DNA from: Limisphaerales bacterium
Lineage (GTDB): Bacteria; Verrucomicrobiota; Verrucomicrobiia; Limisphaerales; UBA11358
Length of the DNA: 50,212 nt
Assembly: GCA_003134375.1 (NCBI GenBank)
Contig: PLAY01000069.1
Span: 1 to 50,212, forward strand
Reading direction: 5' to 3'
The notes under the pieces were generated by a model. That model ran no database searches. It was not told the origin of the DNA and was given only the letters and a program-made list of their open reading frames with translations. Positions 1 to 50,212 of this stretch are shown here, in pieces. Within the stretch, counting starts at the first letter, position 1; each line of letters opens with the position of its first letter. Both the position numbers and the translations under genes were made by a program.

Positions 1-45
1 ACGAACTCAGAAACGGCGGGATACACCAGCACCGCCGCCTTTGGA

Positions 46-112
46 TTCAATAAGAAACCCATGAAACCATGAACCGGCTTCTCTCCTGCATTCCTGGTTT
101 CCTTATTCAATA
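46..112. repeat. Imperfect inverted repeat beside protease remnant
   Basis: Two arms of the form TTSAATAAG(G)AAACC face each other near positions 46-60 and 95-110, separated by a purine/pyrimidine-rich stretch. The right arm contains the stop codon of the adjacent protease remnant. It looks like a small dispersed repeat, but the family cannot be confirmed from one copy. Confidence 0.3.
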
Positions 113-372
113 AACGAGGACGAGAACGGCGGCGTCTTGGGCGGATTTGACCACATCCTCAAACTTCCGATCAACCGTGACCGGCGCTTTCAGCTTGGCG
201 GAAACTTCCGGCACGGATTCGAGGAAGCTCAATCCCGACATGTCGGGACTCGCCGCCAGGGCCGCCGACGCATTCACCTTCACCACCGAGGCGTCAATGA
301 GGCTCGCACTTTGACCGCCTCCTTGACGACGTGATAATTGGAAATCAAATAACCATCGTCCGTGATGAAAAA
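107..372 (-). pseudogene. Remnant of a trypsin-like (S1/DegP-type) serine protease
   Basis: Read on the minus strand from 372, the DNA encodes FFITDDGYLISNYHVV, the hallmark of the S1/DegP protease fold in which the His of NYHVV is the catalytic histidine. The reading frame breaks after about 25 residues. A second frame, starting at SLIDASVVKVNASAAL, continues to a stop at 107-109 and ends in KSAQDAAVLVLVY. There is no start codon, no Asp or Ser part of the triad, and at least one frameshift or deletion. The upstream edge runs directly into the 3' end of the next minus-strand ORF, so the front of the protease has been lost. The call as a remnant rests on the characteristic His motif; the parent subfamily is not certain. 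Confidence 0.6.
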
Positions 373-653
373 AAACGTGAAATGTTTGGAATCTTACGCC
401 GCATTACTGGAATAAGCTGGCGATAGCTTACAAATCCCTCTTCTTCGAATTGGCGATTTACGTCCTCTCGTTGGGTTACACCATTTTCTATGTAGCGTGC
501 AATGCTCGCCAATTTTTGAGAGGGTAACTTATTCAAGCACATTCTGTCTTTTCGGATTCGACGTTTACTCGCAAGTGTAGCATAGGGCGAATTTTCGACA
601 GGTATCCATTGATGGATTTCAAGGAATTGCAGAACTTGTTCTTTGGTAGTCAT
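345..653 (-). CDS. Hypothetical protein, 102 aa
   Basis: The frame is open further upstream, but the first convincing ATG is at 653 (MTTKEQVLQFLE), 13 bases after the stop of the upstream secreted-protein gene, which suggests the two are co-transcribed. The product is small, basic and apparently soluble, with no signal peptide or membrane segment. I do not recognise the family. The last residues (SRFFSSRTMVI) are read through the start of the protease remnant in another frame, so the natural C-terminus was probably replaced at this junction. The gene is A+T-rich compared with the conserved genes downstream, as is its neighbour. Confidence 0.5.
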   Translation of the reverse strand: MTTKEQVLQFLEIHQWIPVENSPYATLASKRRIRKDRMCLNKLPSQKLASIARYIENGVTQREDVNRQFEEEGFVSYRQLIPVMRRKIPNISRFFSSRTMVI

Positions 654-666
654 AAATTCACCGTTT

Positions 667-1884
667 CTAAAAATCGTTTGATTTATCTGGTTTTTTAGAA
701 GCCGCCTTCTTTTCAAGGTCAGAAAGGTGCGATTGGTATAGCTGATCCCATTGATCTTTGCTGCGTGAATACGTGATGGAAAGCGTTGAACCATTTCCTT
801 CAGTTGAGGGTTGCCAATCAGCTCGAAGAGTGCTTCCCGAAGTGTCTTGAAGAACTAATCCACCGACCGCTTGCCCCTGTCCATAGTCGGTTGCCGCGTT
901 GTAGTCTTTATATTTGTCTTTTAGGCTTTTAATTATTTCTTGAATTTTATCGCTTTGCATGGGCGCGGTGCTAGACAAGTCAAAATTTTTTAGAGCAAAG
1001 GAGCATGAGGCTTTGATTTCCGTTTCTGGAAAACCTGGCGCTTTCGAGTCAACCTTTTTGACGACGACCGGGAAAACGGCTTCAGGGTATGCAATCGCGA
1101 AGCCGGGACTAGAAACAAAATTTAAGGTCATGCGGAATGGCGATCCTTTTAGATAAATTGGTTCGGCGGTAAAATTTTCTATACCTAAAGCCAATGGATG
1201 TTCCACGCCGTCTTTGTCTTTGTAGCTGCCTTTCTTGAAAATGTCGTAATGCACCAAACCAGCAAGCGCTGAAACAATTTCGGAATCGTTCACTAATCCC
1301 TTCAAACTTGCGCCAGGTTTCCGACTTGTGCCGACGGAAAGTTTTTCGATTCCATCCATCTGGTTAATCTTCTTGATTGTTTGCACAATCCCGTCAGCCC
1401 ATTTCAAGCCACCAAAAGGCTCGATTGCCTTGAGCGCTGGTTGTGTAACTGGTTTTTGTGGGTTGGCATCGGCGAATTGCGCCGCAAGATTGTTTGCCAT
1501 TTCAGCTACACTTTGCGATGTTGCTTCCTCTTTATTTGCAACCACGCGAACCAAAACTATCAATGGTTTCGGATCAGCTTTTCTCCTCTGGAAAACCCAT
1601 GCCATTTCGTCGGTCGAATCTGTGGCCAAATCTTTTTTTGTCATTTTCAAAATCCATTGATCATTTTGGTCGCTCACCCAAGTTTTGGTATTCGCGTTTG
1701 TGAACATTGTTAAGATGTTCGTAAAGGAAAACCCCGTGTCCGAAACATTGTCATCCTGGATTACGCCGTAGTTGTTCTGTAAAAAATCATTCGGTGGTTC
1801 TGCGCTTTGACATACGTTTGCAAGAAGAACGATGAGGACGCCGCAGATCAGGCAAAACAAACTTGGCAGAATTTTTGTTTTCAT
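667..1884 (-). CDS. Hypothetical exported protein, 405 aa
   Basis: The frame is open from 2019, but the stretch before 1884 is Arg/Gly-rich and reads like translated repeat DNA. ATG at 1884 begins a classic Sec signal peptide (MKTKILPSLF, then a hydrophobic core), with probable cleavage after CQSA near residue 27. The single Cys there is not in a good lipobox. The mature part is Lys/Asp-rich, has no internal membrane segment and ends in a charged, disordered-looking tail (SKKPDKSNDF). I recognise no domain. It is followed after 13 bases by a 102-aa hypothetical gene. Base composition is clearly more A+T-rich than the enzymes further right, which together with the adjoining pseudogene and repeats suggests an acquired or decaying island. 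Confidence 0.7.
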   Translation of the reverse strand: MKTKILPSLFCLICGVLIVLLANVCQSAEPPNDFLQNNYGVIQDDNVSDTGFSFTNILTMFTNANTKTWVSDQNDQWILKMTKKDLATDSTDEMAWVFQRRKADPKPLIVLVRVVANKEEATSQSVAEMANNLAAQFADANPQKPVTQPALKAIEPFGGLKWADGIVQTIKKINQMDGIEKLSVGTSRKPGASLKGLVNDSEIVSALAGLVHYDIFKKGSYKDKDGVEHPLALGIENFTAEPIYLKGSPFRMTLNFVSSPGFAIAYPEAVFPVVVKKVDSKAPGFPETEIKASCSFALKNFDLSSTAPMQSDKIQEIIKSLKDKYKDYNAATDYGQGQAVGGLVLQDTSGSTLRADWQPSTEGNGSTLSITYSRSKDQWDQLYQSHLSDLEKKAASKKPDKSNDF

Positions 1885-1995
1885 AAACAGATGAAAGTAT
1901 TTTCTTTTACGAATGTCTATCCCAAACTGATTTTGGTAGCGGCGATTTGCCTCGCCCGGCGCGGCCGTTTTCCCCCGCCCGCCGCCGAGCGCCCG

Positions 1996-2095
1996 TCCCC
2001 AGCGCCGTAGGCGCGGCATTTTTGTAGATTATATCCGCAAACATCATCAAGCTCCGTCAGGAGCGGCATATTCAGATGTCGCTCCGCTGGAGCTT
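1996..2095. repeat. Cluster of short palindromic repeats
   Basis: This intergenic stretch holds two motifs of the same design. The first is GCGCCGTAGGCGCGGCAT at about 1999-2020. The second is a longer palindrome at 2049-2095 whose arms are AGCTCC..CAGGAGCGGCAT and ATGTCGCTCCG..GGAGCT. The repeated pattern is X-CCGTMAGG-X'-GGCAT, which suggests a dispersed repeat family. The longer palindrome could form a hairpin or cruciform. No gene is visible here. Confidence 0.5.
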
Positions 2096-2150
2096 TGTCC
2101 GGTTGGAATTGCCGGGCTCATTTCGATTTTGGTTTTTAAGGTGCAACGTC

Positions 2151-2308
2151 CGCCCTCATCCCGGCCTTCTCCCCCAGGAGAAGGTGAATCATTCTCCGTC
2201 CAGCTTTCAATTCACTGCCAGCGGTGTTCGCACGACCAGCACACAAATGTTAGCGAATCGTCCACAGACATGTCCTCTCCTGGGGGAGAGGAAACAGGTG
2301 AGGGCGAG
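2151..2308. repeat. MITE-like element with inverted CCCTCA..CTCCCCCAGGAG ends
   Basis: The left end (CCCTCATCCCGGCC then TTCTCCCCCAGGAG) and the right end (CTCCTGGGGGAGAGG then AAACAGGTGAGGG) are imperfect inverted copies about 30 bases long flanking about 100 bases of unrelated sequence. Each end is itself a small palindrome around CTCCCCCAGGAG. It lies just downstream of the debranching-enzyme stop codon. A related pair of palindromes occurs at 43645-43751. No ORF is inside. Confidence 0.5.
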
Positions 2309-2323
2309 CGTAAAACACCAATT

Positions 2324-5300
2324 TCATTTCCCCAGCAATCTCCACACGCGCAACGCCTCGGTCACGCCCCAAGCCTGTGCGTCGCAGCCGCGTTGGGTGT
2401 GCGGTGCGTCGCCATCCAGAATTTCCGGAACCTGGCCGAGACAGCCCGTGTTCATCAATTGTTCCATGCTGCCGAGATATGCCTTTGCCGCCGTCACCGC
2501 TTCCGGTGATCCCGCATCGCGGGACCACGCTCGCGCCAGCGCTTCGCAAAAAACCGGGAACGTCCACGTCCACGCCGTGCCGTTGTGATACGCGGGTTTG
2601 CGGCGCGCGTCCTCGTCCCCTTCGTAATGCGGCCAATAGGGCTCGACGGGGTTGTTGAGCAGTTGGCCATCGCGCCAGATCGGCAGCGGGACCGAAACCG
2701 GCAATGGCGCGAGCGATCGCAACGCGCCGGGCACCACCAGATATTTTTGCGCGGCCTCGACGCAGCGTTTGGCGCGTTCGCCGGACACCAGCCCAAGGCT
2801 CACGGCGAACAAACCGTTGCTGCGTAGCGCATCGTCGGGGGTGGCTTCGCGAGCGGCGACACCGGGTTTGGCCAGCAGCACGTCGGCCAGCCAGCCCTTG
2901 TCTTTGAGCCAGAAAAATTTTTCAAGCGAAGCGACAGCCCGTTCGGCCAGTCCGCCCCATTTTCCCCGGTCATCACCGCTGCTGATTTTTTCAAGCTGTT
3001 GCAGGAGGCGGATCCACAGAGCTTGAATTTCCACCGGATACCCTTCGCGCGGCGTGCCGGCGGGATGGTTCGTGTCCATCCACGTGAAATGACTCGGACT
3101 CCAAATCAGCGCCGAGTCCGCATCCATGCGGATGCCGTTCGGTGTGCTGCGAACGTAATTTTCTGCGATGCTGCAAAGCACATCACGAATGGTGCGCCCA
3201 GAATCGTCAACGGGCGTGGCATAGAGTGGGTCAGGCATCTTGCCTGACCGGGACAGGCTGGAAGCCGGTTCCACTTTTGCCAGTTCCTCGCACACTAGCG
3301 CAAACCACAACGGCGCGTCGGAGGAGTCCCGGTTGGAGGTGTTGTCGCCGTAAATGGCATTGGGCAACGTGCCGTCTTTTTCAAATTTTGCGAACGTGAG
3401 CAGAATTTGCCTCACTTCGTCAACCATGCCGGCGGCAAGCAAACCGCGTGCGGCAATAAAGGCATCGCGTCCCCAATCGAGAAACCACGGATAACCGGCA
3501 ATGACGGTCTTGCCCTCGCCGCGGCGGACGACAAATTGTTTCACAGCGTGTTGAAGTTGTTTTTCAAATGGAGCGCCAGGATCCGACTCGGTGTGTTGGA
3601 GTTCACGCTTCAGCGTGCTGTGGTCGCAAGCTAAAGCTTGAACTCCAACCGAAGGCTCGTCCATTTCCGCCGTCGTGACGAGCGTGATGCTTGCGCCTTT
3701 GGGCAGAGGCAATTCAAACCAGCCGGGGCTGTAGGCGTCGCCGCTGCCGGCCTGGCCGCGGCTTTGTTCGACCGGGTGGGGAATGTTTTCGCACCACTCC
3801 GGCTGCGGATGGTACTCGCCAGCATCCGCAAACACGCGCAACTGGCGATCCGGTGCGGGCGTGAAGGCGAAGCCAATTCGGGCCTGGATTTTCGGGTCTT
3901 GGGTCTGGAGTTTGTGTGTGTTTGAAGAAAAATGATAATCCGCGCCGCCGTTGTGTCTGGTTTCCTGATGGAAATTACGATCTTCAATGTCGAACCTCAC
4001 AGTCAGGCGCACGTCGGCTTCGACGGACAACTGTTTGCCGCACGCGCGTGCGGCCGTCGGTCGGGCAAAATGAAACATCGTTGTATTTTTCCCATCGAGC
4101 ATTTCGGCGCGCAACTCGATTTCGACCGTCCGCCCGTCGCCGGCATGGGCGACAAACTGCCAGACGGCTGGCGGACCGGCGGCAAACGACGCGAGATTTT
4201 TCGCATTGAGCGGTGAAAGGAAGCCATTGGCATTGACCCAGGCCCGGAGGCGTTTGACAAAGATATGACGGTCCACCGGGACGCCGGGGTTCAGGTTTGC
4301 GCCGAGCACGCAGTCATATTTGGAATTCACGCGGCCCAAATCCACGCACATTCGCGCCATGCCGCCGATGCCGTTGGTCAATAGGACGAGATCTGAGGGC
4401 GAGAACGAGGGCGAGAACGACGGAGCGGGCGACAGGAAACGAATTGCAGCGGTAATGTGCTGTGATGCGACGGCATAACGTTCCAAAATCAATTCAGCGG
4501 CTGTCGCAGTTTCGCGCGGCTGAAAACAGGCGATCTGTCCGTCGCCAACGGCAATGGATTGGGCATGAACCGCACACCCGTTTTCATTCTGCATTTGCAG
4601 TGTGGCCCGGAAGGGGGCGCTGTCCTGGATGAGCAGCCAATGGCCGGGCGGGACCGGCGTCACGCGGCGGCGGTCGAGCAAGGTCCAGATGATGACGCGC
4701 GGGAAAACTTTCTGTTGTTCCGCGTCACGTAACAGTTCGACTAGGGAAGATTTTAAGCCACGCGCGGCAAATTCACTGGCGGCGGCAAGAAAATTGGCCG
4801 GCGAACGCCCGACTTGCTCCGCGAGCCAGTGCCAGTCAAGACCGTCTATCGTTTCGACCGGCACGATTTTACCCAGTGTTTCGAGCGCCCAGGCGGCTTG
4901 CGCGCGGGCGCGACGGTAAGCGTCGCCGCTTAAACCTTGCGGCTCTGCCGTGGGTGCGAGGCAATGGCACGCGCCGGGTGCGAGCTTGAAAACGATTTTG
5001 TCCTTCTCGATGGAAAATTTCGGAAACGGCTGGCCCAGCAGTTCAAATTTGAAATTTGAGATTTGAAATTTCAAATCGGAAGGCGCCAGGGTCAGCGAAT
5101 TCGCCTTTTCAACATCGGGATTGACCAGAACCAGCACGGAATCTTTTCCTTCCGCGGATTCGCGAAGCAGCGCATAAACCGGCGAGTCGGGCGTGCTGAG
5201 TCGCGTGAGTTTTGCGCCGTCGAAAAAGCACGGGTGGCCGGCGAGCAGGCGGTTAAGTTGCGCGAGTTCGGAAACGATGTTGTCAGGGTTGTCCCACGCG

Positions 5301-6700
5301 AGGCCGGCACAGCCGTGGACTTTGATTTTTTCGGTGGCGAGCCATTCGACACCCCCGGTGAAACCAAAACCGCCGCTCGCACTGGTCAGCGCGCAAAGAC
5401 GGTTGCGCAACAGCGACCACACGCGCCCGCGGGCGGCAAGGCGGTCGTTGTCGTGGGTTTCGCTGTAATGAACGTAGGTGCCAACGCGCGAACTCTGGCG
5501 ATTGGTGTAGTCGAGGTAATCGGCGATCTGGCGACCGGAGTAATTTTGGAAAAGTTCGGAGTAAGCCCATTGCATTCCGCCGTCGGTGAGCAAATTTTCG
5601 GTGGCTTCCCACGAGCCGCCGAGGCCTTCGAGCAGGAAGATGGTTTCGGGAAATTCGTCCTGCACCCGGGCGATGATGTATTGCCAGGCGGGCACGGGAA
5701 TTTTGTAGCCGGCGTCACAACGAAAACCATCCACGCCGCGCCGGCACCAGATTAAAAGCGCGCCGGCGATTTTGTCCCACAGCGCGACATCATCCTGTTT
5801 CAGTTCGACGAGGTCTTCCCAGGTTGTCCCCCACGCGCCGGGGCTGGCGAATGTGCCGTCGGGGTTTCGCAGAAAAAATTCGGGATGATTTTCCTGCAAG
5901 GTCGCGCTCCAGCCGGTGTGGTTGATGACGATGTCAAGGAACACCCGTGCGCCGAGCAAATGCGCGGCATGGGTGAATTCGCAAAATTGATCCACCCCGG
6001 TCGTGCGTTTGTCGAATTCGATGAGTGCCGGATCAATCGCGGTCACGTCCAGTGCGGCGTACGGGCTGCCAAAACGCCCAAAGCGAGCGTAAGTTGTGGG
6101 CGTGGGATGAACCGGCAGCAAATGAATGATACGGCAACCAAGCGTTTGGACGATGTGCGGCAACTGGCGGGCCAGATCGCGGAACTTGCCGGAGGGTGGA
6201 ATGACGGTGAAATTTTTTCCATCGAGCTGTTGGAGTTGAACTTCGAGTTTTTTGTCGCGCGGGGATGACGAATTTTTCGTCGCCCCAAAAAGCCGGGTGA
6301 AGGCGCAATAAATGGTATTGGCGGTGCGGGCAAAATTGGGATGAACACTGATGCCGACATCCGGGCCATCGGGCCAATGCTGCCAGCCTTTCGGGTCGAG
6401 CAGATACGCCTTGGCTTTGAAGAAGCCGGCTTCAACGAGCGGCAATTCAATTTGCCAGGCATCGCCGTTTTGTTGCATCGGCACGTCGCGCCAGGATTCG
6501 CCGGCGAGAACCGGGTTGCCGGCGTGCGCGGCGATGATTTCGCGCCGGAGCGCTGCGGCGCGGCCGAGATTGGTGCGGAGCAAGGCGCGCCAGCCGTTGC
6601 GCCCGCTGCCGTCGTGGAGCGTGAAACGGATGCGGTCGCCGACGAAACGCACGAGGCGTTCGCCGGTCGCGGGTTCCATGATGGGAACGGGTTGCGGCAT
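2324..6700 (-). CDS. Two-domain glycogen debranching enzyme (GH13 plus amylo-1,6-glucosidase)
   Basis: At 1458 residues this resembles the layout of eukaryotic debranching enzyme: an N-terminal alpha-amylase-type (GH13) domain and a C-terminal glycogen debranching (GDE_C, GH133-like) domain on one chain. GH13 conserved regions are visible: DIVINHTG near residue 255, GVDGFRCDAGYKIP (nucleophile Asp) near 325, IFLLEGLGG (acid/base Glu) near 357 and HYSETHDNDR near 415. The C-terminal domain begins around 1040, with GYPWFLDWGRDAF near 1070 and PAYHNGTAWTWTF near 1400. Expected role: transfer of maltosyl or maltotriosyl stubs and hydrolysis of alpha-1,6 branch glucose in cytosolic glycogen breakdown. 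Three segments (residues about 541-553, 1017-1035 and 1142-1158) are translated dispersed repeats and fall outside the recognised motifs. It stands alone, divergent from the pilus-type genes at 6869. Which activity each domain has is inference. Confidence 0.88.
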   Translation of the reverse strand: MPQPVPIMEPATGERLVRFVGDRIRFTLHDGSGRNGWRALLRTNLGRAAALRREIIAAHAGNPVLAGESWRDVPMQQNGDAWQIELPLVEAGFFKAKAYLLDPKGWQHWPDGPDVGISVHPNFARTANTIYCAFTRLFGATKNSSSPRDKKLEVQLQQLDGKNFTVIPPSGKFRDLARQLPHIVQTLGCRIIHLLPVHPTPTTYARFGRFGSPYAALDVTAIDPALIEFDKRTTGVDQFCEFTHAAHLLGARVFLDIVINHTGWSATLQENHPEFFLRNPDGTFASPGAWGTTWEDLVELKQDDVALWDKIAGALLIWCRRGVDGFRCDAGYKIPVPAWQYIIARVQDEFPETIFLLEGLGGSWEATENLLTDGGMQWAYSELFQNYSGRQIADYLDYTNRQSSRVGTYVHYSETHDNDRLAARGRVWSLLRNRLCALTSASGGFGFTGGVEWLATEKIKVHGCAGLAWDNPDNIVSELAQLNRLLAGHPCFFDGAKLTRLSTPDSPVYALLRESAEGKDSVLVLVNPDVEKANSLTLAPSDLKFQISNFKFELLGQPFPKFSIEKDKIVFKLAPGACHCLAPTAEPQGLSGDAYRRARAQAAWALETLGKIVPVETIDGLDWHWLAEQVGRSPANFLAAASEFAARGLKSSLVELLRDAEQQKVFPRVIIWTLLDRRRVTPVPPGHWLLIQDSAPFRATLQMQNENGCAVHAQSIAVGDGQIACFQPRETATAAELILERYAVASQHITAAIRFLSPAPSFSPSFSPSDLVLLTNGIGGMARMCVDLGRVNSKYDCVLGANLNPGVPVDRHIFVKRLRAWVNANGFLSPLNAKNLASFAAGPPAVWQFVAHAGDGRTVEIELRAEMLDGKNTTMFHFARPTAARACGKQLSVEADVRLTVRFDIEDRNFHQETRHNGGADYHFSSNTHKLQTQDPKIQARIGFAFTPAPDRQLRVFADAGEYHPQPEWCENIPHPVEQSRGQAGSGDAYSPGWFELPLPKGASITLVTTAEMDEPSVGVQALACDHSTLKRELQHTESDPGAPFEKQLQHAVKQFVVRRGEGKTVIAGYPWFLDWGRDAFIAARGLLAAGMVDEVRQILLTFAKFEKDGTLPNAIYGDNTSNRDSSDAPLWFALVCEELAKVEPASSLSRSGKMPDPLYATPVDDSGRTIRDVLCSIAENYVRSTPNGIRMDADSALIWSPSHFTWMDTNHPAGTPREGYPVEIQALWIRLLQQLEKISSGDDRGKWGGLAERAVASLEKFFWLKDKGWLADVLLAKPGVAAREATPDDALRSNGLFAVSLGLVSGERAKRCVEAAQKYLVVPGALRSLAPLPVSVPLPIWRDGQLLNNPVEPYWPHYEGDEDARRKPAYHNGTAWTWTFPVFCEALARAWSRDAGSPEAVTAAKAYLGSMEQLMNTGCLGQVPEILDGDAPHTQRGCDAQAWGVTEALRVWRLLGK
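3226..3274. repeat. In-frame repeat in debranching enzyme (GACAGGCTGGAAGCC core)
   Basis: A palindrome TCAGGCATCTTGCCTGA is followed by GGGACAGGCTGGAAGCCGG and TTCCAC. The second part matches the end of the repeat inside trpE (GACAGGCTGGAAGCCTG then TTCCACC). It is read in frame as KVEPASSLSRSGKMPDPL between normal GDE_C sequence. Confidence 0.65.
3596..3648. repeat. In-frame palindromic repeat in debranching enzyme (GGAGTTC..GAACTCC)
   Basis: Outer arms TTGGAGTTC and GAACTCCAA are perfect inverted repeats. Inside lie two nested palindromes, CACGCTTCAGCGTG and CAAGCTAAAGCTTG. It is translated as part of VGVQALACDHSTLKRELQ, just before the GDE_C domain. The outer arms are of the GGAGTTC/GAACTCC class also seen within glyS and the DUF2851 gene. 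Confidence 0.6.
5041..5077. repeat. In-frame simple repeat (AAATTTGAGATTTGAAATTT)
   Basis: A/T-only run of alternating AAATTTGA and GATTTGAAATT units in an otherwise G+C-rich gene, translated as SDLKFQISNFKFELL in the linker after the GH13 domain. It is nearly self-complementary. It resembles a dispersed simple repeat that has been captured in frame. Confidence 0.5.
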
Positions 6701-6868
6701 TTTTCGGTTCCGGTGGTTTGCCGGATGACATTACGATTTCGCAGATGGTGACGGAAAGCAATGCCGCAAGTGCCGCTGACGGCGGGTCAGGTGAAGGTTG
6801 CGTTGTTGCATTTCAGCCTAGAATTGGCGCGCAGATTGCTGTTTTAAGCGGGTAGTTGTTGGAAGATC

Positions 6869-7720
6869 ATGACCACAGTGGCTCAAAATCAAGGCGAAGA
6901 AGCTCAATTGTTGCAGACAATTGAGATGTTTGAAGTTATTGCCCAATCGCAACCCAACGATTGCCAGTCGCTGGAAATTCTCAAGGAAGCTTATACCAAG
7001 ATGGGTCGCGAAGAGGATGTCATCAACACATCCAAACGCATCGCGCAAGCTTACATGCAATCGGGGCAGCTTTCATCGGCGATTTTGGAATACGAGACGG
7101 TTTTACAACGGCGTCCGGACGACGCTGACGTGCAGGCGGCGCTCAAGCAAATTGAAGACAAGGCGAACAACGTGGCGGTGCAATCCGCAGGCGTGGAAGC
7201 GGCGGCAGTCCCGGTGTCCCAGTCCGACACGGCGGGATTTCGCAAAAAGGCGCACACGGCAACAACGGAAATTGACGATGGCCACAAGACGATGCGCAAA
7301 ATTTTCGTCGAGAGCAAAATCATCTCCGCGGGTGATTTTGATTTGTGCTGGCGCACGGTGGACTTGACCGCGGCGGCATCGGATGTGGTCGAACCGTTCA
7401 TCCACGCCCTCGCGGAAAAAAAGATTTTAGCCGTGGAAAAATCCCTCAAGTTGCTGGCCGACAAGTCGCGCGCGGCGTTTTTGCCGCTGGAAAAGTACGA
7501 CGTGGACATTGACTTGACACGCGGCTTTTCGGCGGAAGTTTGCCGCCGCTGGTGCGTGTTGCCGTTCGACCGGATGAGCAAATCCATTTTGGTGGCAACC
7601 GCCAATCCGTTTAATCAGCAGGCAGTAAAGGATCTGGCTGAAGCCACCACGCACCGGCTGCTGTGGTATTTGGCGCCGCCCGCCGACCTGATCTCCAACC
7701 TCCGCATCGCGTTCCGCTAA
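6869..7720 (+). CDS. TPR protein with C-terminal MshEN/GspE-N domain
   Basis: Residues about 15-105 form tetratricopeptide-like helical repeats (SLEILKEAYTKMGREEDVIN.., then AIRAYMQ-type and AILEYETVLQRRPDD units). After a linker, residues about 155-283 resemble the MshEN domain normally found at the N-terminus of PilB/GspE ATPases, with LPFDRMSKSILVATANPFN (compare the LIVAMADPLN-type strand). MshEN domains can bind cyclic-di-GMP in some proteins; whether this one does cannot be told. The protein has no ATPase core of its own. It is cytosolic by prediction and followed four bases later by a full PilB/GspE ATPase, so it may be a regulator or partner of that motor. GGAAGATC just before the ATG is a good ribosome-binding site. 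Confidence 0.75.
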   Translation: MTTVAQNQGEEAQLLQTIEMFEVIAQSQPNDCQSLEILKEAYTKMGREEDVINTSKRIAQAYMQSGQLSSAILEYETVLQRRPDDADVQAALKQIEDKANNVAVQSAGVEAAAVPVSQSDTAGFRKKAHTATTEIDDGHKTMRKIFVESKIISAGDFDLCWRTVDLTAAASDVVEPFIHALAEKKILAVEKSLKLLADKSRAAFLPLEKYDVDIDLTRGFSAEVCRRWCVLPFDRMSKSILVATANPFNQQAVKDLAEATTHRLLWYLAPPADLISNLRIAFR

Positions 7721-7724
7721 AGCC

Positions 7725-9464
7725 ATGGCCAAAGTCAAATCATTCGGAGAACGCATCGCCGACGCACTCGTCGAGGACGGCTTGTTGTCGGCGGGGCAGA
7801 TCACGGAACTGCTGGAACAGCAAAAAAAGGAGGGGGCGCGCCTCATCAAACTCATTGTTGACAAATCCTATGTCAGCGAGCAGGACCTGGCTGTTTCCAT
7901 GGGGCGCGTGCTGAACGTACCGCCCATCAATCTCGCGCGGGTAAGTATTCCGCCGGAAGTCGTCGAATTGCTGCCGCGCGACACGGCGCACAATTACAAG
8001 ATTGTTCCCGTTTCACGTTTGGAAAACAGGCTGTTCATCGCGATGGCCGACCCGCTGAACGTCCTGGCAATTGACGACGTCAAGCGCATCACCAGACTCG
8101 AAATATCTCCGCTCATCGCGTCTGAAAAAGCCATCATTGACAAGTTAAATGCCTTCGATGCCGCCAAGGGCGGTTCGATGGAAGATATCATTCAGGATGC
8201 TAAAAAGCAGGATGAAGCCGACGCGGAAGCCAATTCCATCGAAGCGGTAAAGGAAGGGATAGAAGAGGTCAACCTTGACCAGCTCGCCTCTTCCAGCGGA
8301 GAAGCGCCGGTAATCAAACTTGCCAATCTCATCATTGTTCAGGCCATCAAGGACCGCGCCAGCGATATTCACCTGGAGCCTTTTGAAAAAAACATGCGAC
8401 TGCGTTACCGGGTGGACGGCGTGCTCATGGACGCAACCCCGCCGCCCAAGCAAATGCAACTGGCGCTGACCTCGCGCTTCAAAATCATGAGCAGCCTGGA
8501 CATTGCCGAACGCCGCCTGCCGCAGGACGGTCGCATGCGCGTGCGCGTGAGCGGCAAGGACTATGACCTGCGCGTGTCCGTAATGCCAACCGTTCACGGC
8601 GAAAAAATCGTGCTGCGCGTCCTCGATAAATCGAACCTCACCGCCAGCATTGACAAGCTCGGTTTGGATCCCGACACCTTCAAACAAGTCAAGGCTGCCA
8701 TTGACGCGCCACACGGATTGATTCTCGTCACCGGCCCGACGGGTTCGGGCAAAACCACGACCCTTTACTCGGCGCTCAACGAGTTGAACAGTCCCATTTA
8801 CAACATCGTCACCGTCGAAGACCCGGTGGAATTTCAGGTTCCGGGCATCAACCAGGTGCCGACCAAAAAGGAAATCGGCCTCACTTTTGCCAACGCCCTG
8901 CGTTCCATTCTGCGCCAGGACCCGGACATCATCATGATCGGTGAAATTCGCGACACCGAGACCGCCGAAATCGCCATCGAAGCCGCGCTCACCGGACACC
9001 AGGTCTTGAGCACGATGCACTGCAACGACGCGCCCGGCGCCATCGCGCGACTCGATGACATGGGCATTGCGCCGTTTTTGATTTCCTCGTCCGTCATTCT
9101 TTCCTGCGCGCAACGCCTCATGCGCCGCACTTGTTCGCATTGCCGCGAGCCGGTGACTTATCCGCCCAAAATGTTTGAAGACCTCGGTATTGACCCCGCC
9201 ATTTTCAGCGGGGTGCAACTTTACCGCGGTCGTGGCTGTGACCGTTGCAAAAATTCCGGTTACGCCGGCCGCATGGCCATCATTGAAGCCATGACCATCA
9301 CCGACCAAATCCGCAAACTCATCATTGCCCGCGCCAACACGCGCGAGCTGGGCAAGGTGGCCATCAGCCAGGGAATGCGCACGCTCCGCATGGTCGGACT
9401 CGACCGCGCGCGCGAGGGCATCTCGACGTTGGAACAAGTGCTCCTGATCACCTCGGCGCATTGA
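7725..9464 (+). CDS. PilB/GspE-family secretion or pilus-assembly ATPase
   Basis: Full-length 579-aa hexameric ATPase of the type II secretion/type IV pilus family. Visible parts: MshEN-like N-domain at about 1-150 (ALVEDGLLSAGQI, FIAMADPLNVLAID), N2 domain, Walker A GPTGSGKTTT near 337, Asp box VTVEDPVEFQ, Walker B PDIIMIGEIRD, His box LSTMHCNDAPGA, and a tetra-cysteine zinc site (CSHC and CDRC). It drives polymerisation of pilins or pseudopilins from the cytosolic face of the inner membrane. It starts four bases after the TPR/MshEN gene and forms an operon with it. No PilC/GspF, PilT or prepilin peptidase is adjacent. A second paralogue lies at 19955. Confidence 0.9.
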   Translation: MAKVKSFGERIADALVEDGLLSAGQITELLEQQKKEGARLIKLIVDKSYVSEQDLAVSMGRVLNVPPINLARVSIPPEVVELLPRDTAHNYKIVPVSRLENRLFIAMADPLNVLAIDDVKRITRLEISPLIASEKAIIDKLNAFDAAKGGSMEDIIQDAKKQDEADAEANSIEAVKEGIEEVNLDQLASSSGEAPVIKLANLIIVQAIKDRASDIHLEPFEKNMRLRYRVDGVLMDATPPPKQMQLALTSRFKIMSSLDIAERRLPQDGRMRVRVSGKDYDLRVSVMPTVHGEKIVLRVLDKSNLTASIDKLGLDPDTFKQVKAAIDAPHGLILVTGPTGSGKTTTLYSALNELNSPIYNIVTVEDPVEFQVPGINQVPTKKEIGLTFANALRSILRQDPDIIMIGEIRDTETAEIAIEAALTGHQVLSTMHCNDAPGAIARLDDMGIAPFLISSSVILSCAQRLMRRTCSHCREPVTYPPKMFEDLGIDPAIFSGVQLYRGRGCDRCKNSGYAGRMAIIEAMTITDQIRKLIIARANTRELGKVAISQGMRTLRMVGLDRAREGISTLEQVLLITSAH

Positions 9465-9488
9465 CCCCCGACCCCGGGTGTCGGGGTC
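9463..9488. terminator. Hairpin shared by two convergent stop codons
   Basis: GACCCC..GACACCCGGGGTC-type inverted repeat: 9 pairs with one bulge around a short loop. It contains the TGA of the plus-strand ATPase (9462-9464) and the TGA of the minus-strand gene (9487-9489). There is no strong U-tract on either side, so termination efficiency is uncertain. Confidence 0.5.
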
Positions 9489-10512
9489 AAAATTTCCGTT
9501 GCGGAAAAGCGAATGACTGAGGTGTGGGCGACAACCAAGGCGGCGGCTGCGGCGCCCAGGCGGCGGCCGATGGAGGCGACGTTAAACTTAGACTCCAGAT
9601 ACTGGGTAACTTCGGCATCTCGGCGGGTTTGCCAATCCCGTTGTTCAATGGAGTGAATGACGCACCGACTGGAGTCAGTGCCGACTGGCCAAGGCCGGAA
9701 CTCAGCGCCGTTTGCGGCAGGGAGATTTTTATGCCGCTCAATAATGAAGGGGTTGCTGCCGCGGCGGTGGATGACGAGCCTGGCTTGAGCAATTGTCTGA
9801 ACCGGTCCATGTCCGTCTGTTGCGCCAGGGTGACAACCGGTGACGGCGACGGTGAGTCGAACAATTTTGACCAGTTGTTGTTTCCATTTTGCCCGGCAAA
9901 TGTTTGATTGTCCGGTGCGGGATTGAGCAGCGAGCCGGCCATGTTGTTCGGACTTCCCAATCCGCCGGGGATGGAGTTCAACGTGTCGGGCTGTTTATCG
10001 GAAAAATTCCAGGTTGGAAACGCATTGATATTGGTGTTGACCGGCGGGGTTTGATCCCGCCTTTCGGTGTAGCGTTCCAGCGCTGTTAAATTCTTTGGCC
10101 GGCCGGCCGCGTCACGTTCCTGGACTCCCATGATCTTTTCCGGCGTGGTCGCGCCGAGGATTTCCGCGGGCGTCAGCAGCATCCAATTCTTGCGCCGGTC
10201 CAGCAGTTCCTGCATCCGCAACGCCTCGGCGGGTGAAACCACCGGCACGCCCATCGGCAACGGTGTGTCAACGGACGGGCCGCTGAAGTTGAACGATGGC
10301 GGAGCCTCCAAAGTGCTGCCAAAATCCAGCGATTCCGGCGGTTTGGGCGCAAGCGACGGCATATTGGAGAAAACAGTGTCACTCTCCGGCGAGGAAAATA
10401 AAATGGATTGTCCCGGGCGAAAGGCGGCGTGCTGGGCTTGGACGGAAAATACCGCAACCAATGCGGCGGCCGAAGGCAACCCGCGCTTCAAATATGCAAG
10501 GCTGAAACCCAT
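9487..10512 (-). CDS. Hypothetical exported Pro/Ser-rich protein, 341 aa
   Basis: The first 27 residues are a Sec signal peptide (basic start, hydrophobic SAAALVAVFSV, probable cleavage after VQAQ). The rest is low-complexity: rich in Pro, Ser, Asn and Gly (for example SPSPSPVVT and GNNNWSKL), with a short conserved-looking central helix LRMQELLDRRKNWMLLTPAEILG near residues 105-127. I know no matching family. It is the last gene of the minus-strand run that starts at hisI and is convergent with the pilus-type ATPase. Because it is exported and disordered it may be a surface or scaffold protein, but nothing in the sequence proves a function. Confidence 0.65.
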   Translation of the reverse strand: MGFSLAYLKRGLPSAAALVAVFSVQAQHAAFRPGQSILFSSPESDTVFSNMPSLAPKPPESLDFGSTLEAPPSFNFSGPSVDTPLPMGVPVVSPAEALRMQELLDRRKNWMLLTPAEILGATTPEKIMGVQERDAAGRPKNLTALERYTERRDQTPPVNTNINAFPTWNFSDKQPDTLNSIPGGLGSPNNMAGSLLNPAPDNQTFAGQNGNNNWSKLFDSPSPSPVVTLAQQTDMDRFRQLLKPGSSSTAAAATPSLLSGIKISLPQTALSSGLGQSALTPVGASFTPLNNGIGKPAEMPKLPSIWSLSLTSPPSAAAWAPQPPPWLSPTPQSFAFPQRKF

Positions 10513-10649
10513 CTCAAACTATCAGGCTAGTGGATTAGACACCCGGCGTCAAAAATGAATTCAAAACCCGTGCATTCTTTTGAATTGAATGACGATTTAG
10601 GCAGCAAAACCCCCATTGTACTTCAAGCTCTCAACCCTCAACCAGAGCT

Positions 10650-10895
10650 TCACTGCCGCTCGTATTCGCCCTTGCTGACTTTTTTAAGCACGGTGAATCC
10701 GGCTTTTTTTGCGTCGGAGATGGACAACGGCTTGAGCTTGTGCGGCGAATTGAAGGTGGAAATGATTTTGCGCACCGGCTTTTTGCAGGCCGGACAATGC
10801 GTCAGCGGCTTGGCCGACAGCGGACGGCGCAGCGTGAATTTCCCACCGCAGACCTTGCAGTCGCCTTCGCACAATTCGTATTCGTAAAGAGGCAT
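10650..10895 (-). CDS. FmdB-type zinc-ribbon protein, 81 aa
   Basis: Starts MPLYEYELCEGDC, the typical opening of the FmdB/CxxC_CxxC_SSSS family, and carries two cysteine pairs: C-x2-C in CKVCGGKF and C-x2-C in CPACKKP. These should bind one zinc. The second half (SDAKKAGFTVLKKVSKGEYER) is helical and charged. Family members are called regulators by tradition, but their function is mostly unknown. The family start is usually YEYxCxxCG; here the first knuckle is displaced by an insertion. It lies downstream of the TPR membrane-protein gene, separated by 86 bases, and probably belongs to the same transcript. Confidence 0.75.
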   Translation of the reverse strand: MPLYEYELCEGDCKVCGGKFTLRRPLSAKPLTHCPACKKPVRKIISTFNSPHKLKPLSISDAKKAGFTVLKKVSKGEYERQ

Positions 10896-10981
10896 GGTTC
10901 AATGTCAAATTCCGATCACCGAATGTCGAATTGGAAGGCCGGTTCGTCAATCAAACAAATTGTCCAATCCGGGCCGGAGCT

Positions 10982-12001
10982 TTAATGACGATGAGGCCGG
11001 GCTTTCCGCCATTCTCCGAGTTTGGTTCGGACCTTTTGCCCCTGTTCCGGGGTAAAGCCCGGACTGGTTTCAATCTGTCGCGCGATTTTTTCGGCCCGCT
11101 GAATATCACTACAATGTTGGCTGTAAACCTCGGCCAGTTTGAGCCGTAAATCCAAATCGCGGGGCTGTTCCTCGATTTTCTGTTCCAGAATTTCAATGAC
11201 GGTGCCGAGATAGCCTTGGGCCAGCATTTCATCAATGGATTCCGGCGGGGCAACAACCGTTTCCGGCTTGGGTTTCCCCTGGCTCCATTCGTCGATGGAA
11301 CGGCGGGCAAATTCCACGGGTGCTGGTGAAACATGAGGTTGCTTTTCAAGCGCCTCAAGGATTTCTGTGGCTTTTTGCGGTTGGTGCAAATCCTGTGCGT
11401 AAATCCGCATCAGCATCATGGCCGCATCCACATTGCGCGGATCTTCGGCCAGCAACCGCTTTAAAATGGATTCCGCTTCCTGGAACCGTCCCTGCATGCG
11501 CAAGTGATAAGCATCGGTCAGCGGCCTGGGTTTTTGGACGCTTTCTAGTTTGATGCCAAGATGTTCCAGCCTGGTTTCCAGGACCAGCACGCTGACCTCG
11601 CCGGATTCTCTGAGCCTCCGGCTCAATTGAACGGCCTCCTCCCGCCGGCCGTTGTTAACCAGGCTGGCAATCATGTCCAGATCGCGCAGCCCCTTGTCGG
11701 GATCAATCTCCTGCTCATCCGCGGGATCAACCAGATGATGAAACCACCGCGCGAACAATTCCGCAACACAACCTGACCATATCAGGGCCAGCATCCCTCC
11801 AATCACGAACAACATCGGCATGACCTGTAGTGCCCCTGGCAATCCCAATAACATTCCCGCCAGAAGCAAGGTAATGCCGCAGCGCATGGCCCGGCGGATG
11901 AAGTCCTGCCTTTTATTCCCGCCGGTTACTTTTGCGTCATACCCGCTCAACCACCAAAAGGCCAGACCGGCGAACGCCCATACGGCGAGATGGGTAATCA
12001 T
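10982..12001 (-). CDS. Membrane-anchored TPR-like protein, 339 aa
   Basis: The N-terminus holds three hydrophobic segments (about residues 4-19, 43-60 and 64-84), followed by a cytosolic or periplasmic helical-repeat region with pairs such as MIASLVNNGRREEAVQLSR, AYHLRMQGRFQEAESILKRLL, MLMRIYAQDLHQPQKATEIL and DLRLKLAEVYSQHC. These look like tetratricopeptide repeats. No enzymatic motif is visible. It sits directly downstream of the slipin/NfeD pair, 125 bases away, and could act with that membrane complex, but this is only inferred from position. Confidence 0.7.
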   Translation of the reverse strand: MITHLAVWAFAGLAFWWLSGYDAKVTGGNKRQDFIRRAMRCGITLLLAGMLLGLPGALQVMPMLFVIGGMLALIWSGCVAELFARWFHHLVDPADEQEIDPDKGLRDLDMIASLVNNGRREEAVQLSRRLRESGEVSVLVLETRLEHLGIKLESVQKPRPLTDAYHLRMQGRFQEAESILKRLLAEDPRNVDAAMMLMRIYAQDLHQPQKATEILEALEKQPHVSPAPVEFARRSIDEWSQGKPKPETVVAPPESIDEMLAQGYLGTVIEILEQKIEEQPRDLDLRLKLAEVYSQHCSDIQRAEKIARQIETSPGFTPEQGQKVRTKLGEWRKARPHRH

Positions 12002-12126
12002 GACGGAACTGTGGCGGGAAGTTTGTTGAGTGAGTTTGGCATGAATACACGAACTGCAAGATCGTTCAAGACCTTGTGCTCATATTCAGATTGGCAATAC
12101 CGAAAAACCCTCACAGGTTTTTCTGC

Positions 12127-12909
12127 CTACTTCTTCAAAAACGCGCTGAACAAATCTATCGGCAGGGGCAGGAACGTGGTCGTGTTGTGTTCGCTGGCCA
12201 TTTCGCGCATGGTCTGGAGATAGCGCAGTTGCAGCGCAATCGGTTCCTTCGCGATCAGCGCGGCGGCCTGCACCATTTTTTCGGCAGCTTGAAATTCGCC
12301 TTCCGCGTTGGTGATTTTGGCGCGGCGTTCGCGTTCGGCTTCGGCCTGTTTGGCCATCGCGCGTTTCATGCTGTCCGGCAGCGCCACGTCCTTGATTTCG
12401 ACGGCGGTGACTTTGATGCCCCACGGCTCGGTCTGGCGATCAATGATTTCCTGCAACTTCTGGTTAATGATGTCGCGTTGCGAGAGCAGGTCGTCCAGTG
12501 AGGCCTGGCCCAGCACGCTGCGCAGCGTCGTTTGCGCGATAAGCGAGGTCGCCTTCCAGAAATTTTCCACCTTTACCACCGCCGCATTCGGATCCACCAC
12601 GCGGAAATAAACCACCGCGTCCACCGTGGCGGGCACGTTGTCGCGCGTCATCACTTCCTGTTTGGAAACGTCAATGGTCACGACGCGCAAATCCATTCTG
12701 ACCAGCTTGTCCACGACGGGAATCAGGAAAATCAGCCCCGGACCTTTCGCGCCCTGCAATTTGCCGAGCCGGAAGATGACGCCGCGTTCGTACTCGCGCA
12801 AAATCCGCATGGCTTGGGGCAGCACGATGACCGCCAGGACCACGACGACGATTACGACCGGGCCGAGCGCGCCAAATATTCTAACCAGTACACCGATGAG
12901 TTGTTCCAT
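12127..12909 (-). CDS. Slipin (stomatin-like SPFH/Band-7 protein)
   Basis: 260 residues, the usual length of bacterial slipins. An N-terminal membrane anchor (residues about 10-32, VVIVVVVLAVIVLP) is followed by the SPFH core: EYERGVIFRLGKLQGAKGPG, DVSKQEVMTRDNVPATVDAV, and the coiled-coil RAMAKQAEAERERRAKI. The gene lies 12 bases downstream of nfeD, the conserved slipin-NfeD pairing in which NfeD-type proteases or scaffolds act with stomatin-like proteins in membrane microdomains. The product should assemble as a large oligomer at the inner membrane. Confidence 0.92.
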   Translation of the reverse strand: MEQLIGVLVRIFGALGPVVIVVVVLAVIVLPQAMRILREYERGVIFRLGKLQGAKGPGLIFLIPVVDKLVRMDLRVVTIDVSKQEVMTRDNVPATVDAVVYFRVVDPNAAVVKVENFWKATSLIAQTTLRSVLGQASLDDLLSQRDIINQKLQEIIDRQTEPWGIKVTAVEIKDVALPDSMKRAMAKQAEAERERRAKITNAEGEFQAAEKMVQAAALIAKEPIALQLRYLQTMREMASEHNTTTFLPLPIDLFSAFLKK

Positions 12910-12921
12910 AATTTTTCTCCG

Positions 12922-14199
12922 TTAGTTTTTTGGTTTTACTTTCAACGTCAATCCTTCGATGCCGGTAACTTCGACGGGCTGTCCGGCTTCGACCGGGGTT
13001 TCGCTCACGGCATTCCAGTTTTCGCCCTCGATAAACACCCGGCCGCCCTGCGAGTCAATCCGCGAAAGCGCGCTGACCGTCCGGCCGAGCATCGTTTCCT
13101 TGCCGGCTTGGACGGGATTGAACTGTGCGCGAATGGCCTTGCCGACGACAAACACAAAAAACGCCGCCGTGACGAGCGTCGCTGGAATAATCCAAGACAG
13201 TGGCAATCCAAAGCCCGGCGCAGCGTGGCTGAACAGCATCAGCGCGCCGAGGAAAAAGGCCACAATGCCGCCCACAGTCAACACGCCGTGCGTCGGCGAA
13301 AAAACGTCCACGATAAACAATGCAATCGCCAGCCCGATCAACACCAGTCCGGTGACGTTGACCGGCAGGATGGACGACATGTAAAGCACCAGGATCAGCG
13401 CAATCGCCCCGACAATGCCCGGCAGGATCGCCCCGGGACTGCTCAGCTCGCCGATGATTCCGTAAATCACCATCAACATCAGGATGAACATGACTTCCGG
13501 ACGCAGGAACAGTTGGGAAAATCGTTCCCACGGGTTCATGGGAATTTCAACGACCGGGACGTTTGCCGTGTGGAGTGTTTTGTCGCCGATTTCGCGTCCG
13601 TCAAGTTGTTTGAGCAAATCCGGCATGTCGTCCGCGATGAGATCAATGACACCGATATCCAGCGCCTTTTCCGCGGTCGTCGCCTTGCTTTCAATGACGG
13701 CGGATTTGGCCCATTCGACGTTGCGATGCCGTTTGTCCGCAATGGTTTCGATGAAACTGGAGGCGTAGTTTTCCAGTTTTAGTTTCATCACGTCGTCGGT
13801 CTTTTCCACGCTGCCAGTGGTGCCAATCTCGACCGGGTGGGCCGCGCCGATGCTGGTATTGGGCGCCATTGCGGCAACGTCGGCAGCCAGGGTGATGAAC
13901 ACGCCCGCGCTCCCCGCGCTCGCGCCGGACGGCGCGACATAGACCACGGTCGGCACTTTCGAGGCGTAAAACGTCTGGACGATTTGTTTGGTGGATTCGA
14001 GCAGGCCGCCGGGGGTGTCGAGTTGAATGATGAGGCACTCGTCGTTCTGCACCGCTGCCTCGTCAATGGCGCGGGCGATATAACTCTCGGTGGCCGGGCC
14101 GATGGCGCCATTGATTTTAATCAGCCCCACTTGCGCGGCCTGTGCCACCGCCGCGCTCAGAAGCAGTCCCGCCATGGTGATGAAATGCCAACGCTTCAT
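12922..14199 (-). CDS. Long-form NfeD membrane serine protease
   Basis: An upstream in-frame extension to 14325 is Arg-rich and lacks protein character. ATG at 14199 gives a signal peptide (HFITMAGLLLSAAVAQA) and is preceded by GGGAAAG. The N-terminal ClpP-like domain carries QLDTPGGLLESTK and the catalytic-serine region APSGASAGSAGVFI (about residues 90-105). Four to five membrane segments follow in the middle (VMFILMLMVIYGII, LIGLAIALFIVDVF and others). The C-terminal OB-fold NfeD domain ends the 425-aa protein (GRTVSALSRIDSQGGRVFI). Long NfeD proteins are membrane Ser/Lys peptidases reported to cleave the C-terminus of partner stomatins; the adjacent slipin is the likely partner. Confidence 0.9.
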   Translation of the reverse strand: MKRWHFITMAGLLLSAAVAQAAQVGLIKINGAIGPATESYIARAIDEAAVQNDECLIIQLDTPGGLLESTKQIVQTFYASKVPTVVYVAPSGASAGSAGVFITLAADVAAMAPNTSIGAAHPVEIGTTGSVEKTDDVMKLKLENYASSFIETIADKRHRNVEWAKSAVIESKATTAEKALDIGVIDLIADDMPDLLKQLDGREIGDKTLHTANVPVVEIPMNPWERFSQLFLRPEVMFILMLMVIYGIIGELSSPGAILPGIVGAIALILVLYMSSILPVNVTGLVLIGLAIALFIVDVFSPTHGVLTVGGIVAFFLGALMLFSHAAPGFGLPLSWIIPATLVTAAFFVFVVGKAIRAQFNPVQAGKETMLGRTVSALSRIDSQGGRVFIEGENWNAVSETPVEAGQPVEVTGIEGLTLKVKPKN

Positions 14200-14330
14200 A
14201 ACTTTCCCGTGACTGCAAGTTAACAAAAGCCGTGCCGGCCGCAAACGATTTAATTCCGATTTCCGAACGTCGCATGAAGAACATGGCCGAAAGCGCAGCC
14301 GCCGACGCCTGCCGGGTCGTAGCACTTGGT

Positions 14331-14392
14331 GCGAAGACCGGTGAGGAGGCTCTGTTCAAACAGAGTGAGCCGCGTCACCTCGGCTGCTGCTG
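14331..14392. repeat. Probable dispersed repeat with CTCTGTT/AACAGAG hairpin
   Basis: Between trpE and nfeD lies a perfect 7-bp inverted repeat (CTCTGTT-CA-AACAGAG at 14350-14365), flanked by GTGAGCCGCGTCACCTCGG on the right. The phrase resembles a dispersed repeat, but no second copy is seen here. It could also act as a weak terminator after trpE. Confidence 0.35.
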
Positions 14393-14405
14393 ACGGGTTA
14401 AATTT

Positions 14406-16064
14406 TCAATGCGCAAATCCTTCCGCCATCGCGATGGCCTTGCGCATGGCCATGGATTTGTTGACGGTTTCCTGAAATTCGCCTTCGGGCGTCGAATCGT
14501 TGACCCAGCCGCCGCCAGCTTGCACGTAGGCCTTTCCATTCTTTAGCAAAGCCGTGCGCAGGGTGATGCACGTGTCCAAATTTCCATTGAAGGAAAAATA
14601 GCCGACGCAACCCGCATACGGGCCGCGCGCGGCCTGTTCCAGCTCGGAAATAATCTGCATCGCGCGGATTTTCGGCGCGCCGCTGACCGTGCCCGCCGGA
14701 AACGTCGCGCGCATCAAATCGTAAAGCGTCTTGTCGGCGGAAAGTTTGCCTTCAACCTGTGTCACGATGTGCATGACGTGGCTGTAACGCTCGATGATCA
14801 TCAGGTCCTTCACCTGCACGCTGCCGAAATCGCACACGCGCCCGATGTCGTTGCGCGCCAGGTCCACGAGCATCACGTGCTCGGCGCGTTCCTTCGGGTC
14901 GGCCAGCAATTCTTTTTCGAGCGCGGCGTCTTCCTCCGGTGTTTTGCCGCGCCGCCGGGTGCCGGCGATGGGGCGGATTTCCACCCGGCTGTCCTCGCAG
15001 CGCACATGAATTTCCGGTGAAGCGCCCACGAGCGAAAAACCGTCCAATTCCAGCAAAAACATGTAGGGCGACGGATTTACCGAGCGCACGGCGCGATAAA
15101 CATCAATCGGCGACGCCTTCACCGGCGCGGAAAACCGTTGTGAACCGACGACCTGGATGATGTCGCCCGCCGTGATGTATTCCTTGGCCTTGAGCACGTT
15201 CGCAAAAAACTTTTCCTTTCCGATATTAGACTCAAACGGAACCGGCGGCACTTCGCCCGGCAGGCTGACCGGGTGATGTTCGCTCGGCTGTTCGAGCAAT
15301 GAAACCAGCCGCTCAATTTCGCCGACGGCATCTTCGTAAACCTCGGCCGGACCCGCCGCGCCATCGAGAAAGGCGTTGACCAGAACGGTGATGGTCTGCG
15401 CCACCCGGTCAAAAATCAGCAGTTGGTCGGCGATGAGGAAAACCAGGGTGGGCGTTTGCAATTCGTCCTTGGGCGGGCGCGGCACGACCGGTTCAACGTC
15501 GTGAATAAATTCGTAGCCGATGAAACCTATCGCGCCGCCGGTGAAACGCGGCAGGCCCGGCAGCAAGACCGCGCGATATTTTTTCATCACGCGCTCGACG
15601 ACTTCGAGGCCATCGCGCACTGTGTCATTGGGGTGGAACCGGCGTCCCGCCTGTCCAAATTCGGCGTCCCGCCGAATTTCGTCGGGTGAGTTAGACTGCT
15701 GTTTAACGGACAATTGTGGAGCGGTTGTTCGTCCGCCGCCGGTTTCGGGCGCGACGCCCGAAACGACAGGCTGGAAGCCTGTTCCACCAATCAAAAAGGT
15801 CTCAATGACCCTGCCATTCTCGACGACTTCGACGCGGGTTCCGGTTTGCTTGATGACTGCGCGCGGATTGCAACCAACGAACGAGTAGCGACCGAGATGC
15901 TCGCCGCCTTCGACCGATTCGAACAAAAACGATTCGCCCTGTCCGCGGATTTTTCGGTAGGCCGAAAGCGGTGTTTCAATGTCGGCCAGCAGGCGGCGCG
16001 TGATGGGAATCACGTTGCCCTGCGCGGCGAGCTTCAAGAATTCATCCAGTGTCGGTGAGTGCAT
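14406..16064 (-). CDS. trpE: Anthranilate synthase component I
   Basis: The chorismate-binding catalytic domain is complete: [46 protein letters not shown], and [15 protein letters not shown] near residue 457. The N-terminal domain has the usual P-L-S-A-Y feedback region near residue 33. It converts chorismate plus glutamine-derived ammonia to anthranilate, the first step of tryptophan synthesis; the glutaminase TrpG is not in this window. At 552 residues it is longer than most TrpE proteins because residues about 93-144 are a translated palindromic repeat (positions 15631-15788) placed in the variable linker between the two domains. It begins 3 bases after the membrane-protein gene that follows hisI. 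Confidence 0.93.
15631..15788. repeat. 158-bp palindromic repeat inserted in frame in trpE
   Basis: The outer arms GGGTGGAACCGGCGTCCCGC and GACAGGCTGGAAGCC..TTCCACC are imperfect inverted repeats. Inside are smaller palindromes: AAATTCGGCGTCCCGCCGAA, and GGTTTCGGGCGCGACGCCCG followed by AAAC. The whole element is open in the trpE frame and is read as about 52 extra residues ([26 protein letters not shown]). Its right end matches the repeat at 3226-3274. Confidence 0.75.
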
Positions 16065-16067
16065 GGG

Positions 16068-16688
16068 TTAAATGATTTTGTCGGGCGCGTGATTTTCGGC
16101 GCGAACCCAGGTGTCAGCCGTCAAACTCTTGTCATTCGCGCAGGAATTTTGCCGCGCTGCCAATTTTTTTGCCGCGTGACGGATACGCCAGATCGCCAGC
16201 AGCGTATAGAACGCCACGGCGACCGCATAGGCCACCATGCCCATGCCGATGGCGAAGGGCGCCAGCCGCAGATGGCTGAAATAAATCAGCGCCGCGCCGA
16301 CGCCGGCGGTCAGCAGCGTGTTGCCGGCCAGACACAACAGGTAAACTGTAATGCGTGTTTCCTGTACGCGCTCGACGTGCCACTGGCGGTAAATTTCCTC
16401 GCCGAGCGAATGCATGAGCCACGCGGACTGAAAATTGCGCGCGGCCACCAGCACGCTGGCGGTGGCGACGACGATGGCCGACAGCGGCCACGCCGCCAGC
16501 GCCCCGCACAGCACAACGTTGAGCGCCAAGCCCCATTTCCAGCCGAGTTTTTTCGCGAGGGGATTGCCTTCCAGCACGAGGTTCGGCGTTGCGATCCACG
16601 TGCTGAGAAAATCCATTCCCCGTGCAAAAACCAGCAGCAGCAACAACAGGCAATAATCGCGACCGGCGAATGTAACCGCGGCATCCAT
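16068..16688 (-). CDS. Hypothetical polytopic membrane protein, 206 aa
   Basis: The start ATG at 16688 overlaps the hisI stop as TAATG, a translational-coupling arrangement; the longer frame upstream only shadows hisI. Four to five hydrophobic helices are visible (CLLLLLLVFARGMDF, GLALNVVLCGALAAW, ITVYLLCLAGNTLL, APFAIGMGMVAYAVAVAFY), ending in a basic cytosolic tail. No enzyme motif is recognised. The sandwich between hisI and trpE, with tight spacing on both sides (overlap and 3 bases), is unusual for a gene not known to be part of His or Trp synthesis. Confidence 0.75.
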   Translation of the reverse strand: MDAAVTFAGRDYCLLLLLLVFARGMDFLSTWIATPNLVLEGNPLAKKLGWKWGLALNVVLCGALAAWPLSAIVVATASVLVAARNFQSAWLMHSLGEEIYRQWHVERVQETRITVYLLCLAGNTLLTAGVGAALIYFSHLRLAPFAIGMGMVAYAVAVAFYTLLAIWRIRHAAKKLAARQNSCANDKSLTADTWVRAENHAPDKII

Positions 16689-17080
16689 TATTTTTTCCTG
16701 CCGTAAATCTGCTCCGGGGTTTCGAGTTGAGGCTCCGTTATCTTGAATGACTGGCCGTCCTTTTCCACCGAGCGGAAAAAGCACGACTGGTAGCCTTCGT
16801 GACAGGCCGCGCCGATCTGGTCCACCTGGATCAACAGTGTGTCGCCATCGCAATCGAACGCGATGTCCTTGACCGTTTGCGTGTGGCCGCTGGATTCGCC
16901 TTTCATCCAGAATTTCTGGCGCGACCGGCTCCAGAAATGCGTCTTGCCGGTCTCAATGGTTTTTTCGAGCGAGGCGCGGTTCATCCACGCCATCATTACG
17001 ACGCGCCCGTTTTTTTGTTCCTGAATAATGGCCGGAATCAGGCCGTTCGTATCAAATTTCAGTTTGTCGGAAAAACTCAT
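16688..17080 (-). CDS. hisI: Phosphoribosyl-AMP cyclohydrolase
   Basis: 130-aa stand-alone HisI, the normal length for the enzyme without a HisE fusion. It opens the ring of phosphoribosyl-AMP in the third step of histidine synthesis. Seen directly: VVMMAWMNRASLEKTIETG, HFWSRSRQKFWMKGESSG, and the metal-binding stretch AFDCDGDTLLIQVDQ with GAACHEGYQSCFFR (zinc Cys and magnesium Asp residues). It is the first gene of a three-gene minus-strand group with a membrane protein and trpE. Other his genes are absent from the window. Confidence 0.95.
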   Translation of the reverse strand: MSFSDKLKFDTNGLIPAIIQEQKNGRVVMMAWMNRASLEKTIETGKTHFWSRSRQKFWMKGESSGHTQTVKDIAFDCDGDTLLIQVDQIGAACHEGYQSCFFRSVEKDGQSFKITEPQLETPEQIYGRKK

Positions 17081-17139
17081 GGTTTGTGCAAATTGTGCTT
17101 GGCAACGTAGCAGAAATTTCGCGGCAAACCATGAAAATT

Positions 17140-18147
17140 TTATGACCCAGAATTCGATGCGTTGGTGGGAACAACCGGCGCATTTGTGAAAACGCCGGTG
17201 GCAGGGGTGTTGGTCGCGGAGTTTTCGCGTTCGGCGAGGTTGCGTTCGAGCCGGTGCTTGACGTCGGCGAACGCCGCATTGGTCACGTCGTTGAGATGCG
17301 CGCGGGCTTCGGCGAAACGACCGGCGGCCATTTTGATTCGGGCCAGATGGAGGGAAACGCCTTCGCGCTCGTTGTCGTCGTGGGCGATTTGGAGCGCGTT
17401 CGTCCAGGCGCCGAGCGCGTCATTGGTGCGGAGCGGGTGGATGCCGTAATAGCTTTCCGCGTAATCGGTCGCGAGCAGAAAATTTTGCGGATCCAATTGC
17501 ATGGCCTTGCGATACAACGCGAGCGCCTTGTCGAAAATCTGCTCCTCGGTGATGCCGTAAAACACCCCCGCGTCCTTGCGGAACAGATAAACCGTCGCGG
17601 CCAGATTCCGGTAATACACCGGCTCCGCTGGATTCAATTCGATGGCTTTGGCGTAATCCACGAAGGCGTTGGTGACCGGGTCATGTTCGCCGTAGTAATT
17701 GGCGAGCTGGTTCCATGCCGCCGGATTTTTCGGGTCGAGTTGCGCGGCTTTCCCGTATTGCGCCACCGCTGCGTCCTCTTCCCCGATGTCATTCAAGAAG
17801 CTGCCATAGGCCAGATGCCCGCGCGCGAAATCCGGATAACGCCGCAGAAAATCCCCGTAGTCCTTGCGAACGGAATCGAGCCGTGCCCGGATGCGTTGGT
17901 TCAATGCCTCTTTTGATTCGCCGGCGCCTTGGGCGGCAAAGGCGTTGTTATCGCGAATCCATTTGTCCACCTCGGCCAGCACCTCGTCGTCCCTGGCCAT
18001 CAATTCGGCCAAGGCCTTCTCCGCCGGGTCGTTGGGATTCGCCATCGTGACTGGGACGCCGGCATTCGGCTGGGTCAAATTACTGACAGCCAGCGGCTGA
18101 TTCGTGGCGATCAATGCGCCAACCAGACCGATGAGAAGTTCGTTCAC
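17140..18147 (-). CDS. TPR-repeat protein, 335 aa
   Basis: A weak hydrophobic N-terminus (LLIGLVGALIATNQPLA) may be a signal peptide. From about residue 105 onward there are at least four TPR motifs: ARGHLAYGSFLNDIGEEDAAV, PAAWNQLANYYGEHDPVTNA, PVYYRNLAATVYLFRKDAG and KALALYRKAMQLDPQNF, each ending in the (L/I)DP-N or ELNP signature. The C-terminus is a Thr/Asn-rich tail. TPR proteins are scaffolds and no specific partner is indicated. It is upstream of hisI, separated by 59 bases, so the two could share a transcript. Confidence 0.75.
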   Translation of the reverse strand: MNELLIGLVGALIATNQPLAVSNLTQPNAGVPVTMANPNDPAEKALAELMARDDEVLAEVDKWIRDNNAFAAQGAGESKEALNQRIRARLDSVRKDYGDFLRRYPDFARGHLAYGSFLNDIGEEDAAVAQYGKAAQLDPKNPAAWNQLANYYGEHDPVTNAFVDYAKAIELNPAEPVYYRNLAATVYLFRKDAGVFYGITEEQIFDKALALYRKAMQLDPQNFLLATDYAESYYGIHPLRTNDALGAWTNALQIAHDDNEREGVSLHLARIKMAAGRFAEARAHLNDVTNAAFADVKHRLERNLAERENSATNTPATGVFTNAPVVPTNASNSGS

Positions 18148-18351
18148 GCGAACAACATATCATTTTGGCAACACGAGTCGAGGTGTGAGCAAGTGGCTTC
18201 AGGCTTGAACCGCAGTCTGGCTGTCTCAGATGGAAATACACCGATGGCGGCGTACGCTAATTAAACCCCACCTTTGCGCGCCAATAAATCTTTCACCGGC
18301 GCGCTGCGAAAATCCGGTTTTCAATCTTATGTCAGACGAATCCGATGACGC
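18148..18351. other. Intergenic region without recognised gene
   Basis: About 200 bases between the TPR gene and the CBM48 gene. It contains a GCGCGCCGGTGAAAG / TTGGCGCGC inverted arrangement near 18275-18306, but no U-tract and no ORF of convincing composition. Confidence 0.4.
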
Positions 18352-18645
18352 TTACGCCACCTGCCGCGTCATATTTTCGCCGCCGTAAGGATTCTGCGTG
18401 CGAAGAGCGCACTCGGGGTCGTCACGCCATTCGCCGTCCACGAGGAAACGGTAGTGGTGCGTGCCCGGTTCCAATTCCACCGTTGTCCGCCACACGCCGT
18501 CCGCGCCTTTATGCAAATTGATGGGACGCTCCTGCCAATGCGTAAAATCACCTACCAATTGCACACTCACCGCGCCGGGTGCGGAGAACGCGAAGATTTG
18601 TTTTTGACCACGGCCGCCGTTCCTTGAGTTTGTTTTCTTTGCCAT
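18352..18645 (-). CDS. Stand-alone glycogen-binding (CBM48/AMPK-type) protein, 97 aa
   Basis: After a basic leader (MAKKTNSRNGGRGQKQ) the whole protein is one CBM48-like beta-sandwich: FAFSAPGAVSVQLVGDFTHW, VWRTTVELEPGTHHYRFLV and GEWRDDPECALR. This is the glycogen-binding domain found in AMPK beta and at the N-terminus of branching and debranching enzymes. It normally precedes a catalytic domain; here it ends at about residue 97 with no enzyme. Small stand-alone versions are known and are thought to bind glycogen or act as scaffold. A good ribosome-binding site (GGAAAGGAAAAAATT then ATG) supports the start. It may cooperate with the debranching enzyme at 2324, although the genes are 12 kb apart. 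Confidence 0.85.
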   Translation of the reverse strand: MAKKTNSRNGGRGQKQIFAFSAPGAVSVQLVGDFTHWQERPINLHKGADGVWRTTVELEPGTHHYRFLVDGEWRDDPECALRTQNPYGGENMTRQVA

Positions 18646-18812
18646 AATTTTTTCCTTTCCAAGGGCCGCAAAACTCCAAGCCCCAATCCAATTTTAGTCT
18701 GAAGCCGCAACAACGCAAACGTCAAACAAACTTTTTTCAGGTGTTGCGATGGCACTCATGCGACCCGGCCTTTTTCCTTTCGACTAACTGACCCGAAAAA
18801 TGCGGAATCAGT
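18646..18812. other. Spacer between CBM48 gene and the small gene
   Basis: Mostly unremarkable; it contains the ribosome-binding site for the CBM48 gene at its left end. An 85-aa overlapping frame that spans 18737-18994 lacks a ribosome-binding site and is not supported. Confidence 0.4.
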
Positions 18813-18968
18813 TCAAGAAAGCGAACGATTTTCGGCCTGAATGGAAATGCCACTGCATGCCATCCGCCCCAAAACAGGACAGATTTCAATCCGGGATGAG
18901 ATCTGCTGCGACTCGGACTCCACCCGATCGTACGGATAAATCTTGATGACGCTATGAACGGCTTCCAT
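18813..18968 (-). CDS. Small protein, 51 aa, translationally coupled to purU
   Basis: A short frame starts with ATG at 18968 and is preceded by AAGGAGGTTTGAA, a near-perfect Shine-Dalgarno site with a 6-7 base spacing. That is far better than most genes in this window, which have weak or no sites. The Shine-Dalgarno site is made from the last codons and stop of purU (AAG GAG GTT TGA), so translation is probably coupled. The product begins MEAVHSVIKIYPYDRVESES and ends at TGA 18813-18815; it is soluble and mixed-charge with two cysteines. I do not recognise it. The composition and the site make a real gene likely, but homologues were not searched. Confidence 0.6.
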   Translation of the reverse strand: MEAVHSVIKIYPYDRVESESQQISSRIEICPVLGRMACSGISIQAENRSLS

Positions 18969-18969
18969 T

Positions 18970-19815
18970 TCAAACCTCCTTCACCACACCCCAATAAACA
19001 TCAAGCCGTTTGCCGAGATAAAGTTTCACGGCTTTGACGAGCACGCCGGCTTCGAGTTGCTGGCCGCGCGCGACGAGGTCCTTGAGCGCCATGCCGGGAC
19101 GAATCCGGAACGAACCTTGCGCGATGATCGGCCCTTCGTCCAGCCGCATAGAAACGAAGTGCGCGGTGACGCCGACAATCTTCACGCCGCTTTCGTAGGC
19201 CTGCCGGTAGGCTTGCGGGCCGGGAAAACTCGGCAACAGCGACGGATGAATATTGATGATCTTGTTTTTGTAACGCCACACAAAGTTCGGCGAGAGGATT
19301 TTCATGAAGCGCGCGAGCACGACGAAATCAATCTGGTACTCTTCGAGCAGGCGCAACCCCCGGCTCTCGGCCGGCGCGCGGTTGTTCCACGGAATGTGCG
19401 CAAACGGTAATTTATTTTTTCGCGCGAGCGGCGCGAGGTCAGGGCGGTTGGAAATCACGAGCACGGGATCGGCTTTGAATTGGCGACGGTGGTGCGCGGC
19501 CAGGAGCGCGTCGAAACAATGTGTTTCCTTCGTCACCATGATGGCAAAACGCTGGCGGCGGTTGGGTTCGGCGAAACGCACCTTGATTTCCATGCCGAGC
19601 CGGCGAGCGAGGGTGTCCAGCCCGGCGCGCAGGCTCGCGGCGTTGCAATCCACCGGACGCCACGAGGCCTGGAGGGTCATGCTGAACTGGCGGCGGGTGA
19701 CTTGTTCCTCCAAGGCCTCGATATTGGCGTGTTGCTCGAACAGAAAAGCGGTGACGCGCGCAATGACGCCGGTTTTGTCCCGGCCGATAACGGTGATGGT
19801 GGCGAACTGTCTCAT
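18970..19815 (-). CDS. purU: Formyltetrahydrofolate deformylase
   Basis: 281 residues from ATG 19815 (MRQFATITVIGRDKTG), the standard PurU start; a GTG 13 codons upstream is less likely. N-terminal ACT-type regulatory domain (residues 4-80), then the formyltransferase-like catalytic core with KETHCFDALLAAH near 96, IINIHPSLLPSFPG (Asn188, His190) and VGVTAHFVSMRLDEGPII (Asp226). Asn-His-Asp is the expected catalytic triad. It hydrolyses 10-formyl-THF to formate and THF, supplying formate for PurT and balancing the one-carbon pool. Its stop is fused to the ribosome-binding site of the 51-aa gene. Confidence 0.93.
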   Translation of the reverse strand: MRQFATITVIGRDKTGVIARVTAFLFEQHANIEALEEQVTRRQFSMTLQASWRPVDCNAASLRAGLDTLARRLGMEIKVRFAEPNRRQRFAIMVTKETHCFDALLAAHHRRQFKADPVLVISNRPDLAPLARKNKLPFAHIPWNNRAPAESRGLRLLEEYQIDFVVLARFMKILSPNFVWRYKNKIINIHPSLLPSFPGPQAYRQAYESGVKIVGVTAHFVSMRLDEGPIIAQGSFRIRPGMALKDLVARGQQLEAGVLVKAVKLYLGKRLDVYWGVVKEV

Positions 19816-19954
19816 ATTGGAGCAGGAAATAGCGAATTTTCGCCCCAATTGCACGAATTAAGGTGGCATAGTGTTCGCTTGAATTTTACGCTTAAAACCG
19901 CAACTTTCCCGGCTTTTCGCTGTTATACGAAGGGAACCAAACTGAAGGAAACAC

Positions 19955-21706
19955 ATGGGTTTTAGCCCGGTAAAAAATCTGGTGGCATCGGTCGCCGACG
20001 CGACGCCCGTCCAATTTGACGACTGGCGCAAGGCGTGGCGTGCCGCCGCGAACAACGGCTCGGCGGAGCCGCTGCTTGGGTTCATCGCCCGCGAGCGCGG
20101 CCTGGCGGAGGACGCTTTTCTCCAAAAGCTGGCGCAAACGCTCGGCTGGGCATTTTTGGATTTGCCCAAGCACACCACTCCGCCGGAGGCGCGGAACAAA
20201 ATTTCCACGAAAATCGCATTTCAGTATTCCGTGCTGCCCACGGACGTGAAAGACGGCACGCTCCAGGTTGTTGTCAGCGATCCGTTCGATGCCGCGATGA
20301 TGAATGCCGTGCGGTTCGACGCGCGGATGCCGGTGCAGTTCGCGCTCGCGCCGAAGGCTGAAATCGAAAAGGCACTGAAGAAATATTACGGCGTCGGCGC
20401 CGAAACGCTTGATGAAATGGGCGATGACGAGCCGATGGAGCTGGAAATCGCCAACGACAAGGAAATTACCGAGGACGATCAGGAGGCCAGTGTCATCAAA
20501 TTCGTCAACCAGGTCATCTGGGAGGCGTTCAAAGACCGCGCGACAGACATTCACTTTGAACCGGCGGAGGACGAACTGCGCATTCGCTACCGCATTGACG
20601 GCATTTTGCATCAGACGCCGATGCCGCCGCAGTTGAAACGCTATCAGGCCGCGCTCATTTCGCGCATCAAGGTGATGAGCGGCATGAACATTTCCGAAAA
20701 ACGCCTGCCGCAGGACGGCCGCATCAACGTCCGCATCAAGGGCGAGGAGATTGACATCCGCGTTTCGACGGTGCCGACGGTTTACGGCGAAAGCGTTTCC
20801 CTGCGTTTGCTGACGCGCGGGAAAATATTCCTGAGTCTCGACAAACTGGGTTTCGCGCCGAACGACGAGGCAATGATCCGCGAAATCATCGTCAAACCGC
20901 ACGGCATTTTTCTCGTCACCGGCCCGACCGGTTCGGGCAAGTCCACGTCGCTCTACGCTTTTCTCAGCACGATCAATTCCGTGCATAAACGCATCATCAC
21001 GATTGAGGAGCCGGTCGAATACGAACTCAAAGGCATCAACCAAATCGCCGTGCGCCCTGAAATTGGCCTGACGTTTGCGATGGGTTTGCGCCACATTTTG
21101 CGCCAGGACCCGAACGTCATTATGGTCGGCGAAATCCGTGACCTGGAAACCGCCGAGATCGCCATTCGCGCGTCGCTGACCGGCCACCTGGTTTTCAGCA
21201 CGCTGCACACGAACGACGCGCCGAGCGCGTTCACGCGGTTGATTGACATGGGCATTGAGCCGTTTCTCGTGGCGTCGTCGGTCGAGGCCGTCATGGCGCA
21301 GCGCCTCGTCCGCACGATTTGTCCGCATTGCAAAACCGAGCAAAAGGTCGAGCCCGATTACCTTCGGCGCATCGGTTTTCCGGAGGAGGAAATTGGAACG
21401 GCCAGGTTCTGGCACGGCGTCGGTTGCGAAGAGTGCCGGCAATTTGGCTATCAAGGACGCAAAGGCATTTACGAGCTGCTCATTGTCAACGAGGCCATGC
21501 GTCCGCTGCTTTTGAGCCGCGCACCCGCCTCGACCATTGCGACGAAGGCCATAGAACAGGGGATGCGCACATTGCGCACCGACGGCTGGACCAAGGTCAG
21601 AAACGGCGAGACGACCATCGAGGAAGTTTTGCGCGTCACCCAAATCGAGGAGCACATGGACACGCTCGGCGGCGACACCAAAACCGAAATGCAGGTCAAA
21701 GAATGA
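19955..21706 (+). CDS. gspE: Type II secretion-like ATPase GspE
   Basis: 583-aa paralogue of the ATPase at 7725. An MshEN-like N-terminal domain at about 1-150 (DLPKHTTPPEARNKIS, LQVVVSDPFDAAMM) is followed by the motor: Walker A GPTGSGKSTS near 323, Asp box ITIEEPVEYEL, Walker B PNVIMVGEIRD, His box FSTLHTNDAPSAF and a zinc site (ICPHCK and GCEECRQFG). AAGGAAACAC precedes the ATG. It leads a four-gene plus-strand operon with gspL-, gspM- and gspD-like genes, which supports a secretion or pilus role rather than retraction. It powers pseudopilus assembly at the inner membrane. Confidence 0.92.
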   Translation: MGFSPVKNLVASVADATPVQFDDWRKAWRAAANNGSAEPLLGFIARERGLAEDAFLQKLAQTLGWAFLDLPKHTTPPEARNKISTKIAFQYSVLPTDVKDGTLQVVVSDPFDAAMMNAVRFDARMPVQFALAPKAEIEKALKKYYGVGAETLDEMGDDEPMELEIANDKEITEDDQEASVIKFVNQVIWEAFKDRATDIHFEPAEDELRIRYRIDGILHQTPMPPQLKRYQAALISRIKVMSGMNISEKRLPQDGRINVRIKGEEIDIRVSTVPTVYGESVSLRLLTRGKIFLSLDKLGFAPNDEAMIREIIVKPHGIFLVTGPTGSGKSTSLYAFLSTINSVHKRIITIEEPVEYELKGINQIAVRPEIGLTFAMGLRHILRQDPNVIMVGEIRDLETAEIAIRASLTGHLVFSTLHTNDAPSAFTRLIDMGIEPFLVASSVEAVMAQRLVRTICPHCKTEQKVEPDYLRRIGFPEEEIGTARFWHGVGCEECRQFGYQGRKGIYELLIVNEAMRPLLLSRAPASTIATKAIEQGMRTLRTDGWTKVRNGETTIEEVLRVTQIEEHMDTLGGDTKTEMQVKE

Positions 21707-21738
21707 CATTGCCCACACCACCGTAACAATTTACCAAC

Positions 21739-23190
21739 ATGGCCCGCTGGCATTCCTGCAACATCCTGCAAATCGCGTCCGACGCGAGTCGCCTCTGGCA
21801 ATTCGACGCCAGGGGCGGCGGTTTCGCGCTGAACCGCGAGCATCGCGCCGCGCTGGACGAGCCGTTGCCGCCCAGGCTGATCGCAAAATCATGGAGTTCA
21901 TTGTGGCAGCCGCGGTTGAACGTCGCCTGGCTGCCGCCGGAAAATGTCTTTCTGCGCGTCATCGAATTGCCCCGGAGCAATTTCGAGGAAACGTTCGCGA
22001 TGGTGGAGTTGCAACTGGAGAAACTCTCCCCGATGCCGGTGGCGCAAATCGTCTGGACGATTCATGTCTTATCGCGCGACAGCAACCCGCCGCGTCAAAA
22101 CGAAACGGAGACGGGGACGAAGGCGGAGGCCGCGACTGCCGCTGAAACGAAGGCGGAAGATTTGCAAACCGTGGTTGTGGTCATCGCCGAGCGCAGTGTG
22201 GTAGAGGAATTTCTCGGCAAGCTCGAAGGCCGGAGCTATTTTGCCGACCGGCTGGAAGTGCCGATGCTCGACCAGTTGGAGGCCACGCCCGCGACGGAAG
22301 ACGGGGTTTGGATGTATCCGTTGGTGCTGGCCGGACAGAATGCCGTGCTCGTGGCATGGTGGTGCGGCGGCGCGTTGCGAAGTTTGAGTTATGTCGTGTT
22401 GCCGCCCGCCGGCGACCGCGCGAATAATTTGAAGGCCCAGCTTGCGCAATTGGCCTGGGCTGGCGAACTGGAAGGCTGGCTGACCGCGCCACCCAACCGG
22501 TGGCATCTGGTCGCGGATTCCGCCAATGCTGCAGAATGGGAAAATGCGTTGCGCGAAGGTTTGAACGAACCGGTGCAGGTCACGCCGCCGTTGCCGCCGG
22601 CAGAACTGGCCGCACACACGGCGCGGCGCGCGGCGGCGTCAGGTTCGCGCGCGACGTTGTTGCCGGCGGAATTTCCCGCGCGTTACCATCAACAATTTGT
22701 TGACCGTTTGTGGCTGCGCGGCCTCGGGGCCACGGGCGTGTTGTATGCCGTGGTTGTGGTAATTTATTTTTGTGCCGTGGGCGTGTTGAGCTACCGCACC
22801 CAGGGCGTTGAGCGGCAGGTGGCGGCCTTGAGCGGCAGTTACACGAACGCGCTGCAACTCAAGGCGCAATACGACGTGCTCAAGGAGCGGCAGGAGTTGA
22901 AATACGCGGCGCTGGATTGCTGGAAAATTGTCGCGGAACAATTGCCCCCCAACATTACATTGCAGCGATTCAGCTTTGCGGACGGCAAGAAACTTTCCTT
23001 GAGCGGCGCGGCGGCACCCGATCAGGTCAACACGCTTTTTGATTTCAACACCGCCATGCAAAAAGTCACGGCCAACGGACGCCCCATGTTCAATGCCCAG
23101 GGCGGCGAAACGGTCAATCCCCGCCAAACTGCAAACACCGTGACCTGGAGTTTCAGTTTGCAACTGCAAAATGCGGAGGGGACGCCATGA
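21739..23190 (+). CDS. GspL/PilMN-like inner-membrane assembly protein
   Basis: 483 residues. The N-terminal ~330 residues resemble the actin-like cytosolic domain of GspL/PilM (ASRLWQFDARGGGFAL, PPENVFLRVIELPRSNFEET, QLEKLSPMPVAQIVW). A single membrane helix lies around residues 333-355 (GVLYAVVVVIYFCAVGVL), followed by a periplasmic coiled-coil and a PilN-like ferredoxin fold (VERQVAALSGSYTNALQLKA, LPPNITLQRFSF). The protein should link GspE in the cytosol to the periplasmic GspM. It starts 32 bases after gspE and overlaps the next gene by four bases (ATGA). Confidence 0.78.
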   Translation: MARWHSCNILQIASDASRLWQFDARGGGFALNREHRAALDEPLPPRLIAKSWSSLWQPRLNVAWLPPENVFLRVIELPRSNFEETFAMVELQLEKLSPMPVAQIVWTIHVLSRDSNPPRQNETETGTKAEAATAAETKAEDLQTVVVVIAERSVVEEFLGKLEGRSYFADRLEVPMLDQLEATPATEDGVWMYPLVLAGQNAVLVAWWCGGALRSLSYVVLPPAGDRANNLKAQLAQLAWAGELEGWLTAPPNRWHLVADSANAAEWENALREGLNEPVQVTPPLPPAELAAHTARRAAASGSRATLLPAEFPARYHQQFVDRLWLRGLGATGVLYAVVVVIYFCAVGVLSYRTQGVERQVAALSGSYTNALQLKAQYDVLKERQELKYAALDCWKIVAEQLPPNITLQRFSFADGKKLSLSGAAAPDQVNTLFDFNTAMQKVTANGRPMFNAQGGETVNPRQTANTVTWSFSLQLQNAEGTP

Positions 23191-23786
23191 AAAAATACTT
23201 CGCGCATCTGCGTCCGCTGGAGCGCCGCCTGGCGGTCGGCGTTCTGGTCATTTTGATCATCGTGCTGAATGGGGTGTTCATCTGGCCGCACTTTGCCGAC
23301 TGGGGGAATCTGCGAGGCCGCCTCGACAGCGCACGGCGCAAGCTGGAGCTTTACCAGACGACCATCATCCAAGCGACCAATTACCAGGCGCAGGTGAAAA
23401 GCCTGGAAGGCCAGGGTGAATTTGTCGCGCTCGAAGACCAGGCCATCAATTTCATGCGCACGATTCAGGCGCAAGCCGAAGCCAGCGGAGTTGGCCGGGC
23501 CAATTACTCGCGCTCGATAATGCACACGAACGACGCATTTTTTATCGAACAAGTGCAGAACATCAATGTGGTCGCCACCGACCAGCAGCTCGTGGATTTC
23601 CTTTACAAGCTCGGCTCTGGCGCCTCGATGATCCGCGTGCGTGATCTGGAACTCCAGCCGGATGGCCCGCGCCTGCACCTCAACGCCAACATCCGGCTCG
23701 TTGCCAGCTATCAAAAAAATCCAGTTGCGCCGGCGCGCGCTGCCGCCCCGGCTGATTCCAAGCCTTTAACCAAAACCGCAAAATGA
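23187..23786 (+). CDS. GspM/PilO-like periplasmic assembly protein
   Basis: 199 residues with one N-terminal membrane helix (about 15-32, VGVLVILIIVLNGVFIW), a coiled-coil (GNLRGRLDSARRKLELYQ) and a C-terminal alpha/beta domain (FFIEQVQNINVVATDQQLVDF) typical of PilO/GspM. It has overlapping ATGA junctions at both ends, with the GspL-like and secretin genes. Such proteins dimerise and bridge GspL to the secretin or pseudopilus. Sequence similarity within this family is low, so gene order and fold-like features carry much of the assignment. Confidence 0.75.
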   Translation: MKKYFAHLRPLERRLAVGVLVILIIVLNGVFIWPHFADWGNLRGRLDSARRKLELYQTTIIQATNYQAQVKSLEGQGEFVALEDQAINFMRTIQAQAEASGVGRANYSRSIMHTNDAFFIEQVQNINVVATDQQLVDFLYKLGSGASMIRVRDLELQPDGPRLHLNANIRLVASYQKNPVAPARAAAPADSKPLTKTAK

Positions 23787-25939
23787 AAACAACCACGCTC
23801 ATCCTGATTTTGTTTCTAACCGCCCTTGCATCCTGGGCGCAGCCGATGCCCAATTCACGTCGCCTGCCGCAACGTGTCAACCTTGTGACCAACGCCCCCG
23901 CCGTCCCGGCCATGCCGGCTCCCGGCATGCCGCCCGCCGCTGCCCCCGCCGCGCCATCGGCCCCCAAGCCGTCCGAGGAAATGATTCCTGCTGGCAACAT
24001 CAATTTTCAAGGGGTGGACGTGAGCCAGGTGCTCGATGTTTACGCGCAACTGGTTGGGCGCACGATGTTGCGCGCCGGGCTGCCCCCGGCGCAGATTATT
24101 TTGCGCACGGAAACACCGTTGACCAAGACCGAGGCGATCCAGGCGTTGCAGGCGGTGCTCGCGCTCAATGGCATCGCCCTGGTGAATGTGGGCGACAAAT
24201 TTGTAAAAGTGCTGCCGCTTGACCAGGCGAATTCGGCCGGTGCGAAGATTGAACACGGGGATGCGAGCCAGTTGCCGGAGATGGGGTCCTATGTGACGCA
24301 CATCGTCCAGTTAAAATACATCAAACCCACCGTCATGGTGCCGCTCATCACGCCGTTTGCAAAACTGGCCAATGCCATCTTCCCGATTGACGACAATGGC
24401 ATCCTCGTGCTCCGCGACAACGCCGAAAACGTCAAGCGGATGCTGGAAATGATTGATCAGATAGACGTTTCGGTGCCGGCGGAATACATCTCCGAAGTCA
24501 TCCCGATCAAATACGCGATGGCCGAAGACATTGCCAGCGCGCTGAACAGCCTCGGTGGCAGCGGGGGAAGCACGGTCAGTTTCGGCAGCTCGGGTGCTAC
24601 GCCGTCCACCGGTGGCGCTTCGCGAGGCGGTACGGCGGGTTCCACCGGAACGGGCAATACGCTTCAATCCGGCGCCAACAACAGCCAGGCAAATCAGCAG
24701 CGGGCATTTGGCTCACAAACGGCGCCCGGCGGCACGCCGACGGCTGGGAGCTCTTTTCAGGACCGGTTACGGTCCATCATTCAACGCGCCTCGGGCGGAG
24801 GGCAGGACCAGATCCAGGTTTTTGGCCAGGCGAAAATCATTGCCGACCAGCGGAGCAATTCACTGCTCATTTTTGCGACCCAGGCGGACATGGAAAGGAT
24901 CAAGGCCGTGGTGGCGAAATTGGACGTGCTGCTCTCACAAGTGCTCATCGAGTCGGTTATCATGGACGTTGGACTTACCCATTCCTGGAACCTGGGCGTA
25001 TCGGCGGCACAGAATCCCGCATCTCTTCCCGGTCACCCTAATGTCATAGGCGGCGGCGGCATGAATAATGGACAGACGTTCGCTGATTTCCTGAATGGAG
25101 GCTTGGGCTTGGTGAACACCAATTCGTCCAGCTCGTCCAGCACCTTCGCCAACAGTCTGCCCGGGGGATTAAGCTATTTCGGCAACATTGGCCCTAATTG
25201 GGACGTGGCGTTGCAGGCGGCGGCGGCGGACAGCACAACCTCGGTGATTCAGCGTCCGCGCATCCAGACCTCGCAGGCGAAGGCGGCCGCATTTTTTGTC
25301 GGCCAGACCGTGCCCTATGTCACTGGCAGCACTTACGGCAGCGCTTACGGCAACAGTTCTTCTTATTCACAATTGTCCGTCGGTGTCGAATTGGATGTCA
25401 CCCCCTTCATCAATCCGGATGGTTTGGTGGTGATGGATATCAACCAGGAAATTGACGACCTCAACGGTTATACCACCATTGAAAACGTTGGCAATGTGCC
25501 CAATACCACCAAACGCACGCTTTCCTCTGAAATTGCCGTCCGGGATCGCGACACCATCATCCTCGGCGGATTTGTTCGTTCCGATAAGAGCAAAAGCAAA
25601 AGCGGAGTTCCCTTGTTGATGGACATTCCGATCCTCGGCAATCTGTTCACCTCGCGCAGCGACTCAAAGGATCGCAGTGAAACGATTGTGATGATACGTC
25701 CAACAGTTTTGAAGACCCCTGAAATTGCCGCCGCCCAGGCCGTCAAGGAAGAGCGAAGGCTGCCGGGCATTTCCGCCGCCGCTGCGGAAGACGCGGAGAG
25801 CGAACGTAAACAAGTCGAAGCCGAGCGCCGGGCGGAACTGAGACGCGTGAAAGCCCAAGGTCACCTAGACGACCGTTTCAATCCCGTGTTGCCCAACGCG
25901 CCAGTTGATACCAACCGCGTCTCGTCCCCGAATCCATAA
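23783..25939 (+). CDS. gspD: GspD/PilQ-family secretin
   Basis: 718 aa with a signal peptide (TLILILFLTALASWAQ). Periplasmic N-domains: INFQGVDVSQVLDVYAQL (N0-like, near 72), LKYIKPTVMVPLITPFAKLA (N1, NolW-type), VIPIKYAMAEDIASALNSLG (N2, followed by a Gly/Ser/Thr-rich insert at about 255-320). The secretin core runs from about 380, with the signature VPLLMDIPILGNLF and the conserved ETIVMIRPTVLKTPE. It forms the outer-membrane channel of type II secretion or type IV pili. The charged C-terminal tail (ESERKQVEAERRAE) is unusual. No pilotin gene is seen nearby. Confidence 0.9.
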   Translation: MKTTTLILILFLTALASWAQPMPNSRRLPQRVNLVTNAPAVPAMPAPGMPPAAAPAAPSAPKPSEEMIPAGNINFQGVDVSQVLDVYAQLVGRTMLRAGLPPAQIILRTETPLTKTEAIQALQAVLALNGIALVNVGDKFVKVLPLDQANSAGAKIEHGDASQLPEMGSYVTHIVQLKYIKPTVMVPLITPFAKLANAIFPIDDNGILVLRDNAENVKRMLEMIDQIDVSVPAEYISEVIPIKYAMAEDIASALNSLGGSGGSTVSFGSSGATPSTGGASRGGTAGSTGTGNTLQSGANNSQANQQRAFGSQTAPGGTPTAGSSFQDRLRSIIQRASGGGQDQIQVFGQAKIIADQRSNSLLIFATQADMERIKAVVAKLDVLLSQVLIESVIMDVGLTHSWNLGVSAAQNPASLPGHPNVIGGGGMNNGQTFADFLNGGLGLVNTNSSSSSSTFANSLPGGLSYFGNIGPNWDVALQAAAADSTTSVIQRPRIQTSQAKAAAFFVGQTVPYVTGSTYGSAYGNSSSYSQLSVGVELDVTPFINPDGLVVMDINQEIDDLNGYTTIENVGNVPNTTKRTLSSEIAVRDRDTIILGGFVRSDKSKSKSGVPLLMDIPILGNLFTSRSDSKDRSETIVMIRPTVLKTPEIAAAQAVKEERRLPGISAAAAEDAESERKQVEAERRAELRRVKAQGHLDDRFNPVLPNAPVDTNRVSSPNP

Positions 25940-25954
25940 CGTGCGGCGACCATT

Positions 25955-28642
25955 TCAATTCTCCGGCGGCGCGTTCGTTTCAGTTTCGCCGCCGGGGAAG
26001 ATTCCCTCCAAGGTCCGAATCGGGTGCAACGGCAGCAGCAGGAGTTTCGGGACATAAACTGGTTCGACCTTCGGATTTTTCAGCGTGCCGGTGATTTTGT
26101 ATTCAAACAATTTGCTCACCGGCCAAAGCACCGTGCTGACCAGCGGGCCAACCACCCAGGTGTTGCGCAGCAACTGGGCGATGACGCGCGCCTGGACGTT
26201 TTGCTTCAAATCCACCGTGCCCGTGTATTCCAGCCGCATCAGGGTCGAGCGAATTTCCAATGAGTCGGTGTAAATCACGCCATTGGTGATGGAAAATTTC
26301 GTCGCCGCGTCCGTTGCGCGGCTGTTGCCCAAACCCAAACCCGGCAAAACCGTGTTCAACACCGGCGACAAAATGCCGAAAATCGGAATGTCCCAAAGCA
26401 ACCCGTCGTGCAGGTTCGCATGGCCGAAACCATCCCACGTCCGCCAATCCCTTGAATCCGCGTCCGTTACGACGAGTCGTCCAGCCAATGTGCCTTCGAG
26501 ATGGTTTGTCAGCGACGACAAATCCATCGCCAGCAAATGCAGATTCACATTCGTCACACTCACGGCAAATTCATAATCCGCGCCTTCATGCGGCGCGCGA
26601 AAATCAAAATTCGCAAAACCATTTCCATCACCACCGTAAAACGCCGCCACCACATTGGTCAAAATCAGCGACTGGTTCTTCCAGTGAATGGTGCCGGTAA
26701 TGTTTGTCGTCTTGAACTTCATCCATTCAAACGGCGCGCCTTGGATGATATCAAACCGCAAATCCACGTCTGCCAGGTCGCGCCCGCCGTTCATGTCGTG
26801 CAACGGTACCTGGCCGTTCACCCGCGCCGTCGGCGGTTGCAGAAAATGATACGGCGCCACCATCCGCCCCGTCTTCGGCCCGATGGCGCGCGTGACGGGT
26901 CCCGGGTCGGCGGTGCTAAAACCGTTCGTGAAGCAAATCAGCCGCGCGTTGAAATCCAGGGTCACCTTGTCCGCCGTCATCATCTGCGCGCCGGTGTGCA
27001 TCAGCGGATTGACAAATTCCAGCACCCGGTTCGTGTAGTTCACCGCTGACACCACGTCGCCAAACACCTGGCCGCGCACCGAAAAATTCGTCAACGCCAC
27101 GCGCCCGCTCGCCGCGATGCGGTCGTAATCATACAAACGCCCGCTCACCTCCACGTCCAAAGCCAGCGGCTCGGTGCACTTCACAACCCCAAAGCCGCGC
27201 ACCGCGTTGCTCGTCGTCAAAAACGGCCGGGCGGCTTCCGGGTCCAACGCGCCGTGAATGTGCCAGTGATAATCCTTCGTCGCGTCGTCCTCGCCACCGC
27301 TTAATTTGAGCCGGCTCTTTGATTTCACGACCGCGAGATCGGGCAACTGCCACAGGAGATTTGAGTAGGAAAAATGCGTGCGCGCCGAGTCAATCGCAAC
27401 GCCACTGAACACACCATTGGTGATGGCCAGTTCGCCGTTCAACTGAATGGTCGGTTGCACTTCATAGCGCCAATCCGGCTGCCGATTCGTCCACGCGGGC
27501 AGAATCAGCGAGCCGCTGGCCTGGAGTGAGGGCGGTTGGGGCCACGAAAAATCCGCCAGCCGGGCGCGCGTTTTTTCCGTCAGCAATGCGGCAATCGCCT
27601 GAATGTTGAAGCCCGAGGAATTGGTGAAGGTGAGCTCGCGCGTGGCAAGGTTCAGCCGTGCCGTGGCATCCAGTTGTCCGCCGCCCAGCCCGGCGGACAA
27701 TTTGGTGACGGCCAATTCGGGCGCCTGCCAGCGGCCGTCGCACTCCACGAAGTCCGCGTTCAGGTTTTCGGATTTCAATTCCCTGAATTTCGCCGTCCAA
27801 GTCAGCCGATAGGGCTGCGCGTTTGTCCACCACGCCCACGACGGGACGAAATTGGTTGCAGTTCCGGCGGGTGCGGTGAGATTGCCGGTGAGCCGGATGT
27901 CGCGGGCGCCGCCCCAGGGCGTTTGAACCGAGGCCGCGTTCAGGTTCAGCCGGACGGCAAACGAGTGAATGTCCCGCGCATCGCCATCCACGACCAGGCT
28001 CAATTGCGGCGTGCCCGTAAAATGTATCCGGTCGAGCGTGTCGGAAAGTTTCCGCAATCGTGCCTGCCAAACGGCGCGGTCGGCGGATTTTTTGCCATGG
28101 GAAATGTCCCAGTTGCGCATCTCCGGCGCGTGGATGATGTCGCCTGACAACGCGAGTTTCGCGCCTGCGAAGTCAGCTTGAAAATGGTCGAGCGACCAGG
28201 TGTTGCTCGTTTGGAAGCGCAATTCGGTCTGAATGTTGCCGAGGGTGAACCCATTGGTTGGCGTGAGCGGCCAGACGAAATTACCCTGGCGCAAAATGAG
28301 TCCATCAACCGGCCATTGCCGGCGCAACAGTGCGCGATAGTTCAATTGCAGTTGAATTTCGGCCAGCGAGAGCACCGGGTCGTCAGGCGATTCAGCGTGG
28401 CCGATGCGGACGTTTTCAATGACCAGCCCGTGGACGAAATGCAGGCGCATCCGGGTGAATTCCAATTCGATTCCGCGCGTTTGCAGTGTTTCCACCAGAC
28501 GCCTTTTCAAAAAATCCGGCAGGCCGATGCGGTTGAACCAGACGAGGGAGCAAACCACCGCGAGCACCGCGAAAAGCACGGTGATGCGAAACCAGCGAAA
28601 ACCTGTTCGGCACTTTCGCCAGAAGCCGGAATTGAAACGCAT
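25955..28642 (-). CDS. AsmA-like envelope protein, 895 aa
   Basis: One N-terminal membrane helix (residues about 19-37, ITVLFAVLAVVCSLVWF) followed by a long beta-rich region with repeated LxLxDVxI-like strands (ELEFTRMRLHFVHGLVIENV, LTFTNSSGFNIQAIAAL). The C-terminal part has the AsmA_2-like segment YTDSLEIRSTLMRLEYTGTVD and a GLGLGNSRATDA block. AsmA proteins are thought to form bridges for lipid traffic between inner and outer membranes. The ATG overlaps the stop of the DUF4340 gene (TAATG), so it is the last gene of the ABC/GldG/DUF4340 operon. The assignment is by architecture and motif style rather than by strong identity. Confidence 0.72.
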   Translation of the reverse strand: MRFNSGFWRKCRTGFRWFRITVLFAVLAVVCSLVWFNRIGLPDFLKRRLVETLQTRGIELEFTRMRLHFVHGLVIENVRIGHAESPDDPVLSLAEIQLQLNYRALLRRQWPVDGLILRQGNFVWPLTPTNGFTLGNIQTELRFQTSNTWSLDHFQADFAGAKLALSGDIIHAPEMRNWDISHGKKSADRAVWQARLRKLSDTLDRIHFTGTPQLSLVVDGDARDIHSFAVRLNLNAASVQTPWGGARDIRLTGNLTAPAGTATNFVPSWAWWTNAQPYRLTWTAKFRELKSENLNADFVECDGRWQAPELAVTKLSAGLGGGQLDATARLNLATRELTFTNSSGFNIQAIAALLTEKTRARLADFSWPQPPSLQASGSLILPAWTNRQPDWRYEVQPTIQLNGELAITNGVFSGVAIDSARTHFSYSNLLWQLPDLAVVKSKSRLKLSGGEDDATKDYHWHIHGALDPEAARPFLTTSNAVRGFGVVKCTEPLALDVEVSGRLYDYDRIAASGRVALTNFSVRGQVFGDVVSAVNYTNRVLEFVNPLMHTGAQMMTADKVTLDFNARLICFTNGFSTADPGPVTRAIGPKTGRMVAPYHFLQPPTARVNGQVPLHDMNGGRDLADVDLRFDIIQGAPFEWMKFKTTNITGTIHWKNQSLILTNVVAAFYGGDGNGFANFDFRAPHEGADYEFAVSVTNVNLHLLAMDLSSLTNHLEGTLAGRLVVTDADSRDWRTWDGFGHANLHDGLLWDIPIFGILSPVLNTVLPGLGLGNSRATDAATKFSITNGVIYTDSLEIRSTLMRLEYTGTVDLKQNVQARVIAQLLRNTWVVGPLVSTVLWPVSKLFEYKITGTLKNPKVEPVYVPKLLLLPLHPIRTLEGIFPGGETETNAPPEN

Positions 28643-30438
28643 TACGGAACGTTCGCCGGAATGGTGAGATAACTCAAGACGAACTGGTAAAGCACTGGCG
28701 GAAAGACAAACGCCCAGTGTTCGCCGTCCAGCGTCACGGCGGCCAGCGCGGTGTGCGCCTGCGGGGCTTCCATGCCGAAATCCACCGTGCGTTTTTCGCC
28801 ACTTTTCAGCTCGAAGGTGATCTGCAGATTATTTGTGTTCAGGCCGTAGTTTTTTTCCGGCTCGGTAATGTTGCGCCCGAGCCAGTAGGTGGCGGTGAGT
28901 CCGCCGAAACGGTGCGCCGTTTCCTCGATGGCGGGTGGATTGATGATGCCTTGGGAACCGGGCGCGAGCGACCATTGATTCGGGCCGGTGCGAATCATCA
29001 CCCGTGTTTTTCCGTTTTGATGCAGCATAATTTGCGAAACATCATTCTCACTAAAATTCCAGATTTGCCGGTCACGGAACTCCCAGTCGGATTCAAAATC
29101 CGGCATCCGGCTCAAATCCGCGGTGGCCACGCCGTAAATAAAATCCTCATCCGCGCGTTTGACGAAAACCTCGTTTGTTTGCGTCGCGCCAAAAATAATA
29201 TCCGCGATGACGGCGTTGGTGTCACCCGCCACCGACCGCAAGATAATCCGGCGGGACGGTGTTGACAGCCCGTAAGCGGGCAAATCCGGCACGGTCACGA
29301 CGTCTTTGACGAATTCGGCCAGCCGGAGGCCAGCGAGAAATTTGATGAATTCCTGGACGTTCTCCGCGTCCCCCGGGAATTTTTCGCCCACGACCTGCCA
29401 GTTGTTCGAGCCTTGCCGTTGCAGGGTGAAATCAGTCTGGCCGTGCATTTCAATTTCCGCGACGGGCGCGGTCAATTCCAGCAAATGTGGATCGCGGAAG
29501 TCATTCACCGAGCCGCGCCACGGTGACAACGGCTCTTTGGCGGTCGTAACAATGGCATTCCATCTTTCGCGTCTGGCAAAGACTTGCGTTGGATCATTCG
29601 TCGGACTCTTGCCGACGTGAATGGCGGAAATAAAATTGGTGCCGTGACCGAGCCACAGGTCGAGATCGGCGGGTTGCAAACCAAAAGCGGCCCAATCCGC
29701 CTTCGGGTCGTCGGTGATGAATTGGGTGACGCGCGTGATTTGCAGGTGCTGCAACGCATCGGTGATGCGCCCGGCGTCGGCGCGCGCCGGAAACGGACGA
29801 ATCATGCGCCAGAAATGGTTCGTCGCGTCGCGACGAAGTTCGATGGCCTTCACGCCGTTGGTCAGCACAATCCAATCCAGCCCGCCGTTGTTCGCATTCA
29901 CCAGCGCGGTGTCGCGCCAGTCGTTGGCCGAAGGCGGAATGAATCGGAGCCAGTCGGCATCGGCGACAAAGGCGCCGTCCACACCGACGACGCGCAAAAA
30001 AACCTGATCGCCGGGCGGGGTTTTATTGCCGACCAACAACTGCCGGCGCTGGCCGCCGGCCTCGATGACGAGAGAAATGCGGGGTGGTTCAAAACCGAAT
30101 TCCACGTCCGTATCGTGGTGGCTGCGGAGTTCGGCGGCGCTGATGCGGGTGGCGGGCGTGAGTTTTTGGAGCGCATCGAGCAGGGCTTCGATGGCGGCTG
30201 GCTGCGCGGGATAGGCAAAGGGTTTGGTCAGCAGCCACACGCCGTTTGTGCGATCGGCGCGAATTTCCAGCGAGCCGGACGGAATCACTTGAACGCTGGT
30301 GACGGCAGGCGGACGCAATTCCGGCAGGAGGCCGGGCGACTCCGCGGCGGAAGGCCGCAGGAAATGTTCAAAAATATAAATCAGCGCGAACAGCGCCGCG
30401 GCAATCGCGAACCAGATTCCGGTGGTTTTCGAATTCAT
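28642..30438 (-). CDS. DUF4340 protein, 598 aa
   Basis: An N-terminal membrane helix (about residues 6-24, GIWFAIAAALFALIYIF) and a large extracytoplasmic region with two repeats of the DUF4340 pattern (EIRADRTNGVWLLTKPFAYPA, then MHGQTDFTLQRQGSNNWQVV). DUF4340 proteins are usually encoded next to ABC-2 transporter genes and GldG-like proteins, exactly as here, but their job is unknown. It overlaps the GldG-like gene upstream (TAATG) and the AsmA-like gene downstream (TAATG). Confidence 0.82.
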   Translation of the reverse strand: MNSKTTGIWFAIAAALFALIYIFEHFLRPSAAESPGLLPELRPPAVTSVQVIPSGSLEIRADRTNGVWLLTKPFAYPAQPAAIEALLDALQKLTPATRISAAELRSHHDTDVEFGFEPPRISLVIEAGGQRRQLLVGNKTPPGDQVFLRVVGVDGAFVADADWLRFIPPSANDWRDTALVNANNGGLDWIVLTNGVKAIELRRDATNHFWRMIRPFPARADAGRITDALQHLQITRVTQFITDDPKADWAAFGLQPADLDLWLGHGTNFISAIHVGKSPTNDPTQVFARRERWNAIVTTAKEPLSPWRGSVNDFRDPHLLELTAPVAEIEMHGQTDFTLQRQGSNNWQVVGEKFPGDAENVQEFIKFLAGLRLAEFVKDVVTVPDLPAYGLSTPSRRIILRSVAGDTNAVIADIIFGATQTNEVFVKRADEDFIYGVATADLSRMPDFESDWEFRDRQIWNFSENDVSQIMLHQNGKTRVMIRTGPNQWSLAPGSQGIINPPAIEETAHRFGGLTATYWLGRNITEPEKNYGLNTNNLQITFELKSGEKRTVDFGMEAPQAHTALAAVTLDGEHWAFVFPPVLYQFVLSYLTIPANVP

Positions 30439-31907
30439 TATTTTCTCCGGGCCAGCCAGACCAGGCAGCCGAACAGCAGCACCGCGCCGGGCAGCGCCCC
30501 CAGCAACAGCCAGCGGACTTCACGTTGTTGGGTCCGGGTCATCAACAACCGGAATTCCGTGACGGGTCGCGGCCCGATGCCTTTGAGTAACGCGGTGCGG
30601 TCGAGCAGCCAGTTGGCGGCGTAGCCAATAAAATCACTGTTGTCCAGGCTCTTGATGGATTGGTTGCCGAAGGCAAATGAATCGCCCACGACGAGGATCC
30701 GGGTGGTGCCGCGGGCGTTGGCCACACCGGCAACCGGCTTTTGCTCAACCGCCACCATCAGCGGATAGGCATGCGGTGGATTGCCGGATTCGCCCGCGAG
30801 AATTGAAGCCGGACTGGTAAAGGCCAGTTCATCCACCTGCGGCGCGCCGGCGGGTGGGTTTTCCCAATTCACCTTGCTGATCGGCCGTGGCAGATAAAGA
30901 AACAATCCGAAGCCAATCAGCGGATTGACCACCGGATGCTGGCTGAAACTGGAAACAACCACATCCTTGCCGGAGACGGTTTTAGAATCCTGAACCCAGT
31001 CGGAGCCGACATTGACGCCCCAGCGCGCCAGAATCGGCTCCAGCCCCGTCGGACGCTTGATGGAAAAATAGTTAAAGAGCACAAACAGCCGCCCGCCTTG
31101 AGCGAGGTATTGGTCGATTTTCTGAAGCTCGGTTTCTGAAAGTTCCGTCCGCGGGCCGGCAATGATGAGCAAATTACAATCCATGGGGACGGGGTTGTCG
31201 CCGAACAATTCAAGATTGGTGACCGCGATGTAATTCTGGGCGAGCAGGGAGCCGAATTTCAAATAGCCCGTCTCGTCGGTATCGCTGAGCGAGGGTTCAC
31301 CGTGGCCCTGCAGAAAATACGCCTTGAATGGCCGGGCGCTCGTAACGGCGAGCAACATCGAAGTGAAGGCCTGTTCGCCATTGAAGGCAATCGGCCGGCG
31401 TCGGAACTCGCGCTCCTTGGGATTGGGCACCGCCTCAAGTTTGATCTGGGTTAGCGAATCGCCGGGAACGATCTTGACCCGGCCCTCGCAATCAAAGATG
31501 ACCAGGTTTTTGTCCGTCGGCGAGTTGAGCTTGTATTGCTCCTTGACTTTTTGCGCCTCGCCCGCGTCGCGCACGTAATCCACGGTCGTGACGGAAAGGC
31601 GCGGGTTCGCCGAGCGATACTCGTTTAACAGGGCCACAATGGTTGGATAAAAATCGTCCTGTTTGTCGTAATAAAGAGTGACGTCAATGTGATTGGTCAA
31701 CGATTTAAGGACTTCCAGTGTTCGGGGCGCCAGTTGGACGCGGGTCTGTGAACTCAGATAAAACCGCCCCCAAAAGAAGCGCGCGCCAAGGTAATTCACC
31801 ATCACCACCACGGCCAGCACCAATGCCGTGCGCACGACGACTTCCAGGCCGATTTTCCACCGGCGGCCGGGCGAGAAGCTGGGTTGAGATTTGGGATCGG
31901 TCGGCAT
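30438..31907 (-). CDS. GldG-like ABC transporter auxiliary protein, 489 aa
   Basis: N-terminal membrane helix (about 23-42, VVVRTALVLAVVVMVNYLG) and C-terminal helix (LLLGALPGAVLLFGCLVWLA) bracket a periplasmic Rossmann-like region with IDVTLYYDKQDDFYPTIVAL, LLIIAGPRTELSETELQKID and GGRLFVLFNYFS, typical of the ABC-type auxiliary (GldG, DUF7088/ABC_transp_aux) family. In gliding Bacteroidota, GldG works with GldA and GldF; here a permease and an ATPase follow the same order. The downstream junction with the DUF4340 gene is a TAATG overlap. Function as a substrate-binding or stator-like partner is inferred. Confidence 0.85.
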   Translation of the reverse strand: MPTDPKSQPSFSPGRRWKIGLEVVVRTALVLAVVVMVNYLGARFFWGRFYLSSQTRVQLAPRTLEVLKSLTNHIDVTLYYDKQDDFYPTIVALLNEYRSANPRLSVTTVDYVRDAGEAQKVKEQYKLNSPTDKNLVIFDCEGRVKIVPGDSLTQIKLEAVPNPKEREFRRRPIAFNGEQAFTSMLLAVTSARPFKAYFLQGHGEPSLSDTDETGYLKFGSLLAQNYIAVTNLELFGDNPVPMDCNLLIIAGPRTELSETELQKIDQYLAQGGRLFVLFNYFSIKRPTGLEPILARWGVNVGSDWVQDSKTVSGKDVVVSSFSQHPVVNPLIGFGLFLYLPRPISKVNWENPPAGAPQVDELAFTSPASILAGESGNPPHAYPLMVAVEQKPVAGVANARGTTRILVVGDSFAFGNQSIKSLDNSDFIGYAANWLLDRTALLKGIGPRPVTEFRLLMTRTQQREVRWLLLGALPGAVLLFGCLVWLARRK

Positions 31908-31908
31908 T

Positions 31909-32661
31909 TTATTTCCAGCGCCGGCTTTCCACCACGCGCAAGGTCAGGAACAAAAAGAAAAACGTCAGGCTGACGTAAAAAGTCACCGCGCGCGTGTCCA
32001 CCACGCCGCGGGCGAAGTCGTGCATTTGCTCGAACAGGCCGAAATAGGACAGCACCTGTGACTGCCAGTGCGCGGCCACGGGGATGGCCTCGGCCAAAAA
32101 TCCAATTGAAAATAAACTCACGCCGAGGACAAAACTAATCATCGCCGCCGCCACCTGGCTGCGCGTCAATGCCGACGCAAAACAGCCCAGCGACAAAAAC
32201 AGGCAGCCGACCAAAAACACGCCCAGATACATCCCGCCGACCGTGCCCGCGTCCAGCGAGCCCGGTTGGTTCGTAAAATGCCGCACGATGAAGAGACAGG
32301 CGAGCATCGGCAGCCACATCACGGTGTAAAACACGAGCGCCGAGGCGAATTTCGCCGCGACCACCTGCAAATCGCTCACCGGAGTGGTCATCAGTGTTTC
32401 AAACGTGCCGGAGTACTTTTCCAGCGCAAACAGCCGCATCGTGAGCGCCGGCGTCGCCAGCAGCACAATCAGCCAGAAAAAGTAAGTCCGATAAAACATT
32501 TCCGTCACCGGCATCGGCGACGGGTCGCTGCCGAGATTCGTCATCAACACCACGAAACTCAACCCGATCAAAAGCGTCACCGCCGCGATAATCACGTAGC
32601 CGTTGATGGAACAGAAAAACGACGCCAACTCCCGGCGCGTGAGCACCCAGAAAATTTTCAT
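31909..32661 (-). CDS. ABC-2 type permease (GldF-like)
   Basis: 250 aa with six hydrophobic helices: YVIIAAVTLLIGLSFVVLM, YFFWLIVLLATPALTMRLF, FASALVFYTVMWLPMLACLF, YLGVFLVGCLFLSLGCF, AAAMISFVLGVSLFSIGFL and FYVSLTFFFLFLTLRV. The segment ALEKYSGTFETLMTTPVSD is the characteristic cytosolic coupling region of ABC-2 permeases. It overlaps the ATPase gene by four bases (ATGA) and ends just before the GldG-like gene. The substrate is unknown. Confidence 0.88.
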   Translation of the reverse strand: MKIFWVLTRRELASFFCSINGYVIIAAVTLLIGLSFVVLMTNLGSDPSPMPVTEMFYRTYFFWLIVLLATPALTMRLFALEKYSGTFETLMTTPVSDLQVVAAKFASALVFYTVMWLPMLACLFIVRHFTNQPGSLDAGTVGGMYLGVFLVGCLFLSLGCFASALTRSQVAAAMISFVLGVSLFSIGFLAEAIPVAAHWQSQVLSYFGLFEQMHDFARGVVDTRAVTFYVSLTFFFLFLTLRVVESRRWK

Positions 32662-33623
32662 TCGCCTTCCTCCTCCTCGGTCGGTCGGGTCACCTGCACG
32701 TAAATGTCTTCGAGCGAATGGCGGCTGCGCGTCAATTCGCGCATGATCCAGCCGCGCTCCAGCGCCAATGCGAAAATTGCCGGACGCAGATCGTATCCAT
32801 CGTGCGGCGTCAGCGCACAGCGTTGGAATTCACCCTCGCATGGCGACACGTCGAATTGTTCGATTCCCGGCATTTGCGACCAGGTTTCGCGCAGTTCGTC
32901 CGCCGGCGCGGCGATTTCGGCGATGATCTGGCTGCTGCCCGCCATGAGCCGCTGCAAATTGTCCGGTGTGTCAGCCGCCAGAATTTTGCCGTCGTACATG
33001 ATGAGCATCCGGTTGCACGTCATTTCCGCCTCGGGCAAAATGTGCGTCGAAATCAACACCGTGTGCTTCTGCGCAAGACTCTTGATCAATTGCCGCACCG
33101 CGCGAATCTGATGGGGATCGAGGCCAAGGGTCGGTTCATCCAAAATGATCAGTTCCGGTTCATGCACCAGCGCGTCCGCCAGACCGACCCGCTGCTTGTA
33201 TCCCTTGGAAAGCTGGCCGATGATCCGCCGGCCCACCTCCGCCAACCCGCATTGCTCCATCACCGTGCCCACCCGTTCGCGCGAACGCCGCCAGTTGAGG
33301 CCCTTGAGCCGCGCGCGGAATTTCAGGTATTCCCGCACGCGCATTTCGGGATACAGCGGATTGTTTTCCGGCATGTAACCGATGCGGCGGCGCACTTCAT
33401 CCGACTGGTAAAAGACATCAAAGCCCGCGACGCGCACCGTGCCGGACGTCGCCGGCATGAAACACGACAGAATCCGCATGGTCGTGCTTTTGCCCGCGCC
33501 ATTCGGTCCGAGCAGGCCGACAATCTCGCCGCGCGCGACCGTGAACGAAATGCCCGCCACCGCCGTGCGGCCGGCGTAGCGTTTCGTCAAATCCGTCACT
33601 GCAATCATCGCATTGTCGTTCAT
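32658..33623 (-). CDS. ABC transporter ATPase (GldA-like)
   Basis: 321 aa with every ABC motif: Walker A GPNGAGKST at 39-47, Q-loop region MPENNPLYPEM near 84-94, signature LSKGYKQRVG near 138, Walker B LIILDEPTLGLDP near 158 and H-loop STHIL near 191. After the nucleotide-binding domain, an extra C-terminal domain (from about 215) is shared by the GldA/CcmA-like subgroup. It is the promoter-proximal gene of the five-gene operon and pairs with the permease downstream. Transcription is away from the DUF2851 gene, with 167 bases between the divergent starts. Confidence 0.92.
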   Translation of the reverse strand: MNDNAMIAVTDLTKRYAGRTAVAGISFTVARGEIVGLLGPNGAGKSTTMRILSCFMPATSGTVRVAGFDVFYQSDEVRRRIGYMPENNPLYPEMRVREYLKFRARLKGLNWRRSRERVGTVMEQCGLAEVGRRIIGQLSKGYKQRVGLADALVHEPELIILDEPTLGLDPHQIRAVRQLIKSLAQKHTVLISTHILPEAEMTCNRMLIMYDGKILAADTPDNLQRLMAGSSQIIAEIAAPADELRETWSQMPGIEQFDVSPCEGEFQRCALTPHDGYDLRPAIFALALERGWIMRELTRSRHSLEDIYVQVTRPTEEEEGE

Positions 33624-33790
33624 CGAAACATTGGGCGGAGCCTAGCAGGAAATTCGGGGTTCCGGCCAACAAAAATTCTGCCACAAAACAAAACCTTGCT
33701 TTATAAACCCGCCCAACCGCCGTTGGCTGCGGTCAAAATTTTGCGTGCTGGCTTGACTTTGCTCAACCGCAGGCGCAAAAGCAATCCGCA

Positions 33791-35332
33791 GTGTCTCCGC
33801 CCGCTGAAAATTTTTACGCCGACTGGCGCTCGCGCTTTGGCGTAGGAAATGTCCTGCGCGACGAAAATGATCCGCCGCCGGAACGCCTGCTCCAGGCCAT
33901 CTGGCGCCACCAGCGGTTGCAACGCGACCGGCTCCAAACGGCCGATGGCAGATCCGTCCGGATTTTGCATCCCGGTTTTGTCAGCGTCGAAGGCGGGCCG
34001 GATTTTCGCGGCGCGGTCATTCAAATCGGCGACGCCACACCCTGTTCCGGCGATGTGGAAATTGACCTGCGCGCCGCCGGCTGGCATGCCCACGGTCACG
34101 ACCGCAATCCCGCGTTTCAGAACGTCCTGCTGCACGTCGTTTGGGAAAGGCTTGGAGTTCCGTCCCACAACGAGCGGGACGGTGCTGGCAACGACGGCCG
34201 CCTGAAGACGGAACTCCGAACCAGACCGCCAGCGAGTTTGTCCTTGTGCGATGCTCTCGATGCGCCCATCGCCGAACTTGGATTGTGGCTGGAAAATGAT
34301 TCACCGCGCGTCCTGCCCGAAAATTTGCGCGGCCAATGTTGCGTGGCATTGCGCGAATTGGATGAAACGCGGCAAGGCCGGATTTTGGAAGCGGCTGCCC
34401 GCGTTCGTTTTCAAGCCAAGGCGGAACAATTCCGCGCCCGCGCCCGGCATGCCGGCTGGGAGCAGGCGTTGTGGGAAGGTCTGTTCCGCGCGCTCGGCTA
34501 TAAACACAACATCTGGCCGATGCAAAATCTTGCCGAATTGCGCCCGCGCTGGCTGCGCGGTACGGACCCGGCCTTTGCGCTTCAAGCACGGCTGCTCGGC
34601 ATCAGCGGTTTGCTGCCGGTAGAATTGCCGCGAGCAACGGCGGGTGGCGACGGTTATCTGCGCCGGGTTTGGGATTGCTGGTGGCGGGAACGTGATGAAT
34701 TCGGCGATTGCGTTTTGCCGCGCGCGGTCTGGAAATTTCACGGATTGCGCCCGGCCAATCATCCGCAACGCCGGCTGGCGCTGGCTGCGCACTGGCTGGC
34801 GGACAAACATTTGATTTCCAAAATTGAAAAGTGGAGCGTGGCGGAAATTTCGGATGGCAGGGCCGCGCTGCCGCGCGGCCAGGTCCCGCAATGCGGGATC
34901 AGCCCTGCCAAATTAGTTGATTCATTGCGTGAAATATTGGAGGTGGAACGCGATGAATTCTGGTCGTGGCACTGGACGTTCCGCTCGGCGCGGCTGAAAA
35001 AGCCCCAACCGCTGCTGGGCGATGCGCGGGTGACGGATCTGGCGGTGAATGTGATTCTGCCGTGGCTTTGGACGCGCGCCGCCGAAGGCAAGAATGGAAA
35101 GCTCCAGCGCGCCATTGAACACCGCCATGCCGTCTGGCCGCTGGCGGAGGACAATGCCATTTTGAAACTGGCGCGGCAGCGTTTGCTGGGCGTCGGGCGA
35201 AGCCGCGCGTTGCGGAGCGCTTCCGCGCAGCAGGGGTTGATTCAAATCACACGCGACTTTTGCGAGCACTCGAATGCGGTCTGCGAGAATTGCCGGTTCC
35301 CGGAACTGGTGCGCGGTTGGAGTTGTGAATGA
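33791..35332 (+). CDS. DUF2851 family protein, 513 aa
   Basis: Starts with GTG; MSPPAENFYADWRS is the usual N-terminal style. Family-specific stretches: ILHPGFVSVEGGPDFRGAVI near residue 60, GDVEIDLRAAGWHAHGHD near 88-105 and WEQALWEGLFRALGYKHN near 225. The Cys pair in CENCRFPELV near the C-terminus could bind a metal. No function is established. Two blocks are translated repeats: residues about 121-142 (GVPSHNERDG..) and about 355-373 (RAALPRGQVPQCGISP), both with palindromic DNA and neither in the family core. It is divergent from the ABC operon. Confidence 0.78.
   Translation: MSPPAENFYADWRSRFGVGNVLRDENDPPPERLLQAIWRHQRLQRDRLQTADGRSVRILHPGFVSVEGGPDFRGAVIQIGDATPCSGDVEIDLRAAGWHAHGHDRNPAFQNVLLHVVWERLGVPSHNERDGAGNDGRLKTELRTRPPASLSLCDALDAPIAELGLWLENDSPRVLPENLRGQCCVALRELDETRQGRILEAAARVRFQAKAEQFRARARHAGWEQALWEGLFRALGYKHNIWPMQNLAELRPRWLRGTDPAFALQARLLGISGLLPVELPRATAGGDGYLRRVWDCWWRERDEFGDCVLPRAVWKFHGLRPANHPQRRLALAAHWLADKHLISKIEKWSVAEISDGRAALPRGQVPQCGISPAKLVDSLREILEVERDEFWSWHWTFRSARLKKPQPLLGDARVTDLAVNVILPWLWTRAAEGKNGKLQRAIEHRHAVWPLAEDNAILKLARQRLLGVGRSRALRSASAQQGLIQITRDFCEHSNAVCENCRFPELVRGWSCE
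34154..34218. repeat. In-frame GGAGTTCCG..CGGAACTCC repeat in DUF2851 gene
   Basis: Perfect 9-base inverted ends GGAGTTCCG and CGGAACTCC bound the element. The right part GCCTGAAGACGGAACTCCGA differs at only one base from the corresponding part of the repeat in glyS (GCCTGAAGGCGGAACTCCGA). It is open in the gene frame. Confidence 0.7.
34855..34910. repeat. In-frame 56-bp palindromic repeat in DUF2851 gene
   Basis: Perfect 9-base ends TGGCAGGGC and GCCCTGCCA enclose two hairpins (CCGCG..CGCGG and TCCCGCAATGCGGGA). It is read in frame as GRAALPRGQVPQCGIS. It differs in sequence from the GGAGTTC class and may be a separate family. Confidence 0.65.
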
Positions 35333-35358
35333 TCTAATTCACCGGACCCGGCTCAAAC

Positions 35359-35464
35359 TAGAGCGTTTTCAGTCACTTCGTAGCCACGCGAAAAAATCAA
35401 TTTCCATTTGTTTTCAGGCGTTTTCTTGCGAAATAGCGGCTACAGTTTTGATTAAACCGCTCTA
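35359..35464. mobile_element. MITE-like element, about 106 bp
   Basis: Left end TAGAGCGTTTTCAGTCA; right end, read inward, TAGAGCGGTTTAATCAA. That is 7 identical terminal bases, then a near match, in inverted orientation. The interior (about 70 bp) has no ORF. It is embedded between the DUF2851 gene and an orphan ORF. No target duplication is clear. The right size and ends for a MITE, but no matching transposase is in the window. Confidence 0.45.
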
Positions 35465-35469
35465 AAGTG

Positions 35470-35865
35470 TTATTCTGTAATTGGTAGAGTTCCTTGAGGG
35501 TTGAATTTGCCTCTTATAAAATGAATTAATTTCTCGAGATAATCGGGGTTTCTTTTCATGCAGATGCAAACTTCAATCAATCCTCGGAAATTGTGTTTCG
35601 CTTCTCGTTTTGGGGCACTAAGAATTTGAGTTAATAGGCTGAATAATGTTTTGCCACGCAGTTTCAGAAAATACGAATCCCGAATTGTCTTATACAATTC
35701 AAAATTTGGTGTGCTGAAACCGCGCTCTGACAAAAATTGTGAGCAAAGGCCATTTCGTTCCTTGTTTAGGATCCGACCGATCCCTTGGGCTTGATGTGAG
35801 TCGCGTCCTTGGGAAAACTCTCCTACTTCAAACGCAAACCATTCACACACTTTCCCGACGGACAA
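35470..35865 (-). CDS. Orphan hypothetical protein, 131 aa
   Basis: The only start in the frame is TTG at 35865 (then SVGKVCEWFAFEVGEF). Upstream the frame soon closes, so the 5' end may have been lost. The sequence has protein-like composition (GIGRILNKERNGLCSQF, FNFRGLIEVCICMKRNP-type stretches), is rich in Lys, Cys and Phe and has no membrane segment. It is distinctly more A+T-rich than its neighbours, lies beside a MITE-like element and is isolated between unrelated genes, which suggests an acquired or decaying gene. I do not recognise a family. Confidence 0.4.
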   Translation of the reverse strand: MSVGKVCEWFAFEVGEFSQGRDSHQAQGIGRILNKERNGLCSQFLSERGFSTPNFELYKTIRDSYFLKLRGKTLFSLLTQILSAPKREAKHNFRGLIEVCICMKRNPDYLEKLIHFIRGKFNPQGTLPITE

Positions 35866-35963
35866 ATTAAAGGAAACGCGCCCATCCTTTAATTGTGAAG
35901 CGCCAAATTAAAGTTTCGATTAATTGAAAAATTGCGCTGCCAAAACGCGGCTTTCCGAGCTGG

Positions 35964-35980
35964 GCGAATTATAAATTCGC
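35964..35980 (-). terminator. Perfect hairpin downstream of infC
   Basis: GCGAATT-ATA-AATTCGC, seven perfect pairs, lies 24 bases past the infC stop. No T-run follows in the infC direction, so it may be a repeat rather than a terminator. Confidence 0.3.
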
Positions 35981-36003
35981 GTGCGATTAAGGCCGGCCGG
36001 CAG

Positions 36004-36711
36004 TTACTTCACTTCCAGATTGGCGAACGGATTGTTCAATCCAGCGGACTGCGGTGCGTCCGAAACGGGCACTTTATTTTTCGCGGGGGCGGAATGGGCG
36101 GGTTGATGATTGTCCGAAACCGGCGCCGGGCTGGTTTCGGTTTGATGCGGATTTTTGGCGCGCTTGTTGCGCGGCAGCGGGCTGACCATCACATGGATGC
36201 CGCGTCCGATGAGTTTCGGCGGAAAATCGGGATTGCCGTAGGGCACGATCTCGGCCAGAAATTTGTTGATGACCTGGAAGCCGACTTCCGTGTGCGCCAT
36301 TTCGCGACCGCGGAATTTGAGCGCGACCTTCACCTTCATGTCCTCGCAGAGAAAATCCACCGCGTGCGTGACCTTGATGCCGAGGTCGTGCGGGTCAATG
36401 CGCGGGCTTAACTGCACTTCCTTCACCATCGAGGCGTGCTGGTGCTTCTTGGAATCCTTTTCCTTCTTGGCCATTTCGTAACGGTATTTGCCGAAATCCA
36501 CGAGCCGGCAGACCGGCGGCGTGGCGGTGGCGGCAATTTCGACGAGGTCAACCCCGTTCTGCCGCGCGAGATTGATCGCGTCGTTCAGCGAGATGACGCC
36601 GAGCTGTTTGCCGTCAACTCCGATGACCCGGACTTCGCGGGCGCGGATTTTGCCGTTGACCCGGACAAACGAAGCAGGAGAAAAAGTGCGTGGAGAATAA
36701 GGGCGGCTCAA
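36004..36711 (-). CDS. infC: Translation initiation factor IF-3
   Basis: IF-3 N-domain FVRVNGKIRAREVRVIGVDG and the linker RYEMAKKEKDSKKHQH are followed by the C-domain EVQLSPRIDPHDLGIKV and KFRGREMAHTEVGF. The frame has no ATG near its beginning. I choose TTG at 36711 (LSRPYSPRTF) because GAGGG lies four bases upstream; an earlier TTG at 36759 lacks such a site. A rare start codon is a conserved self-control device of infC, since IF-3 itself rejects non-AUG starts. Residues after about 185 form a Pro/Ala/Asn-rich tail (PHQTETSPAPVSD..) not present in most IF-3s. Downstream rpmI and rplT, the usual partners, are absent. Confidence 0.92.
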   Translation of the reverse strand: MSRPYSPRTFSPASFVRVNGKIRAREVRVIGVDGKQLGVISLNDAINLARQNGVDLVEIAATATPPVCRLVDFGKYRYEMAKKEKDSKKHQHASMVKEVQLSPRIDPHDLGIKVTHAVDFLCEDMKVKVALKFRGREMAHTEVGFQVINKFLAEIVPYGNPDFPPKLIGRGIHVMVSPLPRNKRAKNPHQTETSPAPVSDNHQPAHSAPAKNKVPVSDAPQSAGLNNPFANLEVK

Positions 36712-36715
36712 GACA

Positions 36716-36720
36716 CCCTC
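36716..36720 (-). promoter_or_regulatory. Shine-Dalgarno site deciding the infC TTG start
   Basis: GAGGG-TGTC-TTG: a clear anti-16S match four bases from TTG 36709-36711. Nothing similar precedes the alternative TTG at 36759. Confidence 0.55.
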
Positions 36721-36758
36721 GTCGGTTGTGGCATAACTGTAGGTTTTCGCATCAAGCA

Positions 36759-36775
36759 AACTGGCACGGCCAGTT
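36759..36775 (-). promoter_or_regulatory. Hairpin in infC leader
   Basis: AACTGG-CCGTG-CCAGTT can form a six-pair stem about 50 bases upstream of the chosen start. It could be a leader structure, but there is only the palindrome to support it. Confidence 0.25.
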
Positions 36776-36838
36776 CAAAATCTGTTCTATCAATAAGCCT
36801 TTCTGGTTGAACGTGCAAGCAAATAATCGGTGACAAAC

Positions 36839-38098
36839 TCAAAAATCAGGGCCTGATTTGACGGCTTTAAGCACGGTTTCGTAAATTCGCTTTAACGGTA
36901 TCTTTGCCCGTACCGCCAGTTTTTTGCAGGATTCAAACTCCGGCGCGGCCTGGACCACCTTTCCGTTGAGCCGTCCGATTTTAAGGGTGACCTCCCCAAA
37001 CGGCGTTTTGATTTTGGTGAATTCGCGCCGCAATTTGCGCCGTTCCGCCAGCGTCCGCCGCACGCCAAACGCACTCGTCTCGCGCAAAATCATTTCGCTG
37101 AATTTGTCCGCGTCGGTTTCGGCGCACAGAACCGTGAGTAACACGCCGGGCCGGTTTTTCTTCATCTGAATCGGCGTGTGAAAAACATCCAGCGCCCCCG
37201 CTGCCAGCACGGCTTCGACGAAATACCCGAGAATTTCCCCGCTCACGTCGTCCAGATTCGTTTCGAGCACAACAATACGATCCGTTTCCCAATCCAAGGC
37301 GGTTGAGGGTTGAGGGTTGAGGGTTGAGGGTTTGCCGAGCACGGCACGCAACACATTTGGTCGCGTTTGGTTGTCGCGCGTGCCGAGTCCGAAACCGATT
37401 TTTTCCGCGACCAGACTTTGCATCGGTCCAAAATTTTCGACGAACTCCGCCAGCAGGGCAGCGCCGGTGGGCGTGACCAATTCGTGCGGTTCGTCGCATT
37501 GCGTCATACCGATGCCGCGGACACCGAGAATCGCCAGCGTCGCCGGAGCGGGAACAGGAAAGCGTCCGTGCGCGCAATCCACCCAGCCGGTGCCTTCCAC
37601 GACCGGCGCGGCCAGCACGCGTGGTTTGCCGAGCAGTTCGAGCGCAATGCACGCGCCCACGATGTCCACGATGGAATCCACCGCGCCGACCTCGTGGAAA
37701 TGAACTTTCCCCGGCGGCAGGCCGTGGATTTTGCCCTCGGCCTCCGCGATGCGCTGAAACACGGCGACGGATTTTTTCTTCACCCACGCCGACAATTTGC
37801 TGCGCCCGATGAGTTTTTTGATTTCCGCAAACGTCCGGTTCCCGTCGTGATGATGGTGGGCGTGGTGCGTGAAACGTGAAACGTGATGGTGGGCGTGGGC
37901 GTCGGCCAGATGGACGTCAAACTTCACGCCGGCGATGCCGGATTTTTGCTGGCGCGCGACGTGAAGATGATAGCCGCCAAGTTTCAACTTCTTCAACTCT
38001 CGTTCCAGTTTGCGGTCATCCGTACCGAGGTCAATCAGTGCGCCGATGAACATGTCGCCGCTGATGCCGCTGAAAATGTCGAGGTAAAGCGTTTTCAT
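36839..38098 (-). CDS. larC: Nickel-pincer cofactor biosynthesis protein LarC
   Basis: 419 aa, single uninterrupted frame (the Lactobacillus gene needs a programmed frameshift). The N-terminal domain [20 protein letters not shown] and [17 protein letters not shown], and the C-terminal [15 protein letters not shown] and [13 protein letters not shown], are diagnostic of the DUF111/LarC family. A His-rich block at about residues 70-85 (HAHHHH and neighbours) fits nickel handling. LarC is a CTP-dependent enzyme that inserts Ni into the pincer cofactor. Residues about 256-266 (STLNPQPST) are a translated GGGTTGA repeat. It overlaps larB by four bases (ATGA); larA and larE are not in the window. 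Confidence 0.93.
37301..37331. repeat. In-frame GGGTTGA tandem repeat in larC
   Basis: Four head-to-tail copies of a GGGTTGA heptamer, in frame with larC (minus strand TCAACCC). The same unit borders the glyS repeat (40381-40402) and occurs between the exported-protein and FmdB genes near 10627-10640. Confidence 0.65.
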
Positions 38099-38856
38099 TT
38101 TTCCGCCAACACATTGATCTGGCTGGCGGCGTAACCGGCGCCGAAACCGTTGTCAATGTTCACCACCGTCACACCGCTGCCGCAACTGTTCAACATGCCC
38201 AGCAAGGCCGCAATGCCGCCAAAGCTTGCGCCATAGCCGATGCTGGTCGGCACGGCGATGACCGGCCTGGAAACCAGACCGGCGACGACACTCGGCAACG
38301 CGCCTTCCATGCCGGCGACGACGATGAGCACGTTCGCGCGCTGGAGGTTTTCCGATTTCGCCAGCAAGCGGTGCAAACCGGCCACGCCGACGTCGTAAAT
38401 CCGTTCGACCCGGTTGCCCATGATTTCCGCTGTCACCGCCGCCTCCTCGGCCACGGGCAAATCACTGGTGCCGGCGCAAATGATGCCGATGGTTCCCGGC
38501 CGTTTCGGGAGCGTTTTTTTCTCGATGGTCACGCAGCGGGCCAGTTGGTGGTGGATGGCCGGTTTGAATTTTTTGCGCAACGCGCGGGCATGGGCGTCGG
38601 TGACACGTGTGATGAGCACACGCGATTCGGACGCCAGGATTTTCGCGGCTATTTTGACGACCTGTTCCGGCGTTTTGCCGCCGCCGAAAATGACTTCGGG
38701 AAAGCCTTGGCGGAGCGCGCGGTGCGTGTCCACCTGCGCGAAACCGAGGTCGGCGATGGGCGCGGCTTGAAACACGCGCAAAACCTGGTCGCGGCTCACT
38801 CTGCCGGCGCGGAATTTTTCCAGCAATTGAATCACTTTGGTAATCGTCACAATCAA
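38095..38856 (-). CDS. larB: Nickel-pincer cofactor biosynthesis protein LarB
   Basis: 253 aa, PurE-like family. Visible: [69 protein letters not shown] and [20 protein letters not shown], the last with the conserved Gly/Cys stretch. LarB carboxylates and hydrolyses nicotinate adenine dinucleotide to start the Ni-pincer nucleotide pathway. No good ribosome-binding site is present; TTG 38856 is the earliest start, with GTG at 38850 as an alternative. It precedes larC with a four-base overlap. Confidence 0.92.
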
Positions 38857-38965
38857 ATAATATGCGCTTTGGTCAGACGGTCACGGCAAATTTATCGTGG
38901 TGGCGACCTGTGGCCGCCGCTGTCGCTGTTGTCACAAGCCGTTCGTGTGGTCACGCGGGAAAAAT

Positions 38966-39505
38966 TTAATGGTGATGCCGGAACAGCCATTTCCGGTTGG
39001 TGTAAAGATACCAGACGATAAAAATGTTCAGCGCCAGCACAATTGCCAGTCCAATTTTGGGATGATGAAACCATTCCGGCGGCATGTTGTTTGTCAATTC
39101 ATGGCGGTGGTGGCGCACCAATTCAAAAATCTCAATCGGGATGAAAAACGCCGATTCACCAATCGCCAGCAAGATGGCCCACTTCGCGCGAAAGGCCAGC
39201 CCCAGACCGACCACGATCAAAAACAAACCGCAGAGAAACGTGCCTGACGCCGCCTCCCGCACGTTGGCTGGCGTGACGGTGCCCAGCCAGTCACCGATGC
39301 CTGCGAAGAAACTCCTTTCCGGATCGAGATGAACCCACCGCAGAAACTGATCGAATAACTCCGGCAAATCCTTTTTCGCCAGCGTGAAAACACTTAGCGC
39401 CAGCAGCAACAGCGCGATGCCTTTGATCAACTTGATCGCAACGATGAAATACAGCATCGGCGCACGCTTTTTGGGAACGGTCGTTGTTTTTGCGCTTTCG
39501 GCCAT
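38966..39505 (-). CDS. DUF2127 integral membrane protein, 179 aa
   Basis: Start ATG at 39505 (MAESAKTTTV) overlaps the glyS stop as TGATG, implying coupled translation. Four membrane helices are seen: YFIVAIKLIKGIALLLLALS, GTFLCGLFLIVVGLGLAF, WAILLAIGESAFFIPIEIF and IGLAIVLALNIFIVWYLY. The overall arrangement, with a basic C-terminus (NRKWLFRHHH), matches the uncharacterised DUF2127 family. Function is unknown. Confidence 0.78.
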   Translation of the reverse strand: MAESAKTTTVPKKRAPMLYFIVAIKLIKGIALLLLALSVFTLAKKDLPELFDQFLRWVHLDPERSFFAGIGDWLGTVTPANVREAASGTFLCGLFLIVVGLGLAFRAKWAILLAIGESAFFIPIEIFELVRHHRHELTNNMPPEWFHHPKIGLAIVLALNIFIVWYLYTNRKWLFRHHH

Positions 39506-41187
39506 CAGCGGACTTTCGGTAACAACCAATTTAACAATTCACCGATGGCAATGCGCTCCTGCCGGCCATCGTCCCGAAAACGCACCGTCACCGTGTCCTT
39601 CAACTCCGGCTTTTCACCGAGCGTGTCGAAATCAATCGTCACGCAGAACGGCGTGCCGGCCTCGTCCTGGCGCGCGTAACGGCGGCCAATCGAACCCGCG
39701 TCGTCGTAAAATACATTCATCCACGGACGCAGCCGATCGCGGACTTCCATCGCCTTCTTCACCAACTCCGGCTTGTTCTTGAGCAGCGGCATCACGCCGG
39801 CCTTGACCGGCGCCACGCGCGGATGAAATTTCAAAATCACGCGCGTATCGGTTTTCCCTTTGTTGTCGGTCTCGGCGACTTCGCTGTAGGCGTTCGTGAT
39901 CAGCGCAAGGATTAGACGATCCACCCCCGCGGACGGTTCAATCACGTGCGGGATGTATTGGCCTTTCGCGAGGCCGTTCGCGTCTTCGGCGGCGTCCCTG
40001 GCAGCCGCTTCTTCCGCCACGCCCATTTTGAAGAGATATTTTTTCCGGTTCTCGTAATAGCGCCGCCAGAGGTCGTCCGATTTTTCCTTCGGCAACTTCG
40101 CCCATGCCGTGCGCAGTTCCTCGTCGAAAACGCCCATCGGCTTGCCGGAGAAACGCTCGTGCTGGCTCAAATCAAAATCGCTGCGCGCGGCGATGCCTTC
40201 GAGTTCCTGCGTGCCGAACGGGAACTTGAACAGAATGTCCACACAGGCGCGGGCGTAATGCGCGAGTTCCTCCGGCTTCTGCCAGTATTCTTCGAGCGTT
40301 GTGCGCGGCAGTCCGATGCCTTCGTAAAACTTGATCCGTTCCTCGACCCAGTATTTGTGCCACGCTTCCCAGCCCCAATTGGGTTGAGGGTTGAGGGTTG
40401 AGCCGTCTCCGCTCCGCTTCGCCGAGCCAAGGGGTTGAGAGTTTGGAGTTCCGGCTTTAGCCGGTTCGGGGCTGCCTGAAGGCGGAACTCCGAACGCTTC
40501 CGCCGCCGTTGCCACGCGACCACAGATTGCCTCCACCACTTCGTCCGGCTTGATGAAAAATTCCAGTTCCATCTGCTCGAACTCGCGCGAACGGAAGGTG
40601 AAATTGCGCGGCGTGACTTCGTTGCGAAAGGCCTTGCCCACCTGTGCAATGCCGAATGGGACGCGCTGCCGTGAGGTTTCGAGCACGTTCTTGAACTGCG
40701 CGAAGATGGCCTGCGCGGTTTCGGGGCGGAGGTAGGCAATTGCCGATTCATCCCGCACCGGGCCAACGTAGGTTTGGAACATCAGGTTGAATGCCCGCGG
40801 CGCGGTCTTCTCGCCGTGGCATTCAGAAACCATCTTGCTGGGCTTTTGTGGACAGGGGATTTCATTGGTCTGATCGGCGCGGAAACGGCCCTTGCACGTC
40901 TTGCAATCAACCATCGGGTCGCTGAACGTGTCCACATGGCCGCTGGCCTTCCAGATTTGCGGGTGCATGATGATGGTGGCTTCGAGGCCGGCGACATCGT
41001 CGCGCTGGCGGGTCATGGTGTTCCACCAGAGTTCCTTGACGTTGCGCTTGAGTTCCGCGCCGAGCGGGCCGTAGTCCCAAAATCCATTGATGCCGCCGTA
41101 AATTTCGGAGGATTGAAAAATGAAGCCGCGCCGCTTGCACAGCGACACGATTTTTTCCATCAGAACATTTTCTTTCGGCTCAGCCAT
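39505..41187 (-). CDS. glyS: Glycyl-tRNA synthetase (dimeric, class II)
   Basis: Start ATG 41187 (MAEPKENVLMEKIVSLC); an upstream extension through the pseudopilin shadow region is not protein-like. Class II core: GGINGFWDYGPLGAELKRNV, motif 2 LRPETAQAIFAQFKN with GIAQVGKAFRNEVTPRNF, REFEQMELEFF, motif 3 VIEPSAGVDRLILAL and the C-terminal anticodon-binding domain KAGVMPLLKNKPELVKKAM. It charges tRNA-Gly. Of the 560 residues, about 231-269 (VPPSGSPEPAKAG.., PLGSAKRSGDGSTL) are translated repeats between the conserved RV.TAAEAF and WEAWHKYWVEERI segments. Whether this loop affects activity is unknown. Confidence 0.95.
   Translation of the reverse strand: MAEPKENVLMEKIVSLCKRRGFIFQSSEIYGGINGFWDYGPLGAELKRNVKELWWNTMTRQRDDVAGLEATIIMHPQIWKASGHVDTFSDPMVDCKTCKGRFRADQTNEIPCPQKPSKMVSECHGEKTAPRAFNLMFQTYVGPVRDESAIAYLRPETAQAIFAQFKNVLETSRQRVPFGIAQVGKAFRNEVTPRNFTFRSREFEQMELEFFIKPDEVVEAICGRVATAAEAFGVPPSGSPEPAKAGTPNSQPLGSAKRSGDGSTLNPQPNWGWEAWHKYWVEERIKFYEGIGLPRTTLEEYWQKPEELAHYARACVDILFKFPFGTQELEGIAARSDFDLSQHERFSGKPMGVFDEELRTAWAKLPKEKSDDLWRRYYENRKKYLFKMGVAEEAAARDAAEDANGLAKGQYIPHVIEPSAGVDRLILALITNAYSEVAETDNKGKTDTRVILKFHPRVAPVKAGVMPLLKNKPELVKKAMEVRDRLRPWMNVFYDDAGSIGRRYARQDEAGTPFCVTIDFDTLGEKPELKDTVTVRFRDDGRQERIAIGELLNWLLPKVR
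40381..40495. repeat. Composite 115-bp repeat inserted in frame in glyS
   Basis: Left part: GGGTTGA tandem copies, then GAGCCGTCTCCGC..CGCTTCGCCGAGCCAAG. Right part: GGAGTTCCGGCTTTAGCCGG..GCCTGAAGGCGGAACTCCGA, a GGAGTTC-type palindrome. The left core matches the Nudix-gene repeat (42880-42920) with four differences in about 31 bases, and the right part matches the DUF2851 repeat (34154-34218). The block is open in the glyS frame. Confidence 0.75.
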
Positions 41188-41277
41188 AGGGTTGGTCAGT
41201 GTTTGCGATGCGCGCGGCGCTGTAAATGAGATTTTGACTGGCCAAGGGCGGCTCGGCGCGTGAATTCCGCGCGTGAT

Positions 41278-41294
41278 GCGTGAAAATTTCACGC
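41278..41294. promoter_or_regulatory. Perfect palindrome GCGTGAAA-A-TTTCACGC
   Basis: An eight-pair perfect inverted repeat lies between glyS and the pseudopilin gene, which point away from each other. Next to it is a GCGCG..CGCGC palindrome at 41256-41272. The size and symmetry fit a dimeric-repressor operator, but no binding protein is indicated. Confidence 0.35.
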
Positions 41295-41473
41295 AAAACG
41301 CCTTCGCCAAAAAGTTTACCCGCGGTTTTATTGGCATTTGGGGGGAAGAACCGGTTGGCATCGGCATTGCTAAATGTTTTTCAGACTGATGTGTTGACGG
41401 CGCGTGCGATTGGTTTACGAAAGTCGACGAACCGTCAGCCAACGAACAAAAACCAAAAAACCTTATTGACCGT

Positions 41474-42214
41474 ATGAAAAGAATTCTAAAACAGAACAAG
41501 GCCTTCACGCTGATCGAGTTGCTCGTCGTGATCGCCATCATCGCCATCCTCGCGGCCCTGTTGCTGCCGGCGCTCGCCGCAGCCAAGCGCAAGGCGCAAC
41601 GCATTAACTGCGTCAGCAACCTCAAACAGGTCGGGATTGCCTTCCGCCTCTGGGAAGGTGACAATGGCGATAGATATCCCATGGCCGTCAGCACGCTTCA
41701 AAACGGCGCCAAGGAGAAAATTTACTGCCTAGCCAATACTCCCACTCAGGTTCCGGCCGGATATGGCGTAACCAACGTTTTTGTCGTCATGTCCAATGAA
41801 TTGAGCACGCCCAAAGTTTTGTATTGTCCGTCTGACAACACTCGGACAACCACGACTAACTTTCCTTCTTTGAACAACAATTTTTTAAATATGAGCTACT
41901 TTGTTTGTGGCGACGCGGCGGAAACCTATCCGCAGATGATTATGGATGGCGACCGGAATATTGGAACCGCGAGCGCCCAAAATATCCCCGCGGTCATAAG
42001 CAACACTGTTGCCACCCCGACCACTTTTCAATGGACTGGGTCTAGTTCTGCGTGGTGGGCGTGGACTGCCGTTGATATGCATTTGAGAGTTGGTAATATC
42101 GGAATGGCGGATGGCAGCGCCCAGCAGGTGACTGTTGCCGGGTTGCAGACAGCCTTGGGGGCCGCCACCAACGGCGCGCCTGCCGCGAATCCGTATTATA
42201 ATTTCCCGCAATAA
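41474..42214 (+). CDS. Type II pseudopilin with H-X9-DG motif, 246 aa
   Basis: Prepilin leader [11 protein letters not shown] then [20 protein letters not shown], with cleavage expected before Phe (KA/FTLIE). The rest is a globular extracytoplasmic domain ending in the H-X9-DG motif [12 protein letters not shown] near the C-terminus, characteristic of large pseudopilin families in Verrucomicrobiota and Planctomycetota. The C-terminal region has conserved Cys residues and TTTT-rich loops. Such proteins are processed by a prepilin peptidase and assembled by GspE-type motors such as those in this window. A strong terminator follows. The protein's specific role is unknown. Confidence 0.85.
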
Positions 42215-42245
42215 ATACAGTCTGTTTTTTGCTGATTTACGAACA

Positions 42246-42280
42246 ACAAGGCATCCGCAAGGGTGCCTTGTTTTGTTTTA
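42246..42280 (+). terminator. Rho-independent terminator after pseudopilin gene
   Basis: ACAAGGCATCC-GCAA-GGGTGCCTTGT: an 11-pair stem (one T-G) with a GNRA loop, followed by TTTTGTTTT. It lies 32 bases past the stop codon of the pseudopilin gene. Confidence 0.85.
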
Positions 42281-42316
42281 ACCAGTGAGTTTGTCCTGAC
42301 TGAATCAAATCAAAAG

Positions 42317-42865
42317 TTACGGTCGGAGCTGTCGGGACCATCGTTGCCGTTTTTCTTTTCTGACTTTTCCGAAAGCCGCTGCCGGGCGAAAAATTAGCCG
42401 CTGCCGGGCGAAAAATTTTTGCAACAACTCCCGGCAACCCGCTTCCCGGATGCCGCCCGTGATTTCGCAATGGTGATTCAGCGTGGGGAATTGCAGCAGG
42501 TTCATCGCCCCGCCGGCCGCGCCGCCCTTCAAGTCGCTGACGCCGAACACCACGCGCGCCAGCCGGGTGTGCACCATCGCGCCCGCGCACATCGGGCAGG
42601 GCTCCTTGGTCACGTAAAGCGTGCAATCCGTCAGCCGCCAGTCGCCAACGGTTTCCTCGGCCTGGGTCAGGGCAAGCATCTCGGCGTGCGCCGTGGCGTC
42701 CTTGAGCTGTTCCACCTGATTGAAGGTCCGCGCGATGATTCGGCCCTCGCGGACGATGACCGCGCCGACCGGCACCTCGCCGGCTTCATAAGCGCGGGTT
42801 GCCTGCCGCAACGCCTCGCGCATGAAATAATCGTCGCTGTGCAAATCAATGATCGGTTCGTCCAT
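42317..42865 (-). CDS. tadA: tRNA-specific adenosine deaminase TadA
   Basis: Zinc deaminase core: HAEMLALTQAEE (catalytic HAE) and TKEPCPMCAGAMVHTR (PCxxC zinc ligands). Substrate is the wobble A34 of tRNA-Arg, converted to inosine. The N-terminal DYFMREALRQATRAYE is typical. The tail from about residue 156 (LIFRPAAAFGKVRKEK) is not family-like. It results from a perfect 22-bp tandem duplication at 42374-42417: with one copy removed, the frame reads FFARQRLSEKSEKKNGNDG and stops a few codons later, a usual TadA ending. The enzyme core is untouched, so activity is probably retained. Confidence 0.93.
   Translation of the reverse strand: MDEPIIDLHSDDYFMREALRQATRAYEAGEVPVGAVIVREGRIIARTFNQVEQLKDATAHAEMLALTQAEETVGDWRLTDCTLYVTKEPCPMCAGAMVHTRLARVVFGVSDLKGGAAGGAMNLLQFPTLNHHCEITGGIREAGCRELLQKFFARQRLIFRPAAAFGKVRKEKRQRWSRQLRP
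42374..42417. repeat. Perfect 22-bp tandem duplication in the tadA tail
   Basis: AGCCGCTGCCGGGCGAAAAA plus TT occurs twice, head to tail, at 42374-42395 and 42396-42417. Twenty-two is not divisible by three, so one extra copy shifts the frame of the tadA 3' end. Confidence 0.95.
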
Positions 42866-42868
42866 AAA

Positions 42869-43480
42869 TCAGTCGAGAGTCGAGCCGTCTTCGCTTCGCT
42901 TCGCCGTGCCAAGAGGTCGAGAGTCGAGAGCGGGACGCGTCTTGCCGGGGGATTTCTTTTTGGCCCCGGTCTCTCGACACTCGACACTCGACTCCTCCAA
43001 TGTCCAATCGTTGCGCCCGTCGGGGTGGCAATGGCAATGCGCTGCGAAAAATCCGCCGCGATGCTGCCAAAACCACGGCCAGATTTGCTCCCGGTCGGTC
43101 TGCGGCAGATTCAAACCCTCGAGCGCGGCGCGGGCGAAGAATTGAAAACGGCCTTCGACGTGATCGGGCGGCAGTGATTTCAGATGCGGTTTGACCTCGA
43201 ATAAGAACATCAACCAGTGCGTCCGGCCCTGGTAACCGTGTTCGCTGACGAGGCCGGTCAGGTGCAAATCTTCGGGGCGCAGCGACAGGCCGGTTTCCTC
43301 GTGCGCCTCGCGGCAGGCGCAAACGTAGGGCGATTCGCCGATGTCCATTTTCAACTTGCCGCCACAGGGACTCCACAAGCCGTGGTTCGGTTCCTGCGCG
43401 CGTTCGAGCAACAGCACGTCATCGCGCTCGTTGAAGCAATACAACAGCGTGGCGACTTTATAGGGCAAAACCATAAGCAA
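42869..43480 (-). CDS. Nudix hydrolase with repeat-derived tail, 203 aa
   Basis: Nudix box GGKLKMDIGESPYVCACREA followed by HEETGLSL: G..GE..REAHEETG is intact, but the first part is two residues longer than the GX5E consensus. The front has PYKVATLLYCFNERDDVLLL, typical of MutT/8-oxo-dGTPase relatives. The N-terminal ~160 residues form the enzyme; the last ~43 (from about EESSVECRETG) are translated repeat DNA ending PLGTAKRSEDGSTLD. Substrate unknown. It stops 4 bases before the tadA start (42865), and the two share direction. Confidence 0.82.
   Translation of the reverse strand: MLMVLPYKVATLLYCFNERDDVLLLERAQEPNHGLWSPCGGKLKMDIGESPYVCACREAHEETGLSLRPEDLHLTGLVSEHGYQGRTHWLMFLFEVKPHLKSLPPDHVEGRFQFFARAALEGLNLPQTDREQIWPWFWQHRGGFFAAHCHCHPDGRNDWTLEESSVECRETGAKKKSPGKTRPALDSRPLGTAKRSEDGSTLD
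42870..42996. repeat. Composite repeat forming the Nudix protein tail
   Basis: GTCGAGAGTCGAG units flank a CGTCTTCGCTTCGCTTCGCC..GCCAAGAG core; more TCGACACTCGAC units follow at 42972-42993. The core equals the glyS repeat core with four substitutions. The translated tails share PLG(S/T)AKRS(G/E)DGSTL. Confidence 0.75.
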
Positions 43481-43644
43481 ATTATTTTAGCTGGCTGGCG
43501 GATTTTGCGTTCCCAACCAAGACCATGCCGGTGGCTAGAATCGCAATCAGACGTTTTGATTTGGCGGACATTGTTCCTTGATTGAAAAACCTAAACGCAG
43601 TTGAAGCAAGCGGATTAAAGGGCGCAACATGGCACTGCCGCCGA

Positions 43645-43751
43645 CTCCCTCGCCCCGCCCGAGCGGGGAGAGGGCTGGGGCGAGGGGATTTGGGCTTGAA
43701 TAATCGGCTTCCTCACCCCGCCCCTCTCCTCCTTTGGGGGAGAAGAGGGAG
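43645..43751. repeat. Paired CCCTCNCCCC palindromes
   Basis: Two palindromes in a row: CCCTCGCCCCGCCC..GGGGCGAGGG (43647-43686) and CCTCACCCCGCCCCTCTCC..GGGGGAGAAGAGGGAG (43711-43751). They are separated by TTGGGCTTGAATAATCGG-type DNA and belong to the same class as the element at 2151-2308. The rest of the 398-base gap between the Nudix gene and leuB holds a probable promoter. Confidence 0.5.
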
Positions 43752-43807
43752 AAAAAATGGCAGTAGTGTCAAGTTGCGCCCGGATTAAACCGTTGTGCAA
43801 AATTCCA

Positions 43808-43835
43808 TTGCGACCAGGCTGAAAAATGTTAAAAT
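43808..43835 (+). promoter_or_regulatory. Possible sigma70-type promoter of leuB
   Basis: TTGCGA, a 16-base spacer, then TAAAAT, 43 bases before the leuB ATG. The 12-bp palindrome CGAAAGCTTTCG lies in the leader at 43849-43860. Confidence 0.35.
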
Positions 43836-43878
43836 ATTTTTCCCGCCCCGAAAGCTTTCGAGGTGAAACTGAAAATTT

Positions 43879-44982
43879 ATGAAAACCTACAACATTGCAG
43901 TCATCGGCGGCGACGGCACTGGGCCGGAAGTCACCCGCGAGGCCCTTAAAGTGTCCGAGGCTGCGGCCAAAAAGTTCGGTTTCAAAATCAACTGGCATCC
44001 TTACGATTTCGGCGGCGAACGCTATTTGAAGACGGGCGAGGCGCTGCCGGACAGCGCGGTGGATGAGTTGCGCAAGTTCAAGGCCATTTTCCTCGGCGCG
44101 GTCGGCCATCCGCAGGTCAAGCCGGGCATTCTCGAAAAGGGTATTCTGCTCCGCCTCCGTTTCGAGCTGGAGCAATACATCAATTTGCGTCCCGTGAAGC
44201 TTTATCGCGCCGCTGACTGCCCGTTGAAGGACAAGGGGCCGGAGCATATTGACTTCGTTGTGGTGCGCGAAAACAACGAGGGTCTTTATGTCGGCTCGGG
44301 CGGTTTTGTGTTCAAGGGTACACCGCATGAAGTGGCGATCCAGGAATCGGTGAACACGCGGCGCGGCGTGGACCGCTGCCTGAAATTCGCCTTTGAGCTG
44401 GCGAAAAAGCGGCGCGGCGGCAAGCCGTGGAAGGGCCTTAAGCCGGCAGATGTCAAAGCGGGCCAGACCGCGCAACTCACCCTCTGCGGCAAGACGAACG
44501 TGCTCACGTACGCGTTCGATCTTTGGTGGCGCGCGTTCAATGAACTCGGCGCGAAGTATCCGGCGGTGAAACGCGATTACGCCCACGTGGACGCCACGGT
44601 CATGTGGTTCGTGAAAAACCCCGAGTGGTTCGACGTGATTGTCACCGACAACTTGTTCGGTGACATCATCACCGACCTGGCCGCGATGATTCAGGGCGGG
44701 CTGGGCATCGCCGCCGGCGGCAATATCAATCCTGAAGGCACGAGCATGTTCGAGCCGATGGGTGGCAGCGCGCCGAAATACACCGGCCAGAACGTCATCA
44801 ACCCGCTCGCAGCCATCAACGCCGCCGGGATGATGCTCGACTTCCTCGGCGAAGCCAAAGCGGGCGCGGCTATCGAAGAAGCCGTTGTGAAAATCATCAA
44901 CACCAAAATCAAGTCGCTCGCCGCCGGGAAAATGGGCCACGGCACCTGTGAAGTCGGCGATTTGGTGGCGGCGGCGGTTTGA
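43879..44982 (+). CDS. leuB: 3-isopropylmalate dehydrogenase
   Basis: 367-aa beta-decarboxylating dehydrogenase. Seen: [18 protein letters not shown], the substrate-binding [50 protein letters not shown] with [20 protein letters not shown], and [20 protein letters not shown]. The LLxLRxxLxxYxNLRP motif favours isopropylmalate over isocitrate. A loop [19 protein letters not shown] near residue 175 is longer than in many homologues. It catalyses the NAD-dependent oxidative decarboxylation in leucine synthesis. Possible tartrate or homoisocitrate dehydrogenase activity cannot be excluded. It is followed by yjbQ after 14 bases. Confidence 0.85.
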
Positions 44983-44996
44983 AACGGCGGTGACGG

Positions 44997-45416
44997 ATGA
45001 AAAGTCTGACCGAACATCTCTGGTTTGAGACGCCGCACCGGCGCGATTACGTCAATATCACCGGCACGATTGAGCAACTGGTCCGCAAGAGCGGCGTGCA
45101 GGAAGGGCTTTGCCTCGTCAACGCCATGCACATCACCGCCAGCGTTTATATCAACGACGCCGAGGACGGCTTGCTCCACGATTACGACGTGTGGCTGGAA
45201 AAGCTGGCGCCGCACGAGCCGACTGCGCAATACCAGCACAATCGCACCGGCGAGGACAACGCCGATGCCCACATGAAGCGGCAAATCATGGGCCGCGAGG
45301 TGGTTGTGGCCATCACCAAGGGCAAACTGGATCTCGGCCCTTGGGAACAGATTTTCTACGGCGAATTCGATGGCCGCCGCCGCAAGCGCGTGCTCGTAAA
45401 AATCATCGGGGAATGA
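44997..45416 (+). CDS. YjbQ/UPF0047 family protein
   Basis: 139 aa, the standard length. Family hallmarks: [76 protein letters not shown] and RVLVKIIGE. Conserved His/Asp residues form a putative metal site. Members are annotated as secondary thiamine-phosphate synthase; the true activity is not firmly established. It lies 14 bases after leuB, so probably a two-gene operon. Confidence 0.88.
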
Positions 45417-45444
45417 TTCTTCAATCAGGCCAGGTCGCCGCAAA

Positions 45445-45470
45445 TAAAAAGGCGCACCCGAAGATGCGCC
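45445..45470 (-). terminator. Terminator of the PEP-CTERM gene, possibly bidirectional
   Basis: On the minus strand, GGCGCA-TCTTCGGG-TGCGCC is followed by TTTTTATTTG. The same stem could serve yjbQ on the plus strand, but that side has a weaker U-tract. Confidence 0.7.
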
Positions 45471-45494
45471 CAGTGAAATTTTTAGAAAAAAACC

Positions 45495-46310
45495 TCAGGC
45501 TTTTCTGCGCAAGCGGAAGATCAACGCCAGCAAGGCGCCCGCGCCACACAGGCTCAATGTCGTCGGCTCGGGGGTGATTGACATCGGAACTAATTCGACT
45601 GGATAAGTTCCAGATTGATCCACAAAGCCGGTAATATCAACAGTGCCGGTTGGAATCGGGGTGCCTCCCATCGCTCCATCAACGGAGTAAGATGATGCCC
45701 AGTCATATACTTCAATGATATTGCCGCTGCCATCTTTGGCATACAAAGTCACGTTGGCATGGGTGGCGAAGTTGCCCGACACAGGAATGGTTGCGGCCGA
45801 ATCTGTGTAAAGCGAAACGTCGTCCAATGTCACAAGATAGCCTGCCAAACTTTCAGGAATGAGTCCTGTACCTGAAGCAGTCAGTGTCGGGATTGTAGAG
45901 ACACCAGGCGAAGAAACCGCGTTTCCAGTGGAAAATAAATTGAGTGAAGTAAGTGTTGCTAACTCCGGAATTTGATCATAAGGAGAATAGGTGCCTGAAA
46001 CACTGATTGCATCACCCACCGCCGGCGTGAAAGAAGTGGTACCGGGTAAGGCGCCGTACACGTCAAGCGAACCGGTCGAATCTGCGGCAAACATTGCCCA
46101 TTTGGTATAAGTATATCCGTCAAGAGTTCCCACCACCGGCTGAGACAAGATGGCAGTGATGACGGGATATGCGCCTGAAGCATTATCATACGTCACTAAA
46201 GTGCCGGTGGTATCACCGAAGATTGTGGATGCGCTGCTGGCCAAAGCGTTTGAAGCGAACAAAATAACCGTGGACGCGATAAGACCCGTTAACAAATAAT
46301 TTTTCTTCAT
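45495..46310 (-). CDS. PEP-CTERM exported protein, 271 aa
   Basis: Signal peptide LLTGLIASTVILFASNALA at the start and a textbook PEP-CTERM signal at the end: TPEPTTLSLCGAGALLALIF plus RLRRKA. Such proteins are exported, sorted by exosortase and released or anchored at the outer surface; no exosortase gene is seen here. The central region (about 45-235) has two beta domains, including LVTLDDVSLYTDSAATIPV and SGNFATHANVTLYAKDGSG, which resemble the C-terminal part of the 734-aa protein at 47557. A terminator follows on the same strand. Confidence 0.85.
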   Translation of the reverse strand: MKKNYLLTGLIASTVILFASNALASSASTIFGDTTGTLVTYDNASGAYPVITAILSQPVVGTLDGYTYTKWAMFAADSTGSLDVYGALPGTTSFTPAVGDAISVSGTYSPYDQIPELATLTSLNLFSTGNAVSSPGVSTIPTLTASGTGLIPESLAGYLVTLDDVSLYTDSAATIPVSGNFATHANVTLYAKDGSGNIIEVYDWASSYSVDGAMGGTPIPTGTVDITGFVDQSGTYPVELVPMSITPEPTTLSLCGAGALLALIFRLRRKA

Positions 46311-46593
46311 AAGATTTTAAGGTTTAATTTTTAACAACTGATTTTACTTTTCTTCTGCGCGAATATTCTTGTCTAAAACCCCGGGCAAAGTCAAGGTTTT
46401 TTCACTTGCTTGCGTTACGATATCGTTACGATATAGGGGGGGCACAGCTTGACACTCCCGCCAGGATGGGGGCGGCGCTGCCATGCCGCCCAAACTTCCA
46501 CCAGAACGAGCGGAGCGATGTTCTCATGCGCATGTCCCCATGGTTTCCGCCAACATTGCTGCGCAGGAGATGCGGTGTGATTACGGCAACGGG
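46311..46593. other. Intergenic region upstream of the PEP-CTERM gene
   Basis: 283 bases with a tandem CGTTACGATAT pair at 46413-46434. A TTGACT box on the minus strand near 46390-46395 has no good -10 at the usual distance. No gene is visible. Confidence 0.4.
46413..46434. promoter_or_regulatory. Tandem 11-bp repeat CGTTACGATAT
   Basis: Two perfect head-to-tail copies separated by no bases, about 105 bases upstream of the PEP-CTERM start. One copy per helical turn suits cooperative binding of a regulator on one DNA face. Binding is speculative. Confidence 0.4.
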
Positions 46594-47532
46594 TTAATTA
46601 GAGGGATTTGACGCGCGATACGGCACATTCCAGATGACATCTGGTAACAGAGGTTCACTCGTCGCAGAGGTTCCGCCGCTGGAAGGATTGCTTTGGATAT
46701 AACTGGTCTTGAAATAGGCAACGTGGCCGTCTAAGAAATTAATATTGCCGCCTTTGTTATGACGTGAGGCGAAGCTGTTTTGACGGCCTGCCGGGTTGAC
46801 CGAATTGTAGCTTTGTGAAGCATTGACAACTTCAGTGACCGGATCAAAGACCATGTCAAACATGAATACCGTCGCGGTCGGCTGTCTAAAAGTGGTCATC
46901 CTGGGCATGGTTGGGTACGGCAAAGCCGTGGTGCCATCAGCCGCCCTTTTCAAGTCAAGATTCATGGCATAACTAAAGAAACCACCTTGGCCGCCATTGG
47001 GTTTCGGCGCGTTATCGGGTGGACTCAAAGCACCACTAGCAATCGTACCCAAAGACATGCTGGCAGCGGGACACTCCCAAATAGGCCCCCTGTTGCCGGG
47101 AAAGGGCATATAGGTGGCTGCCTTGGCTGGATCAGTGCCTGGTGCATGAGAGTAGTCATAGTAATAAGCAGACAGGTTTCGTTCCGCTAACAACTGCGGC
47201 AGCAGATTGAACCATGCGTTGGGGTCATCCGGAGTGCCTGTCGGCTGGCCGTTGTAAAGTGCAGTATCAAACCAAGAACTGTTCTTACCATAACCATCGC
47301 GCGGTATGCCGTCGTTGTTGTCCGGAGAATACATTTGGATGGCCATTCCCCACTGCCGCAGATTGGAAACACAAGCAATTTGTTTTGCCTTGTCTTTGGC
47401 CCTGGCCAGCACCGGTAACAACAACGCGGCCAGAATGGCGATAACGGCGATGACGATGAGCAACTCAATGAGCGTGAATGCGCGCCGTTTGACGGCGGCA
47501 TTCACGCTCGAGGCATTGATTTTTTCGAGCAT
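46594..47532 (-). CDS. Type II pseudopilin with H-X9-DG motif, 312 aa
   Basis: ATG 47532 (MLEKINASSVN) is a better start than the upstream TTG. Leader KRRA is followed by [20 protein letters not shown], a class III signal peptide cut before Phe. The globular part has the H-X9-DG motif HNKGGNINFLDG near residue 265, and the GRQNSFASRHNKGG context typical of this family. The stop of the 734-aa gene lies just upstream. It resembles the pseudopilin at 41474 in layout, though the globular domains differ. Confidence 0.85.
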   Translation of the reverse strand: MLEKINASSVNAAVKRRAFTLIELLIVIAVIAILAALLLPVLARAKDKAKQIACVSNLRQWGMAIQMYSPDNNDGIPRDGYGKNSSWFDTALYNGQPTGTPDDPNAWFNLLPQLLAERNLSAYYYDYSHAPGTDPAKAATYMPFPGNRGPIWECPAASMSLGTIASGALSPPDNAPKPNGGQGGFFSYAMNLDLKRAADGTTALPYPTMPRMTTFRQPTATVFMFDMVFDPVTEVVNASQSYNSVNPAGRQNSFASRHNKGGNINFLDGHVAYFKTSYIQSNPSSGGTSATSEPLLPDVIWNVPYRASNPSN

Positions 47533-47556
47533 AACGGGCAACACCCGATCAGCCAA

Positions 47557-49761
47557 TCATGGCGTGCTGACTCTATAGAACTGGGTGGCGGCAGAATTGG
47601 TTGCCTTATAAAGGCCGGTGCTCGGATAATAACCCAACCCAAAGGTCTGCGTCCACGGGCCGTGGAGGTTCGTGGCGCTATAAACGCTGTAAGTCGAGCC
47701 GGTTGCCGCCGGCCAGGTCAGTTGGGCAACGCCATGGCTGACCGTCAAGCCAGCCGCAAAGGGCGCGGGCGCATTGGTGACAAAATCCTCATAACGCGAC
47801 GGATAAAGCTCGGGCGACGTGGTGCTGTATAGCCCCATCGCCCCGGTCAATTGATAAGCAAAGCTGGGTATCGGCTTGCCGAAGTAATTCGTGTTTGACT
47901 GGTTCACAGCATTGGTATGAGTAAAAACATAAACCGTCATGTACGGCTGGCCGGCCGAATAGGGTTGGGCGAACGCATAAAGCGTCTTGGAACTGTTGAT
48001 TGGGAAATTACCGCTGACGGCAGCGCCCAATGCCGAGGAGTAAAGATACGCATTGGTAATTGTGACCAGGGAACATTGGACCCCAAGCCCATAGGCGCCC
48101 ATCGGATTGGTTGCCATCAACGGAACGTTGAGCACCGTGGGTGCCGGCAAAGGGTTGTTGTAACTGATTACAATTACGTTGGTGGGGTTGCCGGTGGCCG
48201 CCGTCAAGTCGGGTTCCACTTCCAATTCTCCATAGTACTGCACTGCTTCACCAGTCACACTCACCAGGGTGCCAACGGGCAGTATGTTGGTGTTGCCGAA
48301 TCCATTGATAAATACCAGCGCACCACCCGTCCCGTCTTGAATAAAGTAGTCAGAGTAAGTTGTTGTTACTACGCAACCAAAAGACGTAACCACACCCACG
48401 ACATTAAATACGGTCGTGCCCTCAATATCATAATATGTGGAAGGATTTGAAATCATAAGCGAGTGCAGAAAGCCAATCGTTACCATGGGCGGCGGCACTA
48501 TAAGCACAGTTGCCGTTGCGCTGTTTTGGCTGCCATCGCCGGTGGCTGTAACGTAATAGTATCCTGCTTCGGTAAAATTGGCGGGGGCCAGGTATAGGGT
48601 CGAACTGGTTTGCCCCGACACCGGACTGAAACTGGTGTTATTTGTCGAAAAATACCATTGATAAGTCAACGGCCCCGTGCCATTGGCAAGCGCAGTCAAC
48701 GTGATGGCGGAACCGAAAGTGTTGGTGGAACTATACGGTTGGGTGATGAAAAACGGCGGCGTGGGGGTGGTATCCACCGTAACCACCGCCGGAGCGCTGG
48801 TGACGCTGCCCGCCGAGTTGCCAACGGCAACGCTGTAATTGGCGGTATTTTGCAGATCGGTCAAAGCGAGGATGTTGCCCACTGAACCTGAAACATTCCC
48901 GCCGTCGGAAAGCGGAACGTTATTGGAAAGCCATTGATAGGTCAACTGGCCAAGGCCGGATGCCGCCACATAAAGCGTCAAGTTGTCATTGGCATAAAGA
49001 TTGGTGCTTTGCGGTCCGATGCCAATCACTGGAACTTGAGGAGCATGCGTGAGCACCTCGCCGAAGGTCGTGCCAACAATCACATTGCCGATCGCTGCCA
49101 CTCCTTGATTGGCGTATTGGCTGAAGGCAATCTGCGAAATCACTATGTTGTTTTGAAGGGGATTGGTCAAGCTGTCAGTCCCATAAACATTGGCATCCGC
49201 TTCCGAAGCTGGATTGACCCAAAGGTATGCGCCATTGCCATTAGCCTTATCGTCGTAGTTGACAACAACTTGATAGGTGATGCCAGTGGCCAGATCCAAC
49301 GGGAAAAATGTAGCGGCGGATGACGCGGTGGCCCCATTATCAATGCCCAACTGATAGGTTCCCGGCACCATCGTGTTGGTGGTGGCAATAAAAATGTGAC
49401 CAACGTAGTCATTGGTGGTGTCCTTGAAATTGGCGAAGTAACCGCCTTTGATCGTCGGCAGCGTGCTGACATTGATGGTAAAACTGGCATAAACAAGCGT
49501 GTTTCCCGGAGGGATGGCGAAGTTGTTGGATGGCGCCGCGACGCTGTCGGAGTTGTTTTGATTGAGAATCAAAAAATGATTCGTCACAAAGGCGTCCAGT
49601 TTCGGCACCGCCGGCGTGTAGGCATACCATGAACCGTCGCTCTCAATGCATCCGTCCGGGTAATTCAATGCATCTTGGAAAAGCACCGTGGCACGCGCGG
49701 ATAGGACGGCAAAAAATGAAAGGATGACAAAGGTTGTTATTAAGGTTGTTATTTTTTTCAT
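47557..49761 (-). CDS. Exported Ig-like multidomain protein, 734 aa
   Basis: Sec signal peptide (TLITTFVILSFFAVLSARA), then a jelly-roll-like domain to about residue 230. Two Ig-like modules follow: LTYQWLSNNVPLSDGGNVSG with YSVAVGNSAGSV, and LTYQWYFSTNNTSFSPVSG with YYYVTATGDGSQ. The 440-650 region is an OB/beta domain with GALVFINGFGNTNILPVGT and VSVTGEAVQYYGEL, then the segment LVTITNAYLYSSALGAAVSG shared with the PEP-CTERM protein. The C-terminus WPAATGSTYSVYSATNLHGP..QFYRVSTP is the tail typical of such Verrucomicrobiota proteins. A surface adhesin or polysaccharide-related role is guessed, not shown. Confidence 0.82.
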   Translation of the reverse strand: MKKITTLITTFVILSFFAVLSARATVLFQDALNYPDGCIESDGSWYAYTPAVPKLDAFVTNHFLILNQNNSDSVAAPSNNFAIPPGNTLVYASFTINVSTLPTIKGGYFANFKDTTNDYVGHIFIATTNTMVPGTYQLGIDNGATASSAATFFPLDLATGITYQVVVNYDDKANGNGAYLWVNPASEADANVYGTDSLTNPLQNNIVISQIAFSQYANQGVAAIGNVIVGTTFGEVLTHAPQVPVIGIGPQSTNLYANDNLTLYVAASGLGQLTYQWLSNNVPLSDGGNVSGSVGNILALTDLQNTANYSVAVGNSAGSVTSAPAVVTVDTTPTPPFFITQPYSSTNTFGSAITLTALANGTGPLTYQWYFSTNNTSFSPVSGQTSSTLYLAPANFTEAGYYYVTATGDGSQNSATATVLIVPPPMVTIGFLHSLMISNPSTYYDIEGTTVFNVVGVVTSFGCVVTTTYSDYFIQDGTGGALVFINGFGNTNILPVGTLVSVTGEAVQYYGELEVEPDLTAATGNPTNVIVISYNNPLPAPTVLNVPLMATNPMGAYGLGVQCSLVTITNAYLYSSALGAAVSGNFPINSSKTLYAFAQPYSAGQPYMTVYVFTHTNAVNQSNTNYFGKPIPSFAYQLTGAMGLYSTTSPELYPSRYEDFVTNAPAPFAAGLTVSHGVAQLTWPAATGSTYSVYSATNLHGPWTQTFGLGYYPSTGLYKATNSAATQFYRVSTP

Positions 49762-50212
49762 AGGGTCTTGTTTTTGAATGTTTTCTCTGGCTGGCTGATA
49801 TTATTTGAGTTTCAGGCATGATTGCATTTGCGGTTGAATCTTACACTAAACGCACCGGGCCTGCGTGACATTTGGGAAACAATTGAGCCACGTTTTGCCG
49901 CCCTTGCCGGAAATAAAAAATCCGCGACGATGCTTTGGCGAACCGTTTTGCTGCTTTCAAACATATGCTTGCTCCTGCTGCCGGCAAGATCGGGACAATC
50001 TCCCATCTTGCGCGCGAACCGGTCAGGGTTGACGACGAAAGCTTTTTCTCACGAATTGCAATCGCTGGCAAGCACTTCCCGGAAAAGTTGTTCACATCTT
50101 CACACAATTCACAAAACGTCATTTGTCCGTCAAACGGCCCGACTGCCTCGACGTATGTTTGTTTGAAATCGAATTGGACGCGCTTGTTGTGCGCTAAGCC
50201 GGAACGATTCAG
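49762..50212. other. Window end without a convincing gene
   Basis: No well-supported gene. A plus-strand frame from ATG 49930 begins with a signal-like stretch (TVLLLSNICLLLLPARSG) but then loses protein character. On the minus strand a frame is open from the window edge (50212) to 49841 and could be the end of a gene that starts outside. I cannot decide between them. Confidence 0.35.

Follow-up and report, generated by a model that had tools for sequence, protein, structure and literature searches.

How does a palindromic repeat come to lie within the gene for anthranilate synthase component I without closing its reading frame, and what kind of element is able to do so? This question is raised by a stretch of 50,212 nucleotides from a Limisphaerales bacterium (contig PLAY01000069.1; the whole stretch is referred to as the window), for which the original prediction, made from the sequence alone, had proposed a 158-bp palindromic repeat inserted in frame in trpE. 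The block is present at 15631-15788 as described, and it falls within the match to PF04715, the TrpE N-terminal family. The trpE frame is open throughout, and only its extent requires correction, from about 52 codons (residues 93-144) to 53 codons at approximately residues 94-146. The inverted ends and internal hairpins are also real: the DNA of 15621-15800 has a folding energy of -50 kcal/mol, whereas its shuffles average -31.1 (z = -5.9), and none of 200 shuffles folds as well. Among known RNA elements, no Rfam match was obtained in the window. Read in the direction of trpE, the element consists of a GGTGG tag, the hairpins H1 and H2, a core, the hairpins H3 and H4, and the inverted tag:

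14406-16064, minus strand: trpE host gene (anthranilate synthase component I, 552 aa including the insert); ORF with chorismate-binding and TrpE N-terminal family matches
15631-15788, minus strand (canonical orientation): 158-bp element read with trpE, best read as REP-dimer/MITE-like; 24 full-length places, absence in compared relatives, structure
15784-15788, minus strand: GGTGG tag (GTRG type) at the left end, in inverted orientation to the right end
15766-15782, minus strand: hairpin H1, 7-bp stem, TCN loop; alignment and pair counts
15742-15764, minus strand: hairpin H2, 10-bp stem; alignment and pair counts
15680-15741, minus strand: core of some 62 bp, with little variation in length and low sequence conservation
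15657-15679, minus strand: hairpin H3, inverted counterpart of H2; alignment and pair counts
15638-15654, minus strand: hairpin H4, inverted counterpart of H1, imperfect in the trpE copy; alignment and pair counts
3226-3274, minus strand: short relative with two hairpins, read in frame within a glycogen-debranching-like gene (2324-6700, minus strand)

The original prediction regarded the block as a mobile or proliferating element that enters coding DNA without destroying the product, and tied this reading to two questions: whether the genome holds further copies, and whether related TrpE proteins lack the segment. In the own genome, a 4.16-Mb draft of 201 contigs and 92.8% completeness, a search with the trpE block sequence gave at least 64 matches at E<=1 and a covariance model at least 87 rows at E<=0.1; both counts are lower bounds, because only 40 of 122 and 150 of 2949 candidates, respectively, were scored, and many of the covariance-model places are listed once per strand, since the element comes close to being its own complement. 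With the same model, at least 24 places of 154-161 bp and more than 100 bits represent full-length copies, with more short or weaker ones besides. Genome-wide, the element is multi-copy and occurs both inside and outside genes. In an alignment of 17 copies, 98.6% of the paired cells are standard pairs and 45 cells are changed on both sides; none of 500 shuffles reaches either value, and sliding the partners reduces pairing to 33-42%. The four hairpins are kept by compensatory changes. At E<=0.001, the covariance model finds matches in 42 of 59 genomes, including the own one.

The left end reads GTRG in all 24 full-length copies and the right end in 22 of them, with one GGAG and one lost end. 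Like GTAG-type REPs, the element has hairpins with an unpaired GTAG-like tag, including tag variants of the kind given in the excerpted text of PMC3733652. As in a REPIN or REP dimer, two inverted REPs surround a spacer in many copies, although each half here contains two hairpins. With its GTRG tags, a pair of hairpins at each end and a core that varies, the trpE block fits a REP dimer (REPIN/MITE-like) best. The end that the block was said to have in common with 3226-3274 is confirmed with 96% identity over 23 nt, with the correction that 3226-3274 is a two-hairpin short form and not a full copy.

The segment is absent in the relatives compared. When TrpE was used as query against 39 relatives, 28 gave an N-terminal piece reaching query positions 93-116 and a C-terminal piece starting at 139-149, in a list of matches that also contains paralogues and partial contigs. 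For 29 relatives the loci were fetched, one (L073) was dropped because it lacked the motif match, and the segment is missing from all 28 other TrpE ORFs aligned. Since the element is multi-copy and the compared relatives lack the segment, the interpretation as a mobile element that enters coding DNA without destroying the product is supported. The uvrA gene and the U32-family gene, which also carry the element in the own genome, likewise have variable linkers without the trpE-type element in the compared relatives. Around these linkers, the relatives are too divergent for a comparison of target-site duplications. The AlphaFold model of TrpE is poor (mean pLDDT 55.7; insert 95-145 below 50) and carries no weight in the argument.

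Several relatives carry other short inserts in the same TrpE loop, with the repeat PLTPSLSPSDGER or a similar one in L054, L058 and L060, and one relative's uvrA (L286) has a different insert at the uvrA element site. A peptide of the type LTPxLSPSDGER or LTPALSP...GGEGRGEG is encoded in the TrpE linkers of L054, L058 and L060 and in the UvrA linker of L286; we take this repeat type to be palindromic. The TrpE and UvrA linkers seem to collect unrelated palindromes. Within the window, an intergenic inverted repeat at 2146-2311 (36-nt arms, 75% complementary, 94 nt apart) perhaps belongs to this second family. Two further repeats were observed in the window: direct repeats at 8463-9095 and 20651-21283 (12188 bp apart, 73-82% alike), which lie in long ORFs and, judged from a GPTGSGK-like motif, probably represent two paralogous ATPase genes, and a short repeat with GGGTTGA units at 37294-37321 and 40375-40402.

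Five of the 24 full-length copies in the own genome are located inside genes, namely in trpE, uvrA, a U32 peptidase/TrhP-like gene, in which both sides of the copy align to relatives, and twice in priA. Three more full-length copies only abut gene homology and were not counted as intragenic: C50:7246 follows NuoM homology at the end of its frame, and C19:6413 and C3:6011 precede NifS-like and PanC homology, respectively. Also not counted were C8 and C142, whose spanning frames have no family match. The five intragenic copies have a common orientation and a common frame, GGTG...PVVSGV.PET..., which is only suggestive because just four genes are involved and 13 of the 24 full-length copies keep this frame open. 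Shorter forms are found in frame in alaS, valS, thiC (twice) and mutS (L314, L318, L320, L321); a single frame for all intragenic copies was rejected, because those in alaS, thiC and mutS are read in different ones, so that the common frame is limited to the five full-length copies. An apparent second insert in the own alaS, GQASRLSQTSEKNSGEKDGDRRDACPT, lies near the other hot site of that gene.

In priA of the own genome, the two element copies flank the gene for a RAYT (REP-associated tyrosine transposase), and copy, RAYT and copy form one open frame with PriA of 1051 aa. The RAYT has no stops and intact catalytic residues, and both the PriA and the REP_Tyr_transpos profiles match the composite. 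PF01797 gives 23.6 bits (cut-off 23); NF047646 gives 75.4 bits for the protein (cut-off 80) and 80 bits in the genome search, a cut-off exceeded by six of nine relatives' RAYTs, while five other composites score 66-76.5. The two copies share 91.7% identity with each other and 79-81% with the trpE copy, and a RAYT flanked by the same REPs corresponds to a REPtron. With whole PriA as query, the own genome and three relatives (G000, G050, G040, G022) each gave one PriA place, and the composite priA is the only one found in the own genome. Between two PriA anchors, 20 of 30 priA loci of the genus were readable: 15 have 20-58 residues at this position, four a type-1 RAYT and one (G018) a RAYT of another type. 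This RAYT of G018 (L267; recognised by family matches, its type by eye) has its own repeated flanks and occupies the linker that holds type-1 RAYTs elsewhere.

The AlphaFold model of the PriA-RAYT composite is weak (mean pLDDT 56.5), with ten-residue means of 60-93, mostly at least 78, over residues 281-420, and values below 50 in the element-encoded stretches 213-279 and 425-479. The RAYT thus ranks among the best-predicted parts of the model, the pattern to be expected of a domain held by two flexible tethers. Alignment to Klebsiella PriA (4nl4) stops at residue 228 and restarts at 234. A Foldseek search with the whole model returned PriA and other helicases or ATPases, and no RAYT, among the best 50 of 1544 matches, and in a sequence search the RAYT reached E. 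coli TnpAREP (4er8) at no better than E = 0.7.

RAYTs in host frames are not restricted to this genome. A search of 49 genomes from the genus gave 18 matches to the priA-RAYT, 15 of which lie in frames of at least 698 aa, with PriA, AlaS, ThrS, ClpB and DnaE as hosts; for the latter four, family scans of representatives confirmed a RAYT between host parts. In 196 genomes of the order, all 33 listed matches with E < 1e-40 lie in frames of 555-1540 aa, and 28 of the 74 weaker matches listed lie in frames of more than 500 aa. A scan with host names, in which 80 of 182 confirmed loci were kept and hosts were named from family scans of representatives together with BLAST or clustering, assigned 72 RAYT loci to frames of host genes and left eight stand-alone. 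This proportion describes the clade of the priA-RAYT and not RAYTs in general, because the sample was drawn with in-frame RAYTs as query; with a general RAYT profile as control, 11 of the 150 matches listed from 145 genomes of the phylum lie in frames of more than 600 aa, own priA included. The hosts of the 72 loci are RecG (38), AlaS (16), MetH (5), PriA (4), a DUF1156 protein (3) and ValS (2), as well as ThrS, an HscA/DnaK-like protein, an XTP pyrophosphatase and a DNA methylase (one each), with some assignments one-sided due to contig ends or missing family matches (for instance L149, L154, L173, L179, L219 and L225). Weak PriA labels of three loci (L192, L197, L208) were replaced by RecG after clustering.

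Host copy number was checked for AlaS and PriA. Of 21 genomes with an AlaS-embedded RAYT, 20 have a single place for the catalytic part of AlaS, including G144, a one-contig genome, and G087, whose two matches represent one place; G195 gave none. In G026, the N-terminal part of AlaS lies in a separate frame of 398 aa and not in that of the RAYT (L231), possibly due to a frame break or an assembly error. An in-frame ATG within 40 codons upstream is present in 19 of 94 in-frame RAYTs, two of them with a Shine-Dalgarno-like site, but this test for an own start does not discriminate, because stand-alone RAYTs behave similarly (1/8). All of 106 type-1 domains, 98 of which lie in host frames, retain HUH, and 104 retain the Tyr, counted after exact duplicates and short partial cores had been dropped. 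Type-2 RAYTs were observed in frame in ClpB and DnaE (L141, L143, L144, L254). The DUF1156 hosts (L179, L183, L185), among them the Desulfoferrobacter suflitae record, are not housekeeping proteins, and that of L183 matches an anti-phage-associated family.

The ends of these units connect them to the trpE element. The clearest units consist of GGGGAGC or GTAGC, two hairpins, the RAYT, and then the same parts inverted, and the trpE element has this arrangement of ends without the RAYT. Terminal inverted repeats in common with an autonomous element, as in a MITE, are clear in some units and not in all. Flank repeats exceeding the 99th percentile of a control made up of 175 mismatched pairs were found for 51 of 94 in-frame RAYTs of both types (direct 14, inverted 42) and were absent in 43; among 15 stand-alone RAYTs, two had direct and four inverted repeats above this threshold.

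In our view, the trpE block is quite probably a non-autonomous short form of a RAYT transposon that is maintained within host proteins as translated segments. Its halves would correspond to the left end (tag and two hairpins) and the right end (inverted hairpins and tag) of full units, in which the RAYT gene would sit between those ends. As ends and RAYT are open in one frame, a unit or short form that lands in phase in a length-variable linker would be translated with the host protein, in which the ends would presumably form flexible linkers and the RAYT a domain of its own. As a putative HUH/Tyr single-strand nuclease, the RAYT would cut and move the tagged hairpin ends; that it also moves the short form is suggested by the common ends and by the work on E. 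coli TnpAREP, as presented in the excerpted text of PMC8266576. An indispensable single-copy host gene may moreover shield the RAYT frame, because any stop or frameshift arising within the RAYT would disrupt the host gene as well. Several observations count against this explanation: the composite priA of the own genome is arranged as copy, RAYT and copy and not as a simple unit, 43 in-frame RAYTs have no flank repeats above the threshold, the AlaS N-terminal part of G026 and the shorter elements in alaS, thiC and mutS depart from the expected frame, no recent jump was seen, and at one metH site host homology extends up to about 10 residues from the RAYT.

Alternatively, the RAYT could have been domesticated as a useful, fixed enzyme domain that is inherited vertically, with the palindromes as relics. 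Strong purifying selection agrees with this possibility: the median dN/dS is 0.07 and the maximum 0.28 for the 142 of 373 pairs at >=70% identity that have a finite dS, the others being saturated and the pairs non-independent. Domestication would also fit the single site mapped for RecG-RAYTs, the main alaS sites, which are common to several genera, and the DNA-handling function of several hosts (PriA, RecG, DnaE). In 22 hand-picked pairs with the same host, RAYT and host divergence roughly agree in 18, as vertical inheritance predicts, but they disagree in four (PriA L130/L131 and L128/L130, MetH L157/L170, DUF1156 L183/L185); in L128/L130 the RAYTs are 70% and the hosts 90% identical, in L183/L185 77% and 36%. 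A recent jump was not seen among the compared pairs, in which synonymous sites are mostly saturated. Against domestication, hosts are unrelated (AlaS, ThrS, ValS, MetH, chaperones, DUF1156 proteins), RAYT presence within the genus is patchy (14 of 49 genomes, own included), and AlaS and MetH have two insertion sites each. Host switching is also evident from a tree of 118 RAYT domains, built by a quick method and with many open forks, in which the labels for 12 hosts and the stand-alone state switch 24 times, compared with a minimum of 12 and a shuffle mean of 66.8. The starred branches alone force at least two changes for RecG, three for AlaS, two for ThrS, two for MetH and four for stand-alone RAYTs, which can be gains or losses. 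Taken together, we consider domestication unlikely.

It is even less probable, to the point of being very doubtful, that the insert is removed by protein splicing or as an RNA intron, which would leave the host proteins normal. Such removal would suit single-copy, indispensable hosts, and the choice of conserved genes resembles that of inteins, but Pfam scans of 15 composite ORFs revealed no intein or Hint family, and Rfam scans of 12 composite loci at gathering thresholds revealed no intron family, only a tRNA and a 6S RNA. Without a Hint or splicing domain and a catalytic intron RNA in these scans, inteins and group I/II introns (IStron-like) were rejected. The inserts are moreover located in variable linkers where checked, and an open frame, which an RNA intron would not require, is present in all 33 close matches. 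Artefacts of assembly, or frames that are open by chance in G+C-rich palindromes, are scarcely credible even though most sources are metagenome assemblies, because the same arrangement occurs in dozens of genomes, including the one-contig G144, and in two records not titled as MAG (L154, Ereboglobus sp. PH5-10; L185, Desulfoferrobacter suflitae), and because RAYTs of the phylum sample are rarely in long frames.

Beyond the reading of the trpE block as a short form of a RAYT transposon, we lean, with little more than even confidence, towards a transposon class that lives as translated domains. Its RAYTs, lacking an own stop, would be expressed only within indispensable host proteins (AlaS, ThrS, PriA, RecG, MetH and others) and would move between such genes in frame, with ends selected as harmless linkers and short forms such as the trpE element spreading likewise, as a counterpart of inteins that does without splicing. 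A single RAYT clade, which retains its catalytic residues, appears to have entered unrelated genes repeatedly and in almost all cases in frame, and RAYT mobility thereby becomes testable. That the host's own essential gene keeps a selfish gene open is suggested by these data and would be an unusual form of self-protection. Such insertions may explain many odd inserts in proteins of Verrucomicrobiota. Neither the element class (REP dimer plus RAYT, GTAG/GTGG tags) nor the in-frame RAYTs in housekeeping genes was visible to the original prediction.

Several known systems resemble parts of this arrangement. Inteins are selfish domains that reside in frame in conserved single-copy genes; different from these, the RAYT inserts showed no splicing domain in the scans and lie in variable linkers. 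Enterobacterial RU elements, which reportedly carry ORFs intragenically (PMC2759123), are similar by description as small mobile repeats in coding DNA, and no link to RAYTs was seen for them. We know of no transposase for the Rickettsia RPE, to which the element had been likened, rightly as an analogy. The likeness to RPE is one of description, and it concerns in-frame palindromes in many unrelated proteins (excerpted text of PMC3733652). TIRYTs or TIRtrons also have a RAYT between inverted, partly self-complementary ends, and are not described as in-frame parts of other genes in the excerpted text of PMC3733652.

The same excerpt (Di Nocera 2013, PMC3733652) describes GTAG-tagged REP dimers, some of them intragenic, including those of Opitutus terrae. 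The likeness extends to tagged hairpins, dimers and sites in genes such as uvrA and those of tRNA synthetases, and the GTGG tag variant also occurs in O. terrae GTAG-20; the elements here differ by two hairpins per end, a length of about 157 bp and the link to RAYT units in frame in genes. The trpE element itself is a further in-frame REP dimer of this known type. In the open-access PMC literature, no description was found of RAYTs or in-frame transposases inside essential genes, and as far as literature searches go, the in-frame nesting of RAYTs within single-copy housekeeping genes is new. In the excerpted text of PMC6006769, RAYT genes are without evidence of mobility, and overlong members were discarded as fusions or annotation errors. 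RAYTs are presented as domesticated, single-copy and vertically inherited transposases that do not copy themselves in the excerpt of PMC8049555. With the REPIN/RAYT system, as outlined in the excerpts of PMC8049555 and PMC8266576, the elements share an inverted REP pair with a variable spacer, an HUH/Tyr RAYT and a GTAG-type tag; whereas the RAYTs of that system are single-copy, vertically inherited and not self-copying, those described here appear to switch host genes and sit inside them.
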